NCBI RefSeq assembly: GCF_000317045.1 | Contig: NC_019703.1 | Span: 4,162,934 to 4,226,933 of the forward strand | Source of the DNA: Geitlerinema sp. PCC 7407 | Lineage (GTDB): Bacteria; Cyanobacteriota; Cyanobacteriia; PCC-7407 | DNA length: 64,000 nucleotides | Direction: 5' to 3' | In this document: positions 1-64,000 of the stretch, one piece after another | Position numbering within the stretch: position 1 is the first letter of the stretch | Layout of the letters: every line of letters begins with the position of its first letter | Program-made: the position numbers and the translations under genes | Notes under the pieces: model-generated | What the model was told of the DNA's origin: nothing | The model's database searches: none | Seen by the model: the letters and a program-made list of their open reading frames with translations, nothing else

Positions 1-741
1 GGCTTGGTCGAGCTGGCGCAGGATGTGGGCGATGCGGCGCTGCTTGTCGCGGATGGTGTGGCGCACGATTTCGGTGGGGTGCGCCGTGAAGACCAGCCGC
101 ACATCGAGCTGATCGAGGAGATTTTGGATGTGCTGGGGCGGGACGTTGAGCTTGCGCAGCTTGGGAAACAGGCCGTGGAAGGTGGTCAGTTCCCGGCGAG
201 CTGCGGTGCTCTCTTCGAGGCTTTTGGCCAGGAAATCAGCTTTGAGATGGCCCAGATCGTCGGCGGTTTCTTCGATGACGGGAGGTTTGCGATCGCTGGC
301 CTCGGCTTGGGGAGAGTCGTAGGCCGCGCGATACTGCTGCTGCTGACCGCGCTGCTCGTAGTGCTGCTCGACGATGTTGATGAGCTGGAAGTAAAGCGCG
401 AAGGCCCGCGCTGCTCGAATCGCGTCGTTGAGGTCCAGCTTTTCGACGAGCTTGAGGACTTCGGTTTCTTGGAAGTTGGGGGCCTGACCCTCGGGTGAAC
501 AGAGGTCCCGCAGTTGCTGGAGCAGATCCACCAGCTCTTGACCGCATTCCTGCTGGAGTACGAACTCCCACAGATCCTCGACAACCTTGAGCCGATGGCG
601 CAAAAACAAGTTGGAACTGAGCGGAACCGCCGCGTTTTCTGAAGCAAGCATAGAATCTGCGACTGGAGAAGTGGAAGGTTGAGCGTGGTCGACGGAGGCC
701 GAAGGAGGAACTCCGTTGGATGAGTGGAGGGTCGAACTCAT
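1..741 (-). CDS. ppc: Phosphoenolpyruvate carboxylase, N-terminal part (runs off left edge)
   Basis: PEP carboxylase fixes bicarbonate onto phosphoenolpyruvate to give oxaloacetate, the anaplerotic carbon reaction in the cytoplasm. The reverse-strand frame is open from an ATG at 741 to base 1 (247 codons). It reads LNDAIRAARAFALYFQLINI, NVPPQHIQNLLDQLD and VFTAHPTEIVRHTIRDKQRR, all characteristic of the cyanobacterial enzyme; the AHPTE segment belongs to the conserved catalytic core. A full enzyme is about 1000 residues, so roughly the last three quarters lie outside. The start could instead be the in-frame ATG at 651. The first 30 residues from 741 are Ser/Pro/Val-rich and less conserved, so the exact start is uncertain. 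The identity is secure. Confidence 0.95.
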   Translation of the reverse strand, partial: MSSTLHSSNGVPPSASVDHAQPSTSPVADSMLASENAAVPLSSNLFLRHRLKVVEDLWEFVLQQECGQELVDLLQQLRDLCSPEGQAPNFQETEVLKLVEKLDLNDAIRAARAFALYFQLINIVEQHYEQRGQQQQYRAAYDSPQAEASDRKPPVIEETADDLGHLKADFLAKSLEESTAARRELTTFHGLFPKLRKLNVPPQHIQNLLDQLDVRLVFTAHPTEIVRHTIRDKQRRIAHILRQLDQA

Positions 742-938
742 GGGAACTTGGTCCAGTCCAGCAAGATTAATCAACCATTGTATGGGGTGAGGCTTCTTGC
801 GGATGGCAACATTGACTACCGGCAAGACAGGCCAATGACTCAGCGCTTTTGTCTGTCTCTGACGCCAAGGCTTGGCAACCCAGGCACTCAGTCTACGAGC
901 GCCTGCGAGGCCTGAAGTGCCTGAGAGCGCTCGATCTT

Positions 939-1148
939 CTACGAGGGAGGGTGATCGGCTGCTTCGGAGACAGAAGTCGGAGGAACGTTGAGGATGGGGA
1001 GGCGATCGCCCCGAAAAATCTCTTCACTTGCCTGGCCGATTTCCTGCATCAGGCTGGCGAGGGTCCGACTGGTCAGGACAGCCAACAGGAGGGGGCCGGT
1101 GGTGAGACTCAGGAAGAGAGCTTGTGCAACTTTTGGTTGAGCCATCAT
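939..1148 (-). CDS. Small membrane protein, hypothetical
   Basis: A 69-residue frame beginning with two consecutive ATG codons (1148 and 1145). Residues 7-28 are hydrophobic (VAQALFLSLTTGPLLLAVLT) and could form one membrane helix or an uncleaved signal anchor. The rest is soluble, with an amphipathic stretch (LMQEIGQASEEIF). It lies 197 bases upstream of ppc on the same strand and could share a transcript with it. No Shine-Dalgarno sequence is obvious. I recognise no family. Its coding status rests on composition and position only. Confidence 0.5.
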   Translation of the reverse strand: MMAQPKVAQALFLSLTTGPLLLAVLTSRTLASLMQEIGQASEEIFRGDRLPILNVPPTSVSEAADHPPS

Positions 1149-1809
1149 TAAATGTACCAGCGACTGGTCAGTTTCGTAGGAGCAAAATGGACGCGGTCTC
1201 TCTAAAGCGGGCTAAGAATGGGCGAAAAAGGGACCGTTGAGCAGGGCGTCAAGGGATTTGGGGATCTAGCGTAAACGCTTTTTTGGGCGGTGCTGGAGTC
1301 GATCGCCGCTGATGCGGGTCAAGTCTCCGGATTGCTCTAGTGGAGGTCGTTTAAATTGTGACATTCTCCCCTCGACTGGAGCGCGATCGCGAGGGCAGTT
1401 TCACCGCTAGCGGGCCTGCTGCCTAGTCTAGATCGCAGGGGTCAGAAAGGAGGGAAATCGGCTCCTGGCTCAGAGCTCAGCCCTAGCGCTAGAGGCAGTA
1501 TGAACCTTTGCAAGTGTTTTTCGGATGTCTCTGGCAGCGGCTGGGGAGCGGGTGAGGATGCTTGGGCGCGGGGGCTCAGGGCTGTGAAGCCGTTCAAGGC
1601 GATCGCCGACTGGGGTGCGATCGCCGCAATCTCCCGGAATACAAGGGTTTGCGAGGGTCCCCTAGATTTGACGGGCTTCCCAGCAAACTTCTTGCTATTC
1701 TCTAGTCTGAAGTTCCCCCGATTTTGAAGCCGGCGATCGCAGATTCAGCAAGATTGATAGCGTCGAGGGGACCGAGACTGCTCCCATTCGTCGTCATCGT
1801 TAGCGGCTA
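1149..1809. other. Intergenic region, no gene supported
   Basis: About 660 bases between the small membrane protein (minus) and the DUF1574 gene (plus), so it must hold divergent promoters. It contains several HIP1 octamers. A 75-codon plus-strand frame at 1500-1727 has no recognisable features and no convincing ribosome-binding site. No RNA gene was recognised. Confidence 0.5.
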
Positions 1810-4800
1810 GTGCCCGTGAAAACCGATTCTCGTCCCCTCTTGGATAGCAAATCCCCCTTGGCCCGGTGGGTCTACCATGCGGTTGGCCATCAGGCCGACG
1901 AAGTCCGGGTCAGCTTTCGACTGCGCGGCAATCAACTGCACATCCTGTGTGAGGCGCTGCGCTGTCCGAGCGCTGCGGTGATGCTGGCGCGATTGGTGCA
2001 GGCCCTGAGCCGGACGTCGATTAATGATTTGCTACCAGTGGATCACCCGCCGATTTATCAGGTGTCCCTCTACGGTCGGGCGATCGGCCAAAAGTCGCCG
2101 GCCTGGAGTGAAGTGGTGATTCTCAGCCAGCTCGATCGCTATCTAGAGCAGCTCACGACGCTTCAGCCCCCTCAGCCCGCCCCACCCGAAGGGTCGGCAA
2201 GCCTGGAGGTGTCTAGCGCTGGCACGCGCAATGCGACGGTGTCTCCGCGATCGCGCTTGAGCTCGGCCCTGGTGATGTCCAATGAGCAGCGGGCGCGCCA
2301 AGGCCGACCGGAGGCGATCGCGGCCTACCTGAGCGAAACCCTGAGCAGCTTGGGCGTCAGCGTCAAAGTCAGCGTCCGCGCGATTCCCTGTGAGCCCCAT
2401 ACCCAAGAGATCACCGGAACGCTGGATCAAGGCACTCCGGCACGCTCTCAGCGCCTCTCGATCACCTGCGAGTCGATTTACAGCCCGGACCCGATACTGG
2501 TGGCTGAGCCGATCGCTCGCCAGCTGCGGCACCTAGAGCTGGCTGATTTCCAAGATGCCTTGGTGGTGAGCCAGGTCACGGGGGAGCCGAAGCCGGACTG
2601 GCTGCTGCGGATCGATTTGACGCCGCAGGAGACGATGCTGCGCAGCTGGGCGCGGTGGGGGGATGTGCAGGCGATCGCCCGCTTGCTCAATCAGGCCCTC
2701 GCGTCGGTAGGAACCCAGGTCTCCGCCACCCTCAATGAAACAACGCTGCACCTGTTTTGTGTACCCCAGACCCAGCCCAATGGGCGATCGCCGATTGCGC
2801 CGCCCCAAGCGCTGAGCGTGGGGGCGATCGCGCCTGTTCTGGCCTCCCTCGCGCCCCAGGGCATCCACGCAGCCACGATATACGGCGTGACCCACGCGCC
2901 TAAGGAATCCCAAACAGCCGCCCCCGAGCCAGATACGATTCCTAGCTGGGTAGACTGGCTGAACTTGCCAGCCCAAGAGCATGCCGCCCTGGCTGATTCG
3001 ACCCTGGACTTGGCCCAGGGCGGCGATCTGCCCGCGATCGCCTTTTTGCTGACCCGCCTGCTGAATACCAACCTCGACCGGCAGCTCGAAACCGGCGGTC
3101 TTCGGATCCAGATCCTGCGCAAGCGGGATCTGCTGCACATCATGGCCGACGCGCCGATTTGCCCCCAGCAAAAGCAGGTCGGACCCGCGATCGCCCGCTT
3201 CATGCGCCAGCTGCGTCTGCCCAAAATTTCTGGCGTGCGGATTTATGGACGCCGTGCCGGTCAGCGACGCCCCTTGTGGAGCTACGGCCTCGACTTTGTG
3301 CCCCGCCGCCGCCTGGTGCCCGAGGCCACTCCCGAATTTGCGGCTTCCTCGGCCCACGTGGGCGACCTGATCGCCGATCCGGGAGAGCTGGCCATCCAGG
3401 AGTCCCCCATCGAGGGAGACCTCTCCAGCAGCGTCACCGAAGCCACCCAGCAGCTTTGGCACAGCTTGCAGCAGAGCCTGATTCGGTCTCAGCTCTTCTT
3501 GCCCGCTGACCAGACCCCGCGCCAAGGGGGCTACCACGGCAAGGGCTTGGCGCTCATCTGGGGCTGCATTGGCGTCTTGCTGGTCGTGCAAAGCGACTTT
3601 GTGCTGTCTCGCGTTATCTCCCAACCCCCCGAAGCGGCTCCCAGCCTCAGCCCCCCAGCAGCGCCGTTGGCCAATCCACCCGAGGAAATCGCGCAGCCCC
3701 TTGAGGCGCTGATGCCGTCGCTGTCCCTGAGCAAAGAGAGCGGTGATCTGACTGAAGATAGCGATGCATTTTCGTCCGACGGCTTTACGCGGCCGGGCAC
3801 CACTGACGTCACCGTTGCTGACGATCCGGCCACCGACAGCGAAGGCGTTGTCACCCTCGAAGCTGAGCCCCTCAAGCCGAGCGCTGCCACCTCTGTGGCC
3901 CTCGCGATCGCCCGCTCCGATCGCCCTTCTTTCAACAGCCGTCAGCTGGACGAAAAGCTGGCCCTCTACCAGCAGTTTGTCCAGGACTATGGCACCCCCG
4001 ATGTGCTGGTGGTGGGCAGCTCGCGGGCTCTGCGCGGCGTTGACCCCTCCGCCCTCAAAAATGCGCTGGCCGACCAGGGATACCCCAGCCTGACGGTGTT
4101 CAACTTTGGGGTCAATGGCGCTACGGCCCAGGTGGTCGACCTGATGATCCGGGAGCTGCTGCCGCCGAAATACCTGCCGCGCCTGATCATTTGGGCAGAC
4201 GGTGCCCGCGCTTTCAACAGCGGTCGCCTCGACATCACCTACAACGGCATTGTGGCCTCGGACGCTTACAAAGCCTTTGAGGCGGGCACGCTGCCGCCTT
4301 TGTTTGAGGCGCAGGCTGATCCGGCCGCCCAGGAGACTGCCGAGGACGAGGCTGATTCGGCGCCAGTGGCCCCTGCCAAGCCCCAAACAATTTTTGAGCG
4401 CTACCAAACGATCAATCAGCAGATGACGAAGGCTTTGGGCGATCGCTCCGGCCTCTACGCTCAGCGCGATCGCCTGAGCCAGGTGCTCAAGAATGGCCTT
4501 CTCGGGTCCCTCTCCCCCAAAGCCCCCAAAGCCCCCTCAGCCCCCCTGAGCGATCTTGCCAGCAGCGAGTCCTTCGAAGGCGTGGGTTCACCCGTTTTGC
4601 AAAGCCGGGTCGACTTTGAGGGCTTCTTGCCGCTGTCTGAGCGCTTTAACCCAGCCACGTACTACCAAAAGTACTCCAAGGTGTCCGGTAGCTACGACAC
4701 CGACTACGACGCTTTCCGGCTGGCTGGTGAGCAGATGGACGCCTTGCAGTCTCTCATCGACTTCACTGAGCAGCAGGGCATTGCTCTAGCGTTTATCAAT

Positions 4801-5052
4801 CTTCCGCTAACCGAGGATTACCTCGATCCCGTGCGATCGGATGCCGAAGCCGCTTTTATTCAGGAAATGATTCGCGTCGATGCCGAAAGCAAGCTGATTT
4901 TCCGGGATTTCGGGCAGCTATGGCCCACTCGCAATGATTTCTTCTCCGACCCGAGCCACCTGAACCGCTACGGCGCCTATGCGGTGTCTAAGGCTTTGGC
5001 GAACGATCCGCTGATTCCCTGGAGCCGAGCGCAGAGTCTACCTGAGCCCTAG
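1810..5052 (+). CDS. DUF1574-family membrane protein: four N-terminal repeats, one TM helix, SGNH-like domain
   Basis: A 1080-residue protein starting at GTG. The N-terminal half holds four diverged copies of a domain of about 100 residues (roughly 14-105, 165-270, 275-385, 395-490), each with a pattern like AIARLLNQAL...LHLFC...IYG and often ending in a W. A single membrane helix follows (about 577-600, LIWGCIGVLLVVQSDFVL), then a Pro/Ser-rich linker. The C-terminal domain starts near 732 with VLVVGSSRALRGVDPSAL (nucleophile-type GSS) and closes with DPSHLNRYG near 1047, the Asp-X-X-His pair of SGNH hydrolases. This end matches the DUF1574 group, related to the DltD/AlgX-type proteins that handle acylated glycans. 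The substrate is unknown. I infer that the C-terminal domain is extracytoplasmic. Confidence 0.85.
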   Translation: MPVKTDSRPLLDSKSPLARWVYHAVGHQADEVRVSFRLRGNQLHILCEALRCPSAAVMLARLVQALSRTSINDLLPVDHPPIYQVSLYGRAIGQKSPAWSEVVILSQLDRYLEQLTTLQPPQPAPPEGSASLEVSSAGTRNATVSPRSRLSSALVMSNEQRARQGRPEAIAAYLSETLSSLGVSVKVSVRAIPCEPHTQEITGTLDQGTPARSQRLSITCESIYSPDPILVAEPIARQLRHLELADFQDALVVSQVTGEPKPDWLLRIDLTPQETMLRSWARWGDVQAIARLLNQALASVGTQVSATLNETTLHLFCVPQTQPNGRSPIAPPQALSVGAIAPVLASLAPQGIHAATIYGVTHAPKESQTAAPEPDTIPSWVDWLNLPAQEHAALADSTLDLAQGGDLPAIAFLLTRLLNTNLDRQLETGGLRIQILRKRDLLHIMADAPICPQQKQVGPAIARFMRQLRLPKISGVRIYGRRAGQRRPLWSYGLDFVPRRRLVPEATPEFAASSAHVGDLIADPGELAIQESPIEGDLSSSVTEATQQLWHSLQQSLIRSQLFLPADQTPRQGGYHGKGLALIWGCIGVLLVVQSDFVLSRVISQPPEAAPSLSPPAAPLANPPEEIAQPLEALMPSLSLSKESGDLTEDSDAFSSDGFTRPGTTDVTVADDPATDSEGVVTLEAEPLKPSAATSVALAIARSDRPSFNSRQLDEKLALYQQFVQDYGTPDVLVVGSSRALRGVDPSALKNALADQGYPSLTVFNFGVNGATAQVVDLMIRELLPPKYLPRLIIWADGARAFNSGRLDITYNGIVASDAYKAFEAGTLPPLFEAQADPAAQETAEDEADSAPVAPAKPQTIFERYQTINQQMTKALGDRSGLYAQRDRLSQVLKNGLLGSLSPKAPKAPSAPLSDLASSESFEGVGSPVLQSRVDFEGFLPLSERFNPATYYQKYSKVSGSYDTDYDAFRLAGEQMDALQSLIDFTEQQGIALAFINLPLTEDYLDPVRSDAEAAFIQEMIRVDAESKLIFRDFGQLWPTRNDFFSDPSHLNRYGAYAVSKALANDPLIPWSRAQSLPEP

Positions 5053-5610
5053 GAAAGCCGGCGGGGCGATCGCCTCTGAGCTATCGGCCCATTGCTGTGC
5101 CAGCACCAGGTCAATAAAGTGCCAGGGGCGATCGCCCCTGGCAACGCCTAAGGAGTGGCAACACAACAATAGTTCACTTGTACCACGAAATCCAGTCTGA
5201 AATTTTTCAACTTTAGCGATCGAAATTCTAGACACGTCCAAGATTCCCTGCGATCGCCTCTAGCAGGCCCCATACGGTAACCCCAAAGCACTCCAGAAAC
5301 GCTCGACTTCCTTCGCCAGGCAGATGCCAGACATCAAGTGTATCCGCAGATACAGAATTGACCCATTGAGAATTGGTGCAATCTACTTGACATGATTTTC
5401 AACATTCAGAGGCTTCCGCAGTAACTACCGCTCTGTTGATCAAGGGTGACTGCCAGGTTCACACAAGAGCAATTGGCGGGTCGCATCGCCCGCCAACCCC
5501 GTAGTTTTTAGCCAAGAAGCCATCCAGCAAGACTTGAGTCTTCGCCTATCAGATACAGGCCTTACGGCAAGGTGTCTGTCCTGTTTTGCGTATCTAAGGA
5601 ACGTTCAGTG
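5053..5610. other. Intergenic region upstream of the ammonium transporter
   Basis: About 560 bases. The left part is rich in HIP1 octamers. The right part is AT-richer and holds an NtcA-type box (separate entry). No gene was recognised. Confidence 0.6.
5340..5353 (+). promoter_or_regulatory. Candidate NtcA-binding site (GTA-N8-TAC)
   Basis: The sequence GTATCCGCAGATAC fits exactly the GTA-N8-TAC consensus of NtcA, the global nitrogen regulator of cyanobacteria. A TGCAAT hexamer at 5377-5382 begins 23 bases after the box, the spacing expected for a -10 element in NtcA-activated promoters, although it has G where consensus TAN3T has A. The box is about 260 bases upstream of the ammonium transporter start, so activation would imply a long leader. 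Binding is inferred. Confidence 0.6.
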
Positions 5611-7152
5611 ATGATGTCTAGACCGACGCTAACAAAGAGAGCGAGGAGTGGAGCTAGACGGCTGCCCACAACCAGCTCGTCTTCCCTACCCAACGTTGCC
5701 GAATTTCTGGCAACCATCCGTGACATTCTTCCCCGCTTCACTCTTAGCTGGGTTGCTTCCATTCCCCTCATCGCTTTGATTGTGGGCGTTTGGAGCCTAG
5801 CAGCCTCAGCCCAAGACAGCCCTCCCCTTACGCCTGAAGTCGTCCAGGGAAACCTCAACGCCATTTGGGTTCTGGTCGCTTCCATCCTAGTAATTTTCAT
5901 GAACGCTGGCTTCGCAATGCTCGAAACGGGCTTTTGTCGCCAGAAGAACGCCGTTAACATTCTCACCAAAAACCTGATCGTCTTCGCCTTGGCAACCATT
6001 GCCTACTGGGCCTTCGGGTTTTCGCTGATGTTCGGCGCCAACGGCAATGGCTTCATCGGCTGGGGCGGCTTCTTCCTGAGCAGCAACGACCCCGCGACCT
6101 ACGGCCTGAACCCGTTCCCGGCAGGTCTGCCCATCGCGCTTTCTTTCCTGTTCCAGTCAGCGTTCGCCGGTACCGCAGCGACCATCGTTTCCGGTGCTGT
6201 GGCAGAGCGAATCAAGTTTGTTGACTTCCTCATTTTCAGCCTGCTGCTGATTGGCGTTGCCTACCCCATCAGCGGTCACTGGGTCTGGGGCGGCGGCATG
6301 CTGTCGGACATTGGTTTCCTCGGTGGCGTTGCTTTCAAGGACTTCGCTGGTTCGACGGTGGTGCACTCGGTGGGCGGCTGGGCTGCGCTGATGGGTGCAG
6401 CCATTCTGGGACCCCGCTTAGGCAAGTACCAAGAAGACGGGACACCGAGCGCGATTCCCGGCCACAACATGAGCATTGCTACGCTGGGCTGCTTGATTCT
6501 GTGGATCTGCTGGTTCGGCTTTAACGCTGGCTCTCAGCTGGCTGCGGATGAAGCGGTTCCTTATATTGCCGTAACCACTAGTTTGGCGGCGGCGGCTGGC
6601 GGTATTGCAGCAACGATTACCTCTTGGGCGGTGTCTGGCAAGCCTGACCTGTCCATGGTGATCAACGGTATTTTGGCGGGTTTGGTTGCCATTACGGCGG
6701 GCTGCGCAGGCGTCTCCTACGGCAGTGCCGTGATCATTGGTCTGATCGGCGGTGTGATGGTTGTCTTCGCGGTCTTCTTCTTTGACAGCATCCAGATTGA
6801 TGACCCGGTGGGTGCCACGTCGGTCCACTTGGTCAATGGGGTCTGGGGGACGCTGGCGGTCGGCCTGTTCGACATGGAGGCTGGCTTGCTGACAGGCAAT
6901 GGCACAACTCAGCTGATTGCTCAGATTCTCGGTATTCTGACGATTGGCGGCTTCACGGTGGCCCTGAGCACGATTTTCTGGCTGGTGCTGAAGTCTTTCT
7001 TGGGTCTGCGGGTGACGGCCGAGGAGGAAATGATGGGTCTAGACATCGGCGAGCACGGCATGGAAGCCTATGCTGGCTTTGTGAAGGACACAACGCTCAA
7101 TTCTGGATCGAGTGTCTCTAGCCATGGCGGCGTGGGAACGCCGTTCCAATAG
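5611..7152 (+). CDS. amt: Ammonium transporter, Amt family
   Basis: An integral membrane channel for ammonium uptake. The chosen ATG at 5611 has AAGGA 10 bases upstream and gives 513 residues; the frame extends 13 codons further upstream without an RBS. After a cleavable-looking signal helix ending near SLAASAQ come the Amt signatures: [59 protein letters not shown] and [12 protein letters not shown], with pore-lining His in the last motif and in [13 protein letters not shown]. About 11 helices are expected. The C-terminal tail ([19 protein letters not shown]) is the usual cytoplasmic region that interacts with GlnK/PII in this family. An NtcA-type box upstream suggests nitrogen control. Two hairpins follow the gene. 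Confidence 0.96.
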
Positions 7153-7169
7153 ACTCTAGGGTTTGTGAG

Positions 7170-7196
7170 AGCGATCGCTCCTAGGGAGCGATCGCT
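7170..7196. repeat. Hairpin built from two HIP1 octamers
   Basis: A perfect 12-bp inverted repeat, AGCGATCGCTCC / GGAGCGATCGCT, with a 3-base loop TAG, 17 bases after the amt stop. No T-tract follows, so it is less likely than the next hairpin to terminate transcription by itself; it may protect the mRNA 3' end. Confidence 0.6.
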
Positions 7197-7205
7197 TGAC
7201 GACAG

Positions 7206-7244
7206 AAATGGTGGTGAGCTCTCAGCGGTGCTCACCACCATTTT
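7206..7244 (+). terminator. Rho-independent-like terminator of amt
   Basis: A 14-bp perfect stem AAATGGTGGTGAGC / GCTCACCACCATTT with a 10-base loop, ending in TTTT. It lies about 55 bases after the amt stop codon. Confidence 0.75.
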
Positions 7245-7358
7245 GGCGTGTTGACGATACGCAGAAGGGGCAGGGTGGGACAGGCCCTTGTGAAAATTGT
7301 GCTTTCTGGTGAGATTTCTGATAGAAAGCGTATTGACTCACTTCATGGGAACTCGGTT

Positions 7359-8237
7359 ATGGGCGATCGCCGCCTCAGCGCCCCGAACTCCGCTGTCTCC
7401 ACACCGCCAGAAGCTTCTCGCTGGCGGCGCGCTCCGCGCTGGGCCTGGTGGTCCATTTTGGGCAATGCGGGCCTGCTAGGACTGCTGGCCTGGACGCTGG
7501 GGCAGGCCACGCCACCGCCTGCCCGTGGCCCCGCGACGCCGTCTGCGGCCCAGCCGTCCAAAGCATCCACCCTCACCTCGCCACCGCCGAGCCCTGAGCT
7601 GGGGCCGCGCCACCAGCTATCCTACGAGCAGTGGGTGGGTCTTTTGGGCCGAGAGGCCCGGGCGATCGCCGCCCAGCCGCCCAAGCACTTGAATATTTTG
7701 CTGGGGGACTCCCTCAGCCTGTGGTTTCCCAGCGAGCTGCTGCCCACAGAAACCACCTGGCTCAATCAAGGCATCTCGGGAGAGACCTCTGGCGGCCTGC
7801 TCAATCGCCTCGACCTGATGGATCAGACAGATCCCGAGGTGATTTTCGTCATGATCGGCATCAATGATCTGATTCGGGGCGTGAGCAATGAGGCGATCGC
7901 CGCCAACTACCGAGGCATGATCCGCTATCTGGTGTGGGCGCACCCGGACAGCCGCATCGTCGTGCAGTCTGTCCTGCCCCACAGCGGCCCCAAGGCCACC
8001 TGGGAAGGCCGCGATCGCCTGTTGGCCATTCCCCTAGAGCAAATCCAAGATCTCAACGAATCCTTGGCCGCGATCGCCCGCGACGAAGGCGCCCAATACC
8101 TCAATCTCTACCCCCTCTTTGCCGACGAAACGGGCTATCTGCACCACGACTTCACCACCGACGGCCTCCACCTAAACCGCAACGGCTACCTGGTCTGGCG
8201 CTCTGCCCTCCAGCTCTACAGCCAGATCAAGCCCTAG
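7359..8237 (+). CDS. SGNH/GDSL-family hydrolase, N-terminally membrane-anchored
   Basis: A 292-residue protein from the ATG at 7359. The frame is open back to a GTG at 7248, but that codon abuts the amt terminator. Residues about 29-46 (WWSILGNAGLLGLLAWTLG) form one membrane anchor, followed by a Pro/Ser/Thr-rich linker. The catalytic domain shows the four SGNH blocks: ILLGDSLSLWFP (block I Ser), NQGISGETSGG (block II Gly), IFVMIGINDL (block III Asn) and DGLHLNRNGY (block V Asp and His). Such enzymes are esterases or acyl-transferases acting on lipids or acylated glycans; the substrate is not evident. It probably faces the periplasm. It lies 102 bases before ispH on the same strand. Confidence 0.88.
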   Translation: MGDRRLSAPNSAVSTPPEASRWRRAPRWAWWSILGNAGLLGLLAWTLGQATPPPARGPATPSAAQPSKASTLTSPPPSPELGPRHQLSYEQWVGLLGREARAIAAQPPKHLNILLGDSLSLWFPSELLPTETTWLNQGISGETSGGLLNRLDLMDQTDPEVIFVMIGINDLIRGVSNEAIAANYRGMIRYLVWAHPDSRIVVQSVLPHSGPKATWEGRDRLLAIPLEQIQDLNESLAAIARDEGAQYLNLYPLFADETGYLHHDFTTDGLHLNRNGYLVWRSALQLYSQIKP

Positions 8238-8339
8238 CCCAAGCGAGAAGAAGCACGCTCCCAAACGCAGCGGCGCTCAAACCGGATCGTATGATCAAGG
8301 GGAACTTTGCCCGTTGCAGTACGAGTAATAGCCAGCGTT

Positions 8340-9548
8340 ATGGACACAAAAGCCTTCAAGCGATCGCTCCAAAAATCGGAAAACTACCACCGGAAAGGAT
8401 TCGGTCACGAAGCAGAAGTCGCAACGGTCCTCCAGTCCGAGTACCAAAGCAACCTGATTCAAGAAATCCGCGACAACCACTACCAACTGCAACGCGGTGA
8501 GGTCACCATTCGCCTCGCCGAGGCCTTCGGATTTTGCTGGGGCGTCGAGCGCGCCGTCGCCATGGCCTACGAAACCCGCCAGCACTTCCCCACCGAGCGC
8601 CTCTGGATCACCAACGAAATCATCCACAATCCCTCGGTCAACAACCGCCTGCGGGAAATGGAAGTGGGCTTCATTCCCGTCGAGCAAGGCCAAAAAGACT
8701 TTTCCATCGTCGCTCCCGGGGACGTCGTCATCCTGCCCGCCTTTGGCGCTAGCGTCCAAGAAATGCAGGTGCTCAACGACAAAGGCTGCACCATCGTCGA
8801 CACCACCTGCCCCTGGGTTTCCAAGGTCTGGAACAGCGTCGAGAAGCACAAAAAAGTGCAGTACACCTCGATCATCCACGGCAAATACAACCACGAAGAA
8901 ACCATCGCCACCAGTTCTTTCGCCGGGAAGTATCTGGTCGTGCTGAACATGGCCGAGGCCCAGTATGTGACCCACTACATTCTGCACGGGGGCGATCGCG
9001 ACGCCTTCATGACCAAGTTCGCCAAGTCCTGCTCCGCTGGCTTCGACCCCGATCGCGACCTCGAGCGCGTCGGCATCGCCAACCAAACCACCATGCTCAA
9101 GAGCGAGACCGAACAGGTCGGCAAACTCTTTGAGCGCACCATGATGCAGAAGTACGGCCCCGAGAACCTCAACGAGCACTTCCAGTCCTTCAACACGATC
9201 TGCGACGCCACCCAGGAGCGCCAAGACGCCATGCTCCAGCTGGTCGAAGAAAAGCTCGACCTGATGGTCGTCATCGGCGGCTACAACTCTTCCAATACCA
9301 CCCACCTTCAGGAAATCGCGGTAGAGCGTCACATCCCCTCCTATCACATCGACAGCGCTGAGCGGATCGGCCCCGGCAACCAGGTAGAGCACAAGCCCCT
9401 CGAGCGCGACCTCGAAATTGCGACGCCCTGGCTCCCCGAAGGCCCGATCGTGGTCGGGGTGACCTCTGGCGCATCTACGCCCGACAAGGTGGTCTCCGAG
9501 GTGATCGAAAAAATATTTGCTCTCAAGGCGGCAGCAGCCGCTGTCTAG
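8340..9548 (+). CDS. ispH: 4-hydroxy-3-methylbut-2-enyl diphosphate reductase
   Basis: The last enzyme of the MEP isoprenoid pathway, reducing HMBPP to IPP and DMAPP with a [4Fe-4S] cluster. The start [20 protein letters not shown] is the standard cyanobacterial/plant-type N-terminus, so ATG 8340 (402 residues) is preferred over an upstream in-frame start at 8307. The three cluster cysteines are visible in [11 protein letters not shown] (about C66), [11 protein letters not shown] (about C157) and [11 protein letters not shown] (about C288). The substrate-binding SSNTTHLQ and [10 protein letters not shown] segments are intact. This long form, with an N-terminal extension relative to E. coli LytB, is typical of cyanobacteria and plastids. 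A strong terminator follows. Confidence 0.97.
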
Positions 9549-9883
9549 GCAAGGTCAGGCCGAGAGCCGGTTCTTGCTGAGGGTGCACGGATTTGGGAGC
9601 GATCGCAGATTCTAGCTCTCGAAGCCTGGCTGCAATTCTGAATTAATCCTGAATTTCGCTGCTTTCCCAGACGCCCGAAGAACTTCGGGCGTTTGTTTTT
9701 GGAAGGCTTGCAGGGCGCGGCGATCGCCCCTTCAGCGAGGCCAAGATTCCGGCCATCGGCCTATGCAACCATGGAACCAACGCCCCCTTAAGACGATCAG
9801 CAACTCCGTTTCAAATTCTGAAACCCGCTGCTTGTCCGGAGGGACACCCCCGAAGATATTAAAAGCCCCAGACTCCTTGCGCT
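9549..9883. other. Intergenic region between ispH and the VWA-like gene
   Basis: Holds the ispH terminator (9671-9700) and the presumed promoter of the next gene. The segment from about 9760 to 9860 is AT-richer. No other gene was recognised. Confidence 0.6.
9671..9700 (+). terminator. Terminator of ispH
   Basis: The stem ACGCCCGAAG / CTTCGGGCGT with a very short loop is followed by TTGTTTTT: a classic GC-rich hairpin plus T-tract about 120 bases after the ispH stop. Confidence 0.85.
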
Positions 9884-10519
9884 ATGGCTGCCTCCCTGCT
9901 CAAAAATCGCGACTACGTCATCATCCTGGCTCGCACCACGGTCAACCACAGCACCCACACCCCTCGCTTTAGCGATCGCTGGCAAGAAGCCTACAGCGCC
10001 CTTGCTGCCCTCGTTCAGCAGTGCCAAGATCTTGACCCTGACGGCGTCACCTTTTTTGTCTCTTGTGATCCCACAAAAGAAACCTGCCCGTTCAAAAAGT
10101 ACGAGCAGGTCAAGGCTGATCAGTTGTCTGAGATTTTGAACGCCAACTATCCTCCCGACACCATCCATCTCCAGTCAGTGCTTCAGGAAGCGCTAGACGA
10201 CTATTTCAGCCGCAAGGCAGCCCAGAAAGCTAAACCCAACGGCGAGATGATTTTGGTCTTCATCGACGGAGAGCCCGGCGATCGCATGGCCATTGTGAAA
10301 ACCATCATCGAGGCAACTCATCAGGTTCAGTACGATGAGGAACTCGGCATCGGCTTTATTCAAGTTGGTGACGATTTGGTTGCGCGAGGCTTCTTGAATG
10401 CCCTAGACGATCATCTAGAGGGCGCAGGAGCCAAGTTTGACATCGTGAACACCCATCTGGTGGAGCAGATCGAGGCTATGCCTATGACAGAGGCGCTGCT
10501 CCAGGTGCTCTACGACTAA
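9884..10519 (+). CDS. VWA-fold protein with degenerate metal site
   Basis: A 211-residue cytoplasmic protein resembling cyanobacterial von Willebrand factor A-like proteins, with an alternating beta/alpha pattern. The first strand reads MAASLLKNRDYVIILARTTV, where a normal VWA domain has a DXSXS motif; the MIDAS aspartate is absent. A later strand, MILVFIDGEPGD (about 125-136), keeps the Asp-Gly of the other MIDAS loop, and GIGFIQVGDD follows as another core strand. The protein could bind a partner without metal. No membrane segment or signal peptide is seen. It is convergent with the next gene, with 17 bases between them. The fold assignment is moderate; the function is unknown. Confidence 0.65.
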   Translation: MAASLLKNRDYVIILARTTVNHSTHTPRFSDRWQEAYSALAALVQQCQDLDPDGVTFFVSCDPTKETCPFKKYEQVKADQLSEILNANYPPDTIHLQSVLQEALDDYFSRKAAQKAKPNGEMILVFIDGEPGDRMAIVKTIIEATHQVQYDEELGIGFIQVGDDLVARGFLNALDDHLEGAGAKFDIVNTHLVEQIEAMPMTEALLQVLYD

Positions 10520-10536
10520 GGCAAGGGCAAAAGTCC

Positions 10537-11115
10537 CTACTTCAGCTCGTCAAGAGCATAGCGGGCGATCGCCAGACTGAGACGTGCGCGATCCATTTCA
10601 GAGAGCTGTTCCCAGGATATTGCCGTCGCATTGAGGGTCTCAGACACATAGTCCCGATCCCGCATCGCAAAGGCATAGGGACGAGCCAGCACTTGCAAGT
10701 CGTCTGCGCTCCAGTGGGGCAAAGCATCTTGCACGCAGGCAATCAGGCGCTCGGCGATCGACATTTGGCTCTTCACCATTGCCTGGGCCTGACGGACAAT
10801 CCCGTCGAGCAACTCTTGGGGCACCCGCTGGGCAAACTTCTCAACCAGCGTGGCGCACAGCGAGGTGCGATCGTGCTGAGCAAACAGGTCAAAGGCCGCC
10901 GCTTCAAAGGCTTGAGCATACTGGGCCAACTCTGGGGCAGCCATTCCCTCAGCGTCTAGCTGAGCCTCGGCCTCCATAAAGTATTCCTCTGCCGCAGCCT
11001 CCGCCGGATTCCAAACGTAGGGCATGTCAGCGTACAAAACCGCTTGGGCGAGATCCAGCCAGGCGTGAGAGCGATTGTGAATGCGAGCTTCGGATTGTTG
11101 TGAATGCAGTGTCAT
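10537..11115 (-). CDS. Conserved hypothetical protein, alpha-helical
   Basis: A 192-residue acidic, soluble, helix-rich protein. Features include WNPAEAAAEEYFMEAEAQLDAEG near residues 36-58 and LARPYAFAMRD near 143-153. No catalytic motif, signal peptide or membrane helix is visible. Upstream on the minus strand is a 427-base spacer that presumably carries its promoter. Coding status is supported by length, composition and the clean start, and it looks like other cyanobacterial hypotheticals. I do not recognise a function. Confidence 0.7.
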   Translation of the reverse strand: MTLHSQQSEARIHNRSHAWLDLAQAVLYADMPYVWNPAEAAAEEYFMEAEAQLDAEGMAAPELAQYAQAFEAAAFDLFAQHDRTSLCATLVEKFAQRVPQELLDGIVRQAQAMVKSQMSIAERLIACVQDALPHWSADDLQVLARPYAFAMRDRDYVSETLNATAISWEQLSEMDRARLSLAIARYALDELK

Positions 11116-11542
11116 CTTACCTACTCCTGAAGACCTTAACCAACCAAATGGACCAACCTTGGCACTGGGTAGCTACAGAGGGGTTTTAGAGCGTTCCGTA
11201 AATCGAGCGAACTTTCTCAATTTCAAGAAAAGCGTCTCAAACCCTTGATTTAGCGAGCTTTGAGGATTTCGGAAAAATCAAATCCGCCAAAGCGCGTAGC
11301 AAACTCTGCTATTAGACTGAGTGTGCCGGGAAATGCTGACGCGGGCGTGCGGGGTGATCACCCGTCGGTCCCTCAACCAGGGACAGCAACTCCCATTTTT
11401 TGCATCTGCCTGAGGCAAGAGCGCAGGCTGCCCACAGGCAGTGTAGACGCTCTGGCTGTCCGAGCGGTTCTATCCCAAGGGACATGCTGAGGCCAAAAAC
11501 TCTTTTGGGCGATCGCCCCGCTTCCCAGACGCAGCACGCTGG
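11116..11542. other. Intergenic region, no gene supported
   Basis: About 430 bases between two minus-strand genes. It should contain the promoter of the 192-residue hypothetical. A 76-codon plus-strand frame here has no family resemblance. No structured RNA was recognised. Confidence 0.5.
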
Positions 11543-13222
11543 CTAGTGGGCTGCCCCTTCAGGTGGCTCCACCACAAATTCCAGTTCTTGCCCTTGGGAG
11601 CTGCCAAAGCGCAGGCGCGTGCCGGAGTGGAGGGGAACTTCTTGCTGGTGAATGCGCTGCCAGCCCTCTGGACTGGAGACCAGGGTGCCGTAGCGCGAGA
11701 AGTCCCGCAGAAAGTAGGTGGGATTGAGGGCGCTGGTGCCCAGCTCTCGGCAAAAAATCTCGGCGTGGCGCTGGGAGACCCAGCGCTCTTGGATGACGAG
11801 ATCGTTTTCGGTGCGGCGGCCCACTCGCATCAGGCCTCCCCGAATCGGCCAGACCTGGGCGGAGCTGTCCGTCGTGCGCAGAGCCGCGATCGCCGCTTGG
11901 GCCTGCACTCCGATCCAGGTGGGCGAGTGGGGCAGCTCGGTGATGCCTTCTTCCATTTGCCGGAGCAGCTCCCCGTCAAACTCAGGGTGCATGTACAAGA
12001 CCGGCAGCGTCCAGGCAGGCTGGTTGAACTTGTAGAGGGTTAGCAGGTGCTGGCGGGCGATCGCCACCGATTCATCGATCGGATGCCGCTCCGCTAGCGC
12101 CTGGGCAAACACCTGCACAAAGCTCAGGGCCTCCTGATCGGCGATGGAGTCTCGCATCCCCAGCACCGCTGGCACCCCGTGGTGGATCAGCACCTCCGCC
12201 AGGCTGCTGCGCGGAATCGCCCGATGGGCAGCCCGAGCACCCTGGCTAGCATCTGGGGGCGGTGCCATTTGGTCGGGCTGGGCACCCCAGCACGCATTAA
12301 AGACCGCGAGGGTCACCCGGCAGCGCGTGAGCACCTGCGCCAGTTCGGTTCCATTCAGGGACACCCCCGATCGCAAAAACAGCAGGCCGCCGTCGGGTGC
12401 TGGCACCCCGTGGCCCGCATAGAAGAAAACGTTGTAGCCGCCAGATTCGAGCTTGTGGGTCAGCTCCGCCGGAGTCGGCTGCACCAGAGTATCTACCTGA
12501 CATGGCACAGAGGGCACGCCGCTGCTGCTGGGGGAGCCCGTCTGGCTGGCGTTTCCCAAGACGTTTGCTAGGGTTTCGGCCTCCTGATCGAGGCTGAGCA
12601 TGTGGGGGCTCTGGTCGCTGTTTTCCCCGAGCACCAGCAAAATTTTGAGGATCGGCTGCAGGAGGGGCGGCGAGAGGGGATCCACCACGCTAGTGGTGCG
12701 ACTAAACAAAAGCTGCTGGTTGAGGGAGATGGCGCGACAGCCGGTCTGGGGCTGCATGATTTCCCAGGGAAGGGCGATCAGGTCCGGATCGCGCACCTCT
12801 AGGCGCAGCCGCAGCGGCTTGCGCTGACCGATGGCGAGGCCCTGGCCCTGATCAAGGCTGCTCTGGATGGGACCATCAAAGAGCCACTGCCACAGGAGGA
12901 TGCCCAACATTTGCATCAATCGACTGCTGTAGGTGGCTGCCTGACCGTTGGGGGTCACGTTGTCGAGGCTGAGGTCAGCGATCGCCTTGGGCACAAAGTC
13001 AGGCGGCACGGGCGGCACCTCTGGCAGCCCTCGCAGGGAAAACATCGATTGCCAGGTTTGCCAGGCCTGGGTGAGAGAATCGGGCCAAATCCGGTCATGG
13101 TGGACGTAGCCGCCTGGGAAGGGGGCCTTGAGAACCCAGATGGCGAAGTGAGGCTTGTCCTTCTCCGATGCGGTGAGGCGATCGATAGAAAGGGTAAGAC
13201 AGGGAAGTTCAGACCGCGACAT
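11543..13222 (-). CDS. CHAT-domain protease with C-terminal FHA domain
   Basis: A 559-residue protein. The central CHAT (caspase-HetF-associated) peptidase domain carries the catalytic dyad in VFFYAGHGVPAPDGG (His, about 270) and LAVFNACWGAQ (Cys, about 311). The N-terminal 170 residues lead into ALPWEIMQPQTG, a conserved element just before CHAT cores. The C-terminal 110 residues form an FHA phosphothreonine-binding domain: GGLMRVGRRTENDLVI, WVSQRHAEI (Ser/His of the binding loop) and RDFSRYGTLV (an N-to-Y change in the usual NGT element). It lies 46 bases after the PP2C phosphatase gene, same strand, so a phospho-regulated protease is inferred. CHAT proteins include effectors of bacterial immunity and heterocyst control (HetF); the target here is unknown. 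Confidence 0.9.
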   Translation of the reverse strand: MSRSELPCLTLSIDRLTASEKDKPHFAIWVLKAPFPGGYVHHDRIWPDSLTQAWQTWQSMFSLRGLPEVPPVPPDFVPKAIADLSLDNVTPNGQAATYSSRLMQMLGILLWQWLFDGPIQSSLDQGQGLAIGQRKPLRLRLEVRDPDLIALPWEIMQPQTGCRAISLNQQLLFSRTTSVVDPLSPPLLQPILKILLVLGENSDQSPHMLSLDQEAETLANVLGNASQTGSPSSSGVPSVPCQVDTLVQPTPAELTHKLESGGYNVFFYAGHGVPAPDGGLLFLRSGVSLNGTELAQVLTRCRVTLAVFNACWGAQPDQMAPPPDASQGARAAHRAIPRSSLAEVLIHHGVPAVLGMRDSIADQEALSFVQVFAQALAERHPIDESVAIARQHLLTLYKFNQPAWTLPVLYMHPEFDGELLRQMEEGITELPHSPTWIGVQAQAAIAALRTTDSSAQVWPIRGGLMRVGRRTENDLVIQERWVSQRHAEIFCRELGTSALNPTYFLRDFSRYGTLVSSPEGWQRIHQQEVPLHSGTRLRFGSSQGQELEFVVEPPEGAAH

Positions 13223-13268
13223 TGAGGCCGATCAACAGGTGACGGGGCAGTGGACTTCAGACGTGTTA

Positions 13269-15605
13269 TTAGTCTACCGAGTCTTGAGGAAGTTCTGATG
13301 CCCCATTCTGAACGGAGGGCTCAGGCGTAGACTCACCCGATTGCGGCCCTGGCGGCGCACAATCGGAAGGGGTGTCCTCGGTCACAGACCGGGCATAGGG
13401 GGCGATCGCCCGCTCGGCGATCCAACCGGTCCTCCGGGGCGGCGGCGAGGCCGCAGGAGCGGGGCTGGCGATCGGCGCTGGCGCTGGACACAGCTCTAGC
13501 TGTAGCCAAAGCCCTTGGCCCTGGATCTCTTGGCGGCGGAGGACGCGCAGCAGGCTGCCGTCGGGCACGCTCAGGGGCGCTGCGTCTGGGGCAGCGGTTG
13601 TGGGAGCGGCGATCGCCCCTGGCTGACTTTGCAGCTCCAGGGTGGGCGGCGGCGTCCCCGCGCCGGGAGCGATCGTCTTGTCAACCCGGAACAGCAGGCT
13701 GGGCCGGAAGCTGGTGATGGCCGTCGGCGGACTGGCGGGCGTGACGGAGGGGCTCGGCGTCTGGGTCGGGTCGACGGGTGGCGTCGCGGTCGGCCCGAGG
13801 CTCGATCGCAGAAGGGGCCAAAACAGCCAGGCCAAGACACTGCCCAAGCCCAGGAGCAATAGAAGCAGCAGCAGCTTCCAGAGGCCCAGAGGCGATCGCG
13901 CAGGCGGCGCAATGAGCTGCGTTTTGACCTCGGTGGTGGGCGATCGCCCCGTGCCAGCAGTCGCCGGAGCAGGCGGACTTTGAGCCACCGGTACCGGAAT
14001 TGCCGTAGTCCGCCCTTTCCCCTCTGACTGCACCTGGTAATGGATCAGCGCCACCGTCACGTTGTCGTGCCCATTGAGCGTGTTGGCCAGCTCAATCAGG
14101 CGCTCAGTCACCTTCGAAAGATCCTGGGCACCCTCCAGAATTGGCAAAATTTCGCTGGTCCAGCAGTGCTCGACGCGATCGTAGTCCGACAGACCGTCGG
14201 AGCACAGCAGCAAGACGCCATCTTCATCGAGCACTAGGCGCTGGACCGTGGGATACAGGCTGCTGGAAGACGCCATGCCCAGGGCCTGGACCAGGGACCC
14301 CGAGCCAGCCTGCTGCAAGGCCGCTCGGTGGGGCGTGTAGCCCATACGCACTTCCCGAGCCGCCACGTCATCGTCGACGGTGAGCTGGTGGCAGCCCTGG
14401 CGCGTGATCCAGTACGCCCGGCTGTCGCCCACGTGGGTGACATAGAGGGTGTGGGCCTGGGCCAGGGTCATGACCAGGGTGGTGCCCATGCGCTGCCGCT
14501 CTTGGCGATGCTCACTGTCGTTGCGATCGCTCAGGGCATCGTTGGCGGCGTACACCGCCATTTCCAGCGTGTGAATGATCTCTTGAGGGTCGCTGGTCGC
14601 CGTCAGGTCGATTTGCTGCACGCGATCGCGCACCGTTGCGATCGCCAAATTGGACGCCACATCACCGCCCTCGTGGCCGCCGATCCCGTCACACACGATC
14701 GTTAAAGACTGGGTCCCTGGCTCCACCGTCAGCACCGTTCCAGCGGGCGGATAGCAGGCATCTTCGTTGCGCTGGCGGGTCGGCCCCTGATCGCTGCGGG
14801 TCGCGATCTGAATCTGGCGCGGCTGCGATCGCCCGCAATTGGTCAAGCCCTCGTCCAGCAAAGCCACCAGCATCTCAGCGTTGCGGATTTCCCCGTGGAT
14901 CAGCTGCTGGCACAGGCGCTCCAGAAACGGCTTCACCGCAGGCTGGGCATCCGACAGCCACCGCTGCCAAAACTGTCCCAGCTGGGCCAGGGTCACAGGC
15001 GCCTCCGCAAGCTGCAGCTCCAGCAGACGCACCAGCGGCCCCTCAACCCGCAGCAGGTAGGGCTCCACCAAGCTGCCCGCCACCCCTTCCAGGCTCAGGG
15101 GCTGCCACAGCTGGGCCATTTGCCAGAGCCAGTTGAGCTGGCGCAGGGCGGTCGATCGCCCCCAAGCCTCATCGAGGGTCGGCAGCAGGTCGTCCGGCGT
15201 CCCGGCCCCCCGCTCCGCTGCGATCGCCTCATCATAAAAAGGCGCATTTTCTAGCAGCAGCGCCTCTGCGCCCTCTGGACCCTCCAGCGGCAGCACCCCG
15301 TAGAGCTGGGGCAAATGCAGCTTGTAGGGCGAGAGCTTGAGGTAGGGCGTCATCGCCGCCGTGATCGTCTCCGGCATCTGGGGCAAAAACGCCGGCTGCG
15401 TGTCGAGGAGCACGCCCGCGCGCTTGAGCCAGTAGCGGCCTCCCAGCAGCTCTCCGGCGCGATCGCTCGATAAATTCGCCCCCACCACCCACAGATAGCG
15501 CCGAGTCAGCGGCGCGCGGCACTTCTTACAAAAGCGTTGATTTTCCCCATTCGGGGACTGGCACAAAGGATTGGGGCAGTAGAGGGGGGCCGCAGCGTCT
15601 TGCAT
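13269..15605 (-). CDS. PP2C-family serine/threonine phosphatase with zinc ribbon and membrane anchor
   Basis: A 778-residue protein from the ATG at 15605; a longer frame begins at 15704 but adds a tail without resemblance. It starts with a zinc ribbon (CPNPLC...FCKKC, residues about 9-28). A region of about 220 residues with the feel of a degenerate kinase-like module follows. The PP2C catalytic domain (about 260-510) has its metal-binding motifs: RSDQGPTRQRNEDAC, IVCDGIGGHEGGDVAS, VTHVGDSRAYW, LLCSDGLSDY and GHDNVTVALI. After a Pro-rich linker comes one membrane helix (LWKLLLLLLLLGLGSVLAWLFW), then a Pro-rich, possibly SH3-like tail with WLQLELC. It removes phosphate from Ser/Thr and is probably co-transcribed with the downstream FHA-CHAT gene. 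Confidence 0.9.
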   Translation of the reverse strand: MQDAAAPLYCPNPLCQSPNGENQRFCKKCRAPLTRRYLWVVGANLSSDRAGELLGGRYWLKRAGVLLDTQPAFLPQMPETITAAMTPYLKLSPYKLHLPQLYGVLPLEGPEGAEALLLENAPFYDEAIAAERGAGTPDDLLPTLDEAWGRSTALRQLNWLWQMAQLWQPLSLEGVAGSLVEPYLLRVEGPLVRLLELQLAEAPVTLAQLGQFWQRWLSDAQPAVKPFLERLCQQLIHGEIRNAEMLVALLDEGLTNCGRSQPRQIQIATRSDQGPTRQRNEDACYPPAGTVLTVEPGTQSLTIVCDGIGGHEGGDVASNLAIATVRDRVQQIDLTATSDPQEIIHTLEMAVYAANDALSDRNDSEHRQERQRMGTTLVMTLAQAHTLYVTHVGDSRAYWITRQGCHQLTVDDDVAAREVRMGYTPHRAALQQAGSGSLVQALGMASSSSLYPTVQRLVLDEDGVLLLCSDGLSDYDRVEHCWTSEILPILEGAQDLSKVTERLIELANTLNGHDNVTVALIHYQVQSEGKGRTTAIPVPVAQSPPAPATAGTGRSPTTEVKTQLIAPPARSPLGLWKLLLLLLLLGLGSVLAWLFWPLLRSSLGPTATPPVDPTQTPSPSVTPASPPTAITSFRPSLLFRVDKTIAPGAGTPPPTLELQSQPGAIAAPTTAAPDAAPLSVPDGSLLRVLRRQEIQGQGLWLQLELCPAPAPIASPAPAASPPPRRTGWIAERAIAPYARSVTEDTPSDCAPPGPQSGESTPEPSVQNGASELPQDSVD

Positions 15606-15984
15606 AGAAAAACCAGAACGGCTCGGGCATTGACCCGAAGGCAGTGAGTGGCAACACAATGAACTCAGGACGCCTCCGACATGATCAGGGGTTCCTGAAG
15701 GCATCTAGCCTGTTTTCATTTAACCGGTCTTTAAGCGGCGATCGCGCCAACTTGCTTCGGATTTTGACATCCTCTCTCCCCGATCGCTAGGCAACCGAGA
15801 GAGAAATTCCCGAGTTCACGCCAACCATCCGTCGCCTCTCGAGCGGTGAACAAAATCCCCGCAGTCAGCCCACCAGTCCCGACAAGACCACTTTTCTGGG
15901 CTTTTTGCACTCACTAGCAGCCCCGATCGCGACGGGCTTGGTTTGCCTCTAGCCCTACTCTGACAACTTCTTCAGCCGCTTCCC
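15606..15984. other. Intergenic region upstream of the PP2C-CHAT operon
   Basis: About 380 bases between two minus-strand genes. It should contain the promoter of the PP2C operon. No gene or structured RNA was recognised. Confidence 0.5.
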
Positions 15985-16980
15985 CTAGACCGCCCGCTGG
16001 ATCAGCGACAGCAGCACATCTGGAAAATCCGTAATGATGCCATCGACGCCCAAGCTCAGCAGCATCTCCATCGTCGCCACATCATTCACCGTCCAGGGAA
16101 TCACCGGAAACCCCGCCTGCTGAATTTCCTGAACCGGCTGCAAGAAATTGCGCGAATGGGGCAGCAGCGTTTCGTAGTTGGGCGAATATCGGTCAATAAA
16201 TCCCGCCGCTTGCAGCAAAGCCGCTACATTTCCTCGAAAACGGCTGAAATTTAGCCCCGCCAAAAACGGCGACGGCCGCCCCAAAGCCGCCTTGAGGGTG
16301 CCAGGACGGCCGCGGGTATAGCGAATCAGCGCCCCCGTTTGGATCTGGGGGTTGAGCTGCTTGACGGCTCGCAGCACCCGCCAGTCAAAGGACTGCACGC
16401 TGGCCCGCTCCACCAAGTCATTTTGCTCAATGAGGGCCACGATTTTTTCGGCGTGGACGCGGGGCCCCGGCGTGTCGCGCGGTCGGAGGGGATTGACCTT
16501 GCTCTCGATGTTGTAGCGAATGCTGCTGTTGCGGCGCTCCGCCAGCTCAATCACTTCTTGGAGGGTGGGAATGCAGGCCCCAGGAACGCGCTTTTGCTGG
16601 GGAAACTGGCTTGGATGGGGATTGAGGGAACCACAGTCGAAGGCCTGGACCTCCGCCAGGGTGAGGTTTTTGATGAATAGGCGCGGACGGCGCGGCAGGG
16701 GATTGCCCTGGGGGCTCAGGCACAGGCGTGGACTGAGCACGGGATTGTGGCAGACGACCACCACCCCGTCGCGGGTAATCACGGTATCGAGCTCGAGGGT
16801 CGTCACTCCCAGCGCGATCGCATGGTCAAAGGAGGGCAAGGTATTCTCGGGCCGCAGGCCGCGCGCGCCTCGATGACCCTGAATGTCGAAGTGGGCAGGA
16901 ATCTCAGGCAGACGCGATGGACCAGGCTTGGTACGCAATTTGGACGGTAACGGAGCACGAAACTGAAAGACTGACGCCAT
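15985..16980 (-). CDS. Glycerophosphodiester phosphodiesterase
   Basis: A 331-residue enzyme of the GDPD family, which hydrolyses glycerophosphodiesters to glycerol-3-phosphate and an alcohol and recycles phosphate and lipid head groups. Signature motifs: IQGHRGARGLRPENTLPSF (catalytic HRG and the PENT element, about 33-50), TTLELDTVITRDGVVVVCHNP (metal-ligand ELD and catalytic His) and the C-terminal IPWTVNDVATMEMLLSLGVD plus DGIITDFPD that close the TIM barrel. There is no signal peptide, so it is probably cytoplasmic. The length fits single-domain bacterial GDPDs. The gene stands alone on the minus strand. Confidence 0.93.
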   Translation of the reverse strand: MASVFQFRAPLPSKLRTKPGPSRLPEIPAHFDIQGHRGARGLRPENTLPSFDHAIALGVTTLELDTVITRDGVVVVCHNPVLSPRLCLSPQGNPLPRRPRLFIKNLTLAEVQAFDCGSLNPHPSQFPQQKRVPGACIPTLQEVIELAERRNSSIRYNIESKVNPLRPRDTPGPRVHAEKIVALIEQNDLVERASVQSFDWRVLRAVKQLNPQIQTGALIRYTRGRPGTLKAALGRPSPFLAGLNFSRFRGNVAALLQAAGFIDRYSPNYETLLPHSRNFLQPVQEIQQAGFPVIPWTVNDVATMEMLLSLGVDGIITDFPDVLLSLIQRAV

Positions 16981-17113
16981 AGTTTACGTTCTCAACTCCC
17001 AACCCTATTCTGGCAGGTTCCGCCTCAGGGGCATGTTTGGACGATCGCACTCGGCAAAAAAGTTCGCAAACCGGCGATCGCCCGCAAGCACTCATCCCAA
17101 AATTTCTGGGGCG

Positions 17114-17779
17114 CTAGACCTGAGGCGGGCGCTGGCGCAGCCGCCAAACCAAAAATCCGCCGGTCAACGCAGCATAGAGGGCAATGCTCACTGCCGCGAT
17201 CGCCCAGAAAAAGGGATTCCACGCGCCCTGGCTCACATCGAGGCCCAGGGGACCGAAGATCTGTTGCAGCCGGCCCGTCCCCACAGAGGTCAGCACAAAC
17301 CCGACAGCGCTAGCCAGAATCCACCAGCCCGCCTGGGAGACCTTGGTTTTCAGCGCCAGCCACTGAGCAACCCCCAGCACCAGGCCGTAGATGCCTTCAA
17401 ACACAAACTGCGGCAGCACCGACACCGGCGGCACAAAGGCCCCCATCATGCCAGCGGGCGAGGGGGCCAAGGTGAGGCTCCACACCACATTGACCCCGAC
17501 CAAGGCGATCGCGCTGCCCAGACTCGTCGCCAGCACCCAGGGCCGCAGGGCCAAGAGCCACTGCCGCAGCACCAGCCACTGCACCCAGCCGCCCAGGGCC
17601 GCACCGATCAGCCGAAAAACCACCAGGGCCAACAAAAACGCCGGGCGATCCAGACCCGCCATGGAGGCAAACATGCCAGCAAAGCCATCAAAAATCAGCT
17701 GGAGCAGCTTTGTGGCCACGCAGGCCCCAAACCACTGCAAGCCGAAGTTTCTCCAGTTGGGCGAAACAGCGATCGCCAT
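17114..17779 (-). CDS. Multi-spanning membrane protein, hypothetical
   Basis: A 221-residue protein with about six hydrophobic helices, for example LLALVVFRLIGAALGGWVQW, VLATSLGSAIALVGVNVVWS and AIAAVSIALYAALTGGFLVW. The elements GWVQWLVLRQW and GVAQWLALKT form a duplicated [V/A]QW-L-L-[RK] motif that I associate with an uncharacterised group of cyanobacterial membrane proteins. It ends in a short basic tail (RLRQRPPQV). It lies between the GDPD and TPR genes on the same strand, with gaps of over 60 bases on each side. No function can be assigned. Confidence 0.72.
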   Translation of the reverse strand: MAIAVSPNWRNFGLQWFGACVATKLLQLIFDGFAGMFASMAGLDRPAFLLALVVFRLIGAALGGWVQWLVLRQWLLALRPWVLATSLGSAIALVGVNVVWSLTLAPSPAGMMGAFVPPVSVLPQFVFEGIYGLVLGVAQWLALKTKVSQAGWWILASAVGFVLTSVGTGRLQQIFGPLGLDVSQGAWNPFFWAIAAVSIALYAALTGGFLVWRLRQRPPQV

Positions 17780-17848
17780 AGGTCTATCCTTTTGTGTTTT
17801 ATTAATTGGGTTTTGAGTTGCGCTGATTTGGGAATCGTCCAGCCCGAT

Positions 17849-19006
17849 CTAGGGTGACTCAGCGGCAGTCGCCCGCTGCTGGGCCGCCTGGAGGCGCTGG
17901 CGGGCTGACGGGTGCTGAGGATCGAGCTTGAGCGCTTGCTGGTAGGCCGCGATCGCCTCTGGCCAGCGCTGCTGCGCCGCCAAGGCTTCTCCCAGGAGAT
18001 AGTGCATCTCCACCGCCTGGGGATCGCGTTCGAGCCCCTGCCGATAGAGGGCGATCGCCTCCTCTAGCTGGTTTTTCTGGACCAAAAGCTGCCCCAAATC
18101 CGCGTAAGCCTCAGAATAAAACGGAAAAGCCGCGATCGCCTCTCGATAGGCCGCGATCGCGCCGTCTTGGTCGCCCTGACGCGCCAGAGCCGCCGCCAAG
18201 CTCTGGTAGGCCGGTGGATACTGGGGCACCGCCTCAATCGACTTTCGATAGGCCGCGATCGCCTCCTCGACTTTGTTCTGGGCCAGCAAAGCGTCCCCCA
18301 GCCCCAGATAGGTCAAGTTAGCCTCCGGCGCCAAGGCGATCGACTGCCGGTAGGCCTGCTCCGCTGCCACTGCCTGGTCCTGCGCCAGCAAAACGTTGCC
18401 CAGCAGGTAGTGGGCGTCATCATTTTTGGGCGCCAGCCTCAGAGCCTCGCGGGCCACCGCCTCCGCCTCCGACCAGCGCCCTGCGCCGCTCAGGGCAAAG
18501 CCCAAGCGCAAAGAATGCAGCGCCTCCTGGGGTTCCTCAGCCGCTGCCTGACGACAAGCTGCGATCGCCCCGTCTATGTCATCCTGCTGCAGCAGCCCAT
18601 CGCACAGACCGCCATACACCCCCAGCATCTGCGGATCGAGGCGCAGCGCCTCCCGATAGGCCGCCACCCCTTCCCCCAAGACCTCTGGCTTCTGCGCCAT
18701 CCAGGTCCACGCCAGGGCCGCCTCTTGGCGCTCCGTCGCCACGCGAATGCCCTTGCCCGATCGGTGCCAAAACGCGATCGCCCCATCCCCCCAATCGCGA
18801 AAGAACTGCGGATCTTGCGATCGCTCTGCCTTTTTCTGCGCAAAGGTTTGCAGCTCGCTGTACTCCGTCTCCAACTGCCACAGCAGCCAGTAGTCCCGAA
18901 TCAGCGGCACCCCATAGTAGGCCCCCGCCAGCACCGCCGTCAGCATCAACGCCCGAACCGCAAATTTTCGTCCCCGCCGGCCCTGAGAAGGTGACTTCAG
19001 CATCAT
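17849..19006 (-). CDS. TPR-repeat protein with N-terminal membrane anchor
   Basis: A 385-residue protein from tandem ATGs at 19006/19003; the frame reaches 19048, but the extra 14 residues look untranslated. A basic N-terminus (SPSQGRRGRKFAVR) precedes one membrane helix (ALMLTAVLAGAYYGVPLI), so most of the protein probably lies outside the cytoplasmic face or is thylakoid-anchored. From about residue 95 to the end there are about eight tetratricopeptide repeats with the usual A-Y-x-A-L-x-LDP pattern (AVAAYREALRLDPQM..., AIAAYQQALKLDPQHP). Such proteins are protein-interaction scaffolds; the partner is unknown. The HIP1-rich repeats make the DNA internally repetitive. Confidence 0.85.
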   Translation of the reverse strand: MMLKSPSQGRRGRKFAVRALMLTAVLAGAYYGVPLIRDYWLLWQLETEYSELQTFAQKKAERSQDPQFFRDWGDGAIAFWHRSGKGIRVATERQEAALAWTWMAQKPEVLGEGVAAYREALRLDPQMLGVYGGLCDGLLQQDDIDGAIAACRQAAAEEPQEALHSLRLGFALSGAGRWSEAEAVAREALRLAPKNDDAHYLLGNVLLAQDQAVAAEQAYRQSIALAPEANLTYLGLGDALLAQNKVEEAIAAYRKSIEAVPQYPPAYQSLAAALARQGDQDGAIAAYREAIAAFPFYSEAYADLGQLLVQKNQLEEAIALYRQGLERDPQAVEMHYLLGEALAAQQRWPEAIAAYQQALKLDPQHPSARQRLQAAQQRATAAESP

Positions 19007-19342
19007 AGTCAGCGAACCAAAACAAACTGGGAAAATAAAATCGGTCAAAACTCACAGATTTAGAGGAGTCTTGCCAGAGCATCAAACGCTTGCCAAATAA
19101 GGACCGGCGCTAGACGATCGCCACCCAAGCAACACAGTCGCATCCTCCCTGGAGCTTGTGCCCCCGAGAGGATGTCAATTCAATTGCTCGCAATTCCTTC
19201 AGATGATGTTAGGCTGTTGATCGAGAATAGGTATTCGGTTGCAGTGTTTGTTTTTGGTATTGACGAGTCTTTCACGTTTTGCATTGGCAGACTTCTCTCC
19301 GAAATCTCACTCTCTACACCCCTCTGATTTTGGAGAAATTTC
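19007..19342. other. rbp leader: Leader/promoter region of the RRM protein gene
   Basis: About 335 bases between divergent genes. The right 150 bases are AT-richer than the surroundings. Cyanobacterial rbp genes often have long 5' leaders and respond to cold; that is family knowledge. No specific motif was identified here. Confidence 0.4.
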
Positions 19343-19660
19343 ATGTCAATCTATGTTGGTAACCTTTCCTACAAGGTCACGGAAGCTGATTTGAGCGCCG
19401 TTTTTGCAGAGTACGGTTCTGTTAAGCGCGTCCAGCTCCCGACCGATCGCGAAACCGGCCGCATGCGCGGCTTTGGTTTTGTGGAAATGAGCGAAGAAGC
19501 CGAAGAAGACGCTGCGATCGAGGCGCTTGATGGCGCTGAGTGGATGGGCCGCGACCTCAAGGTCAACAAAGCCAAGCCCCGCGAAGATCGCGGTGGTTCC
19601 TTTGGCGGTGGTGGTGGCGGCGGTGGCCGTCGCAGCGGCGGTTTCTCCCGCAACTACTAA
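19343..19660 (+). CDS. rbp: RRM-type RNA-binding protein with glycine-rich tail
   Basis: A 105-residue cyanobacterial Rbp protein. One RNA recognition motif covers residues 2-80, with RNP2 as SIYVGNLSY and RNP1 as RGFGFVEM. A glycine/arginine tail (residues about 84-105) ends in SGGFSRNY. These proteins bind single-stranded RNA; many are cold-induced and some help localise mRNAs for thylakoid proteins. The ATG at 19343 is preceded by GGAGAAA about 8 bases upstream. A bidirectional terminator lies about 107 bases after the stop. It is unlinked to other translation genes here. Confidence 0.95.
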   Translation: MSIYVGNLSYKVTEADLSAVFAEYGSVKRVQLPTDRETGRMRGFGFVEMSEEAEEDAAIEALDGAEWMGRDLKVNKAKPREDRGGSFGGGGGGGGRRSGGFSRNY

Positions 19661-19767
19661 GTCCCAAAATCAACCGATTTTCGGGCAGCCTCAGCAGATA
19701 TAGGGTCGCCTTGACCGTGATTGCTTATAGCGACACCGTCTGACCCTTGCAGCTCATGGCTCAATAC

Positions 19768-19803
19768 CCAAAAGGCTTCCGTTGTTTTTCGGAAGCCTTT
19801 TGG
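19768..19803. terminator. Bidirectional terminator between rbp and the HerA-like gene
   Basis: A 14-bp perfect stem CCAAAAGGCTTCCG / CGGAAGCCTTTTGG with an 8-base loop rich in T. The A- and T-runs inside the stem let it act on both strands, and it sits between convergent genes. Confidence 0.8.
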
Positions 19804-19869
19804 CGTTTATGCGGGCGTTTGCACGATTCGAGGGCTTGCTTTGAGGCACCGGATCGGGGCCGCGGGCCA

Positions 19870-21570
19870 CTAGTCGATGGTGACGCCCCGGACAGTCTGG
19901 GGACGCTTGCGGCCGACCACGGGAGCCTGCTGCACTTCGCGCTCGCGCACGTGGTGCTGCTGAAAGTGCTTTTGCCAGAGATCGGGGGCGTCGAGGGTGT
20001 TGCCGCCGTGGCGGGTGTGGCGCTGGCGCACCTGACAGAGCACCGGCGTGTTGACGCAGGCCCCCGACACGATGACCTGGCCTTTGGTCAGGGAGGGCAG
20101 CTCCTGGAGCAGGTCTCGGCCCGCCGCTTCCACGCCGTGCTTGAGGCTCTCCTGATCGACGGGGTTGACGATGCGCATCAGGAACTGGCTCATGCACTGG
20201 GACAAGACATCGGAGTCCAGCTTGCCGGGCCGCTGGGTAATCAGGCCCATGCCCAGCCCGAATTTGCGGCCCTCGCTGAGGATGGTGCGCAACACCCCTT
20301 TGCAGCGGGCGGGCTCGTGGGCTGGCGCAAAGCGGTGGGCCTCCTCGATCAAGATGAAGACGGGATAGGGCAGGAAGTTTTCATCCCCGACGGTGATGTT
20401 GCCTTTTTGGGTGTTCATGCGGGCGTGGTAGGCCTGGCGCAAGACGGCGGCGCAGATGACCTGCTGCTCCTCCTGGCTAATTTCGTTCATTTGCAGGACG
20501 GTGACCTGGCCCGGTGTGAAGAGGTCTGAGGGCGGCAGGTGCTCGAAGGCGTGAAAATAGGGCGATCGCTGGAGGCGATCGAGCTTCCACTCGAGGGCCG
20601 GGGCCGAGGAACCGGCTTTTTCGTTGCCCTCTTCGTCCACTTGCCGATCGACCTCGTACACCGCCGCAATGAGATCCTGGGCGTCCCAGCGGTGTTCGCC
20701 GCCCCGGCGGTGCTGCTGCACCAGACCAAAGGCTTTGTTGAGGATGGACTGCTGGCGATCGCTCATTTCCGGCAGCAGGGTCAGCACATCGTAGTAGTCC
20801 AAAGAAGACATCCGGATGCGCACATGCTCAGGAGAAAGGATCTTGACCTGGGGCGCGTAGCCGTCGTCTCCCTGAAAGGCCGCGTGGCCCCGGAGATCTT
20901 CGAGGGTGTTGTACTCCCCGTGGGGATCAAAAATCAGCACGGCTGCCCGGTTGTAGGGGGACAGCAGCTCTTCGATCAGCACCCCGGCTGTGTAGGATTT
21001 GCCCGAGCCGGTCCCCGCCAGAATAGCCATGTGGGTGCTGACGAGTTCTTTGACATCGAGGGCGATGGACACCGCGCCGCCCTCCCGCAGCAGCAGCGAG
21101 CCGATGTGGGCTGAGCCGATGTCCCTGGGCTGCTTTTTGTTGAGGATGCGCTGGAGCGTGGCGTCGCTGGCCAGATAAACCTTGGTGCCGGGCTTGGGCG
21201 TGAGGCGCGGATTCATGAAGCCCAGGGCCGGATGAAAATGGCCAATCACATCGACGGTGACTTCGTAGATTTCGGGGTTGGCGTAGGTGAAGCCAATCAG
21301 CGCGGCGATCGCCTCCGGGCTGATTTCGGTGTCCGCAAAAATGCGATCGGGCAGGTGATCGATCAGGCGGCGGGCCGAAATCTTGCCCAAAATTTGCAGC
21401 GTTGTGCGGCTGTCTTCCGGCGGAGACGCCTCGTAGTACACAAACTCGCCCACCTTGACGTGGCGGTTGTCTGCGGTGATGAAAACGTACTGGTTGCTGC
21501 TGTCTCCTGGCCCTTTGACCGTGCCAATCACGTGGGGCGAGGGAGCGATGCCGTTGGGGGTTTGTGCCAT
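19870..21570 (-). CDS. HerA/FtsK-like hexameric ATPase
   Basis: A 566-residue protein from the ATG at 21570 (MAQTPNGIAPS); the frame reaches 21624. The N-terminal region (about 10-130) resembles the beta-barrel (HAS-barrel) of HerA helicases, with IGTVKGPGDSSNQYVFIT and ADNRHVKVGEFVYYE. The ATPase core has Walker A in ILAGTGSGKSYT (about 190), LIFDPHGEYNTL just after it, Walker B in PVFILIEEAHRFAP (about 405) and sensor-like GMGLITQRPGKLD. In archaea, HerA works with the nuclease NurA in DNA end resection. In bacteria, HerA-like ATPases also act in antiphage pairs (for example with SIR2 or DUF4297 partners). No nuclease neighbour is seen here, so a housekeeping DNA-translocation role is as likely. 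Confidence 0.87.
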   Translation of the reverse strand: MAQTPNGIAPSPHVIGTVKGPGDSSNQYVFITADNRHVKVGEFVYYEASPPEDSRTTLQILGKISARRLIDHLPDRIFADTEISPEAIAALIGFTYANPEIYEVTVDVIGHFHPALGFMNPRLTPKPGTKVYLASDATLQRILNKKQPRDIGSAHIGSLLLREGGAVSIALDVKELVSTHMAILAGTGSGKSYTAGVLIEELLSPYNRAAVLIFDPHGEYNTLEDLRGHAAFQGDDGYAPQVKILSPEHVRIRMSSLDYYDVLTLLPEMSDRQQSILNKAFGLVQQHRRGGEHRWDAQDLIAAVYEVDRQVDEEGNEKAGSSAPALEWKLDRLQRSPYFHAFEHLPPSDLFTPGQVTVLQMNEISQEEQQVICAAVLRQAYHARMNTQKGNITVGDENFLPYPVFILIEEAHRFAPAHEPARCKGVLRTILSEGRKFGLGMGLITQRPGKLDSDVLSQCMSQFLMRIVNPVDQESLKHGVEAAGRDLLQELPSLTKGQVIVSGACVNTPVLCQVRQRHTRHGGNTLDAPDLWQKHFQQHHVREREVQQAPVVGRKRPQTVRGVTID

Positions 21571-21910
21571 CAAAGTTCCTGCTTGTGAGAAGCGCTGCCA
21601 GACGCCCAAGGTTGCCCGGGTCAAGATGCGATCGCCCTTCTGGCCCTGGGAAATGCAATTTTCCTGTTGACAACCCGATTTTGCACGGGAAATCCGTAGC
21701 GCCCGTCCGACCTCTCTGGCGATCGTAGAACAATTACGGATTCTGTCGCCATTGTGCGCAGTGTAGGCTGTAGCAAGCTAGGCGCGGTAGTTTCAGCCCT
21801 TTATTTCGCTGCATTTTTCTCTATTCTCGGTGCCTCTGAGTTCCAGGTGAGAGTTTATTTTTCCAGCGCCCTCGTTTGGCCGGTCAAATTACAGGAAACG
21901 CTTGTCTGAG
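21571..21910. other. Divergent promoter region
   Basis: About 340 bases between the HerA-like gene (minus) and the sensor kinase (plus). It must carry both promoters. No specific operator or structured RNA was recognised. Confidence 0.45.
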
Positions 21911-23950
21911 ATGGATGCAAAGCAACATGCCATTAAGACTTTGGCGGCCGAGCCCCCTACGCTTTGGTCCGCTGCTAGGCCCCCCGTTGGCGCACCGGCC
22001 TACCTCGCCTCCAGCGCGCCCCAGGGAGCAATGCTCTGTTGGGAAGTAACGCGAATTTTAACCCAAACCGCCCATCCCAAAACGGCTCTGTACCAGGTTG
22101 CAGAGCTGCTTCGCGCTGCTTTTCGGGCGGATGTATGCACCATTGTCGAGCGGCACTGGCTCAAGAGCGATCTCCACGCCACGGCAGATCGAGACAGTCA
22201 CTTGTCCCTGGACACAGCGCCAATCTTGGCAGCCGAGGCCCTAGAGGATCTGTTTGTCCGGGGCGGTCCCCTGGTGATGAATGCGGGGGAAGATCTGCTG
22301 CACACCAGCACCGGGATCTATCCAGTGCGATCGCTGCTGGCGGTCGTCACGCGTCTGCATGGCCAAGTGAATGGGGCCATCGTGCTGGCCACCACCCAGG
22401 ATGCACCCTGGGGTGAAGAAGAGCGAGTCCTGCTGCAAATGGTGGCGGATGCAGGGGCGATCGCCCTCTCCCAGATGCAGCTACAGCACCAAGTCTTTAC
22501 CCTGGCCCAGCATCAGTCGCTGATCGACCAGCTGACGATGGCCGTGCGCAACTCGTCGGACTTCGATCGGATTTTGCGGCTAGCGCTCAATGGCCTGGCG
22601 CGATCGCTCCAGCTCGATCGGGGATTCATTTTGCTGCTGCGCTACTCCGATCCCCTCTTCAAGCAGGCGCCCCGGGACGGCGCGCCGGCCACCCGAGCCA
22701 CCCTCGTGTGCGAATGGCTCGAGCAAGAGATGTGGTGCGAGTCCGCCAGCTGGTGCAACGAGAGCTCCGACGCGCCCATGACTGGCCAGTCGCTGTGGCT
22801 GTCTGAGTGCTCGCTCTGTCAGCACGCCTTCGAGCTCGCGCCCCAGCCCATCGTCGTGGCCCATCCATCGGACCTGACCGATGTGATTCCCGCCGACAGC
22901 ATCGCGCCCCTGTTTCGCCTCAGCGCCCTGCCAGCCTTGATCTTGGTGCCCTTGATGGGCTCGCCGAGCAGCACGAGCGGCCCCGGTACGGTCCTGGGCT
23001 TTGTGGTGCTCCAGAGCCGGCAGCCGCGCCTCTGGGAACCGGAGGAGCTGACCCTGGTCGAGCTCGTCGGCGCTCACATCAGCACCGCGATTATTCAAAC
23101 TCAGACCCTGCGGCAGGTCCAGGCGCTGGTGGAGGAGCGGACCGCTCAGCTCCAGCGCAGCCTTGCCGTACAGGCCAAGCTCTACGAAAAGACTCGCCAG
23201 CAGATCGAGCAGCTGCGCCACCTCAACCAGGTCAAAGATGAGTTCGTCAGCACGATGAACCACGAGCTGCGCACACCCTTGACCAGCATGAGCCTGGCCA
23301 TTCGGATGCTGCGTCAGCCCGATCTGCCAGAGGAGCGCCGCACCAAGTACCTAAATATCCTGGAGGCCCAGTGCAACCAGGAAACCAACTTGATCAATGA
23401 TTTGCTGGCGTTGCAGCACTTGGAGTCTCAGCGACGGCCGATCCAGATACAGCGCCTCGACCTCAAGCAGACCCTAGGACCACTGGTGGAGGCCTTTGAG
23501 GGGCAGTGGGCCGAGAAAGGGCTGTCTCTGGTGCTGAGTTTGCCAGAGCGATCGCTCCAGCTCGAGACGGAACCCGATAGCCTGCTGCGCATTTTGACGG
23601 AGCTGCTCAACAACGCGGGCAAGTACTCCCGGCAACACACGACTATCGCCCTGGATGTTCAGGCAGAGCCAGCCTGCTGGGGCGGCCAAAATATCGTTTT
23701 GAGCGTCACCAATGTTGGTCACGGCATTGGCGAGAACGAGCGATCGCTGATTTTTGAGAAGTTCTGGCGCTGCCCCGGCGTCACCGATCAGGCCATTCCC
23801 GGCACGGGCCTGGGACTGGCCCTGGTAAAGTGTTTAGTGCATCACATCAACGGGGCGATCGCCGTCGAGAGCCAGCCGCTGCCCGAGACAGACGCTTGGC
23901 AAACCCGCTTTACCCTAACGTTGCCCCAGACCGTCGGCAATTCGCTCTAA
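21911..23950 (+). CDS. Sensor histidine kinase with two GAF-like domains
   Basis: A soluble kinase of about 679 residues. ATG 21911 is preferred to the TTG at 21902. Domains: GAF-like 1 (about 45-200, ILTQTAHPKTALYQVAELLR...CTIVERHW), GAF-like 2 (about 215-395, SDFDRILRLALNGLARSL... with NGLARSLQLDRGFILLL), a coiled coil (about 395-440), HisKA with H-box FVSTMNHELRTPLTSM (His about 449), and HATPase with N-box LLRILTELLNNAGKYS, G1-like VTNVGHGIGE, F-box LIFEKFWR and G2 GTGLGLALVK. There is no membrane segment and no phytochrome-type bilin cysteine that I can point to. No response regulator gene is adjacent, so its partner is elsewhere. The ligand is unknown. Confidence 0.92.
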   Translation: MDAKQHAIKTLAAEPPTLWSAARPPVGAPAYLASSAPQGAMLCWEVTRILTQTAHPKTALYQVAELLRAAFRADVCTIVERHWLKSDLHATADRDSHLSLDTAPILAAEALEDLFVRGGPLVMNAGEDLLHTSTGIYPVRSLLAVVTRLHGQVNGAIVLATTQDAPWGEEERVLLQMVADAGAIALSQMQLQHQVFTLAQHQSLIDQLTMAVRNSSDFDRILRLALNGLARSLQLDRGFILLLRYSDPLFKQAPRDGAPATRATLVCEWLEQEMWCESASWCNESSDAPMTGQSLWLSECSLCQHAFELAPQPIVVAHPSDLTDVIPADSIAPLFRLSALPALILVPLMGSPSSTSGPGTVLGFVVLQSRQPRLWEPEELTLVELVGAHISTAIIQTQTLRQVQALVEERTAQLQRSLAVQAKLYEKTRQQIEQLRHLNQVKDEFVSTMNHELRTPLTSMSLAIRMLRQPDLPEERRTKYLNILEAQCNQETNLINDLLALQHLESQRRPIQIQRLDLKQTLGPLVEAFEGQWAEKGLSLVLSLPERSLQLETEPDSLLRILTELLNNAGKYSRQHTTIALDVQAEPACWGGQNIVLSVTNVGHGIGENERSLIFEKFWRCPGVTDQAIPGTGLGLALVKCLVHHINGAIAVESQPLPETDAWQTRFTLTLPQTVGNSL

Positions 23951-24003
23951 AATTCGCTCTCAACTGAGCCAAAGCGCCCTTCCAACGCACTGAGGAGTAA
24001 TAG

Positions 24004-24624
24004 GTGTCCATGTCAGCCAACGAATTCGACACCGACAATCTCACGGCTGCCGCGCCGGAGGATGACATCTTCGCCGATCCGCGCCCAGCCCCCGAAGAAG
24101 ACACGGGCCTAGACCCCGATCTGCTGGCCGCCGTCGAGATTCAGACCGAGCCTGCCGAGGGCCGACAGCGCCGCCTGAGCGCCAAGCTGTTTGTGCCCTA
24201 CTCCCCTGAGCAGCTCTGGCAAATCTTGACCGCCTACGAGTCCCTGGCGGACTTTATTCCCAACCTCGCTTCGAGTCGACTGGTGCCCCATCCCGAGGGC
24301 GGCATTCGCCTCGAGCAGGTGGGCACCCAGCGCCTGATGCGCCTCAACTTTTCGGCGCGGGTGGTGCTCGACATGACGGAGGAGTACCCCCACGCGATCC
24401 GGTTCAACCTGGTGGAAGGGGACTTCAAAGGATTTTCGGGGGCGTGGCTGCTCGATCCCCACACCGGCCCCGATCAGCAAGCAGGCACCCTGCTGGGCTA
24501 CAAGCTGCTGGTGTGGCCCAAGCGCACCATGCCCATTGCGATCATTGAGCCGCGAATTCGCCGAGATCTGGCGATTAATCTGGTGTCGATCTATCAGCAG
24601 GCCCAAAAGGTCTTTCAGGGCTAG
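24004..24624 (+). CDS. SRPBCC/START-like (polyketide cyclase-type) protein
   Basis: A 206-residue protein. Two starts compete: GTG 24004, 6 bases after GAGGAG, and ATG 24010, 12 bases after it; the GTG spacing is better. The first 55 residues are acidic and probably disordered (PEDDIFADPRPAPEEDTG). The SRPBCC core runs from about 58 to 205: LFVPYSPEQLWQILTAYESL, FIPNLASSRLV, GIRLEQVGTQRL, FNLVEGDFKGFSGAW and the final helix AINLVSIYQQAQKV. The pattern matches cyanobacterial cyclase/dehydrase proteins related to COQ10-type lipid carriers, which bind hydrophobic molecules. The ligand is unknown. Confidence 0.85.
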   Translation: MSMSANEFDTDNLTAAAPEDDIFADPRPAPEEDTGLDPDLLAAVEIQTEPAEGRQRRLSAKLFVPYSPEQLWQILTAYESLADFIPNLASSRLVPHPEGGIRLEQVGTQRLMRLNFSARVVLDMTEEYPHAIRFNLVEGDFKGFSGAWLLDPHTGPDQQAGTLLGYKLLVWPKRTMPIAIIEPRIRRDLAINLVSIYQQAQKVFQG

Positions 24625-24676
24625 GGACAGGCGATCGCGCTGATGCGCACCGGCTGAACTGGACCCATTCGCAAGC

Positions 24677-24716
24677 AAAAGCGCCCGCTAGGATTGAAAT
24701 CTCAGCGGGCGCTTTT
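24677..24716. terminator. Bidirectional terminator between the SRPBCC gene and pntB
   Basis: A 13-bp stem AAAAGCGCCCGCT / AGCGGGCGCTTTT with a 14-base loop, located between convergent genes. The terminal A- and T-runs serve both directions. Confidence 0.85.
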
Positions 24717-24768
24717 GATTTGAGAGGTGTTCAACTATCAAGGCGACGGGCGATCGCCTCTAGAGTCG

Positions 24769-26181
24769 CTAGAGCTGTTTCACCTCAGAAATGAGCTGGT
24801 CCACGACGTCCTTGGCCCCACCAAACATCATCATGGTGTGGTCTTTGTAGAAGAGCTCATTGTCGACTCCGGCAAAACCGGTGCTCATGCCGCGCTTGAT
24901 CACGATGGTGTGACGGGCGCGATCGACTTCGAGAATCGGCATGCCGTAGATCGGGCTGGCGGTGTCGTGGCGCGCCGCTGGGTTCACCACGTCGTTCGCG
25001 CCGATCACCAGCGCCACATCCACCCGATCAAAGTCAGGGTTGATGTCGTCCATGTCGTAGAGCTGGTTGTAGGGCACATTGGCCTCCGCCAGCAAGACGT
25101 TCATGTGACCCGGCATCCGGCCCGCCACCGGGTGAATGGCGTACTTCACCTCGACGCCGAGGCGCTCTAGCTGAGAAGCCAGCTCTCGCACCGAGTGCTG
25201 AGCCTGGGCAACGGCCATGCCGTATCCCGGAATGATCGCCACCGAGCGAGCATAGCCCAGCATCATCGCGCCTTCCTCGGCGCCCAGAGAATGGACCGTT
25301 TTGTCGACGGCGGCCGCGCTGCCGGTACCGCTCGCAGCCGCAGCGCCACCGCCACCCCCAAAGGCCCCAAAGAGCACATTGGTAATGGGGCGATTCATGG
25401 CTTTGCACATGATCTGGGTCAGGATGATGCCCGACGCGCCGACCAGAGCACCAGCGATGATCAGCATATTGTTGCTGAGGACGAAGCCCGCAGCGCTGGC
25501 GGCCAGACCCGAGAAGGAGTTGAGCAGGGAGATCACCACGGGCATGTCCGCACCGCCAATGGGCAGCACAAACAGCACGCCGAGGGCCGAGGCAATGGCA
25601 ACAATGCCCAAGAAGGCCTGCGGGCTCTCGGGGTGGACCAGCAGGTAGCCGCTGCCCACAAAGAAGCTAATCAGCAAAAAGAGGTTGAAGGGCTGCTGGA
25701 GGGGGAAGGTAATGGGAGAGCCGCGCATAATCCCCTGGAGCTTGGCGAAGGCGATCATGCTGCCGGTGAGGGTGATGCCGCCAATCAGGACGCCGAGAAT
25801 CATGGTGATGGTGGCGTCGAGGGGAACAGCGCCCGGAGTGATCAGCAGTCGCCAAAATTCAGCGATCGCCACCAGAGCCGAGGCCGCGCCCCCAAAGCCA
25901 TTGAGCAGGCCCACCATTTGGGGCATGGCGGTCATTTCCACCTTGTAGGCCGCGATCGCGCCAATCACCGATCCCAGGGCGATCGCCACCAAAATCATGC
26001 CGTAGTTGAGCACACCGCGCTCCAGGAGCGTGGCAACAATGGCCACCAGCATCCCCACCGACGCGATCACATTGCCTTGGCGGGCCGTTGCCGGAGATCC
26101 CAACTGCTTGAGGCCGACAATAAACAGCGATGCCGCCACCAAGTAGCTCATCTGAATCCCGGTTGGGAGAAACTCGCTCAT
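24769..26181 (-). CDS. pntB: NAD(P) transhydrogenase subunit beta
   Basis: A 470-residue membrane subunit of the proton-translocating nicotinamide nucleotide transhydrogenase, which moves hydride from NADH to NADP+ using the proton gradient. The N-terminal half has about eight helices (SYLVAASLFIVGLKQLG, GMILVAIALGSVIGAIAAYK, ...). The C-terminal half is the NADP-binding domain III with IPGYGMAVAQAQ, HPVAGRMPGHMNVLLAEA, YNQLYDMDDIN, DVALVIGANDVVNP and KRGMSTGFAGVDNELF. The start overlaps the stop of the upstream small subunit gene by 4 bases (translational coupling). Confidence 0.97.
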   Translation of the reverse strand: MSEFLPTGIQMSYLVAASLFIVGLKQLGSPATARQGNVIASVGMLVAIVATLLERGVLNYGMILVAIALGSVIGAIAAYKVEMTAMPQMVGLLNGFGGAASALVAIAEFWRLLITPGAVPLDATITMILGVLIGGITLTGSMIAFAKLQGIMRGSPITFPLQQPFNLFLLISFFVGSGYLLVHPESPQAFLGIVAIASALGVLFVLPIGGADMPVVISLLNSFSGLAASAAGFVLSNNMLIIAGALVGASGIILTQIMCKAMNRPITNVLFGAFGGGGGAAAASGTGSAAAVDKTVHSLGAEEGAMMLGYARSVAIIPGYGMAVAQAQHSVRELASQLERLGVEVKYAIHPVAGRMPGHMNVLLAEANVPYNQLYDMDDINPDFDRVDVALVIGANDVVNPAARHDTASPIYGMPILEVDRARHTIVIKRGMSTGFAGVDNELFYKDHTMMMFGGAKDVVDQLISEVKQL

Positions 26182-26471
26182 GCCTTTGCCTCTTTCTTCT
26201 TAAACATTTGCAGCATGCGATCGGTCACCAGGAAGCCCCCCACCACGTTGACCGTGGCCAGGACCACCGCAATCAAACCCAGGATCACCGAGAGATTCCA
26301 GGTATCGGGACCGGCCACCAACATGGCACCGATCACCGCGATCCCTGAGATGGCGTTGGCGCCCGACATCAGGGGCGTGTGCAGGGTGGGCGGCACCTTG
26401 TTGATCACCTCAAAGCCCACAAAGGAGGCCAGCACAAACACAAACAAACCCGCTAGCAGCGTCTCAGTCAT
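26178..26471 (-). CDS. pntA2: NAD(P) transhydrogenase subunit alpha, membrane part (alpha-2)
   Basis: A 97-residue subunit carrying the membrane helices that in E. coli are fused to the C-terminus of PntA. The helices LLAGLFVFVLASFVGFEVI, GANAISGIAVIGAMLVAG and SVILGLIAVVLATVNVVGG, with the short linking LHTPLMSGANAIS, match domain IIa. It ends in a Lys-rich tail (FKKKEAKA). The gene begins 3 bases after pntA1 ends and overlaps pntB by 4. Splitting of alpha into two polypeptides is normal for cyanobacteria. Confidence 0.95.
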   Translation of the reverse strand: MTETLLAGLFVFVLASFVGFEVINKVPPTLHTPLMSGANAISGIAVIGAMLVAGPDTWNLSVILGLIAVVLATVNVVGGFLVTDRMLQMFKKKEAKA

Positions 26472-26474
26472 GAC

Positions 26475-27650
26475 TTAATAGCTCCTTTCCATCATTTGGG
26501 GCGTCAATTGGGCGATCGCCTCCTTGACCCGCGAATTGCGCACCTCCCCTTGGTGGGTCAGGCAGGCGCTATCGACAATGTCGTCCTCAAAGTTGAGGTT
26601 GAGCGCGCCGTCCTTCAGCAGGTGGAGCAGCAGGGTCGAAATATTCTTGGCGTACATCTGGCTAGAGTGAATCGCCATGGAGGCCGGGAGATTGGTCGGA
26701 CCAATGATGGTCACCCCGTGGCGCACCACCTCCTGACCGGGCTCGCTGTAGGCGCAGTTACCGCCCTGGTCCGCCGCTAGGTCCACCACCACCGAGCCCG
26801 CCTGCATCTGGGCCACCATGTCCTCGGTGACCAGCAGCGGCGCCTGGCGACCGGGCACCTGGGCCGTGGTGATCACCACGTCGGACTGGCGAACGTGCTC
26901 AGCGATCACCTCGCGCGATCGCTCCTTGGAGGCCTCCGAGATTTCCTTGGCGTAGCCGCCCGCCGCCACCGTATCCTCCGGCAGCGTCACCTCGACAAAC
27001 CGAGCGCCCAAGCTCTGGACCTCTTCTTTGACCGCCGGGCGAATGTCGAAGGCCTCCACCACAGCGCCTAGACGGCGAACCGTGGCGATCGCCTGCAAAC
27101 CGGCAACTCCTGCCCCGATCACAAACACCTTGGCAGGCCGGATCGTTCCCGCCGCCGTGGTCAGCATCGGGAAAAACTTGGGGAGGGCCGCCGCCGCGAT
27201 CAGCGCCGCCTTGTAGCCCGCGACGCCCGCCTGGGACGACAGCGCGTCCATGCTCTGGGCGCGGCTCGTGCGGGGAATCAGCTCCATGCTAAAAGCCGTC
27301 ACCTGGCGCTCTGCCAAGCGCTGGGTCAGCAGCGGATTTGCCAAGGGGCTGAGAAAGCCGATCAGGGTCGCACCAGACCGCAGCGCATCCGCCTCGGACG
27401 CGCCACCGTCCCAGATGCGGGGCGGATTGACCTTCAAAACCACATCGGCTTCTCGCCACAGCGCCTGGGTATCGTGGATGATGGTCGCGCCCACCGCCTC
27501 ATAAGCCGCGTCCGAAAAGCAAGCCAAGTCCCCGGCTCCCGCTTCGATCCACACTTCTAGGCCTTGCTTGACCAAGCGGCCTGCGATGTCTGGCACCAAG
27601 GCCACGCGCCGCTCGCCAGCTTCGATCTCTTTCGCAACGGCTATTCTCAT
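26475..27650 (-). CDS. pntA1: NAD(P) transhydrogenase subunit alpha, soluble NAD-binding part (alpha-1)
   Basis: A 391-residue domain I protein that binds NAD(H). ATG 27650 is chosen: GGAG lies 6 bases upstream, and MRIAVAKEIEAGERRVALVPD is the standard family N-terminus; the frame extends to 27728. Motifs: GFLSPLANPLL, AGVAGYKAALIAA, the Rossmann motif KVFVIGAGVAGLQAIATVRRLGA (about 170-190) with the acidic residue in EAFDIRP, and QVPGRQAPLLVTEDMV. First gene of pntA1-pntA2-pntB. The 780-base spacer upstream should hold the promoter. Confidence 0.96.
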   Translation of the reverse strand: MRIAVAKEIEAGERRVALVPDIAGRLVKQGLEVWIEAGAGDLACFSDAAYEAVGATIIHDTQALWREADVVLKVNPPRIWDGGASEADALRSGATLIGFLSPLANPLLTQRLAERQVTAFSMELIPRTSRAQSMDALSSQAGVAGYKAALIAAAALPKFFPMLTTAAGTIRPAKVFVIGAGVAGLQAIATVRRLGAVVEAFDIRPAVKEEVQSLGARFVEVTLPEDTVAAGGYAKEISEASKERSREVIAEHVRQSDVVITTAQVPGRQAPLLVTEDMVAQMQAGSVVVDLAADQGGNCAYSEPGQEVVRHGVTIIGPTNLPASMAIHSSQMYAKNISTLLLHLLKDGALNLNFEDDIVDSACLTHQGEVRNSRVKEAIAQLTPQMMERSY

Positions 27651-28431
27651 GAATGCTCCTTCGTGATGAGGGATGACAGTAAACTCGCAAATTCGGGGCG
27701 ATCGCCCCTTGGCCCGCAGACTCCCCAAACCACCCGCTGGGGGACTGACGGCAGTAGTGAAGCGACTGAGGGTCTAACCGGCCTCTGGAAACTTGTGTTG
27801 AGGTGAGGGCCGGATGCCTAGGCCAAACCTATCAGAGAATTTTGCTGAGAAGTCATCAGCAGGCCCGACACTCAAACCCAGAATTTAGCACAGGTAATTG
27901 GGGAAAATAGCTCCGCAAAATTTCGGTAAAACCTGAGACTATGCTTGCATCCTAGAGGGAGCGAAGTATTCAGTCGCGGTTTTTTAACGTGTCTTATAAA
28001 TCTCAGGCAATGTTGACAGATTTTCTGAGGAATTACTTTAGATTTTTATAAGATTTGCTAAACGCATGGACCTGCTGACATTCAAGCCGCAAAGCCCCCT
28101 ATAGAAGGCTTTTTCACGCTTCAATCTTGGACTCAAGAGCCTGATTGAGCAATTCTCTGGCCAAAATTCTCGATCTATCCGGCACATCTCAAGGGCTGAT
28201 TTAAAGAACCTTAAGGAATTCAAAAATTTTTTGAATCATTTGAAATACTTTTGTTGACTTTAATGCTTTGAATTAGCGCCAACAAAATTACTCATCGGGC
28301 ATTCTTTCAGCATCATCTGACAGCAATTCTTTGCGCGCAGTTGATCCAGTTTTGGGATCACGAATAAACGAGGAAAAACTGAGGAAATCTATCAAAATTC
28401 TGATTTTGTTGCTGGAGCGTCCGGCGATCGC
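27651..28431. other. Long AT-rich intergenic region
   Basis: About 780 bases without a supported gene. From about 27900 to 28400 it is clearly AT-richer than the surroundings and has no HIP1. It includes the promoter of the pnt operon. A 61-codon minus-strand frame at 28038-28223 has no family resemblance and no RBS. A small RNA is possible but nothing specific was recognised. Confidence 0.5.
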
Positions 28432-29616
28432 TCAGGGACGGACAGCATCGACGGGGGCGATCGCCGGGGTATCGCGGAGGGCCTGAATGGTGGCGATCGC
28501 CGCCTCGGCCACCTGATCGATCTCGGCTTCGGTGTTGAAGCGGCCAATCCCAAACCGGATCGACGCAAAGGCCAGCTCGGGCGATCGCCCCAAGGCTCGG
28601 AGGACATGGGAGGGCTCGATCTTGGCGGAGGTGCAGGCCGAGCCCGAGGACACCGCCACCGTCGACTGGAGCCCCAGCAGCAGGGCCTGGCCGTCGACGT
28701 CCGCCACGCTGAGGTTGAGGTTGCCGGGCAGGCGCTGGGTGGGGTGGCCGTTGAGCCAGAGGCCGGGCAGGGTCTCCAGGCGCTGCCACAGGCGCTGCCG
28801 CAGGGCTGTGATGCGCTGGGCCTCGGCGCTCAGGTCGGCCACGCCCAGGGCGATCGCCTCCGCCAAGCCCACGATCTGGGGCGTGGGCAGGGTGCCCGAT
28901 CGCCGGCCCCGCTCGTGGCCGCCGCCGTGGAGCTGGGGGGCCAGGGTCACTCGCGGATCGCGCCGCCGCACGTAGAGCGCGCCGATTCCCTTGGGGCCGT
29001 AGGCTTTGTGGGCAGTTAGAGACATCAGGTCAAGGTGGAGGGCCTGCACGTCGAAGGGGATTTTGGCGATCGCCTGGGCCGCGTCCGTATGAAAGAGCAC
29101 CCCGCGATCGCGGCACAGCGCCCCGATCTCGGCCAGAGGCTGGAGGACGCCGATTTCGTTGTTGGCCGCCATCACCGACACCAAAACCGTGTCAGGCCGC
29201 AGCGATCGCGCCAGGTCTGCCAGGTCGATCAGCCCGTCGGGCTGCACCGACAAAAACGTGACTTCGAAGCCCAGCGTCGCCAGATAGCGGCAGGGATCGA
29301 GCACGGCGCTGTGCTCTGTCTGGACCGTCACGATGTGACGCCCCTTGGCAAAATAGGCCTCGGCGACGCCCTTGATGGCCAGGTTGTTCGCCTCGGTCGC
29401 GCCGCTGGTGAAGACGATTTCCTCGGGCTGGGCGTTGATGGCGCGGGCGATCGCCTCCCGCGATCGCTGGACCGCTGCCTCCGCCTCCCATCCATAGACG
29501 TGGGTCACGCTGGCCGGATTGCCGAAGTGCTCCAGGAAAAAGGGGCGCATCGCCTCGAAGACGCGTGGGTCCAGGGGCGTGGTGGCGTGGCAGTCCAGAT
29601 AGATGGGGCGATGCAT
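28432..29616 (-). CDS. Cysteine desulfurase, NifS/IscS type
   Basis: A 394-residue PLP enzyme converting L-cysteine to alanine and enzyme-bound persulfide for iron-sulfur clusters and thio-modified tRNA. Motifs: the N-terminal YLDCHATTPLDPRVFEAM, TSGATEANNLAIKG (phosphate binding), TEHSAVLDPC, HTDAAQAIAKIP and the PLP lysine in SLTAHKAYGPKG (K204). The catalytic cysteine loop SSGSACTSAKIEPSHVL, with RFGIGRFNTEAEID, marks the group I (IscS/NifS) class rather than SufS. No scaffold gene (iscU, nifU) is adjacent. An alternative assignment as a tRNA-specific paralogue cannot be excluded. Confidence 0.95.
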   Translation of the reverse strand: MHRPIYLDCHATTPLDPRVFEAMRPFFLEHFGNPASVTHVYGWEAEAAVQRSREAIARAINAQPEEIVFTSGATEANNLAIKGVAEAYFAKGRHIVTVQTEHSAVLDPCRYLATLGFEVTFLSVQPDGLIDLADLARSLRPDTVLVSVMAANNEIGVLQPLAEIGALCRDRGVLFHTDAAQAIAKIPFDVQALHLDLMSLTAHKAYGPKGIGALYVRRRDPRVTLAPQLHGGGHERGRRSGTLPTPQIVGLAEAIALGVADLSAEAQRITALRQRLWQRLETLPGLWLNGHPTQRLPGNLNLSVADVDGQALLLGLQSTVAVSSGSACTSAKIEPSHVLRALGRSPELAFASIRFGIGRFNTEAEIDQVAEAAIATIQALRDTPAIAPVDAVRP

Positions 29617-29797
29617 GGCAGAGGCGCAACCGGAAGACTTGTTTCTATTGTGCCCCGGGCCTTTGGGGAGCGGTCTGGAGGGCCGGGGGCGATCGCCCGG
29701 ATCTAACTCGGGTCAGTGGCGATCGCCCATTTTGGAGCGCTAGGCTGGGAAAAAGGCCACGATGGCCTTTAGACTGCTTTTATTTCGGCGACGCTTC

Positions 29798-29980
29798 ATG
29801 ACGCTCCATCCTTCTGACTCCAACACCCCCACCAGCTCTAATTCTCAAGATCCAGAAGCCATCGACCCCAAAGCGTCGGGGGATGACTTCGATGACTATA
29901 ACGATCCCACCTGCCAGTGGACGCCTTACCCCACCGATGAGGACTGCGGGGACGGCTTGAGCTGCCCGCCATGCAGCTAG
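29798..29980 (+). CDS. Small acidic protein upstream of folK
   Basis: A 60-residue acidic, Ser/Asp/Pro-rich frame from ATG 29798; the frame begins at 29762 with a basic leader that looks unlikely. The C-terminal half has TCQWTPYPTDEDCGDGLSCP with three cysteines. It overlaps the start of folK by 10 bases (29971-29980), which suggests translational coupling. No signal peptide or domain is recognised. Real coding is plausible but unproven. Confidence 0.45.
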   Translation: MTLHPSDSNTPTSSNSQDPEAIDPKASGDDFDDYNDPTCQWTPYPTDEDCGDGLSCPPCS

Positions 29981-30447
29981 CGGCCATTGCCCTGGGCAGC
30001 AACCTGGGCGAGTCCCAGCAAATTTTAGAAGCGGCTCTCGCAAGTCTCGACGCGATGCCCAACATCCAGGTCACCGCGCGATCGCCCTGGTACCGCACAG
30101 CCCCCGTCGGCCCGCCTCAGCCCGACTACCTCAACGGCTGCGCCCTCCTAGCAACCACCCTCGAACCGGAGGCCCTGCTCGACGTCCTGCTGGCCACCGA
30201 AGCCCAGTTTGGCCGAGTGCGCACGACTCGCTGGGGGGCGCGCACCCTCGATCTAGATTTGCTGCTGATGGGCGATCGCATTCTGGATACGCCGCGGCTC
30301 CAGCTGCCCCACCCCCGCCTCACCGAGCGGGCCTTTGTGCTGGTCCCCCTAGCGGCGATCGCCCCGGACTGGGTCGAGCCGCGCTCTGGACGGGCGATCG
30401 CGGATTGGGTGCAAGCGGTAGACTGTTCAGGTGTGCAGCAACTGTGA
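29971..30447 (+). CDS. folK: 6-hydroxymethyl-7,8-dihydropterin pyrophosphokinase
   Basis: A 158-residue folate enzyme transferring pyrophosphate from ATP to 6-hydroxymethyl-7,8-dihydropterin. Key elements: AIALGSNLGESQQIL (N-terminal), VTARSPWYRTAPVGPPQPDYLNG split around residues 30-55 (pterin binding), and the Mg/ATP motif RWGARTLDLDLLLMGD, whose DLD aspartates bind magnesium, followed by LPHPRLTERAFVLVPL. Length and motif order are normal for a monofunctional HPPK. It lies immediately upstream of a Nudix hydrolase gene (16-base gap to the chosen start). Confidence 0.96.
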   Translation: MQLAAIALGSNLGESQQILEAALASLDAMPNIQVTARSPWYRTAPVGPPQPDYLNGCALLATTLEPEALLDVLLATEAQFGRVRTTRWGARTLDLDLLLMGDRILDTPRLQLPHPRLTERAFVLVPLAAIAPDWVEPRSGRAIADWVQAVDCSGVQQL

Positions 30448-30463
30448 ACCCCTAAACCCCGCT

Positions 30464-31009
30464 ATGGCAGGCCAAGAACCCCCCCAGGTCCTTCAAAAAA
30501 AACTGTTCTACCAAGGCCGAAAATTTAGCTACGAAGTCAACCGGCTGCGCCTGCCCAACGGGGCCGAAGGCGAGTGGGAATGCGTGCGTCACCCCGGCGG
30601 TGCCCTAGCGGTCCCGGTCACCCCCGAAGGTCAGCTGGTCTTGGTGCGTCAGTACCGCTTTGCTGTCGAGCAGCGCATCCTGGAGTTCCCGGCGGGCACG
30701 GTCGAGGTCGGCGAAGACCCCGGCCTGACGATCCGGCGAGAAATCGAGGAAGAAACCGGCTACAAGGCCCATCAGTGGCGCAAGCTGGGCGAATTCATCC
30801 TGGCACCGGGCTACTCCGACGAGATTATTTACGCCTTTTTGGCCCAGGACTTGGAAAAGCTGGACGCGCCGCCCCACCAAGACGAGGACGAAGACATTGA
30901 GACCGTCCTGATGTCGCCTGCGGAGTTCGAGCAGGCCATCCTAGCGGGCGAGCCCATTGACGCCAAGTCCATTGCTAGCTTCACGCTGGCGCGGCCGTTC
31001 CTGATCTAG
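30464..31009 (+). CDS. Nudix hydrolase, ADP-ribose pyrophosphatase type
   Basis: A 181-residue protein from the ATG at 30464; the frame opens at a GTG inside folK. The Nudix box is complete: GTVEVGEDPGLTIRREIEEETGY (written here as GTVEVGEDPGLT then IRREIEEETGYK), with the REXXEE metal-binding core at about residues 91-99. Upstream are GALAVPVTPEGQLVLVRQYR and the conserved LEFPAG typical of ADP-ribose/ADP-sugar pyrophosphatases. The function is house-cleaning of nucleoside diphosphate sugars; the precise substrate is inferred from the LEFPAG class. Confidence 0.92.
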   Translation: MAGQEPPQVLQKKLFYQGRKFSYEVNRLRLPNGAEGEWECVRHPGGALAVPVTPEGQLVLVRQYRFAVEQRILEFPAGTVEVGEDPGLTIRREIEEETGYKAHQWRKLGEFILAPGYSDEIIYAFLAQDLEKLDAPPHQDEDEDIETVLMSPAEFEQAILAGEPIDAKSIASFTLARPFLI

Positions 31010-31147
31010 CTCCTCAGGGGGGCGATCGCCTCTTCCGTCCCGGGCCCCAGCCTGCCTCAGCACCCTGCATTCTTTTCGACAATTAGGGCAAATTTTTCTC
31101 CCTGCCTCGACCCCGACTCCTTTCTAACCGTTGCTGTCCCCATTCCC

Positions 31148-32593
31148 ATGACCGATCTGATTTTGTTCTGGCACCGGCGCGACCTGCGGCTGAGTGACAA
31201 CGTCGCCCTGGCCGCCGCCCGCGAGCACACCTCCAAAGTGGTGGGCGTCTTTTGCCTCGACCCCAGCATCCTAGAGCGCGACGACGTCGCCCCGGCCCGC
31301 GTCACCTACATGGTGGGCTGTCTGGCGGCACTTCAGGAAGCCTATGCTCGGACGGGCAGCGAGCTGCTAATCCTGAAAGGCAACCCAGTCCAGGCAATCC
31401 CAGCCCTGGCGGCTGCCCTCAGCGCCCAGGCCGTCTTCTGGAACTGGGATGTGGAGCCCTACGCCCAGGCGCGCGACGAGCAAGTGCGCCACGCCCTCAA
31501 GGAGCGGGGCATCGGCCTGCACACGAGCTGGGATCAGCTGCTCCACGCGCCGGGGGAGATCCGCACCAATGCCGGAGACCCCTACACGGTCTACACGCCC
31601 TTTTGGAAAAACTGGCAAAAGCAGCCCAAAGCAGCCCCGCTGCCGACTCTGAGCGATGTCCAGGGCCTGAGCGACTCCGAGCGCGAAGCAGCCACCGCAG
31701 CGGGGGCGATCGCCCTTCCGAGCGCCCAGGATCTGGGGTTTGGCTGGGACGGCGACCTGGTGCTGGCCCCCGGCGAAGCGGCAGCGCGCGATCGCCTCGA
31801 AGCCTTTTGTGAGAGCAGCACGCGGGAAGGCCTCTGGGTCTACGACGATCAGCGAGACTTCCCCGCCGAACCCGGAACGTCTCAACTCAGCGCCGCCCTC
31901 AAGTTTGGCGCGATCGGCATCCGGACCGTCTGGGCGGCCGCCGACGCAGCCCTCAGCCGCAGCCGCAGCGAAGAGAGCACAAACAACATTCGCACCTGGC
32001 AGCAGGAGCTAGCTTGGCGCGAGTTTTATCAGCACGCGATGTACTTCTTTCCGCGGCTGGCAGAGGGGCCTTATCGGCGCGAGTGGCAGGACTTTCCCTG
32101 GGAAAACCGCGAGGACCGGTTTCAGGCCTGGTGCGAAGGGCGAACCGGCTACCCAATCGTGGACGCGGCCATGCGCCAGCTCAATGAGATCGGCTGGATG
32201 CACAATCGCTGCCGAATGATCGTGGCGAGCTTTTTGGTAAAGGACCTGATCATTGACTGGCGCTGGGGCGAGAAGTATTTCATGCAAAAGCTGGTGGACG
32301 GCGATCTGTCGGCCAACAATGGCGGCTGGCAGTGGAGCGCCTCCAGCGGGATGGACCCCAAACCCCTGCGCATTTTCAACCCGGCCAGCCAGGCCCAGAA
32401 GTATGACCCCGATGCGGTCTACATTCGCCAGTGGCTGCCCGAGCTCAAGAGCCTGGATGCGGCGGATCTGGTCTCTGGCAAGATTTTGCCTTTGGTGCGC
32501 GATCGCTGCGGCTATCCGGCTCCCATCGTGGACCACAAGGTCCAGCAGCAGAAATTCAAGGACCTCTATAAGCAGCAAAAGGCCCAAGGATAG
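31148..32593 (+). CDS. phr: Deoxyribodipyrimidine photolyase (CPD class I)
   Basis: A 481-residue flavoprotein repairing cyclobutane pyrimidine dimers with blue light. The N-terminal antenna domain starts [20 protein letters not shown]. The C-terminal FAD domain holds [64 protein letters not shown] (split around 350-375) and [14 protein letters not shown] with [17 protein letters not shown]. The tryptophans of the electron-transfer and substrate pockets are in place, and nothing suggests a cryptochrome-only variant. Cyanobacterial class I enzymes often use 8-HDF as antenna. A weak hairpin follows. Confidence 0.94.
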
Positions 32594-32997
32594 CGGAGTG
32601 GAGGGCGATCGCCCCCGCCAAGCAGCAGAATCTTCACGAGAAGTTCATGAAGATTCATGAGGATTTTATTCCTCTCTCATTTATGCCCCTGTAGAAACCC
32701 TTAGACGCTGCGCCGCCGGCAACTCCTGACCGCGCGATCGCAGCCTCTAGTTTGACTCCCATACCGCAGCAGTTCCGTTAATTCAGGACGCATCATTGCC
32801 AGCGGTTTTCGGCAGGTGAGAGCCCTGCACGCCATAGGAGTGCTACACCCTTGACCGCAAGGGGGCGGGGAGGCCGCCTTGGGCAGCACCTCAATCCATT
32901 TTTTTGCTGACGTTGGGTCTTTTGACCGACTCCCAACCTTGACCTATCTGCTGAGGGCATGGGGGAATCCTGCTTCTATTTCTTAGAGAGGTTTTCC
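32594..32997. other. Intergenic region between phr and the PEP-CTERM gene
   Basis: About 400 bases. A hairpin AATCTTCA / TGAAGATT (32629-32655, 11-base loop) followed by ATTTTATT could be a weak terminator of phr. The stretch 32700-32900 is GC-rich with several short inverted repeats, but I could not match it to a known RNA family. Confidence 0.4.
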
Positions 32998-33765
32998 ATG
33001 CACCGACTGACTTTGAGCGCTTTGGGCCTAGCGGCTACGGCAACTTTTGTGACGGGCATGAGCGCGGGCGGGGCGATCGCCGCTTCGCTGAGCGTCAATG
33101 GCACCGACGCGATTTTCCTAGCGGGGCGTGATGACGTGACGATTCCGGCCTTGGGCAGCTCGGATCCGTCCTTTCCCCTCCTGCGCCACGGCTACGTCAA
33201 TGCGGACTTTTTGCCCGAGACCTTTCCTCAGTGGCTGACGGCGATCGCGGGCCAAACCTTTGCCTTTGCGGTGACCGGCGGCGTGGACTACTACAACGCC
33301 CCCTCGGCCAGCTTCTTTGGTCCCGACGGCAACGGCACCAGCGGCACCAACCTGAACAGCCTGGGCGGCATCAGCGGCTTCTTGGGTCCCCAGGGTCCCC
33401 TGGTCGGCCTGTTCTTGAATGACGACAATCCCCAAGCGGGCGCAGCACCCGCCCGCCTGGACTTCACGCCCGGGGGCCTGGGCACCAACTTCAGCAGCCT
33501 CGCCCCCGAGCTCGGTCAGGTCTTCTTCATCGGGGACGGGCAGACTGTCGACGGCCTGCGCCAAAAGTTCATCGCACCGACGGGCGCAACGCGCCTGTTC
33601 TTGGGCGTGGCTGACGGCTTCGGCTTTGGCGGACCGCCCGGCGCCTACGATGACAACAATGGGGCCTTCGCGGTCGAAACGGTGCCCGAACCGGGGGCGA
33701 TCGCGGGCTTGCTGGCCCTAAGTGGCCTCTGGGTCAGTCGGCGACGCCGCCGCTCTGCCGCTTAG
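32998..33765 (+). CDS. PEP-CTERM sorting-signal protein
   Basis: A 255-residue exported protein from ATG 32998, with GAGAGG about 9 bases upstream. A signal peptide (MHRLTLSALGLAATATFVTG... AIAAS) leads into a mature domain rich in Gly, Asp and Asn, with LAGRDDVTIPALGSSDP and FFIGDGQTVDGLRQKFIAP. The C-terminus is a full PEP-CTERM tail: VPEPGAIAGLLALSGLWVS followed by RRRRRSAA, the recognition signal for exosortase in biofilm- or surface-forming Gram-negatives. The body, ending in RLFLGVADGFGFGGPPGAYDDN, resembles a class of secreted adhesin-like or lectin-like proteins. Exosortase must be encoded elsewhere. Confidence 0.9.
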   Translation: MHRLTLSALGLAATATFVTGMSAGGAIAASLSVNGTDAIFLAGRDDVTIPALGSSDPSFPLLRHGYVNADFLPETFPQWLTAIAGQTFAFAVTGGVDYYNAPSASFFGPDGNGTSGTNLNSLGGISGFLGPQGPLVGLFLNDDNPQAGAAPARLDFTPGGLGTNFSSLAPELGQVFFIGDGQTVDGLRQKFIAPTGATRLFLGVADGFGFGGPPGAYDDNNGAFAVETVPEPGAIAGLLALSGLWVSRRRRRSAA

Positions 33766-33801
33766 ATCCCGGCAGCAAAGTCCCTTGAGAAAACTTAAAA
33801 A

Positions 33802-33850
33802 GCGATCGCCCGCCCCCGGCCTCACGCCAAAGACGGGCGATCGCCCTTTT
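33802..33850. terminator. HIP1-containing bidirectional terminator
   Basis: An 11-bp perfect stem GCGATCGCCCG / CGGGCGATCGC with a 21-base loop. It is flanked by AAAAA on the left and CCTTTT on the right, between convergent genes. Each stem arm contains a HIP1 octamer. Confidence 0.7.
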
Positions 33851-33871
33851 CAAGATGTTAGAAACTGGGCC

Positions 33872-35002
33872 TCACCCGCCCATCCCCGGAATCAGGCTGC
33901 CGCTCAGGCGCTTGATCGCGCGTCCTGCAATGTCGGAGTAGCGCATCTCGCCGCACAGGATCTTGCCCATGCGCTCCGGCGCCGACGGCCGCTTGACGCC
34001 GATCTTGTAGCCGATCTTGGGAATGCGGTAAAACACCCCCGCCAAGCGCTGAGCCCAGGCCATATCCGAGCCCCACTCTTCGTGGATCGTCTTGGTGTAG
34101 TTCTCTAGGGCATTGAGATCCCCGGCCAGGGCCTGATGAATCGCCGCTGCTGCCTTCACGCCGCTGAAAATCGCTGGGCGCACGCCCTCCGCGATAAACG
34201 GATCCACCATCGAAGCTGCCTCTCCCGCCACGACCGCATGCTGGGTGTGGAGGATCTGGTTGCCATCCCAAATGCACAATGGGTAAAAATACTGCTGGCT
34301 GCCCGAATGGGTAATGCCAAAGTGCGCGCCGTAGTCAGTCATTGCCCCGGCAGGATCACGCAGATCGCCGCCCAGAAACGTGCTCAGACCGATGGAATAG
34401 CCGTTGGCCTTGGGGAAATTGAAGATACAGCCGTTTTTGATCAGGCCAAACTCGAAGTGCACCGCCGCATCCTCGCTGGGCGTCGGCGAGGTCGCCTCCA
34501 TGGCCGCCGCCTGCCGCTGCTTGCGGTCTTTGAAGCCGAGCCACTTGGCCATGGGGCCGCGCGCACCGTCCGCAGCTACGATGTAGCGGGCCTCAATCGG
34601 GCCTTGGGCCGTGTTGATCTGCCAGTGGTCTCCCACAAACTGAATGCCGGTGACCTCGGTTTGGTCGCGCAGTTCCGCCCCTTGGCGCTGGGCCTGCTGC
34701 ACCAGGAAGTGGTCAAAGACGTCCCGCTGAACCATCCACATGGGTTCAGGAGTTTTTAGAACGACATCAACGGGGTCTTCGAGCTTCCAGGTAAAGCGGA
34801 CGTTGCTAATTTTGCGAGAAATGACAGGGGAAAAGTCGAAGTCAAACCATTGGGCGATCGCAGGCGAAATCCCGCCGCCGCACGGCTTATAGCGCGGCAA
34901 AGCGTCTTTTTCCACGATGACAACCGAGCGACCTGCTTTAGCGAGGTGATACGCGGCTGCACCACCTGCGGGGCCAGCACCGACAACAACGCAATCAAAC
35001 AT
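33872..35002 (-). CDS. Geranylgeranyl reductase-family FAD-dependent oxidoreductase
   Basis: A 376-residue flavoprotein. ATG 35002 (MFDCVVVGAGPAGGAAAYHL) is preferred to 35029 because it places the FAD GxGxxG motif at the N-terminus. Other motifs: YKPCGGGISPAIAQWFDFDF (the PCGGG signature of the geranylgeranyl reductase family), IVAADGARGPMAKWLG (second FAD contact), AVVAGEAASMVDPFIAEGVRPAI (the GD-type FAD site, here GE). It differs from chlorophyll-pathway ChlP, so I infer a paralogue reducing isoprenoid chains or another polyprenyl substrate. It stands alone, convergent to the PEP-CTERM gene. Confidence 0.88.
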   Translation of the reverse strand: MFDCVVVGAGPAGGAAAYHLAKAGRSVVIVEKDALPRYKPCGGGISPAIAQWFDFDFSPVISRKISNVRFTWKLEDPVDVVLKTPEPMWMVQRDVFDHFLVQQAQRQGAELRDQTEVTGIQFVGDHWQINTAQGPIEARYIVAADGARGPMAKWLGFKDRKQRQAAAMEATSPTPSEDAAVHFEFGLIKNGCIFNFPKANGYSIGLSTFLGGDLRDPAGAMTDYGAHFGITHSGSQQYFYPLCIWDGNQILHTQHAVVAGEAASMVDPFIAEGVRPAIFSGVKAAAAIHQALAGDLNALENYTKTIHEEWGSDMAWAQRLAGVFYRIPKIGYKIGVKRPSAPERMGKILCGEMRYSDIAGRAIKRLSGSLIPGMGG

Positions 35003-35441
35003 AGGATGCAGAATTTCACTCCTGAACACGCTCTAGCAATTAGTGTAGCCTCCGTATCTCAGCTCACTTTTTTTAAGCTTTCGTGAACCCAGAACCTGCA
35101 CATTTTTTCTTGAGAGATACGGAGGCTTAGGCTGTCCTAGGAGAATCACTTCTCAGGGTTTTCTAGGAATCGCGCCTTGAGTAACATGAATTTCTCAGCA
35201 GTTTGAGGCTTTTTTTCCTAGAAAGATCCGTAATAGTACAGCCTTCTTTCGAACAAGAATTACTCAACTTTGAGCGAGAACACAAAAACCTTGTTCATCT
35301 TAGCCTCGAATATTTGGTTAGTTGCACGGAGTGCAAGGCTTTCACTGAGCCTTTAGCATGATTCATGAAAGCTTCACAAAGTAAGCCAAGAATTGTTTTC
35401 ACCGGAATAGCAAGTTGGTTTAGCACTTAGGGGTCAGGGCA
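35003..35441. other. AT-rich divergent promoter region
   Basis: About 440 bases between the flavoprotein (minus) and the 61-residue protein (plus). It is AT-richer than average, without HIP1, and contains several imperfect inverted repeats near 35130-35230. No gene or known RNA was recognised. Confidence 0.45.
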
Positions 35442-35627
35442 ATGGTCTGGGAAGTTTGTGTCCGCTACGCCAATGGAACCGAGAAGGTTGTCCGCACTTA
35501 CAATCGCCGAGAGACCGCGCTCAAGTGTATCGATGCGATCTATTCGCGCCAAGGCTATCCCCTTCACTTGGCCTACGTTGTGCGATCGCGTTCTTTGGCC
35601 GGCGTGGGCGCTCTGCAACCTGCCTAG
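35442..35627 (+). CDS. Small conserved cyanobacterial protein
   Basis: A 61-residue basic protein (MVWEVCVRYANGTEKVVRTY, then NRRETALKCIDAIYSRQGYP). The WEVCVRYANG and ALKCIDAIY segments look like a compact beta-alpha fold and resemble small cyanobacterial hypotheticals I know as a family. There is no signal peptide. It has its own long promoter region and a strong terminator, so it is a monocistronic gene. The function is unknown. Confidence 0.75.
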   Translation: MVWEVCVRYANGTEKVVRTYNRRETALKCIDAIYSRQGYPLHLAYVVRSRSLAGVGALQPA

Positions 35628-35681
35628 TTCTACACAGCGCTGGCCCCGCTAACCGCATTATTTTTGAAACTCTCTTCAAGC

Positions 35682-35709
35682 AAAAGGGGTGGCGATCGCC
35701 ACCCCTTTT
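35682..35709. terminator. Perfect 28-bp palindrome, bidirectional terminator with central HIP1
   Basis: AAAAGGGGTGGC, then GATC, then GCCACCCCTTTT. The octamer GCGATCGC is not just nearby: it forms the centre of the palindrome. It lies between the 61-residue gene (plus) and frr (minus), with A- and T-runs at the ends as expected for termination on both strands. Confidence 0.85.
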
Positions 35710-35735
35710 ATTTGATCTGGGCCTAGTGCACTCGC

Positions 35736-36284
35736 CTAGACCGTCATGATGTCCTTCTCTTTCTCAGCCAAAATTTCTTCAATGCGGGTCGAGTACTTGT
35801 CCGTCAGCTTCTGGACTTGATCTTGCAGGTCGCGCGCTTCGTCTTCGGAGACCTCGCTGCTCTTTTCTTGCTTGCGGATGGCGTCGATGGCGTCTCGCCG
35901 GATGTTGCGGACCGAGACCTTGCCCTCTTCCGCCATTTTGGCGACCATTTTGACCAGCTCTTTGCGGCGATCGGTGGTCAGCGGGGGGATATTCAGCCGG
36001 ATCACCGAACCGTCGTTGTTGGGAGTCAGGCCGATGTCTGACAGAGAGATGGCCTTCTCGATCACATTCAAGCTGCCCTTGTCGTAGGGCTGAATGGTGA
36101 TGGTGGTCGCGTCTGGCGTGTTGATGTTGGCCAGGGACTTGAGCGGCGTTTCCGTACCGTAGTACTCGACCGTCACGCGATCGAGCAGGGATACATTGGC
36201 GCGGCCGGTGCGGACGGTGTTGAACGCGCGTTGCGTTGACTCCACCGCCTTTTGCATATGAACTTCGACTTCAGCTAACTTCAC
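35736..36284 (-). CDS. frr: Ribosome recycling factor
   Basis: Splits post-termination ribosomes together with EF-G. The start is set at GTG 36284, 5 bases after GGGAGG, giving 182 residues, the usual length; the longest frame begins with a TTG at 36308. Family motifs: [21 protein letters not shown] (split around residues 10-30), [37 protein letters not shown] and [11 protein letters not shown]. The gene overlaps pyrH by 14 bases; the pyrH-frr order is the standard bacterial pair. Confidence 0.97.
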
Positions 36285-36999
36285 AGAAACCTCCCACAAT
36301 GGTTCCAATTGATTCTCCCATCACGGCACGACGAATGTTGCCGGAAACGGAGAGGTCAAAGACGACGATGGGGATGTCGTTGTCTTTGCAAAGGGCGATC
36401 GCGGTGCTGTCCATCACGCGCAGGTCATGGGCCAACACGTGGCTGTAGGTCAGACTCTTAAAGCGCTTGGCGTCTGGGTTTTGGTGGGGGTCTGAGTCGT
36501 AGATGCCGTCGACTTTGGTGGCCTTGAAGATCACGTTGGCGTCGATTTCAGCAGCCCGGAGGGCGGCGGTGGTGTCGGTTGTGAAGAAAGGATTGCCCGA
36601 CCCTGCACCAAAGATGACCACGCGGCCTTTTTCGAGATGACGAATCGCCCGACGACGAATGTAGGGCTCGGCGACTTCTTGCATGGCGATCGCCGTCTGC
36701 ACCCGCGTGGGCACGCCGATTTGCTCCAGCGAGTCTTGGAGCGTCATGGCGTTCATGACCGTGGCGATCATGCCAATGTAGTCAGCGGTAGCCCGATCCA
36801 TCCCGGCAGCAGCGCCCTTGACGCCCCGGAAAATGTTTCCGCCGCCCACAACGATCGCCACCTGGACCCCCGCTGCCGCAACTTCTGCTACTTCCTGGGC
36901 AATGGATTGGACGATGCTGGGGTCAATGCCGTAGGACAATTCCCCCATCAGCGCTTCACCGCTTAGCTTTAGCAGGACCCGACGGTATGTTATCCCCAT
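36271..36999 (-). CDS. pyrH: Uridylate kinase
   Basis: A 242-residue UMP kinase of the amino-acid-kinase fold, making UDP for RNA, DNA and sugar nucleotides. Motifs: [16 protein letters not shown] (ATP phosphate loop), [20 protein letters not shown] (UMP site), [38 protein letters not shown] and [14 protein letters not shown]. Length is normal. It is immediately upstream of frr and overlaps it by 14 bases. Confidence 0.97.
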
Positions 37000-37072
37000 T
37001 CAATGTGTCTTGATTTGACTGTAATGACTTCCAACCTACGATAGCAGCCAAACTGCTCCCTTGGGATAGCTC

Positions 37073-37618
37073 TCAGGCGCGCCACTTGACCGGTTCACCC
37101 TTGGCCTCGGTTTGCTCGGGCGAGATGGCCGATCTAGCCAGCAGTTGGGCGATCGCCTGCTGGAAATAGGGCGTCTGGACCTGGTCGGGCTGGGTTGGGC
37201 TGTCGTCGATCGCCCCCCGGTAGCGCAAGATGCCTTCGTGATCGAGCAAAAAGGCCACCGGCGTGTAGACCACGCCAAAGGAGCGGGCCACGTCCTGGGT
37301 GACGTCCCGCAGGTAGGGAAAATTCAGCGCGCGATCGCGGGCAAACACCTTCATCTGCTCGAAGCTGTCTTCGGGCGACTGGCTGGCATCATTGGCGTTG
37401 ATCCCGATCAGGGTAAAGGACTGGTCCTGAAACTGCTCCTGGATCGCCCGCAGTCTCGGCAGATAGGCCTGCGCCCAAGAACAGTGGTTGCCCAGGAAAA
37501 CAACCCCCACTGCCTGAAACCGTTCTAGGTAGCGGGCCAGGTGGTGTACGGTCTCATCAACACCCGGCAGCTCAAAATCAGGGGCATAGCTACCGATGGG
37601 AGTACCAGTCTTATCCAT
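37073..37618 (-). CDS. Thioredoxin-fold (AhpC/TSA-like) protein with a single active-site Cys
   Basis: A 181-residue cytoplasmic redoxin. MDKTGTPIGSYAPDFELPGV is the usual beta-hairpin start. GVVFLGNHCSWAQAYLPRLR (about 39-58) is where a CXXC would stand; only the first Cys is present (C-S-W-A), as in a common cyanobacterial thioredoxin-like family. GVVYTPVAFLLDHEGILRYRG carries the cis-Pro. Catalysis could be peroxidase- or monothiol-type; the substrate is unknown. The gene follows pyrH's start region on the same strand with a 73-base gap. Confidence 0.82.
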   Translation of the reverse strand: MDKTGTPIGSYAPDFELPGVDETVHHLARYLERFQAVGVVFLGNHCSWAQAYLPRLRAIQEQFQDQSFTLIGINANDASQSPEDSFEQMKVFARDRALNFPYLRDVTQDVARSFGVVYTPVAFLLDHEGILRYRGAIDDSPTQPDQVQTPYFQQAIAQLLARSAISPEQTEAKGEPVKWRA

Positions 37619-37911
37619 ACGTTCTGTTCACCAGACTCGCAAAACACTTACATCATGTAATGATGCTACAGACAAACGCTACAGGAATCGCCTTTACCAT
37701 AAACTCCTAAGTTGGGATAATAATTCCGGATTTATCAATTTCTTCACGGTTTTTCAATAAACAGACTGAAAGGATTAAGAGCAAACAAACTAAGCAAAAG
37801 ACATTCCAGTCCTCAGCAACATCTAGGCATATTGCTGTATTCAGCAAGGCAAGTTCATAAGATTTAACCATTCCCTGTAGAAACAGGAAAGCACTTTACT
37901 TCCATAACGCA
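37619..37911. other. AT-rich spacer at the start of the acyltransferase block
   Basis: About 290 AT-rich bases between divergent genes, without HIP1. The composition changes sharply here from the GC-rich left side and remains AT-rich to about 40400. Confidence 0.6.
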
Positions 37912-39327
37912 ATGCTTTTTTCATCCGCAGAGTTTATTTTATTTTTCCTGCCGACAGTTATCATTGCAATCTCTATCGTACAAGTATTTTCCAAATCTTT
38001 CATCCTTCCTTTTCTTCTATTTTTTTCTTTTATTTTTTACAGCTTTGGTGGCGCGCAATATTTGCCACTTTTAGCACTTTCGATACTAGTCAACTATTTA
38101 ATTGGAAATCTTCTAATCAAGAATCGTCAAAGACTGATCTTAATTGGTGGAATAGTTTTTAATTTAGGACTTCTTGCGTATTACAAATATGGAAATTTTC
38201 TTTTGGACATTTTTTCGGGAGTCACCAATCTATCAGTAGATTTCCCAGACACTAAATTGCCTTTAGCAATCTCTTTTTTTACTTTTCAGCAAATCGCTTA
38301 CATTGTTGACTCATACAATCAAAAGAGTACAAGATGTAACTTTCTTGAATATTCTTTGTTTGTTACCTTTTTTCCACAATTGATTGCGGGTCCCATTGTT
38401 AAAGAGCAAGAGATTCTTGAAAATATTCAAGACAAGAAAATTCAGGTAACAATTGACAACATAACACTAGGAGTTAGCCTGTTTACTCTAGGCCTCTTTA
38501 AGAAGGTCGTCTTTGCTGATGGATATGCTGCCATAGCAGATCCGATATTTCAACAATTTTCTCAGTCAAATCCAGATTTGAGCACTAACTTCCTTCTGTT
38601 GGGGATGTTTGCTTACACTTTACAGATTTATTTTGATTTTTCTGGGTATACAGATATGGCCATTGGCTTAGGTCATATATTTGGCTTTTCTTTACCTATA
38701 AACTTTAATTCTCCCTATAAGTCCTCCTCTATTATCGACTTTTGGAGGAGGTGGCACATTACGCTTTCCAACTTCCTAAGAGACTATATCTACTTTCCGT
38801 TGGGAGGAAGTAGAAAAGGAATTAGTCGAAAATATATCAATCTTTTGATCGTGATGCTTCTAGGAGGACTATGGCATGGAGCGGGCTTTAATTTTATTAT
38901 TTGGGGAGGCATTCATGGAGTATTACTGGTTATCAATCACAGCTATAACAACCAAGTAAAAGAGTATCTCTCATCCAAGCTTAATCAGACAATAAGTTGG
39001 ATAGGTCCAGCCATAACCTTTATCGCTGTATCGTTAGCTTGGATACCCTTCCGTCTTCCAGGCCTACAGTTTATCGACTACTACAATGCACTCTTTTCAA
39101 AGTTAAATTTCGACATTGTTTATTCCAATCAGTATCTTTTTGTGATCTTGGGGATCTTAATTTGTTGGATAGCCCCTAACAGTTCCAGAATTTTTGGCTT
39201 AGATGGATCTAATTCTCTATGGAAGCCAAAAATTCGATTTGCGCTTTTGACAGCTTTCATTTACGGGATTGCACTTATTTTTGTTTTAGAAGGGGAGCCT
39301 TATGAATTTATATACTTTGAGTTCTAG
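37912..39327 (+). CDS. MBOAT-family membrane O-acyltransferase (AlgI/DltB-like)
   Basis: A 471-residue membrane protein with about ten helices. The hallmarks of MBOAT glycan acyltransferases are present: FFPQLIAGPIVKEQEI, YFDFSGYTDMAIGLGHIFGF (split), DFWRRWHITLSNFLRDYIYF and the catalytic His in MLLGGLWHGAGFNFIIWGG. In AlgI- and DltB-type systems the MBOAT carries an acyl group across the membrane and works with an SGNH/DltD-like partner; here such a gene follows with a 26-base overlap. The acceptor is probably an exopolysaccharide or lipopolysaccharide (inference). The gene is AT-rich and lacks HIP1, unlike its neighbours, suggesting horizontal acquisition. Confidence 0.9.
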   Translation: MLFSSAEFILFFLPTVIIAISIVQVFSKSFILPFLLFFSFIFYSFGGAQYLPLLALSILVNYLIGNLLIKNRQRLILIGGIVFNLGLLAYYKYGNFLLDIFSGVTNLSVDFPDTKLPLAISFFTFQQIAYIVDSYNQKSTRCNFLEYSLFVTFFPQLIAGPIVKEQEILENIQDKKIQVTIDNITLGVSLFTLGLFKKVVFADGYAAIADPIFQQFSQSNPDLSTNFLLLGMFAYTLQIYFDFSGYTDMAIGLGHIFGFSLPINFNSPYKSSSIIDFWRRWHITLSNFLRDYIYFPLGGSRKGISRKYINLLIVMLLGGLWHGAGFNFIIWGGIHGVLLVINHSYNNQVKEYLSSKLNQTISWIGPAITFIAVSLAWIPFRLPGLQFIDYYNALFSKLNFDIVYSNQYLFVILGILICWIAPNSSRIFGLDGSNSLWKPKIRFALLTAFIYGIALIFVLEGEPYEFIYFEF

Positions 39328-40324
39328 ATTCTTATCAAGAATTCAATTTATAGATCTGAAACCATCTAAAGGCATTATTTATCTAATGCTCTTTTCAACA
39401 GTCACAGCAATTAATTTATATTTTCTAGAATTTGCCTCTCGAAAAATGACAGATTCTGGGAATTATTACTGTAAGTTAGTTAGCAAAAACAATCCAGGAT
39501 CTTGCTCTAGTCAAGCTTACATACGTAGGGTGCTAGATTTAGACAAAAACATTCAAAATATTGTAATTGGTGATTCTCAGGTAGGCGGACAAGCAAAAAT
39601 CGAAGATTTTGCGTCTTTAGGTATTGGCGGCATTAGTTTTTATGAGCAAGAAAGGGTTATTCAATTCGTGTTTAGGTACCGAAAACCCGACGAAGTTATC
39701 TTAGGGGTAGGCCCTCAACTTTTAGCAAAAGATAGACAAACAAGCGATTTTGTGCGCTTGCCAAAAAATTCTTTTTCTCGTCAGATTTTGCCTTGGCCTT
39801 TTTATGTTTTAGAGCCCGGACTAACACCTGGCATGCCGCTCTTTTTAAAGGATGCTGTTACCCATACCTCAATCTCTGAAACTGTTCAAAGCAGCAGTTT
39901 CAGAGATTGGATGAAACAAATGAATGCAGAACACTGGGGTGATATCCCACCAGAAATTCGTCTGGAACGAACCTTAGCTAGGGTCAAAGAACAAACTCCC
40001 GTACCCTTATCTCATCAGTCGATTGGAGCCCAACGTCTAGAAAAGACTTTAATTTTCTTGAAACAAAAAGGCGCCAATGTTTGTTTAGTTCGCCCTCCCG
40101 TAACAGAAGAGTATCTCGCCTATGAAGCAGAGATTAGTCCGGAACGTTTTCGAGAATCCGAAGAGGTCTATAAAGAACTTGCTCAAAAACATCACATTCC
40201 ATACGTTGATTTTAGGGACTTAGACTTTAGACAGTCGTTGTCCCATTTTGCTAATCAAGACCATCTCAATGCTCAAGGGCATCGCTTTTTTTGGCCAAAA
40301 GCTCATCAAGCATGTTTTGGTTAA
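39302..40324 (+). CDS. DltD/AlgX-like SGNH protein, partner of the MBOAT acyltransferase
   Basis: A 340-residue protein with one N-terminal membrane helix (GIIYLMLFSTVTAINLYFLE), then an SGNH-like domain. Block I is IQNIVIGDSQVGGQAKI (GDSQ nucleophile position, about residue 97), and the C-terminal block is FANQDHLNAQGHRFFWPKA, carrying the Asp-X-X-His-like D-H pair. KGANVCLVRPPVTEEYLAYE is a strand typical of DltD-type proteins. It overlaps the MBOAT gene by 26 bases and shares its AT-rich composition. I infer that it transfers or binds the acylated polymer outside the membrane. The similarity to the DUF1574 C-terminal domain at 1810-5052 is at fold level only. Confidence 0.82.
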   Translation: MNLYTLSSRFLSRIQFIDLKPSKGIIYLMLFSTVTAINLYFLEFASRKMTDSGNYYCKLVSKNNPGSCSSQAYIRRVLDLDKNIQNIVIGDSQVGGQAKIEDFASLGIGGISFYEQERVIQFVFRYRKPDEVILGVGPQLLAKDRQTSDFVRLPKNSFSRQILPWPFYVLEPGLTPGMPLFLKDAVTHTSISETVQSSSFRDWMKQMNAEHWGDIPPEIRLERTLARVKEQTPVPLSHQSIGAQRLEKTLIFLKQKGANVCLVRPPVTEEYLAYEAEISPERFRESEEVYKELAQKHHIPYVDFRDLDFRQSLSHFANQDHLNAQGHRFFWPKAHQACFG

Positions 40325-40411
40325 AAATTTAATTATCCAGTTAAAAACTCAATTCAAAGAACACTGGATTGAAAGTAAAAATCCCTATTTGAGAGCAGTC
40401 TTACCTCTTAT

Positions 40412-42667
40412 ATGAGGCCCGATTTGAAACACTCAAGCATCACCCAAGACCTCGTACTCGTCGGCGGGGGGCACAGTCATGCCCTCGTGCTGCGCCAGTG
40501 GGCGATGGACCCGGTGCCCGGGGTGCGGCTGACGGTGATCAATCAGACACCCCAAACGCCCTATTCGGGAATGCTGCCGGGGTATGTGGCGGGCCTCTAT
40601 AGCTATGATGAGTGCCACATTGACTTGCGGCGGCTGTGCCAGTTTGCTGGGGTGCAGTTTTGGGTGGATGAGGTGGTGGGGCTGGATCTGGCGCAGCAGC
40701 GGGTGCTGTGCGCGCAGCATCCCCCGGTGGCCTTTGACTGGCTGTCGCTGGATATCGGCAGTACGCCGACGGTGACGGCGGTGCCGGGAGCGGCCAAGTA
40801 TGCGATCGCCGCCAAGCCAATTCCGGCGCTGATCGCGGGCTGGGACGCGCTGCGGAGCCAAGTTGCCGCTGCGCCTGAGCAAGACCGGCACATCGTGGTG
40901 GTGGGAGGCGGCGCGGGCGGCGTGGAGCTGACCTTGGCGATTCACCGGCAGCTGACGGCGATCTATTGTCAGGCGGGGCAGCCAGCCGATCGCCTGACCC
41001 TACACCTGATCCATCGGGGCGCGGCGCTCTTGCCCGGAGAGAATGCCTGGGTGACGCGCCAGTTGACCCGGATCCTGGGCGATCGCGGGGTGCAGATTCA
41101 TTTGCAGGAGCAGGTGACGGCGGTGGAGCCCGATCGCGTGTGCTGCGCCTCGGGGCTGGAGGTGCCCAGCGATCGCACCTTTTGGGTGACCCAGGCGTCG
41201 GCTGCGCCCTGGATTCGGGCCGCAGGCCTCGCCACCGATGAGCGGGGCTTTTTGGCGGTGAATGACGGCCTCCAGTCGATCTCTCACCCGCGAGTGTTTG
41301 GGGCGGGGGATATCGCCACGATGGTGAACCACCCGCGCCCCAAGGCGGGAGTGTTTGCGGTGCGCCAGGGCAAGCCCCTCGCCGACAATCTGCGGCGATC
41401 GCTCCGAAGAGAGCCCCTGAAGCCCTACCGACCCCAGAAACAATTTCTCAAGCTGATCGGCACGGGAGACGAGCAGGCGATCGCGGTGCGCGGTCCCCTG
41501 GGCGTCGGGCCTTGGCCCCTGCTGTGGCGCTGGAAAGACGCCATCGATCGCCGGTTCATGGAGCGCTTTAACGAGCTGCCGGTGATGGAGGTGACATCCG
41601 CAGAAAACTCCGAGGCGCTGAGCCCCATGCGCTGCGCAGGCTGCGGGTCCAAGGTGGGCAGCTCGGTCCTGGAGCGGGTGCTGGCGCGGATTCGGGCGGA
41701 GCATCCCCCAGGGGGCGATCGCCTGGATATCCTGATCGGGCTGGACGCGCCGGACGATGCGGCGGTGGTCGCGGTCCCCAGCGATCGCCTGATGGTCCAC
41801 ACCCTGGACTATTTCCGGGCCCTGGTCGCCGACCCCTTCCAGTTTGGCCAGATCGCCACCCAGCACTGCCTCAGCGACCTCTACGCTATGGGCGCCGAGC
41901 CCCAGAGCGTCTTGGCCATGGTCACCGTCCCCTACGGCACCGAAGCCAAGATCGAAGAAACCCTCTATCAGCTGCTCTCGGGCGCTCTCCAGGCCCTGGG
42001 ATCTGTGCCGCTGGTGGGCGGCCACACCACCGAAGGGCCGGAGCTGGTCTTCGGGCTGGCCTGCAATGGGCTGGTGGCGGGCGATCGCCTGCTGCGCAAA
42101 GGCGGCCTGGCTCCCGGGGACGCCCTGATCTTGACCAAGGCCCTGGGTACGGGCACCCTTTTTGCCGCCGACATGCGCTACCAGGCCAAGGGAGAATGGA
42201 TCGAAGCAGCCCTGGCCTCCATGCGCCAGTCCAACCAGGCAGCGGCCCAGTGCCTCCAGGCAGCAGGGGCGATCGCCTGCACTGACATTACGGGGTTCGG
42301 TTTGCTGGGGCACCTGGTGGAAATGGTGCGGGCCTCGGCGGTGGACGTGACCCTCGATCTGGCCGCCCTGCCCTGGCTGCCGGGGGCCGCCGAGACCCTG
42401 GCCCAGGGCCTTTTCAGCTCCCTCCACCCCGAAAATCTGCGATCGCGCCACTGGATCGCCAATCTGGCCGAGGCCGTGGGCCATCCCCGCTACCCGATTC
42501 TCTTTGACCCCCAGACCTCCGGCGGCCTCCTGGCAGGGGTTCCGGGCGATCGCGCTGCGGACTGCGTGGCCCAGCTCCAGGCCCTGGGCTACCGAGACAG
42601 CGCCCTCATCGGCCACGTCACCCCGCGCACCGATGCCGAAGCCCCCATCCACCTCGTTCTAGATTAG
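40412..42667 (+). CDS. selD: Selenide,water dikinase fused to an NADH dehydrogenase-like FAD domain
   Basis: A 751-residue fusion. Residues about 11-370 form a pyridine-nucleotide disulfide oxidoreductase-like domain (LVLVGGGHSHALVLRQWA, IVVVGGGAGGVELTLAIHRQ, FGAGDIATM, KAGVFAVRQGKPLADNLRR). The rest (about 395-750) is SelD, making selenophosphate from selenide and ATP: MRCAGCGSKVGSSVLERVL with Cys and Lys at the catalytic positions (aligning with C17 and K20 of E. coli, C19 being Ser), DDAAVVAVPSDRLMVHTLDYF, ALVADPFQFGQIA, CLSDLYAMGAEPQSVLAMV, VGGHTTEGPELVFGLACNG and GFGLLGHLVEM. The fusion is known in cyanobacteria; the first domain may supply reduced selenium. mnmH follows immediately. Confidence 0.95.
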   Translation: MRPDLKHSSITQDLVLVGGGHSHALVLRQWAMDPVPGVRLTVINQTPQTPYSGMLPGYVAGLYSYDECHIDLRRLCQFAGVQFWVDEVVGLDLAQQRVLCAQHPPVAFDWLSLDIGSTPTVTAVPGAAKYAIAAKPIPALIAGWDALRSQVAAAPEQDRHIVVVGGGAGGVELTLAIHRQLTAIYCQAGQPADRLTLHLIHRGAALLPGENAWVTRQLTRILGDRGVQIHLQEQVTAVEPDRVCCASGLEVPSDRTFWVTQASAAPWIRAAGLATDERGFLAVNDGLQSISHPRVFGAGDIATMVNHPRPKAGVFAVRQGKPLADNLRRSLRREPLKPYRPQKQFLKLIGTGDEQAIAVRGPLGVGPWPLLWRWKDAIDRRFMERFNELPVMEVTSAENSEALSPMRCAGCGSKVGSSVLERVLARIRAEHPPGGDRLDILIGLDAPDDAAVVAVPSDRLMVHTLDYFRALVADPFQFGQIATQHCLSDLYAMGAEPQSVLAMVTVPYGTEAKIEETLYQLLSGALQALGSVPLVGGHTTEGPELVFGLACNGLVAGDRLLRKGGLAPGDALILTKALGTGTLFAADMRYQAKGEWIEAALASMRQSNQAAAQCLQAAGAIACTDITGFGLLGHLVEMVRASAVDVTLDLAALPWLPGAAETLAQGLFSSLHPENLRSRHWIANLAEAVGHPRYPILFDPQTSGGLLAGVPGDRAADCVAQLQALGYRDSALIGHVTPRTDAEAPIHLVLD

Positions 42668-42702
42668 AAGCAGGGACCGCCCGCTCATTTTTGCTATTGT
42701 CC

Positions 42703-43776
42703 ATGCCGCAAATTCTTGATTTTGACGCTTTTCTGCACGCTCCGGGACCAATTCTGGATGCCCGCAGCCCCGGCGAATACGGCCAGGGCCACATTCCCGG
42801 CGCCCTCAGTTTTCCGCTCTTTGACAACGAGGAGCGCGCCCAGGTGGGGACCTGCTACAAACAGGTAGGCCGCGACGCCGCTGTGGAGCTGGGCCTAGAG
42901 TTGGTCGGCCCGAAGATGGCGCAGTTTGTGCGGCGGGCCAAGGAGCTCGCTCCCGAGAAACAGGTGCGGCTGCACTGCTGGCGCGGGGGAATGCGCAGCG
43001 GCAGCTTGGCGTGGCTGCTGGAGACAGCGGGCTTCCAGGTGACGCTGCTGGAGGGCGGCTACAAGCGGTTTCGGCAGTGGGTGCGGGAGACGCTGAGCCG
43101 GCCGCGACCCATCGTCATCGTGGGGGGCATGACCGGCACGGGCAAAACCGATGTGCTGCGGGCGATCGCGGGCCTGGGGGCTCAAATGCTGGATCTCGAA
43201 GGGCTGGCCCACCATCGCGGCAGCAGCTACGGCAGTCTGGGTCTGCCGCCCCAGCCCACCACCGAGCACTACGAAAATCTGCTGGCCCTGGAATGGTTCG
43301 CCTTTGACCCCCAGCGGCCCGTGTGGATCGAGGCGGAGAGCCGACAGGTGGGGCGCTGCCGCATTCCGGCGGAGCTATTTGCTCAGATGGACCAGGCCTC
43401 GGTGCTGCAAATCGAGCGATCGCGCCCTGAGCGCATCGAGCTACTGCTCAAGGACTACGGCCAGGCCGATCGCACCGAGCTGATCGAGGCCACCGAGCGC
43501 ATCCGCAAAAAGCTGGGGGGCGAAAAAACCCGCGAAGCTGTGGAGGCGATCGCCCAGGGAGACCTCGCGCCCGCCATTGCCCTGGTGCTGGACTATTACG
43601 ACAAGACCTATCAGTATGATTTGCAGCGTCGCACTGTGGCGCGCCATTCTGTTGATGTCTCTGGCCTCGATGCCCTCGCCGCTGCCCAGCGCCTGATGGC
43701 CGAGGCTGCCCGCCGCTTTCCCCATGCCGACCCCACCGTCCAATCTGCTGCTGAAACTGAGCCGTCGCCTGTTTGA
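42703..43776 (+). CDS. mnmH: tRNA 2-selenouridine synthase
   Basis: A 357-residue enzyme that replaces sulfur by selenium at the wobble uridine of certain tRNAs through a geranyl-thio intermediate. ATG 42703 (MPQILDFDAFL) is chosen; a TTG at 42691 is the only alternative. The N-terminal rhodanese domain has ILDARSPGEYGQGHIPGA, CYKQVGRDAAVELGLEL and the catalytic Cys in VRLHCWRGGMRSGSLAWLL. The C-terminal P-loop domain has VIVGGMTGTGKTDVLRAI and AHHRGSSYGSLG. The gene lies 35 bases after selD, its selenium donor, and overlaps the following methyltransferase by 53 bases. Confidence 0.95.
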   Translation: MPQILDFDAFLHAPGPILDARSPGEYGQGHIPGALSFPLFDNEERAQVGTCYKQVGRDAAVELGLELVGPKMAQFVRRAKELAPEKQVRLHCWRGGMRSGSLAWLLETAGFQVTLLEGGYKRFRQWVRETLSRPRPIVIVGGMTGTGKTDVLRAIAGLGAQMLDLEGLAHHRGSSYGSLGLPPQPTTEHYENLLALEWFAFDPQRPVWIEAESRQVGRCRIPAELFAQMDQASVLQIERSRPERIELLLKDYGQADRTELIEATERIRKKLGGEKTREAVEAIAQGDLAPAIALVLDYYDKTYQYDLQRRTVARHSVDVSGLDALAAAQRLMAEAARRFPHADPTVQSAAETEPSPV

Positions 43777-44746
43777 GGATTCGGCGGACCAGGACGCCTT
43801 TGTGCAGGCCCTCAGCGAGCCACAGCCCTTTCACCCCTGCATCTTGTGGGGGCGCGATCGCCCGGATCCCGCGCCCTTTGAGCCGGTGCCGCCCTTGCCT
43901 TGGCAGCCCGCCTGGATCGATCGGCTGCCCCACGGCAGCCAGCCCGGACGCCACCCCCTACATCAGGCGGGCTATTTTTACTGCCTGGATTTTTCGTCGG
44001 TGTTTGAGGCGTCGGTGCTGCTGGGCATCCCGGGGCCGGTGGAGCGGGTGCTGGATCTGTGCGCGGCCCCCGGCGGCAAGAGCCTGTTTGCGGCCCGCGC
44101 CCTCGACCCCCAGCTGCTGCTGAGCAACGAGGTGATCGGCAAGCGCACGGGCATGCTGGTGAGCAACCTCAAGCGCTGCTGGGTAAGCGATCCGGGCGAT
44201 CGCCGCCGCGTGGTCCTCAGCCTCGACACCCAGGTGCTGGCGGCCCGCCTGCCCCAAACCATGGACGTGGCGATCGTGGACGCGCCGTGCAGCGGCCAGT
44301 CCCTGCTCGCCAAAGGAGAAACGGCTCCCGGCTGCTTTCACCCCGTCAACATCAACAAGAACGCCAATCGCCAAAAGCGCATCCTGGCCAACGCCGCGCA
44401 AACCGTCGCGCCCGGCGGATACCTGGCCTACATGACCTGCGCCTTTTCGCCGGAGGAAAACGAGCGGGTGGCCGAGTGGCTGAGGGACCGCTTTCCTCAG
44501 TTTCAGGCCCAGAGCGTCGACCATCTGGCCGCCTACCAGTCCCGGCTCAGCGACCTGCCCTGCTACCGGATGTTTCCCCAGGGAGGCCTAGGGGCGGGGG
44601 GCTTTGCGGTGCTGTTTCGCAACACCGACACCGGCGATCGCGCGTCGATCCCGGCGGAGTTTCTGGCCCACCCCGCCCTTAAGTGGATTCACGCGGCCCA
44701 ATCTCCAGCTCCAGGTAGCCCGTCTGCGGATCCATCTCCCGCCTAA
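43724..44746 (+). CDS. RsmB/NOP-family (NSUN-type) m5C RNA methyltransferase
   Basis: A 340-residue SAM-dependent methyltransferase. The SAM motif is RVLDLCAAPGGKSLFAARAL. Motif IV carries the conserved Pro-Cys in VAIVDAPCSGQSLLAKGE, and motif VI is YMTCAFSPEENERVAEWL with the catalytic-type Cys. GYFYCLDFSSVFEASVLLG before the core is typical of the cyanobacterial form. It starts inside mnmH (53-base overlap, different frame), and its 3' end overlaps the convergent PPC/DUF296 gene by 68 bases. The target (rRNA or tRNA cytosine) is unknown; it lacks an N-terminal NusB-like domain. Confidence 0.88.
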   Translation: MPTPPSNLLLKLSRRLFEDSADQDAFVQALSEPQPFHPCILWGRDRPDPAPFEPVPPLPWQPAWIDRLPHGSQPGRHPLHQAGYFYCLDFSSVFEASVLLGIPGPVERVLDLCAAPGGKSLFAARALDPQLLLSNEVIGKRTGMLVSNLKRCWVSDPGDRRRVVLSLDTQVLAARLPQTMDVAIVDAPCSGQSLLAKGETAPGCFHPVNINKNANRQKRILANAAQTVAPGGYLAYMTCAFSPEENERVAEWLRDRFPQFQAQSVDHLAAYQSRLSDLPCYRMFPQGGLGAGGFAVLFRNTDTGDRASIPAEFLAHPALKWIHAAQSPAPGSPSADPSPA

Positions 44747-45083
44747 AGCAGTACTGGGGCAGCAGGGCGATCACGATTTCGGCGGTTGTGTAAATCTGGC
44801 AGCCGGGCTGCAGATGACCGCCAAAGGTGCGGCCCTGACCATCGGCGATCGCGCAGTGCAGGTGCAGGCCGTGGCGCGACAGCGTGCCCGACAGCGAGAG
44901 AATCTCAAACGGCCCCGTCAGCAGCGTGGTCTCCGACTGGCCGGCCCAGCGCAGCGCCGCCTGCCCCAGGCTGCCCACCGCCGTCACGATGCACGCGGCC
45001 TCCCAGCCCTGGGCCAGAGCCAGATCCGCCAGAGCCCCTCGCAAGTCATCGCCGGGGTGCAGCCGCAGCGCTAAGGTATCCAT
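44679..45083 (-). CDS. PPC-domain (DUF296) protein
   Basis: A 134-residue protein from ATG 45083; the frame extends further upstream in the shadow of the GST gene. The PPC/DUF296 fold (plant and prokaryote conserved domain, found in AT-hook proteins) shows TLALRLHPGDDLRGALADLA, ACIVTAVGSLGQAALRW and the metal-binding histidine cluster in LSRHGLHLHCAIADG and TFGGHLQPGC. There is no AT-hook. The ATG shares one base with the stop codon of the GST gene (TGATG). Its 3' end overlaps the convergent methyltransferase by 68 bases. The function in bacteria is unknown. Confidence 0.87.
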   Translation of the reverse strand: MDTLALRLHPGDDLRGALADLALAQGWEAACIVTAVGSLGQAALRWAGQSETTLLTGPFEILSLSGTLSRHGLHLHCAIADGQGRTFGGHLQPGCQIYTTAEIVIALLPQYCFRREMDPQTGYLELEIGPREST

Positions 45084-45775
45084 CAGGTCCGCCGCAGCTC
45101 CTGGGCCGTGATGCCCGTGGCGGTGTCGTTGGCGTACTTCTCGTAGGCGGCAATGTGATACTCGGCGGGCTGCTGGGTAGCCTGCATCGAGGGGCGGGCC
45201 TGCATCGCCTGCCACCACTGGTGCAGCCGCGTGTACTCCGCCGGAATTTTTATGCCCCGGTAGTGGCTCAGGGCAGACCAGCGCTCGAACCACGGCGCGT
45301 AGGTGAGGTCGACCAGGCTTACGCGATCGCCCAGCCAAAACGGCCCTTCCGAGGTTTTTCGCAGACCCTCGTACTCCAAAAAGCGCAGGTGCGCCGACAG
45401 CTGCGTCGCCCACTCTCGCTGGCGATCGCCCTCTTGGGCCATGAGCAGCTTGTAAAAAGCCGGAATGAACTGGTTATTGGCAAAGTCAATCCAGATGCGG
45501 GCGATCGCCCGCTGGACCGGCGTCGGGGGCATCAGGGGCGGATCGGGAAACACTTCCTCCAGGTACTCGTTGATGATGGAGGACTCCCACACGCGATCGT
45601 CGCCCACCTTGACCACCGGCACCTTGAGGTAGGGCGACACCGACTGAAACCAGTCCGGCTTGTGGTTGAGGTCAATTTCGATCACCTCAAAGTCCACCCC
45701 CTTTTCCAGCAGCGTCAGGCGCGATCGCTGGGCAAAGGGACACACCTGAGCGCTGTAAATCTCGACCTTAGCCAT
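45083..45775 (-). CDS. Glutathione S-transferase family protein
   Basis: A 230-residue soluble GST. ATG 45775 (MAKVEIYSAQVCPFAQRSRL) begins the thioredoxin-like N-domain with CPFAQRS, the usual catalytic turn of omega/lambda-like GSTs. The G-site residues are in YLKVPVVKVGDDRVWESSII. The helical C-domain contains IWIDFANNQFIPAFYKLL and SLVDLTYAPWFERW (the N-capping box S-x-x-D). It overlaps fghA by 8 bases and the PPC gene by one base, so the three genes form a coupled operon, probably for glutathione-linked detoxification. Confidence 0.92.
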   Translation of the reverse strand: MAKVEIYSAQVCPFAQRSRLTLLEKGVDFEVIEIDLNHKPDWFQSVSPYLKVPVVKVGDDRVWESSIINEYLEEVFPDPPLMPPTPVQRAIARIWIDFANNQFIPAFYKLLMAQEGDRQREWATQLSAHLRFLEYEGLRKTSEGPFWLGDRVSLVDLTYAPWFERWSALSHYRGIKIPAEYTRLHQWWQAMQARPSMQATQQPAEYHIAAYEKYANDTATGITAQELRRT

Positions 45776-46652
45776 GGTGCCCCTCCCGTTTGTGATGGCC
45801 CACCGACTCCGGACACAAAATCGCCGCGTGGTGGCGCAGATGGTCCTCGATGAAGGTGGAAATGAAATAGTAGCCGTGGTCGTAGCCCGCCTGCATGCGC
45901 AGCGTGAAATGCTGCCCCGCCTGGGTACAGGCCTCCGCAAACACCTCCGGCATCAGCTGGGTTTCTAGAAACGAATCCGCCGTGCCCTGGTCAATCAAAA
46001 TCGAGGTCGGGACGGGAGACACGCGCACCAGCTCGCTGGCGTCATAGGCCTTCCAGGTCTCTGGGTTGTCGCCGAGGTAGCGGCTAAAAGCTTTTTGGCC
46101 CCAGGGACAGCGCATGGGCGCGCTGATGGGGGCAAAGGCCGACACCGACTGGTAGCGATCGCCATTGCGCAGGGCGCACACCAGCGCCCCGTGACCGCCC
46201 ATGGAGTGGCCAAAAATCCCCGCGCGATCGCTCACCGGAAAGTGGCGAGCCACAAGCTGGGGCAGCTCCTCCACCACGTAGCTGTACATGCGGTAATGGT
46301 CGGACCAGGGCGACTCCGTCGCATCGACGTAGAAGCCTGCCCCCGTGCCAAAGTCCCAGTCGTCGTCTTCTCCCGGAATACCCGCATCCCGAGGGCTCGT
46401 GTCAGGGGCCACCAGCATCAGGCCGTAGTGCGCCGCCCAGCGCTGGGCCCCCGCCTTGGTGATGAAATTTTCCTCCGTACAGGTCAGCCCCGACAAAAAG
46501 TAGAGCACCGGCACCGGCCCGTGCTGCGCCTGGGGCGGCACATAGACCGCGAAGCGCATATCCCCAGCGCAGGCCTCGGAGCGGTGGCGATACAGGCCCA
46601 CCTGACCGCCAAAACAAAGATGCTCTTGTAGGCATTGCAGCGAAGTTGTCAT
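45768..46652 (-). CDS. fghA: S-formylglutathione hydrolase (esterase D family)
   Basis: A 294-residue serine hydrolase releasing formate from S-formylglutathione, the second step of glutathione-dependent formaldehyde oxidation. Motifs: VPVLYFLSGLTCTEENFITK (oxyanion region), PDTSPRDAGIPGEDDDWDFG (family signature), the nucleophile in AGIFGHSMGGHGALVCAL (about S151), DQGTADSFLE (Asp) and MQAGYDHGYYFISTFIEDH (His). Length fits the family. The first-step dehydrogenase (adhC) is encoded nearby at 48005-49126; gst follows in the same operon. Confidence 0.95.
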   Translation of the reverse strand: MTTSLQCLQEHLCFGGQVGLYRHRSEACAGDMRFAVYVPPQAQHGPVPVLYFLSGLTCTEENFITKAGAQRWAAHYGLMLVAPDTSPRDAGIPGEDDDWDFGTGAGFYVDATESPWSDHYRMYSYVVEELPQLVARHFPVSDRAGIFGHSMGGHGALVCALRNGDRYQSVSAFAPISAPMRCPWGQKAFSRYLGDNPETWKAYDASELVRVSPVPTSILIDQGTADSFLETQLMPEVFAEACTQAGQHFTLRMQAGYDHGYYFISTFIEDHLRHHAAILCPESVGHHKREGHHG

Positions 46653-47016
46653 AGTTTCACCTGAAGCTCAACTGCCTTACCTCTGATTATTGATTGTAGT
46701 GACAGAATCCTAGGGGCAGATTTTTGGAGATCGAGGCCCCAGTGCGATCGCCCTCCGGCTCAAACTCTGGCAAACTTGCAACCAGCAGATCTGGCCAATT
46801 GCGCGACTTTGAAACCCTTTTGGGTACCCGTCGGCCCCCTGATTTAGGGGTTTTCTGGGTTTTCGCTCGCCGCTCCTGCGTGGCAGAACCTGACGCTCTT
46901 CCCTCAGAGAGTATGTCAAACTGATCCAGGACCAGAGCAGCGCCAATTTTGGTCGTTGACTCTGGCGCCAACCCTCCCTGACCCAACCGCGATCGCTCAG
47001 CAAAGGAAGCAAACGC
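46653..47016. other. Divergent promoter region between fghA and parA
   Basis: About 360 bases with no supported gene. It must serve fghA (minus) and parA (plus). Plus-strand and minus-strand frames here are short and compositionally biased. Confidence 0.5.
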
Positions 47017-47985
47017 ATGGCACACATCATTGCCACCGTTAACATGAAAGGCGGCGTCGGCAAAACCACGCTCACGGTCAACCTTGCTACCTGTCTTGCC
47101 AAGAATCACGGCAAGCGCGTTTTGGTGGTTGATTTGGACACCCAGATCAGCGCCACGCTGAGTATGATTCCTCCCCAAGAATTCTCGAAGCTGCGCAAGG
47201 GCCGCCGCACCCTCAAGCAGCTGATCCAAGAGGTGGTGCAGCCGACGCCAGTTTCCCAGAGCCCCGCCCTCGAGAGCCGCTCAGTCCTGACGGTCAATGA
47301 CACCATCCACCCCTACGTGGCCACGGTCAAGGGCCTTGATCTCCTACCGGGCGACATCGACCTATATGACGACTTCTTGATTTCGCGGACGCTCCACCAC
47401 AAGACTGTTCGGGATGCCCACGACAACTTCGAGCAGGCCTGGAACACCCTTGAGCAGCAGTTGCTGCACGAGATTCTCAAGCCCGTGATCAAGGACTACG
47501 ATTTCATCATTTTGGACTGTGCACCGGGCTACAACTTGCTGACCCGCAGCGCCCTGGTGAGCAGCGATTTTTATCTGCTGCCGGCGCGGCCTGAGCCCCT
47601 GTCGCTGATCGGGATCCAGCTCCTAGAGCGGCGCATCGAGAAGCTGCGCGAGGCCCACCAGGAGCTCGGCCACGCCATCAAGATCAAGCTGCTGGGAGTC
47701 GTTTTCACGCTGTCGGGGAACCTGATCACGGGGCGCTACTACCAGCAAGTGATGCGGCGGGTGACGGAGGAGTTCACCACAGACAAGATCTTCGGGACGC
47801 GAATTCCCGTTGATGTGAGCGTGTCCAAGGCGGTGGATGGGTTTACGCCAGTGGTGATTTCCAATCCCCAGTCGGCGGGGGCGCGGGCCTTTACGAAGCT
47901 GGGCCAAGAGTTCTTGGCGAAGATGGCAACGGCAACCGGAGAGCGGCGATCGCCCACCAAAGTGGACTTCCAAGACTTCGAATAA
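47017..47985 (+). CDS. ParA/Soj-family ATPase, without a ParB neighbour
   Basis: A 322-residue MinD/ParA-type ATPase. The deviant Walker A is complete: MAHIIATVNMKGGVGKTTLT (signature Lys and P-loop Lys both present). The switch I region reads VLVVDLDTQISATLSM; Walker B-like FIILDCAPGYNLLTRSAL and the base-contact element LSLIGIQLLERRIEKL follow. About 60 residues between residues 60 and 110 (rich in polar sequence) are an insertion compared with compact ParA. No centromere repeats or parB lie next to it; the flanks are formaldehyde-detoxification genes. It could position a chromosome, plasmid remnant, carboxysome (McdA-like) or other cargo. The cargo cannot be told. Confidence 0.88.
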   Translation: MAHIIATVNMKGGVGKTTLTVNLATCLAKNHGKRVLVVDLDTQISATLSMIPPQEFSKLRKGRRTLKQLIQEVVQPTPVSQSPALESRSVLTVNDTIHPYVATVKGLDLLPGDIDLYDDFLISRTLHHKTVRDAHDNFEQAWNTLEQQLLHEILKPVIKDYDFIILDCAPGYNLLTRSALVSSDFYLLPARPEPLSLIGIQLLERRIEKLREAHQELGHAIKIKLLGVVFTLSGNLITGRYYQQVMRRVTEEFTTDKIFGTRIPVDVSVSKAVDGFTPVVISNPQSAGARAFTKLGQEFLAKMATATGERRSPTKVDFQDFE

Positions 47986-48004
47986 GACCCGATCGCCCCA
48001 CGCC

Positions 48005-49126
<1,122 letters not shown>

Positions 49127-49289
49127 TCATTTCTAGGGCAAGGGCCGTTAGAATTATCGGCCCCAACGGCGATCGCAGCATCGAAAGGCTTTATTAAAAG
49201 TGCTGGTAACAGCTTATTTCCTCTTATTTGCGATCAGTCCGACGGATACGGCAAGCAAGAAGGGTCAAAAAATTCTCTGTTTTTTGGAG

Positions 49290-49514
49290 TCAACGTAAAG
49301 ATTCGACAATAATGGCGGTTGCCAAAAAGAAGAAGACGATTGCAGCTATTCGCAAAAGAATTGATGCGATCGCAGGCAACAAAAAATTTAAAGCATCAGC
49401 TCTACCAAACAAGGCAGAAATTAACAGAGCGATCGCCAATCCATAGCACAAGAGAAGAAAGAGCTGGAGCACTTTCCAGGCTATTCTCAAGGCAGGCTTA
49501 TAATCCTCACGCAT
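49290..49514 (-). CDS. Small two-helix membrane protein
   Basis: A 74-residue protein. ATG 49514 is chosen because GGAG lies 9 bases upstream; the ATG at 49523 abuts GGAG without spacing. Two hydrophobic helices (LQLFLLLCYGLAIALLISAL, FLLPAIASILLRIAAIVFFF) flank a short loop. A plus-strand frame overlapping it is Lys/Arg-rich and less plausible. It is separated from the upstream 130-residue gene by a short hairpin. No family is recognised. Confidence 0.55.
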   Translation of the reverse strand: MREDYKPALRIAWKVLQLFLLLCYGLAIALLISALFGRADALNFLLPAIASILLRIAAIVFFFLATAIIVESLR

Positions 49515-49540
49515 AAGAATCATCTCCGAACAAGGGAGGA

Positions 49541-49565
49541 AAGCCTCTTCAGAGAGAAGAGGCTT
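49541..49565 (-). terminator. Short hairpin between two minus-strand genes
   Basis: A 9-bp stem AAGCCTCTT / AAGAGGCTT with a 7-base loop. Read on the minus strand it follows the 130-residue secreted protein and is trailed by TTCCTCCC, a weak T-tract. It may terminate partially or attenuate. Confidence 0.5.
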
Positions 49566-49587
49566 ATAAGTTGAGAAAGGAATCTAG

Positions 49588-49980
49588 TTACGGTTCAAAG
49601 CGAATTGGCAATGCCACATTCATCTTTTCTCCTGTTTCTTGATCTAGGGCAACTCCCAGCCTATAGAGTTGGTGGGGTGTAGGTTCTTGAGCCTCCTTTC
49701 GACTTTGCGTGATAGTAGGCAGGATCGTCAGCAATTTATAGCGACCATCAGTGCTCACTTTGCTATATTGAATTGCTGACCCTTCTAGCTGATGGCGATT
49801 CACAGTAATGGGCAATGAGTCCATCACCTGAAAGGCTGTTCCATCTACCACAATTGGCTCGTTGCGATCAATCACAGGAGCAATTTCAAGGTTTTGGGCA
49901 AAGGCAGATGGGGCTGAGAGGAAGAATGAAACGGCCAAGGATGCTTTGAGTGCTTGAGAGAAAGAAGCGTGGCACTTCAT
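49588..49980 (-). CDS. Exported hypothetical protein
   Basis: A 130-residue protein with a signal peptide (MKCHASFSQALKASLAVSFF, cleavage near SAFAQ). The mature part, about 100 residues, contains an extended beta-like pattern (EPIVVDGTAFQVMDSLPITV, YKLLTILPTITQSRK) ending in MNVALPIRFEP. No cysteines are in the mature region. No family is recognised. It is more AT-rich than the core genes to its left, like the rest of this island. Confidence 0.65.
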   Translation of the reverse strand: MKCHASFSQALKASLAVSFFLSAPSAFAQNLEIAPVIDRNEPIVVDGTAFQVMDSLPITVNRHQLEGSAIQYSKVSTDGRYKLLTILPTITQSRKEAQEPTPHQLYRLGVALDQETGEKMNVALPIRFEP

Positions 49981-50206
49981 AATTAGTCCTTTTTAGGTCG
50001 AGGTTTAGATATTTGTGTTGAAGCAGCAAGCTATTGCATGCGCTTCTGAAGAAAAAATATGAGATTAGCCTGTAACTTTTGGTAATAGAAAATAACTTAA
50101 AAAGCATCCAAAAGTGTGAACCAGTATTCGTATCAGCTCGGCAAAGATGTGCTTAAATGTGTAAAAAATCACATCTGCTGAAGAGAGAATTTAACTCTGG
50201 TGCTCT

Positions 50207-52585
50207 ATGACTGATGAGGAAGCAATACAGCTTGTTGATTCTGTTTTGGGCGAAAAGCACCTAAACGATATTCAAGAGCAGGTTTTTCGGCAGTGCTGGG
50301 AAGGGCTAAAGTATCCGGAAATCGCCATAGAGCTAGGTTACGACCACGCCTACTTGCGCAGAGTTGGCTGTGAGCTGTGGCGGCTACTCTCAGAGGGCTT
50401 TGGAGAGAAGGTCACAAAAAGTAACTTCCGAGCAGTCCTGAGACGGCATGCAGCAAATAGTGCTTGGGCTGGAGGGAAAACCGCTCAAGAGCCAAAATCC
50501 ATCATTCAAGAGTCTGTGAGCACAGACCCCAATTTCGTCGGACGGGAAGGGGCGATCGCTCAAATCACCTCATTAGCAAGCCAAGGGGCAAAAATCATTA
50601 CGATCTGTGCGCCGGGTGGTGTGGGAAAAACAACGCTGGCTTGGCAGTATCTGAATACCCATGGCTTCGACACAATTTTAGAAATCTGGATGGCGAAGGA
50701 AATCCAGAGCATTAACTCCGTAGAGAGCGAGGTAGAGCGCTGGATTCAGCAAAATTTTGGAGAGGAGCCTGGACGAGACTTTGGGGTCAATCTAGAGCGA
50801 CTACGACAAAAGCTGCGTGCCCCAAACCAGCGCATTGGCATTTTGATCGACAACTTGGAGCCTGCCCTCGATAAAAATGGCAGATTCATTGAAAATCGTC
50901 GGCCTTACGTTGATCTACTGCGGGTGTTGGCTGATCCAGGAGCGCGATCGCTCACCCTGATTACTAGTCGCGAGCGCTTGTGTGAACCATCTGTCGAAAT
51001 TAGAGACTATCGCTTAGAAGGACTCGACGAAACCACATGGCAAGAGTTTTTTAGCAGTCGTGATATTAAAACCAATACATCTGCTTTAAAGGAAATGCAT
51101 CATGCCTATGGCGGCAATGCCAAAGCAATGCAAATTCTTAGTAGTGCCATTCAAATTGACTTTGATGGCAATTTAGAAAATTTTTGGCAGCTTAATCAAG
51201 CCAATTTGTTGCTTAATCCAACTTTGGAAAACTTAGTTTCCGAACAATTTAATCGCTTACAAGAAATTTATCCAGAAACATATAAATTACTTTATCGCTT
51301 AGGATGCTTTCGTTATCAAGATATACCTACCATCTCAATAGATGCTGTTATCCATTTACTCTGGGACATAGAAGAGTCACAGAAAAAGAGAGTGCTTCAA
51401 GATCTACAATCTCGTGCTTTGATTGAGACGAAGAATTATGAGTATTGGCTACATCCAGTGATTAGATCAGAAGCAATCAGAAGATTGAGAACCAAAGAAG
51501 AATGGATGGAAGTCAACTGTAGAGCATCAAATTTTTGGACAAAAAGCATTTTGTCAGTTGAATCTACAAAAGATGCATTAATTGCTCTTGAGGCTTATTA
51601 TCACTATCTTGAGATCAACGATTTTGAGAAAGCATGTATTGTTCTCACAACTGAGAGAAATAATAAATTATCGAAAAGATCGCCTCTTGGCATTTCCTTG
51701 TGTAGGCTTGGATTAATAAAACAAATAAATTCTTTAATTCACAAAATAAAAGGAGAGATAAATTTTGGATATCATAAGAGCAAGATATACAATATATTGG
51801 GTGATTCAACATGGATGCTAGGCAGCATCCATGAAGCAATAGAATATCATCAAATGTCAGGAGAGATAGCTAAAATATATTTAAATAATTCATCAAGTCT
51901 AGAACATGAAATTGAGCTAAAAACTTATGGATTAAAGCTGACCTCTCTCATTAATATAGGTTTATGTAAGATAGACTTATGGGAATTAGAAGAGGCCATA
52001 AATTACTTTGAAAAATGTCTTTCACTTGTGGATAATTTTAATTATCGCAAAGAGAGATATACAGAGACATCTTTCTTCTGCTTAGCATTTCTAAATTCAT
52101 GCATCAGCGCTAAAGATAAATCATTATATTTTTTAAATAAGGTTCAAGCAGAAGAAACAAATTTATCAGAATGGGCCACAGGATATAAATTTATATATCT
52201 AAGCTTAACCTATAAAAATTTAGGATATACCCAAAAGGCGCTAGAAGGTTATCAAAATGCTATTTTCTTTGCCGACGAAAATATTTATCCTCAAGTCAAA
52301 GCAAAATCTTTAATTGGATTATCAGAAATTTATCGTCAGAATCAAAAATTTTTAGAGGCCATCAATAGCCATTTAGAGTCCATTCAAATTCTAGAGTTTA
52401 TTGGAGCCAAATGCGATTTGGGCGAAGCTTATTATCAGCTTGGTTTAACGTATCAAGGCATGGGCAAAATCACAAAAGGGCTGGAATATCGTGATAAAGC
52501 AATTAAGATATTTAAGGAAATGGGAGCACCAAGGCAAGTAGAGCGGGTGATATTGGCCTTCAAGGATGCAGAGAAGCAGAAGTAG
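50207..52585 (+). CDS. NB-ARC/STAND ATPase with N-terminal HTH-like domain and TPR repeats
   Basis: A 792-residue NLR-like protein. Residues 1-85 are a cyanobacterial N-terminal helix-turn-helix-like domain (LNDIQEQVFRQCWEGLKYPE, EIAIELGYDHAYLRRVGCEL, LWRLLSEGFGEKVTKSNFRA), as found in front of many cyanobacterial NB-ARC and WD40 proteins. The NB-ARC core has FVGREGAI, Walker A ITICAPGGVGKTTLAW (about 140), Walker B IGILIDNLEPALD (about 220) and the sensor arginine in LTLITSRERL. A winged-helix segment (GCFRYQDIPTISIDAVIHLL) follows. The last 350 residues are TPR-like (NIGLCKIDLWELEEAINYFE, YYQLGLTYQGMGKITKGLEY). STAND proteins act as threat sensors; no separate effector domain is evident. 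The 3' half is much more AT-rich than the 5' half. Confidence 0.85.
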   Translation: MTDEEAIQLVDSVLGEKHLNDIQEQVFRQCWEGLKYPEIAIELGYDHAYLRRVGCELWRLLSEGFGEKVTKSNFRAVLRRHAANSAWAGGKTAQEPKSIIQESVSTDPNFVGREGAIAQITSLASQGAKIITICAPGGVGKTTLAWQYLNTHGFDTILEIWMAKEIQSINSVESEVERWIQQNFGEEPGRDFGVNLERLRQKLRAPNQRIGILIDNLEPALDKNGRFIENRRPYVDLLRVLADPGARSLTLITSRERLCEPSVEIRDYRLEGLDETTWQEFFSSRDIKTNTSALKEMHHAYGGNAKAMQILSSAIQIDFDGNLENFWQLNQANLLLNPTLENLVSEQFNRLQEIYPETYKLLYRLGCFRYQDIPTISIDAVIHLLWDIEESQKKRVLQDLQSRALIETKNYEYWLHPVIRSEAIRRLRTKEEWMEVNCRASNFWTKSILSVESTKDALIALEAYYHYLEINDFEKACIVLTTERNNKLSKRSPLGISLCRLGLIKQINSLIHKIKGEINFGYHKSKIYNILGDSTWMLGSIHEAIEYHQMSGEIAKIYLNNSSSLEHEIELKTYGLKLTSLINIGLCKIDLWELEEAINYFEKCLSLVDNFNYRKERYTETSFFCLAFLNSCISAKDKSLYFLNKVQAEETNLSEWATGYKFIYLSLTYKNLGYTQKALEGYQNAIFFADENIYPQVKAKSLIGLSEIYRQNQKFLEAINSHLESIQILEFIGAKCDLGEAYYQLGLTYQGMGKITKGLEYRDKAIKIFKEMGAPRQVERVILAFKDAEKQK

Positions 52586-52869
52586 AATTAGGTGACGTGC
52601 TTAGATAGTAGTCTATGACTTGTTATTAACAGTAGGTAAAGTTAAGGTTCCATAGGACCGCTCAAAAAAGGCAGGTCTTACCAGATGGATAGCAAGGATA
52701 GTGTGGTACAGCGCCAGACGGCTCAGTCGAGATCGACATATCAAGCTCCAAGAGTAAATGCTCAACACCTAGAAGTAATCTTGCAAAGATCTGTCACACG
52801 AAGGCAGCAAAAGCTGCTGAAATGTAAGATTTTTGGGAAAATAGTGGCAAACCTCTCAAGGCTTTAAAA
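52586..52869. other. Spacer between the NB-ARC gene and the Pmp3-like gene
   Basis: About 280 bases. A 60-codon frame at 52685-52867 is basic and without family resemblance; I do not accept it as a gene. No terminator hairpin was clear. Confidence 0.4.
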
Positions 52870-53028
52870 ATGGACCTTATTCGAATTATTTGCGCGATTT
52901 TCCTGCCGCCGCTGGGCGTTTTTCTACAGGTCGGCATTGGCCCTCAGTTCTGGATCAACATTTTGCTGACGCTGTTTGGCTATATTCCCGGAATTGTTCA
53001 TGCTATTTGGGTAATCGCTAAGAAATAG
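52870..53028 (+). CDS. Pmp3/YqaE-family (UPF0057) small membrane protein
   Basis: A 52-codon gene. It reads MDLIRIICAIFLPPLGVFLQ, then VGIGPQFWINILLTLFGYIP and GIVHAIWVIAKK. The pattern of two helices with PPLGVFLQ, F-x-INI-LT-x-LG-like, GYIPGI-HA matches UPF0057/Pmp3 proteins, small hydrophobic proteins linked in yeast, plants and bacteria to membrane potential and cold or salt stress. The stop codon lies inside the first unit of a 23-bp tandem repeat. Confidence 0.85.
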   Translation: MDLIRIICAIFLPPLGVFLQVGIGPQFWINILLTLFGYIPGIVHAIWVIAKK

Positions 53029-53065
53029 AGAACCATCTCAATAAGAAATAGAGAACCATCTCAAT
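53020..53065. repeat. 23-bp perfect tandem duplication overlapping a gene end
   Basis: Two exact consecutive copies of a 23-base unit (53020-53042 and 53043-53065; unit begins AAGAAATAGAGAACC and ends ATCTCAAT). The first copy contains the last two Lys codons and TAG stop of the Pmp3-like gene. It looks like a recent slippage duplication. Confidence 0.95.
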
Positions 53066-53121
53066 TTCTAAAACGCTTCCTCAAATTTTCAGAACTACTT
53101 TTACCCCGCTTTTTCTAATTG

Positions 53122-54573
53122 CTAGAGCGGGGCTTTTGCTGGGAGTTCGATCACGAGATCTCGCAGGAAATAAAAGCGATCGCCCTCTCGACCCACATAT
53201 CCCGCCAGAGGCGACGAAAGCTCAATCAACAGCTCATAAACTTGCTGATCGTTTAACGGGCGGCCTGTTTCCCTCGCGAAGGCAGCGTTGTAATGGGCCT
53301 TTACTTCTAAAGCTGGAAAGGCTTTTTTCTCGAATTTTTCTAGTTCTTTGATAGAGGCAACTATGTGCGATCGCAATTGAAGCCGCTCTAGAATTTCATT
53401 AATATAGGCCTGAATTGCTTCATCGCTTTGGCCAAAATTCAATTTATTTTTTAGCTCAACCAAGTTGACTGAGCCAGGATAGTTTTGATGAAGCTTGACC
53501 AACTGCTGTAGAGACATGGGATGAATAATTGAAATCTTAGAAATAAGGGCTGATTGCTTTAGGTTTTTTGTTGGCTTACCAGGCCCAATGATCAGCCGAA
53601 CAGCCTCTAAATATCGCCCCTCTAAGTGGCGCTTACCAATTCGATCAAGCTCTTCAGCCGTTTGATCGGGAATGGTTTTACCAGATTTGCACTCCACCGC
53701 CATGGGATAGGGAGCAGAGCAGAACAGATCCAGTCCTCCAGCACCACCCCGATAGGCTTCATCGAGCCGGAAGCCCAAAAAATCTAGACTCTGTCGGACA
53801 ATATTTTCAAAGTCAGTACCTGCCTGGTAGTTACTTTTTTTCTGCTTATTTTCGAGGCTGCGATCGCCCAACGCGACGATGAGATCTGCCCAGTTTTCTT
53901 CTGGGCTTGCTGGCGATTGCTCAAGCGGAGACCAGCCCAGGAAATCACGAATTTTGATAATTAGCGAATCTGTTTCTGAGGCCACTGATTGAGTGGTCAT
54001 CAGAGCGTCGTGAATCCCTGCGATCGCCGTGTGGTCTGGTTGCGATCGCTCTTTGATACGCTGGCAACGCTCCGCAAAAGCCTCTTGAGATAAAACGCTC
54101 TGGCTTTCGTCGATTTTGATGGGATGTGCTAGAGGTACGAACTTTCCATTTTTTGTTTCATTGACTTCATAGCGATCTGGCGATCGAAACAGGCGTAAAT
54201 AAGCCCAGAAAACAGGTTTTAGGTTCGCCAGGCGGGCTTGAAATTCAGTCTGGTTCCAAGCAGTCCAGGCAAAAAGTTGGTGAGCCCCAATCTCCGCAGG
54301 GTCGACCACTTGGCACGCATCACACTGCGCCCACAAATGCCCCACCGACTCAGCCTGAAACTTCTTGAATTCAGCGCTTTGCGCCATTGCCAAAAGACCG
54401 GGCTGATACCCATTTGCCTGGTCGAAATCTGGTATCTCTTGGCTAACTGGATGAATCGCAAAGCATCTGCCTGGACTAATAAAAATTCCAGGCAGAGCAA
54501 CGATTATACGGCCCTGAGCAAGGGAAAAAATTTCCAATAGTGGTAGACACAGGGCTGAATCAATGGAAGGCAT
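53122..54573 (-). CDS. DUF1802-like protein with PD-(D/E)XK nuclease domain
   Basis: A 483-residue protein, third gene of a minus-strand operon. Its first 160 residues resemble DUF1802 (ESVGHLWAQCDACQVVD, LKPVFWAYLRLFRSP). Residues about 240-340 form a restriction-endonuclease-like fold: GTDFENIVRQSLDFLGFRLD (helix Glu), RGGAGGLDLFCSAPYPMAVE (Asp of the active site) and AVECKSGKTI (E-x-K). This is a textbook PD-(D/E)XK core of the Mrr/Holliday-junction type. The C-terminal region (about 345-483) is alpha/beta with no recognised motif. It starts 15 bases after the ATPase gene ends. Three HIP1 octamers occur in it. I infer a DNA-cleaving effector for the ATPase. Confidence 0.8.
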   Translation of the reverse strand: MPSIDSALCLPLLEIFSLAQGRIIVALPGIFISPGRCFAIHPVSQEIPDFDQANGYQPGLLAMAQSAEFKKFQAESVGHLWAQCDACQVVDPAEIGAHQLFAWTAWNQTEFQARLANLKPVFWAYLRLFRSPDRYEVNETKNGKFVPLAHPIKIDESQSVLSQEAFAERCQRIKERSQPDHTAIAGIHDALMTTQSVASETDSLIIKIRDFLGWSPLEQSPASPEENWADLIVALGDRSLENKQKKSNYQAGTDFENIVRQSLDFLGFRLDEAYRGGAGGLDLFCSAPYPMAVECKSGKTIPDQTAEELDRIGKRHLEGRYLEAVRLIIGPGKPTKNLKQSALISKISIIHPMSLQQLVKLHQNYPGSVNLVELKNKLNFGQSDEAIQAYINEILERLQLRSHIVASIKELEKFEKKAFPALEVKAHYNAAFARETGRPLNDQQVYELLIELSSPLAGYVGREGDRFYFLRDLVIELPAKAPL

Positions 54574-54588
54574 TTAGGATGCTACTAA

Positions 54589-56490
54589 CTAGATAAACGT
54601 CAAACCCGAGTCATCAGACTCATCCGAATCGTCACTGCTAGGGAAACTGATAAGCATTTCATCCGGTGATAAACCCTCAGGCAACTCACCCGATGGCTTG
54701 CTCATAATTTCTTTAATCAAGGGATTCTTTTCAAGAGTTTGATTCTGCTCAAGAAACGCTTTTAGTTCTTCTGGCAGCACTTCGTATTCAGCAGCTGAGT
54801 TTCTAATCAAGCAGGCTGCCACTAGGGGCTTTAAGTCTTGCTCTTGTAGCGAAACCCACTCACCTCCTAATTCATAGCGAAGCTTTTGAACAATAGCGTA
54901 AGCAGACCAGCTTGAATTAATTTCCTTCGATCGCAATAGACAACCTCGGGTCAAGCCAAACTTTTCATAATTTATCAGCCTTTTCAAACCTGCTGTTACA
55001 GATTGCCAGCTAGACTCTTGGCGGATTGAAATGCCAATGACAATCTTTTGTCCCTCTTCTTCTCCGACAATCTTGAAGTTGATGTATCCGTTGTTTTCTT
55101 TAGCAGGCTCTACTTTCTCGACGTCAGTAATTTTCACCCCTTCAATTGTCTTACTCACAAGCTCTGAGAATGAAAAACGTAAAGCTTCATCTAACAAATC
55201 AACATCATCTAACAGATCGACTTTTTGGTCATTTATCAACTTAGTGAAGATGTCTTCAACCTTTGTTTTTTCTATCAAAGGATCAGGTTCAACAATGATA
55301 TCAGGAGAAATATGCCAGTTTTGCTGACACCATTTCAGCATTTTTCGAACAGTGGGTCGCTCTTGTCCAATCTCTCTGAGTTGAGATTCTTCGAAAGGGA
55401 AAAGAGGGGTAGGAGGATTGATACCTTTCTCGGCATAAAACTCTTGCAGCCAAAGTTTGACTAGATCAACGACAGAGTTTTCATTTAGGTAGTTCAGACG
55501 AATGATATCTCCATGAGAGGAAACGCGATCGGCGATTCCAGAGCCTGTACTTAAGGCCAGGATTTGCTCTTTCCAAGTTGCAGGCATCATGACGGTCAGA
55601 ATGATGCCCTTAGTCAAGTTATCGAAGAGATCTTTTACAAGCTGACTTACAATTTGAGCTTTGGAGTATCCACTATCATCACAGCCTGTACCGTCAATTT
55701 CATCAAAACAAATAACTAGTTCTCGATAATGGCCAATAAAATCGATCAGTTGACGCACTACATCGAAGGTTTGCTGTTCTCTCTCCTCTCTATCAAGATT
55801 GGGCAAAACTAGGCGATCAGCGATTTTCTCAGCTAGATCTTTACCGGAAAGCCACTTCATCGCGTAGGAGCAATCATTTGACAATGTCAAAAGGATCGCG
55901 CGAATAATATCTGGATCAAGACCCTGAAGACCGAGCTGCCTTGCTGCCGTAACCAAGTTATCCAAAAGAGATGGATTCTTTGGTATTGTTTTCGAAAACA
56001 TTTCGAAAACCTTTGGATATGTCTCTGGCAATTTAACTTTAGGGTATTTAACTCTGCAAATATCCTTTAGGAGCAGAACTGCTAATTCTTGCCATTGAGA
56101 GACCTCCTCGCTACCAGTTTGCATCAAGCTCTCTGAGAGAATTTGTTGAAACTGATATTTAATTCGACTTAAGTCACTGAATTTACCAAAAGATGCATAA
56201 ACAAAGATTGTCCCCCCCTGCTTTTGAATTTGATGGTGAATGCGGCTGATTACATGGCTTTTGCCAACACCTGGTTCAGCCGAAAACACGATAGAAGTTT
56301 TAGCGCATTGGCCATTTCTGCTGTTTTCGATAGCTTTTAGAACTGCGTCAGACGCGTGGGCGTTGTGAGACTGTAAGTCTGGAAATCCTTTGCCCCAGAC
56401 ATCTTGATTGGTGACAACTGGCGATCGACTGAAAGGGTTGGCAGATTTGAGGACACAAATCATCTCAGCCGAGAGGGTATTAGCGTTCAT
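54589..56490 (-). CDS. Large P-loop (AAA/ORC-like) ATPase
   Basis: A 633-residue protein, second gene of the operon. The N-terminus (NPFSRSPVVTNQDVWGKGFP) precedes Walker A in TSIVFSAEPGVGKSHVISRI (about 70-78). Walker B is ELVICFDEIDGTG (about 259-265). A sensor-like region, GIILTVMMPATWKEQI, follows, then a winged-helix-like stretch (PTVRKMLKWCQQNW). Residues about 450-590 form an alpha/beta domain with KIVIGISIRQESSWQSVTAG and LTRGCLLRSKEINSSWSAYA, possibly a degenerate nuclease-like fold (inference). The tail is acidic (SFPSSDDSDESDDSG). I saw no HIP1 in the gene, although both operon neighbours have it; the composition is AT-richer. The function is unknown; ORC-like ATPases with nucleases are frequent in mobile defence loci. 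Confidence 0.75.
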   Translation of the reverse strand: MNANTLSAEMICVLKSANPFSRSPVVTNQDVWGKGFPDLQSHNAHASDAVLKAIENSRNGQCAKTSIVFSAEPGVGKSHVISRIHHQIQKQGGTIFVYASFGKFSDLSRIKYQFQQILSESLMQTGSEEVSQWQELAVLLLKDICRVKYPKVKLPETYPKVFEMFSKTIPKNPSLLDNLVTAARQLGLQGLDPDIIRAILLTLSNDCSYAMKWLSGKDLAEKIADRLVLPNLDREEREQQTFDVVRQLIDFIGHYRELVICFDEIDGTGCDDSGYSKAQIVSQLVKDLFDNLTKGIILTVMMPATWKEQILALSTGSGIADRVSSHGDIIRLNYLNENSVVDLVKLWLQEFYAEKGINPPTPLFPFEESQLREIGQERPTVRKMLKWCQQNWHISPDIIVEPDPLIEKTKVEDIFTKLINDQKVDLLDDVDLLDEALRFSFSELVSKTIEGVKITDVEKVEPAKENNGYINFKIVGEEEGQKIVIGISIRQESSWQSVTAGLKRLINYEKFGLTRGCLLRSKEINSSWSAYAIVQKLRYELGGEWVSLQEQDLKPLVAACLIRNSAAEYEVLPEELKAFLEQNQTLEKNPLIKEIMSKPSGELPEGLSPDEMLISFPSSDDSDESDDSGLTFI

Positions 56491-56523
56491 TACTATCCAA
56501 AAGCAGAGGGTTGACAGGAGCGA

Positions 56524-57174
56524 TTAGTAGAGGCGTTGCACGTAGAGTCTTAGGCCGCTGAGCTTGGTACTGATGGAGTCTTCGACCTTGTCCGGGGTGA
56601 GGTCGAGCATTTCTCCGCCCACCAGCTGGAAGAGGTCCTCGGTTTGCATTTTGAGCACCCACTCGTTGAAGTCAGAGCGAGAGACGCGATCGCCCATTTC
56701 GCGGCGGAGGCGGTAGATGGGGACGAGGTCCTCTAGGTTGTAGTCGCGGTTGAGGCGATCGTAGGTTTCGAGAGCTGCCTGCTTGAAGGCGTCGTAGGAG
56801 GCGATCGCGTCGACCGGGGTCTGGGCAGCCGCTGGGCTCGCGCCAGCTTCGCGGATCAGCTGTAGCAGCGTATTGGCCGTGTTTTTGCCGACCTGGGCCG
56901 AAAAGGAGAAGTTGGAGCGCAAACTGGCCAGCAGCGCGTCGCGAACCACGTCGCGTTGAGGCGTGAGCTTGCGCTTCTGGACATCAACAAAGGCGATCGC
57001 GCTTTTTTTCTCTAGTTCGTCGATAAATTTTTGATAGTCGCCAGATTTCTCACCTTTTCTGACAATTTTTCGATTCAGATCGCCGCGCTTTACCTCGGGA
57101 TTTGCCGTGCCCAATTCCCAGAGCGCCAACAGCAGACGCACCTTGGCATCAACATCTGAGCCTTTCAGAGCCAT
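56524..57174 (-). CDS. Putative winged-helix protein, first gene of the ATPase-nuclease operon
   Basis: A 216-residue protein. ATG 57174 (MALKGSDVDAKVRLLLALWE) is chosen over the TTG at 57183; AGGA lies 9 bases upstream. The first 75 residues look like a winged helix: VRLLLALWELGTANPEVKRG, LNRKIVRKGEKSGDYQKFID, ELEKKSAIAFVDVQKRKLTP. A second, similar unit may be at the C-terminus (SRSDFNEWVLKMQTEDLFQL, VGGEMLDLTPDKVEDSISTK). No catalytic motif is seen. It lies 33 bases upstream of the ATPase gene, same strand. It is HIP1-rich and GC-rich, unlike the ATPase. It could be the DNA-binding or regulatory subunit. Confidence 0.65.
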   Translation of the reverse strand: MALKGSDVDAKVRLLLALWELGTANPEVKRGDLNRKIVRKGEKSGDYQKFIDELEKKSAIAFVDVQKRKLTPQRDVVRDALLASLRSNFSFSAQVGKNTANTLLQLIREAGASPAAAQTPVDAIASYDAFKQAALETYDRLNRDYNLEDLVPIYRLRREMGDRVSRSDFNEWVLKMQTEDLFQLVGGEMLDLTPDKVEDSISTKLSGLRLYVQRLY

Positions 57175-57379
57175 AGAAATCAATCCTGGATAGATAACGG
57201 TTTGGAACGAGGTTCACTAACCAGAATTCCCGCAGCAGTAGCCCGGTTATCAGCGATAGAAAGAAAAGTTTGTATTTAAGTTAAATTGACAAAGTTGAGC
57301 GATCGCACTCTGATTCAGGAAGCGATCGCTCACCGACAGAAATTCCTACAATAAAAGGGCAGCGTTGGCGAAATTCAGG

Positions 57380-57949
57380 ATGAAAATCATTTTCAAGCGC
57401 ATCTTTGCTTTCACCGCAGCCCTGATTCTCGGATTTTTCGGCGCAAGCGGCTTGTTTTCGGGGCAGGCGGCGATCGCCGCTCCCGTCGTGGCCAAAGCCA
57501 TTATTCAAGGCACCTCCGAATCGGGCGATGTGACCGGTGAAGCCTGGTTTCGCGAAACGGCCAGCGGCCTGGAAATTCGGGCTGTCCTGGACAACGCGCC
57601 CGATGGCAAGCACGGCTTTCACATTCACGAGTTTGGGAGCTGCGCCAAGCGGGGCACCGCCGCAGGCGGCCACTACAACCCCGACGGCGTGAAGCACGGC
57701 TACTTGCCCAAGGACGGCTTCCAGAATGCCCACGCGGGCGACCTGGGCAACATCGAGGTCAACCAAAAAGGCGAGGCCACCTATGAGGTGACCGTGCCCG
57801 GTCTGGCCCTCAGCTCTGGCCCCTACGCGATCGCCGGTCGCGCCCTGATTATTCACGCTGATGAAGACGACTTTGGCCAGCCTGTCGGCAATGCGGGCGA
57901 TCGCATCGGCTGCGGCACCATTGTGATCAGCAGCCCCGACGCAGCCTAG
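57380..57949 (+). CDS. sodC: Cu/Zn superoxide dismutase, exported
   Basis: A 189-residue enzyme dismutating superoxide, probably in the periplasm. ATG 57380 gives a signal peptide (MKIIFKRIFAFTAALILGFF... AAIAAPV). Metal ligands are visible: KHGFHIHEFGSC (HIH), GGHYNPDGVKHG, FQNAHAGDLGNIEV (bridging and zinc residues) and ALIIHADEDDFGQPVGNAGD, with the active-site Arg and disulfide Cys in GDRIGCGTIVI. The full ligand set of a functional enzyme is present. Many cyanobacteria rely on Fe-, Mn- or Ni-SOD, so a SodC is worth noting. It stands alone between the nuclease operon and ychF. Confidence 0.94.
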   Translation: MKIIFKRIFAFTAALILGFFGASGLFSGQAAIAAPVVAKAIIQGTSESGDVTGEAWFRETASGLEIRAVLDNAPDGKHGFHIHEFGSCAKRGTAAGGHYNPDGVKHGYLPKDGFQNAHAGDLGNIEVNQKGEATYEVTVPGLALSSGPYAIAGRALIIHADEDDFGQPVGNAGDRIGCGTIVISSPDAA

Positions 57950-58120
57950 AGCGCGATCGCGTTTTTCCCTGGAGGCAGATCGCGATCCAGTTCATAATGC
58001 TCTTTGTGCTAACCGCGATCGCGCCGATTTTGCGGGCCGTTTCGCCTGACTCCCAGGCCCAGCGCCGCAGCCTCGAAGGGCGATCGCCCACCCAATCCCA
58101 CGCTTACCTCCTCGCCCACC

Positions 58121-59215
<1,095 letters not shown>

Positions 59216-59228
59216 AGTCCCGCCTCCC

Positions 59229-60281
59229 ATGAGCACCTCAACCGATCGGCTCCAAAGCTACGACCCCAGCGGTATCGGCGTTGATAATGGCAATCTCTAC
59301 GGGCTGCCCTTTGACTACGACAGCGCCCAAACCATCGTGTTTGGGGTGCCCTGGGAGGTGACGGTTTCCTACGGCGCAGGCACGGCCCAAGGCCCCAGGG
59401 CGGTCCTGGAGGCCTCGCGCCAGCTCGATCTGTACGATTTCGACCATCCGGAGGGCTGGCGCAGCGGCATCTTTATGCAGGAGATTCCGGCGGCGATCGC
59501 CCACCAGAGCGACACCCTCCGTCAGCAGGCGGCCCGGATCATCGACCACCTCGAACAGGGCCAGCCCCTCGAGAGCGACCCCGCGCTGGTACAGCTCCTC
59601 CAGCAGATCAATCAAGCCTGCGAGGGGATGAATCAGTGGCTCTATGGGGAAACCAAACGGGCGATCGCGGGCGGCAAGCGAGTGGGAGTGATCGGCGGCG
59701 ATCACAGCGTGCCCCTGGGCTATCTGCGCGCCCTGGCCGAGCACCATTCTGACTTTGGGATTTTGCACATCGACGCCCACGCCGACCTGCGGGACGCCTA
59801 CGAAGGCTTCCAGTACTCCCACGCCTCGATCATGTTCAATGCCCTCCAGATTCCCCAGATTTCCAAGCTGGTTCAGGTGGGGATTCGGGATGTGTGCCAC
59901 GACGAAGTGCAGCGAGTGCAGCAGTCCGGCGATCGCATCGTCAGCTACTACGATCCCCTGCTCAAGTCCAAGGGCTACGCTGGCATCCCCTGGCGCGACC
60001 TGTGCCGAGACATCGTCGCTGAGCTACCCCAAAAGGTCTACGTCAGCTTCGATGTGGACGGCCTCGACCCCAAGCTCTGTCCCCACACCGGCACTCCAGT
60101 CCCCGGCGGCCTCGAGCTAGAGGAGGCCTTTTGCCTGTTTCGGGAGCTGGTGCACAGCGATCGCCAGATTATCGGATTCGACGTTTGCGAAGTGGGCAAC
60201 GACGAATGGGACGGCAACGTCGGTGCCCGAGCGGTTTACAAGCTCTGCAACCTCATGAGCCTGTCTCACACCAAAGCCTAA
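59229..60281 (+). CDS. Ureohydrolase (agmatinase/arginase family)
   Basis: A 350-residue binuclear-metal hydrolase from ATG 59229; the frame reaches back into ychF, where it is a shadow. Metal ligands: GVIGGDHSVPLGYL (His), ILHIDAHADLRDAY (D-x-H-x-D) and VYVSFDVDGLDPKLCPHTGT (D-x-D). The family signature PVPGGLELEEAFCL and the terminal GFDVCEVGNDEWDGN follow. Long cyanobacterial members of this family include agmatinase, arginase and the nickel-dependent guanidine hydrolase (GdmH); I cannot decide among these from sequence alone. The gene is cotranscribed with ychF, judging from the 13-base gap. Confidence 0.88.
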   Translation: MSTSTDRLQSYDPSGIGVDNGNLYGLPFDYDSAQTIVFGVPWEVTVSYGAGTAQGPRAVLEASRQLDLYDFDHPEGWRSGIFMQEIPAAIAHQSDTLRQQAARIIDHLEQGQPLESDPALVQLLQQINQACEGMNQWLYGETKRAIAGGKRVGVIGGDHSVPLGYLRALAEHHSDFGILHIDAHADLRDAYEGFQYSHASIMFNALQIPQISKLVQVGIRDVCHDEVQRVQQSGDRIVSYYDPLLKSKGYAGIPWRDLCRDIVAELPQKVYVSFDVDGLDPKLCPHTGTPVPGGLELEEAFCLFRELVHSDRQIIGFDVCEVGNDEWDGNVGARAVYKLCNLMSLSHTKA

Positions 60282-60327
60282 TTGTCACAGCCGCATTCCT
60301 GCGAGCGGCGGCGCGCCTGAGTCTGGG

Positions 60328-60999
60328 CTATTGCAGCCCCAGTCGGGACTGGTGCAGCCAGCACCCCGCCCCCTCTACCAAGAACCAGGCGTCGCCTTTT
60401 TCGTCCACGGTGCGATCGGTGATTTCGACAAACGATCCACCACCAAAGGCCGTCACCACCTCGCCCCAGGGCCGACGACGACAGTTGCTGCCCTCACTCG
60501 CGGGACCAATCGTCTTGGCCATGCGCGGAAACACGTCAGCGTCATCAGCCAGATTGTCGTCCTCGTGATAAATGTTGTCCATGTCCGGCTCCGGCGTCTC
60601 TGCAACCGGGCCATCTTCGCCGTAGATGTTGTCCATATCCGGCTCTGGTGACTGGGGCGCGGAGTCGTCTTCACCGTAAATATTGTCCATGTCTGGCTCT
60701 GGCGTCTCAGCCACCGGACCATCTTCGCCGTAGATATTGTCCTGATCTGCCTCGGGGGTGGGCGACGGAGTTCTGTCTGTTGTCCGGTCGGCCGCTGGCC
60801 GCTGGGGCCGCGCGTCGCTCACTGACGGCGTCTTGGAGGCCTGGGGCGCTGCGGGCGCTTGAGCAACCGTTGTGGGTGACTCAGCGCGCGATCGCGCCAT
60901 ATCGGCATCTGCCCGCGACAGCAGCCCAATGCTGATTCCACCGATCGCCCCTGCTAGGATGGCCACACCAAGGAGCGATCGCACGATTTGTTGATTCAT
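60328..60999 (-). CDS. Secreted/anchored protein with four 18-residue acidic repeats and a C-terminal SH3-like region
   Basis: A 223-residue protein with a membrane anchor or signal peptide (VRSLLGVAILAGAIGGISIG). After a Pro/Ala/Ser-rich linker come four exact-length 18-residue repeats at 81-98, 99-116, 117-134 and 135-152, consensus TPEPDMDNIYGEDGPVAE. Each repeat carries D-N-I-Y-G/H-E-D. The C-terminal region (about 165-223) contains RPWGEVVTAFGGGSFVEITD and GDAWFLVEGAGCWLHQSRLG, resembling a small SH3b-like beta domain. The repeats are strongly acidic and could bind divalent cations or a partner. The family is unknown. Confidence 0.8.
   Translation of the reverse strand: MNQQIVRSLLGVAILAGAIGGISIGLLSRADADMARSRAESPTTVAQAPAAPQASKTPSVSDARPQRPAADRTTDRTPSPTPEADQDNIYGEDGPVAETPEPDMDNIYGEDDSAPQSPEPDMDNIYGEDGPVAETPEPDMDNIYHEDDNLADDADVFPRMAKTIGPASEGSNCRRRPWGEVVTAFGGGSFVEITDRTVDEKGDAWFLVEGAGCWLHQSRLGLQ
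60544..60759 (-). repeat. Four 54-bp coding repeats
   Basis: Four tandem 54-base units in frame within the preceding gene encode the 18-residue acidic motif. Units 1-3 keep IYGED; unit 4 has IYHED. Divergence is greatest at the outer units, as is usual for slippage arrays. Confidence 0.9.
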
Positions 61000-61479
61000 G
61001 GGGACCTCAGGGTTGGTACAAGGTTATTTCTGGACCTAGGAAATAACCACAGTCCTTCCTGCTGCGATCGCGGAAAATATAGCCCCAGCCAATTCAAAAA
61101 CTGTCACGTTCCTCATCATTTCAATCCTAACAAAAGCCCGTTTCAATCTATTTTTCAGTGCTTTAATCAAAATTTCTCACTTAAGCAATTCCACAGGAGC
61201 CGCGTTAATAAATTTCTCTTAAAATCATCGTTTGAAAAACTCAGGATTTCTGGAAAAAACATGCATTGTTAGTAACACCTGAGATAAACAAATCAGTTTT
61301 AGCGTGGCTCTAGTCTTTAAGAATCTGCGGTATCTTAGATAGCCCTGCATCTAGCAGCTTCAAGCAAATTTTCCGGTGTGACCAAAAATTTTCTGACCGC
61401 ATCCAGTGATACCCAAATTCCGGCTTTCAGACACCTCGGCTCTGCCTCTTTCGCAGCATCACCTCTAGACCCAAAACGC

Positions 61480-61513
61480 AAAAGCCCCGAAACCGTGCGG
61501 TTTCGGGGCTTTT
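61480..61513 (-). terminator. Strong hairpin terminator downstream of the tRNA-Thr fragment
   Basis: A 15- to 16-bp perfect stem AAAAGCCCCGAAACCG / CGGTTTCGGGGCTTTT with a minimal loop. On the minus strand it lies 7 bases after the 3' end of the tRNA-Thr remnant, as expected for the tRNA's original terminator. Confidence 0.85.
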
Positions 61514-61520
61514 GACTGAA

Positions 61521-61568
61521 AGCTGGTGACAAGACTCGAACTTGCGACCGGCTGATTACAAATCAGCC
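61521..61568 (-). tRNA. Partial tRNA-Thr (UGU anticodon), 3' half only; probable attachment-site remnant
   Basis: Read on the minus strand: an anticodon stem GCTGA / TCAGC around a loop TTTGTAA with anticodon TGT (Thr); a short variable region; a T-arm GCAAG, TTCGAGT, CTTGT; and the acceptor 3' strand CACCAGC plus discriminator T. The 5' half (acceptor 5' strand GCTGGTG, D-arm) is missing; sequence further upstream on this strand does not resemble it. The fragment cannot make a working tRNA. Such 3' halves are left when a tyrosine-integrase element inserts into a tRNA gene, which points to an element on the right, carrying hsdR. Confidence 0.75.
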
Positions 61569-62041
61569 TAAATTCCTTGTCATGTCTAGGTTTCAGGCTT
61601 TTTTCCAAAAATCGATACCCATTTGATACCCAAAATGGGCTGCTTCATCAAAACTTCACACTTGGATCCCGGTTCATCGTCCGAGTTCACTGCTGAGGGA
61701 GTCCGCGATCGCCCTTTTCTGACTTAAGCATCTAGACCCAGCTCATCCCAAAAACAGGGTAGGGTTGACGACCAAGCTTAGCGTCCTGCCAGGGCCGATA
61801 TCATCGCTTCCAGGGTCTAGACAGCTGCTGTATGCAAGGGGGCAGTCTCCCTCCTTCCAGTTGATTGGCTTGCGCGATCGCCTCTCGGCAGACGTCTCAG
61901 GCCACGAAGAATCCTAATACTGCATGAAGTTGACATAACCTACCGGGTTTCTTTTCGCCCTGTGGGTACACTGTGATGAGATATTTTTTGCGTTCTTGAA
62001 AATTAATTTGCCACAGTTTCAAAGGTTGGTGAAAGCTCACA

Positions 62042-64000
62042 ATGGCTAATGAAGCAAATACTTGTCGTCACTATGTCGTGCCAAAGCTGGAAAAGGCAGG
62101 CTGGGACGGACTAGAACATACCTACACTGAGCAGTACTATTTCACCGCTGGAAAGCTGAAGCCAAAGAGTCGACACCAATTACGGGGTCACAAGAAGTTT
62201 GCGGATTACGTGTTGCTTTACGCAGGTAGTTTTCCCTTAGCCATTGTGGAAGCAAAGCAGAAACGGAAAGATCCGAATGACGGGCTTGACCAAGCTAAGG
62301 ACTATGCACAAATTTTAGGTGTAAAGTTCGCCTATTCGACCAATGGTCAGGGGATTGTAGAGCACGACTTTACAACAGGTCTTCAGTCAGACGTGATGGA
62401 TTCATTTCCAAGTCCTGACGAGCTATGGCAAAGGTTGAGAAAAAGCCAGGGCTTGAATGATGAACTTATCGCAGAATGTCTTTCAAAACCTTTTGATGCA
62501 ATCGCAGATAAACTACTAGCTCCGTTCAATCCCAACAATGGCAAGGAACCTCGTTACTATCAGAGAATTGCGATCAACAGAGCAGTAGAAGTGATTTTGA
62601 GGGGACGACAGCGTCTGTTGATCACAATGGCTACAGGAACAGGAAAAACAAGTGTTGCTTTTCAAATCTGCTGGAAATTGTCTCGTATTGGATGGAATGC
62701 AACGGGAGAGCACCGATCGCCTCGTATCCTATTTTTAGCCGATCGAAATGTACTAGTCGATGATCCAAGGAATAAGGATTTTGCGGCTTTTGGTGAAGAC
62801 AAAATTCGAAAGATTCAAGGTAGTGCCACAAAAGGAAGAGAGCTATATTTTGCTACTTATCAGGCGATCGCCCAAGACACAATGCGCCCTGGTTTGTATC
62901 GCGAATATAGTCCCAACTATTTTGATCTGATTATTGTGGATGAGTGTCATCGGGGCAGCGCCAGGGATGAAAGTAACTGGCGAGCAATTCTGAATTATTT
63001 TCAACCTGCCTATCAGCTGGGTTTGACAGCAACACCCAAACGGGAAGACAACGTAGACACCTATGCTTACTTTGGCAATCCCATCTACACCTACAGCTTG
63101 AAGCAAGGGATCGAGGATGGATTTCTTGCCCCCTATCGGGTGTATCGCATTTCTACTCGATCGGATAGGGATGGATGGCAAGCTGCTGAAGGAGAACTGG
63201 ATCGCTATGGCCGCACTATTCCAACAGAGCTATATCAAACACCAGACTTCGAGCGGAAACTGGTCAGAAAGTCGAGAACTTGGGCGATCGCCCAACACAT
63301 TACAGATTTTTTGAAGCGCACTAATCGCAACGCCAAAACCATCGTTTTCTGTGTAGATGAAGAGCATGTCAAAGAGATGGTAAAAGCACTCAATAATCTG
63401 AATGCTGATATCACCAAAGACAACCCAGACTACATCAGCCGCATCACCTCAGATGCCAAAGAACTGGGTAAAGCCAAGCTCTATGACTTCAAGGACGTAC
63501 AGAATACAAGCCACGTGATCGCGGTAACGTCCAAGCTATTAACAACAGGTGTTGATGTGCCCCTATGTCAGAACGTGGTTTTGGCAAGGGTGATACGTTC
63601 CATGACAGATTTCAAGCAAATCATCGGACGTGGCACCCGCGTCAAGGAAGAAAAGGGCAAAACTTACTTTAATATTCTGGATTACACCAACAGTACGGTC
63701 CTATTTGACGATAAAGAGTTTGATGGAGAACCGGACCTGATCCAAGAGTCTGAGATTGATGATAAGGGGCAAACAATTCCGAGTAGTGAGCACACCCAAG
63801 ATTTTGAGCAGGATGAGGAAGATCCCAACTATGGCTGGCATGGCCTACCCTCCGAAGAAGACGACGAACTACCGCGTAAGTTCTATGTAGATGGAGACAC
63901 CGAAGAAATTGTTGATGAACGGCGCTACGACCTGACCGAGGATCAGCAACTTCAGCTATCCCGACTAGTGGACTTTACACGGGAGGAGGTCAGAACGCTA
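62042..64000 (+). CDS. hsdR: Type I restriction enzyme R subunit (runs off right edge)
   Basis: An open frame of 653 codons from ATG 62042 to the end. It is the motor-nuclease subunit of a type I restriction-modification complex, which cuts foreign DNA after translocation. The N-terminal nuclease has GHKKFADYVLLYAGSFPLAI (Asp) followed by VEAKQKRKD (E-x-K). Helicase motifs: RLLITMATGTGKTSVAFQIC (I), ILFLADRNVLVDDP (Ia), LIIVDECHRGSARDESNW (II, DECH), YQLGLTATPKRED (III), KTIVFCVDEEH (IV), VTSKLLTTGVDVPLC (V) and FKQIIGRGTRVKEEKGKTYF (VI). It is of the EcoEI-like R group. hsdM and hsdS are expected just to the right or to be absent; none lies on the left. Two HIP1 octamers occur in it. Confidence 0.94.
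   Translation, partial: MANEANTCRHYVVPKLEKAGWDGLEHTYTEQYYFTAGKLKPKSRHQLRGHKKFADYVLLYAGSFPLAIVEAKQKRKDPNDGLDQAKDYAQILGVKFAYSTNGQGIVEHDFTTGLQSDVMDSFPSPDELWQRLRKSQGLNDELIAECLSKPFDAIADKLLAPFNPNNGKEPRYYQRIAINRAVEVILRGRQRLLITMATGTGKTSVAFQICWKLSRIGWNATGEHRSPRILFLADRNVLVDDPRNKDFAAFGEDKIRKIQGSATKGRELYFATYQAIAQDTMRPGLYREYSPNYFDLIIVDECHRGSARDESNWRAILNYFQPAYQLGLTATPKREDNVDTYAYFGNPIYTYSLKQGIEDGFLAPYRVYRISTRSDRDGWQAAEGELDRYGRTIPTELYQTPDFERKLVRKSRTWAIAQHITDFLKRTNRNAKTIVFCVDEEHVKEMVKALNNLNADITKDNPDYISRITSDAKELGKAKLYDFKDVQNTSHVIAVTSKLLTTGVDVPLCQNVVLARVIRSMTDFKQIIGRGTRVKEEKGKTYFNILDYTNSTVLFDDKEFDGEPDLIQESEIDDKGQTIPSSEHTQDFEQDEEDPNYGWHGLPSEEDDELPRKFYVDGDTEEIVDERRYDLTEDQQLQLSRLVDFTREEVRTL

Follow-up and report, generated by a model that had tools for sequence, protein, structure and literature searches.

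The window, by which we mean the entire 64,000-nucleotide stretch of Geitlerinema sp. PCC 7407 DNA analyzed here, contains a cassette of three minus-strand open reading frames, A, B, and C, separated by gaps of 33 bases (A/B) and 15 bases (B/C) (Table 1). These coordinates agree with those of an earlier reading made without database searches (the sequence-only reading), which had described the three genes as an operon. The convergent neighbor of gene C encodes a 792-aa STAND-like NTPase with C-terminal TPR repeats (50207-52585, plus strand, GC 39%), which is possibly another conflict-related gene.

Table 1. Genes, domains, and conserved residues of the A-B-C cassette (positions in the window)
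Feature	Position	Strand	Remarks
Gene A	56524..57174	-	216 aa counted from ATG; alternative TTG start 9 nt upstream possible
A residues 1-160, constant framework segment tracking the chromosome	56695..57174	-	rho 0.58-0.66 with flanking genes
A residues 161-216, co-exchanged with B	56527..56694	-	rho 0.6-0.75 with B blocks, 0.18 with flanks; AMI 0.56 with B type
Gene B	54589..56490	-	633 aa; Orc/Cdc6-like AAA+ ATPase and C-terminal, probably REase-like domain
B Walker A AEPGVGKS, residues 71-78	56257..56280	-	G74, G76, K77 invariant (36/36)
B Walker B VICFDE, residues 259-264	55699..55716	-	F262, D263 invariant (36/36); E264 in 28/36
B residues 450-525, alpha/beta domain	54916..55143	-	order in model strand-strand-strand-helix-strand
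Gene C	53122..54573	-	483 aa; DUF1802, PD-(D/E)XK nuclease, and tail
C residues 7-171, DUF1802 domain	54061..54555	-	PF08819, E=4.7e-13; in 33/33 members
C residues 248-365, PD-(D/E)XK (Mrr-type) nuclease core	53479..53832	-	Mrr_cat in 21/33 members, best E=5e-5
C E256	53806-53808	-	invariant (75/75)
C D282	53728-53730	-	invariant (75/75)
C catalytic E294-C295-K296	53686..53694	-	E294, K296 invariant (75/75)
C residues 401-475, exchangeable tail	53149..53373	-	ends in conserved ELSSPLxGY; helix-helix-strand-strand in model

The product of gene B had been described as a large P-loop ATPase with Walker A and B motifs. Both motifs are confirmed by their invariant residues in 36 aligned sequences, and the assignment can be refined to an Orc/Cdc6-like ATPase with a probable dead nuclease-like domain. 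The protein matches AAA_16 (E=7.8e-10), and its structural model (pLDDT 87) together with the alignment places it in the Orc/Cdc6 clade of AAA+ ATPases with the Walker motifs intact. A Foldseek search with the whole model retrieved Cdc6/Orc1, TnsC, and BrxC (9zdx, 9zll), and also listed MspJI and EcoT38I. The latter two matches and the order of strands and helix in residues 450-525, where the 36 aligned sequences have no E-x-K in common, suggest that the C-terminal domain is probably an inactivated REase-like fold. A phmmer comparison of B with PDB sequences gave nothing useful, a PDB profile search returned generic P-loop matches only, and profile-profile comparison of B with C found no relation.

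The description of C as a DUF1802-like nuclease holds for the PD-(D/E)XK nuclease, while DUF1802 proved to be a separate N-terminal domain. The motifs FE, GLDLF, and VECKSG reported earlier are all present, and with their acidic residues and lysine invariant in the 75 homologs the active site appears intact and is predicted to be active. The structural model of C (pLDDT 84) gave weak yet coherent Foldseek matches: as a whole, it retrieved CXorf40A, TRIP4, a Zymomonas ASCH protein, and YqfB on the ASCH side (weak, E of at least 0.02), and NucS/EndoMS, MspJI (the top match, weak), PspGI, and AF1548 on the nuclease side. Judging by secondary structure, DUF1802 would account for the ASCH matches and residues 248-365 for the nuclease matches. 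An ASCH/PUA-like fold is accordingly predicted for DUF1802 from these weak whole-model matches and the description of such fusions in PMC10853773 (Rakesh, Aravind & Krishnan 2024). The tail of C may be a winged helix, as its modeled topology suggests. Neither a phmmer comparison of C with PDB sequences nor a PDB profile search with C gave a useful match.

Gene A, regarded in the sequence-only reading as winged-helix-like, probably encodes a winged-helix protein with two domains, as indicated by weak recurrent matches. A domain search with the window protein found no family match; among family members, DUF6293_C was matched in 8 of 35 and SelB-wing_2 in 6 of 35, and a PDB profile search yielded a weak match to eS10, which we take to have the winged-helix fold. 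Profile-profile comparison of A with C found no relation.

Base composition within the window is heterogeneous. The HIP1 element (GCGATCGC) occurs three times in A and five times in C and is absent from B, for which a zero count has p ~0.006 at the window-wide rate. An ordinary neighboring gene (48005-49126) is likewise free of HIP1, and thus its absence from B is weak evidence alone and was dropped as sole evidence. The mosaic assembly proposed earlier on the basis of HIP1 finds a stronger argument in GC3, which is 74-80% in codons 51-216 of A, 33-50% in B, and 35-52% in C; this contrast is consistent with A being an older resident and B and C being acquired later. The window cassette belongs to a lineage other than Nostocales; its mosaicism was judged by composition, and the breakpoints were mapped in Nostocales, where module exchange (see below) further bears out a mosaic.

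A search with B over 386 cyanobacterial genomes gave a match in 68. In 50 of the 56 retrieved regions A, B, and C are direct neighbors that keep this order and share a strand; five of the remaining six contain a relative of B alone, and one contains A and B with no C within its 9 kb. A scan of genome contigs with the single protein B gave no match, and an alignment-based scan with C over 84,980 prokaryote genomes succeeded, finding 247 relatives. The best 80 of these 247 are all cyanobacterial, and 77 of the 80 belong to complete ABC cassettes, A not being visible in the other three loci because B sits at a contig end. The expectation that the three genes travel together is thus borne out in both sets, and the fixed gene order across cyanobacteria argues for co-occurrence beyond chance. 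No copy of B was found in viral contigs or in PLSDB plasmids, and no copy of C in phage records.

Relatives of B without A or C lie at L073:8285-10195, L074:7565-9475, L075:8563-10473, and L076:8861-10771, in a conserved neighborhood beside a von Willebrand-like gene, and may represent a domesticated paralog. Larger proteins of 1075-1181 aa at L094:3871-7134, L095:3447-6992, and L096:3375-6602 show tblastn similarity to residues 468-617 of B only (E 5e-5 to 9e-4), and the full B profile did not confirm them at E 0.01.

In Nostocales the cassette occupies a single facultative site, with ndhO and mdh on one side and pgi on the other; ndhO is the name that we give, by assumption, to a flanking protein of 71 aa. 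The site is surrounded by the housekeeping genes mraY, mutM, mdh, and pgi. A match to B at E<1e-100 is present in 106 of 145 sampled Nostocaceae genomes (~73%). Among 12 genomes without any match, two (G024 and G472) have mdh-pgi spacings of 2.3 and 3.3 kb with no C there, and in a third (G249) 29 residues of the C tail survive as a relic in the pgi-mdh interval (G249:C1:1565460-1565546). These empty sites and the relic show that the site is facultative and that cassettes have been lost. Outside this site, the genomic context of the cassette varies widely among other lineages, and the neighbors of non-syntenic copies include few recognized defense genes, with no defense-island enrichment seen in a survey made without background control. 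Just downstream of C in several Nostocales (L038, L077, L082, L085, and others) we observed pairs of small genes (~105 and ~120 aa) with one, two, or three copies in tandem, for which no Pfam match was found.

A distant sister cassette, A'-B'-C', was detected at L088:2077-7324, L090:1587-7257, L091:4873-10470, L092:1654-7192, and L098:2003-7052. It has the same gene order, and A' and B' are homologous to A (profile E 2e-8 to 4e-14) and B (E 1e-34 to 2e-44), respectively. C' is a single polypeptide of 670-885 aa that is unrelated to C, lacks DUF1802, and combines a DEDD exonuclease (absent in L098 and partial in L088), a PD-(D/E)XK domain (PDDEXK_1), and an FtsK part matching SspH (E ~1e-60 to 1e-69). 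L089 was excluded as a full sister cassette, since its third gene encodes an unrelated ABC transporter.

Comparison of Nostocales loci revealed that different parts of the cassette have different histories. In 20 loci at the ndhO/mdh-pgi site, the median pairwise identity is 82-87% for the flanks, 62% for A, 45% for B, and 54% for C, and the correlation with flank distance is 0.46-0.76 (rho) for A, 0.13-0.33 for B, and 0.20-0.46 for C. A larger named set comprises 71 loci, 47 of them syntenic; its species overlap in part with the 20-locus set, and some of its genomes are MAGs. In this set residues 1-160 of A and 165-235 of C track the chromosome (rho 0.56-0.66 with flanks), residues 160-216 of A are linked with the whole of B in a single block that shows almost no correlation with the flanks, DUF1802 is linked to B in part, and the nuclease and the tail are nearly independent of everything else. 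The pairwise correlations are non-independent observations; the claim of exchange is carried by the AU tests and by breakpoints in DNA.

Every segment rejected the flank tree in the AU tests, most strongly the B-containing block (delta lnL 4383) and B itself (3670), and least strongly residues 21-160 of A (68, p=0.006); the tree of B is accepted by the joint B-containing block, and vice versa. In individual pairs the DNA-level breakpoints are sharp. Between Trichormus sp. NMC-1 (L117) and Anabaena catenula (L112), DNA identity is 86-99% up to a point ~500 nt into A, drops to 44-67% across B and early C, returns to 90-99% over most of C, falls to 55-73% within the tail, and is 98% downstream. 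In Nostoc sp. MG11 (L115) and Komarekiella (L154), the difference within the cassette is essentially confined to the post-catalytic stretch of the nuclease. A further comparison covered 66 pairs whose flanks share at least 95% identity: residues 21-160 of A and 161-300 of C have a median identity of 0.83-0.95, windows of B fall mostly at 0.3-0.7, residues 301-340 of C are bimodal (~45% of pairs at 0.9 or above and 47% below 0.6), and residues 401-440 of C are variable. Fast clocklike divergence as the sole cause was rejected, since blocks of 90-100% identity alternate abruptly with blocks of ~55-60% within a single pair and the segment trees conflict.

Typing of the 71 loci by average linkage, with thresholds of the analyst's choice, distinguished nine B, five nuclease, and eight tail types, which occur in 38 B/nuclease/tail combinations; single-linkage typing was discarded, as it fused nuclease types. 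Mutual information reaches 0.56 for the pair of A C-terminus and B and 0.41 for B and DUF1802, and is near zero between B and nuclease (0.05) and between nuclease and tail (0.03). Strains with 95-99% identical flanking proteins carry unrelated alleles of B with DUF1802, of the post-catalytic nuclease half, and of the tail, which are exchanged independently between constant islands, and the exchange ends inside genes, close to domain borders. To our knowledge, combinatorial diversification of this kind is so far known chiefly from the specificity subunits of type I restriction systems and from polymorphic toxins. Module exchange at a fixed site is absent from those parts of the PMC10853773 text considered here, and we regard it as new for this class of operons.

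None of the PADLOC and NCBIfam defense models covers A, B, or C, in agreement with the earlier view that the locus is not Gabija, Septu, Lamassu, Wadjet, DISARM, or BREX. Of the PADLOC models, which include these systems as well as Druantia and Zorya, B matched only HerA (E=0.019) and A and C none, and 36 homologs of B gave scattered weak matches. The further claim that no system of this composition has been described does not hold: PMC10853773 outlines, in a single sentence, an operon of an Orc/Cdc6 ATPase, an ASCH-REase fusion, and a DndG-like triple wHTH protein, predicted to act against invaders from genomic context, and places such operons in a 'HerA/FtsK capture' network. It also describes Orc/Cdc6 ATPases in which an inactive REase has been inserted ahead of a C-terminal wHTH; FtsK partners and fusions to a 3'-5' exonuclease occur in some of them. 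By composition alone, the window cassette matches this operon type, and the sister cassette, which we found independently, matches its exonuclease-FtsK form. The Orc/Cdc6 ATPase and the predicted counter-invader role are common to both, and the probable inactive REase domain of B, the predicted ASCH-like domain fused to the nuclease in C, and the probable winged helices of A would be further shared features; however, the partner described there is a triple-wHTH protein, whereas A of the window, probably with two domains, is short for three at 216 aa and its winged-helix matches are weak.

Other known systems resemble the cassette in part. HerA/FtsK capture systems in the strict sense have HerA/FtsK in the operon, whereas an FtsK gene is present only in the sister cassette. 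With BREX the cassette shares the AAA+ type, as the N-terminal AAA+ of BrxC is among the structural matches of B and BrxC is of the ORC/Cdc6 clade (PMC12839542), but the window cassette lacks the PglX methyltransferase and PglZ, B has 633 aa compared with 1200-1300, and BREX models match neither A, B, and C nor the homologs of B. The combination of ATPase, wHTH protein, and nuclease, and the SspH-like FtsK of the sister cassette, recall DndFGH/Ssp, but none of the Dnd/Ssp models gave a match to A, B, or C, and the window cassette has neither FtsK nor helicase. The fusion of a PUA-superfamily reader to a nuclease is a recognized architecture (PMC7897488), and type IV enzymes such as MspJI (the top, weak match of C) and EVE-HNH share it. 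C differs from them in having near-constant Orc-like ATPase and wHTH partners, and a dependence of C on modification would be hypothetical.

With a probability of about 0.6, the cassette is a restriction-type anti-invader complex that diversifies by module exchange. Beyond the composition, conserved co-occurrence, nuclease site, and module exchange described above, we infer its DNA target, modification reading, ATP gating, and defense role. A and the winged-helix parts would bind DNA, and B would assemble on it in an ATP-dependent manner and dock A and C. In C, the ASCH-like DUF1802 domain would recognize some feature of the DNA, for which a base modification is the likeliest candidate and a structure another, and thereby license the Mrr-type PD-(D/E)XK domain to cut. 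Since no methyltransferase was found in the three-gene cassette, self-protection would depend on reading and gating, so that self and non-self would be set by the reader and the ATPase, in a logic like that of type IV enzymes, and not by a protecting mark. Homologous recombination between strains swaps whole modules, namely the A C-terminus with B and DUF1802, the post-catalytic nuclease half, and the tail. The A C-terminus and B probably touch, since they co-vary and are exchanged together, and the nuclease half and the tail, which are free to change, probably face outward, to DNA or to phage inhibitors. More tentatively, each strain may owe its own combination of recognition and cutting parts to a modular immune locus, where the ATPase with its reader, the nuclease half, and the tail act as three separately exchangeable modules that are reshuffled at a fixed site.

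Conserved flanks, divergent B, and combinatorial types form the recombination pattern expected of an arms race. The restriction-type reading is further favored by the fixed gene order, the invariant catalytic residues, the fold matches of B and C, the sister cassette with its SspH-like FtsK part, the presence or absence of the cassette at one site, and the anti-invader assignment in PMC10853773. Against a defense role stand the housekeeping-flanked site, the few defense neighbors, and the lack of copies in the viral, phage, and plasmid records searched; the weak fold assignments of DUF1802 and A also count against the proposed complex. The stable position among housekeeping genes in ~73% of the sampled Nostocaceae, the absence of mobile-element or viral copies from our searches, and the presence of NucS/EndoMS among the fold matches of C would also suit a machine for DNA repair or chromosome processing, with a logic like that of NurA-HerA or NucS, in which the nuclease processes damaged or stalled DNA on which the ATPase has loaded. 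We consider this unlikely, as repair genes are not normally lost in close relatives or wholly replaced between strains with 95-99% identical flanks, and combinatorial exchange is hard to explain without antagonistic selection.

Instead of anti-phage immunity, the cassette could provide a barrier to non-kin DNA arriving by plasmid, conjugation, or natural transformation, or a means of kin recognition, with the module types as compatibility groups. A polymorphic, combinatorial locus at a fixed site does resemble variable specificity loci such as hsdS of type I restriction, and the absence of a methyltransferase from the cassette also favors this explanation, but no delivery or immunity gene was seen beside the cassette, and we rank it after the repair machine among the unlikely ones. 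Highly improbable is a selfish or addictive, homing-like cassette, whose module exchange would be a side effect of gene conversion at the site it cuts. A fixed-site nuclease, frequent exchange, and the tail relic of G249 in a genome without the remainder might be expected of it; however, homing would copy the nuclease together with its flanks, whereas the modules are exchanged independently with ends within genes, and in other lineages the cassette lies in many different contexts.

If the restriction-type anti-invader complex is the correct interpretation, the cassette would be a widespread cyanobacterial defense system, carried by about three-quarters of the sampled Nostocaceae and missed by current detection tools. 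The site between ndhO/mdh and pgi gives a class hitherto known in outline only a concrete genomic anchor. Strains with near-identical flanks that differ only in the ATPase with its reader, in the nuclease half, or in the tail constitute a natural deck of modules, from which the share of each module in target choice or in escape from inhibitors could be read by swapping.

Follow-up and report, generated by a model that had tools for sequence, protein, structure and literature searches.

The 3' half of a tRNA-Thr(UGU) gene at 61521-61567 of the window (the whole 64,000-nt stretch analysed, G000:C1:4162934-4226933 of a 4.68-Mb contig) is, with a probability that we put at about 93%, the left end of a 14.7-kb integrated mobile element, i.e., a genomic island, residing in tRNA-Thr(UGU). 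The first-pass annotation had described this half with its terminator but without the 5' half, and had predicted an island reaching rightward beyond the window with the complete tRNA at its far end. Both claims held: the half comprises nt 27-73 and adjoins a perfect-stem terminator, and extension to the right revealed, 14.7 kb away, a complete tRNA-Thr(UGU) whose 3' half and terminator are near-identical to the left copy and which has an intact tyrosine integrase gene as its neighbour. The two copies are thus not an intact gene and a stray fragment with nothing in between, since the element separates them.

Attachment repeat and island content

The features are listed below. Positions without a prefix are those of the window; an L006 coordinate is the window position minus 60000.

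61474..61567, minus strand: left copy of a 94-nt att repeat (3' half plus terminator), 97% identical to the right copy
61479..61514, minus strand: intrinsic terminator, displaced along with the tRNA half (perfect 16-bp stem, -29.5 kcal/mol, z -6.9)
61521..61567, minus strand: tRNA-Thr(UGU) 3' half, nt 27-73, 47 nt, the left attachment junction (from the sequence)
61556..61562, minus strand: anticodon loop TTTGTAA in a symmetrical anticodon stem, the putative strand-exchange region (from the comparison of half and full tRNAs)
61568..64000: left part of the island, the remainder (L006:4001-16199) lying beyond the window
61614..61621, minus strand: TGGGTATC, predicted arm-type site 1, far arm
61625..61632, minus strand: TGGGTATC, predicted arm-type site 2, far arm, 11 bp from site 1
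62042..64000 and on to L006:4435 (L006:2042-4435), plus strand: hsdR, type I restriction subunit, 797 aa (Pfam ResIII, EcoEI_R_C, and HSDR_N)
L006:4460-6271, plus strand: hsdM, 603 aa
L006:6268-7458, plus strand: hsdS, 396 aa
L006:7471-8643, plus strand: Fic protein
L006:8827-9273, minus strand: PIN_10, paired with DUF433
L006:9270-9971, minus strand: DUF433/HTH, paired with PIN_10
L006:10155-11174, minus strand: orf339, 339-aa protein
L006:11198-13969, minus strand: primase-like protein, 923 aa (PHROGs primase matches)
L006:13930-14292, minus strand: 120-aa HTH protein, excisionase candidate
L006:14897-16075, minus strand: tyrosine integrase, 392 aa, intact (PF12167 and PF00589)
L006:16099-16128: three copies of TGGGTATC, integrase side, between the complete tRNA and the integrase
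L006:16200-16293 (C1:4239133-4239226): right copy of the 94-nt att repeat, 14,726 bp rightward on the same chromosome
L006:16247-16319, minus strand: complete tRNA-Thr(tgt) at the right end of the island (ARAGORN)

Over nt 27-73 the left half is 100% identical to the complete gene. A search of the genome itself with the tRNA-half/terminator stretch returned a single other copy (E about 1e-38), and chance is therefore excluded as the source of the 94-nt repeat. The right-hand terminator copy, at -21.1 kcal/mol, is weaker than the displaced left one. ARAGORN and Rfam scans of the window gave zero tRNA calls, as expected because only half a tRNA is there, and the plasmid collection searched with the att region contained no match.

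The start of hsdR, which had been put about 470 bases from the half, lies 475 bp from it. The hsdR, hsdM, and hsdS genes of the type I restriction-modification set are all present and intact, with their domains found by Pfam and PADLOC (REase_I match of hsdR in PADLOC, E 3e-207). Judging from these genes, the island carries all of a type I restriction system as cargo, accompanied by Fic and toxin-antitoxin-like genes, while no relaxase or conjugation gene was recognised among the ten main ORFs of the island. The GC content of the island is 50.8%, compared with 57.9% in the window to its left. The orf339 product, which had no Pfam or PHROGs match, is 55% identical to a protein (L128:6495-7601) of an otherwise different element of the same integrase family. 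Between the excisionase candidate and the integrase, L006:14602-14901 holds diverged direct repeats (a 92-nt pair, a 52-nt pair, and 19-nt CTGAAAGATC units) and a 27-nt inverted repeat; this stretch is possibly a regulatory or origin region. Outside the island, 54-nt spaced repeats occur at 60556-60756 of the window within a 223-aa ORF (60328-60999), with a protein unit of about DNIYGEDGPVAETPEPDM.

Integrase and predicted arm-type sites

The integrase gene starts 172 bp downstream of the end of the complete tRNA-Thr. Its product has an arm DNA-binding domain (PF12167, E 8e-8) and a catalytic domain (PF00589), and R241, K279, Y345-Q/N-T-R348-H349, and Y380 are invariant in 15 integrase sequences, with N371 at the place where H or W is usual. 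A sequence search against the PDB gave no match. In the AlphaFold model, an N-terminal b-b-b-a unit (a three-strand sheet plus a helix) is followed by core-binding and catalytic parts, and the best fold matches are the Tn1549 integrase and lambda Int. Judging from the catalytic residues, the N-terminal arm domain, and the pattern of repeat sites on both sides of the core, the protein is probably a lambda-like heterobivalent tyrosine recombinase. A second integrase in the same genome (G000:C1:209655-210494; L145:1501-2340) is 32% identical to it, with a tRNA-Phe(gaa) about 165 bp past its end on the other strand.

Other elements of the integrase family also encode relatives of the 120-aa HTH protein, several of them directly adjoining the integrase. 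The model of this protein is a winged helix-turn-helix (wHTH), and RdfS, the ICEMlSymR7A excisionase, takes the first two places among its PDB matches; these top-ranked matches have weak E values (0.044-0.053) with a probability of 0.99-1.0, and Pukovnik Xis follows lower down. The model makes the wHTH protein a likely excision factor, which is a lead and not proof.

The direct repeats at 61614-61632 had been suspected of being recombinase-associated, and this suspicion gained support: GATACCCA, which reads TGGGTATC on the tRNA strand and is spaced by 11 bp, also stands beside the integrase at the other end of the island and behaves like an arm site. Within the 4.68-Mb genome, tandem TGGGTATC occurs only at the ends of the element (two copies on the left and three on the right, all five in one orientation), and the reversed control pattern had no match. 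In 29 of 30 integrase loci, the gap between tRNA and integrase holds a 9-mer repeated exactly or nearly so (eight or more of nine letters) at a spacing of about one helical turn (10-12 bp, nearly all 11 or 12), a result that shuffled gaps seldom attain. The letters of the arm motif vary among elements, yet they match between both ends of each element: none of 20,000 permutations reached the end-to-end agreement observed for 14 pairs. Because some of these 14 pairs are related to one another and several are split between contigs, the comparison of seven motif-class representatives is fairer, and here the true pairing alone among 5040 reaches the agreement. The 14-pair test did not include the halves of G360 and G053, which have no arm motif matching the side of the complete tRNA. 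On this motif evidence, it is very probable that the GATACCCA repeats are the arm-type binding sites of the integrase.

Integration might then proceed as follows. In the circular form, attP would have as its core a copy of the tRNA 3' half that starts at the anticodon stem and brings a terminator of its own, flanked by arms with two TGGGTATC on one side and three TGGGTATC ahead of the integrase gene. With its N-terminal domain on the five arm sites, the integrase would use its catalytic domain for strand exchange in the anticodon stem-loop, thus joining the circular attP to the host tRNA. The 3' half and terminator of the element would be swapped in, and a working, terminated tRNA gene would therefore be rebuilt at the integrase end, while the old 3' half and terminator of the host would be pushed to the far hsdR end as the fragment reported here. 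The wHTH protein would act in excision, and the element presumably passes between cells.

Related elements and alternative explanations

The integrase relatives and the tRNA gave cyanobacterial matches, and an integrase match (E <= 1e-30) was found in 173 of 390 class-level genomes. Where a tRNA was found upstream, integrases with 51-75% identity without exception start some 160-210 bp beyond a tRNA-Thr(UGU) gene that reads in the same direction, and their genomes also hold a tRNA-Thr 3' half; more distant integrases are associated with Thr, Phe, Met, or Arg tRNAs. The truncated copy is consequently not an ordinary conserved feature, as had been considered in the first-pass annotation, since copies elsewhere are paired with related integrases. 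Half and full genes lie on the same contig and strand in G134 (18.3 kb apart), G235 (28.2 kb), G298 (30.2 kb), G333 (30.4 kb), G012 (66 kb), and G268 (67 kb). Because the pairs of G308, G280, G015, G141, G045, and G264 are on different contigs, their pairing is inferred, and the G148 pair (621 kb apart, on opposite strands) is tentative. Locus L116 (G308:C223) has a tRNA-Thr half with TGGGTATC arms, then TGGGTGTA arms and a second integrase, i.e., stacked elements.

The tRNA half at the left end of the island begins at the anticodon stem, as do the halves of 15 other genomes. Over the 16 pairs, mismatches between half and full tRNAs are frequent in nt 1-25, identity sets in at nt 26-31, and the two agree throughout from nt 29-32; this pattern locates the exchange to the anticodon stem-loop, although its exact bases are approximate. 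The order of the tRNA and the right-flank sulfate-binding gene is kept in five genomes, which showed no integrase relative within the ~20 kb examined. An exact empty site was not seen among these relatives, which are related at class level only, and the left-flank genes were not found near the tRNA in the five genomes.

Three elements picked for completeness or linkage, not for cargo, contain defence-like genes by PADLOC or Pfam: DpdE-, DruE-, and DrmM-like genes in G333, PbeA and PbeC in G235, and GmrSD- and HNH-type genes in G134. A fourth, in G141, gave one weak match. This cargo sample of three is too small for a claim of enrichment.

Several other explanations were weighed against integration of the present island. 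That the half is a plain pseudo-tRNA from a local duplication, without a tie to integration, accords with its being truncated and nothing more, but is contradicted by an integrase, arm repeats, and a complete tRNA in exact register that recur in many genomes, and can practically be dismissed. It is a more serious, though still minority, possibility that what the half adjoins is not original chromosome but the remnant of an older family member, largely lost by deletion, onto which the present island was stacked. A lone TGGGTATC (61408..61415, minus strand) lies outside the island, some 104 nt beyond the 3' end of the half, where at the intact end the integrase-side arm begins at ~117 nt; the 97% repeat runs through the terminator, the flank at 61000-61473 has 42% GC, and G308 offers a case of genuine stacking, in which a second arm tandem and integrase come after a half. 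As a trace of a related element that once occupied this tRNA, however, the lone motif is suggestive only: it is a single copy, no integrase remnant was detectable beside it, and there is no third half in the genome. The alignment of the left flank past the repeat did not rise above shuffles (291 of 1000), and a decayed-element end is therefore kept as a rival only.

Two further proposals concern the nature of the element and of its repeats. A degraded prophage or phage satellite spreading in phage particles would explain the integrase, the excisionase-like wHTH protein, and the primase (with its PHROGs matches) in an order like that of satellite modules, yet no terminase, capsid, tail, or packaging-interference gene was recognised in the island, nor in those ORFs of the 18-kb G134 element that were sampled, and we consider it unlikely. 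Quite improbable is the view that the GATACCCA repeats are regulatory operators, e.g., of the integrase promoter, and not arm sites; three copies do lie 30-50 bp ahead of the integrase start, but the other two are 14.5 kb off at the opposite end, adjoining the other att half, and the pairing of the motif at two ends recurs in other elements. Because the attP-bound integrase of ICEMlSymR7A also represses int (PMC11963761), arm-site and operator roles can coexist.

Known systems and significance

With tRNA-integrated genomic islands in general, the present island shares a complete tRNA by the integrase, a repeat of the 3' half at the far end, defence cargo, and a lower GC content. Here the attP copy takes in the tRNA terminator, and nothing goes beyond the known kind. 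The attP of ICEMlSymR7A has 283 bp and five arm sites with the consensus TGKTGGTATC, all five of which are needed (PMC11963761). The island resembles this IntS/RdfS system in its five arm sites (here TGGGTATC, predicted), its attP length (about 265 bp), and its wHTH factor with RdfS as the best fold match, but it is without recognised conjugation genes, and its sites are in the same orientation, two far from and three near the integrase.

Lambda Int is likewise heterobivalent with five arm sites split over two arms, and the integrase-side tandem of three is reminiscent of P'1-P'3 of lambda. The core of the island is instead the tRNA anticodon stem-loop, and structure alignments with lambda Int show 14-16% identity. 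Five arm sites also make up the lambda attP (PMC4880445). The tycheposons of Prochlorococcus and Methylophilaceae are alike in their tyrosine recombinase and tRNA-borne cargo islands; the present island is in another host lineage and another tRNA, and we do not assign it to them.

We found no description of cyanobacterial tRNA-Thr islands in the open-access literature. A tentative and rather doubtful extension of our reading is that they form an undescribed cyanobacterial family of defence islands sharing tRNA-Thr(UGU), with subfamily-specific arm codes (TGGGTATC, TGGGTGTAA, TTGGGGTAC, TGGGGGTAA, TTGATCTAA, and others), each integrase reading its own element only; elements stacked at one tRNA would therefore stay independent despite their common core.

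Defence islands integrated in tRNA genes are ordinary and well known; what stands out in this one is its att anatomy, which is unusually clear and complete. A tRNA fragment spotted by eye led correctly to an island that ends beyond the window, and the predicted integrase binding sites of its family can be read straight from the sequence. Because these sites differ by integrase subgroup, the family is a natural data set for the DNA code of the PF12167 arm domain. Since the sampled islands carry varied restriction and antiviral-like genes, tRNA-Thr(UGU) is a place to seek mobile defence genes in filamentous cyanobacteria.
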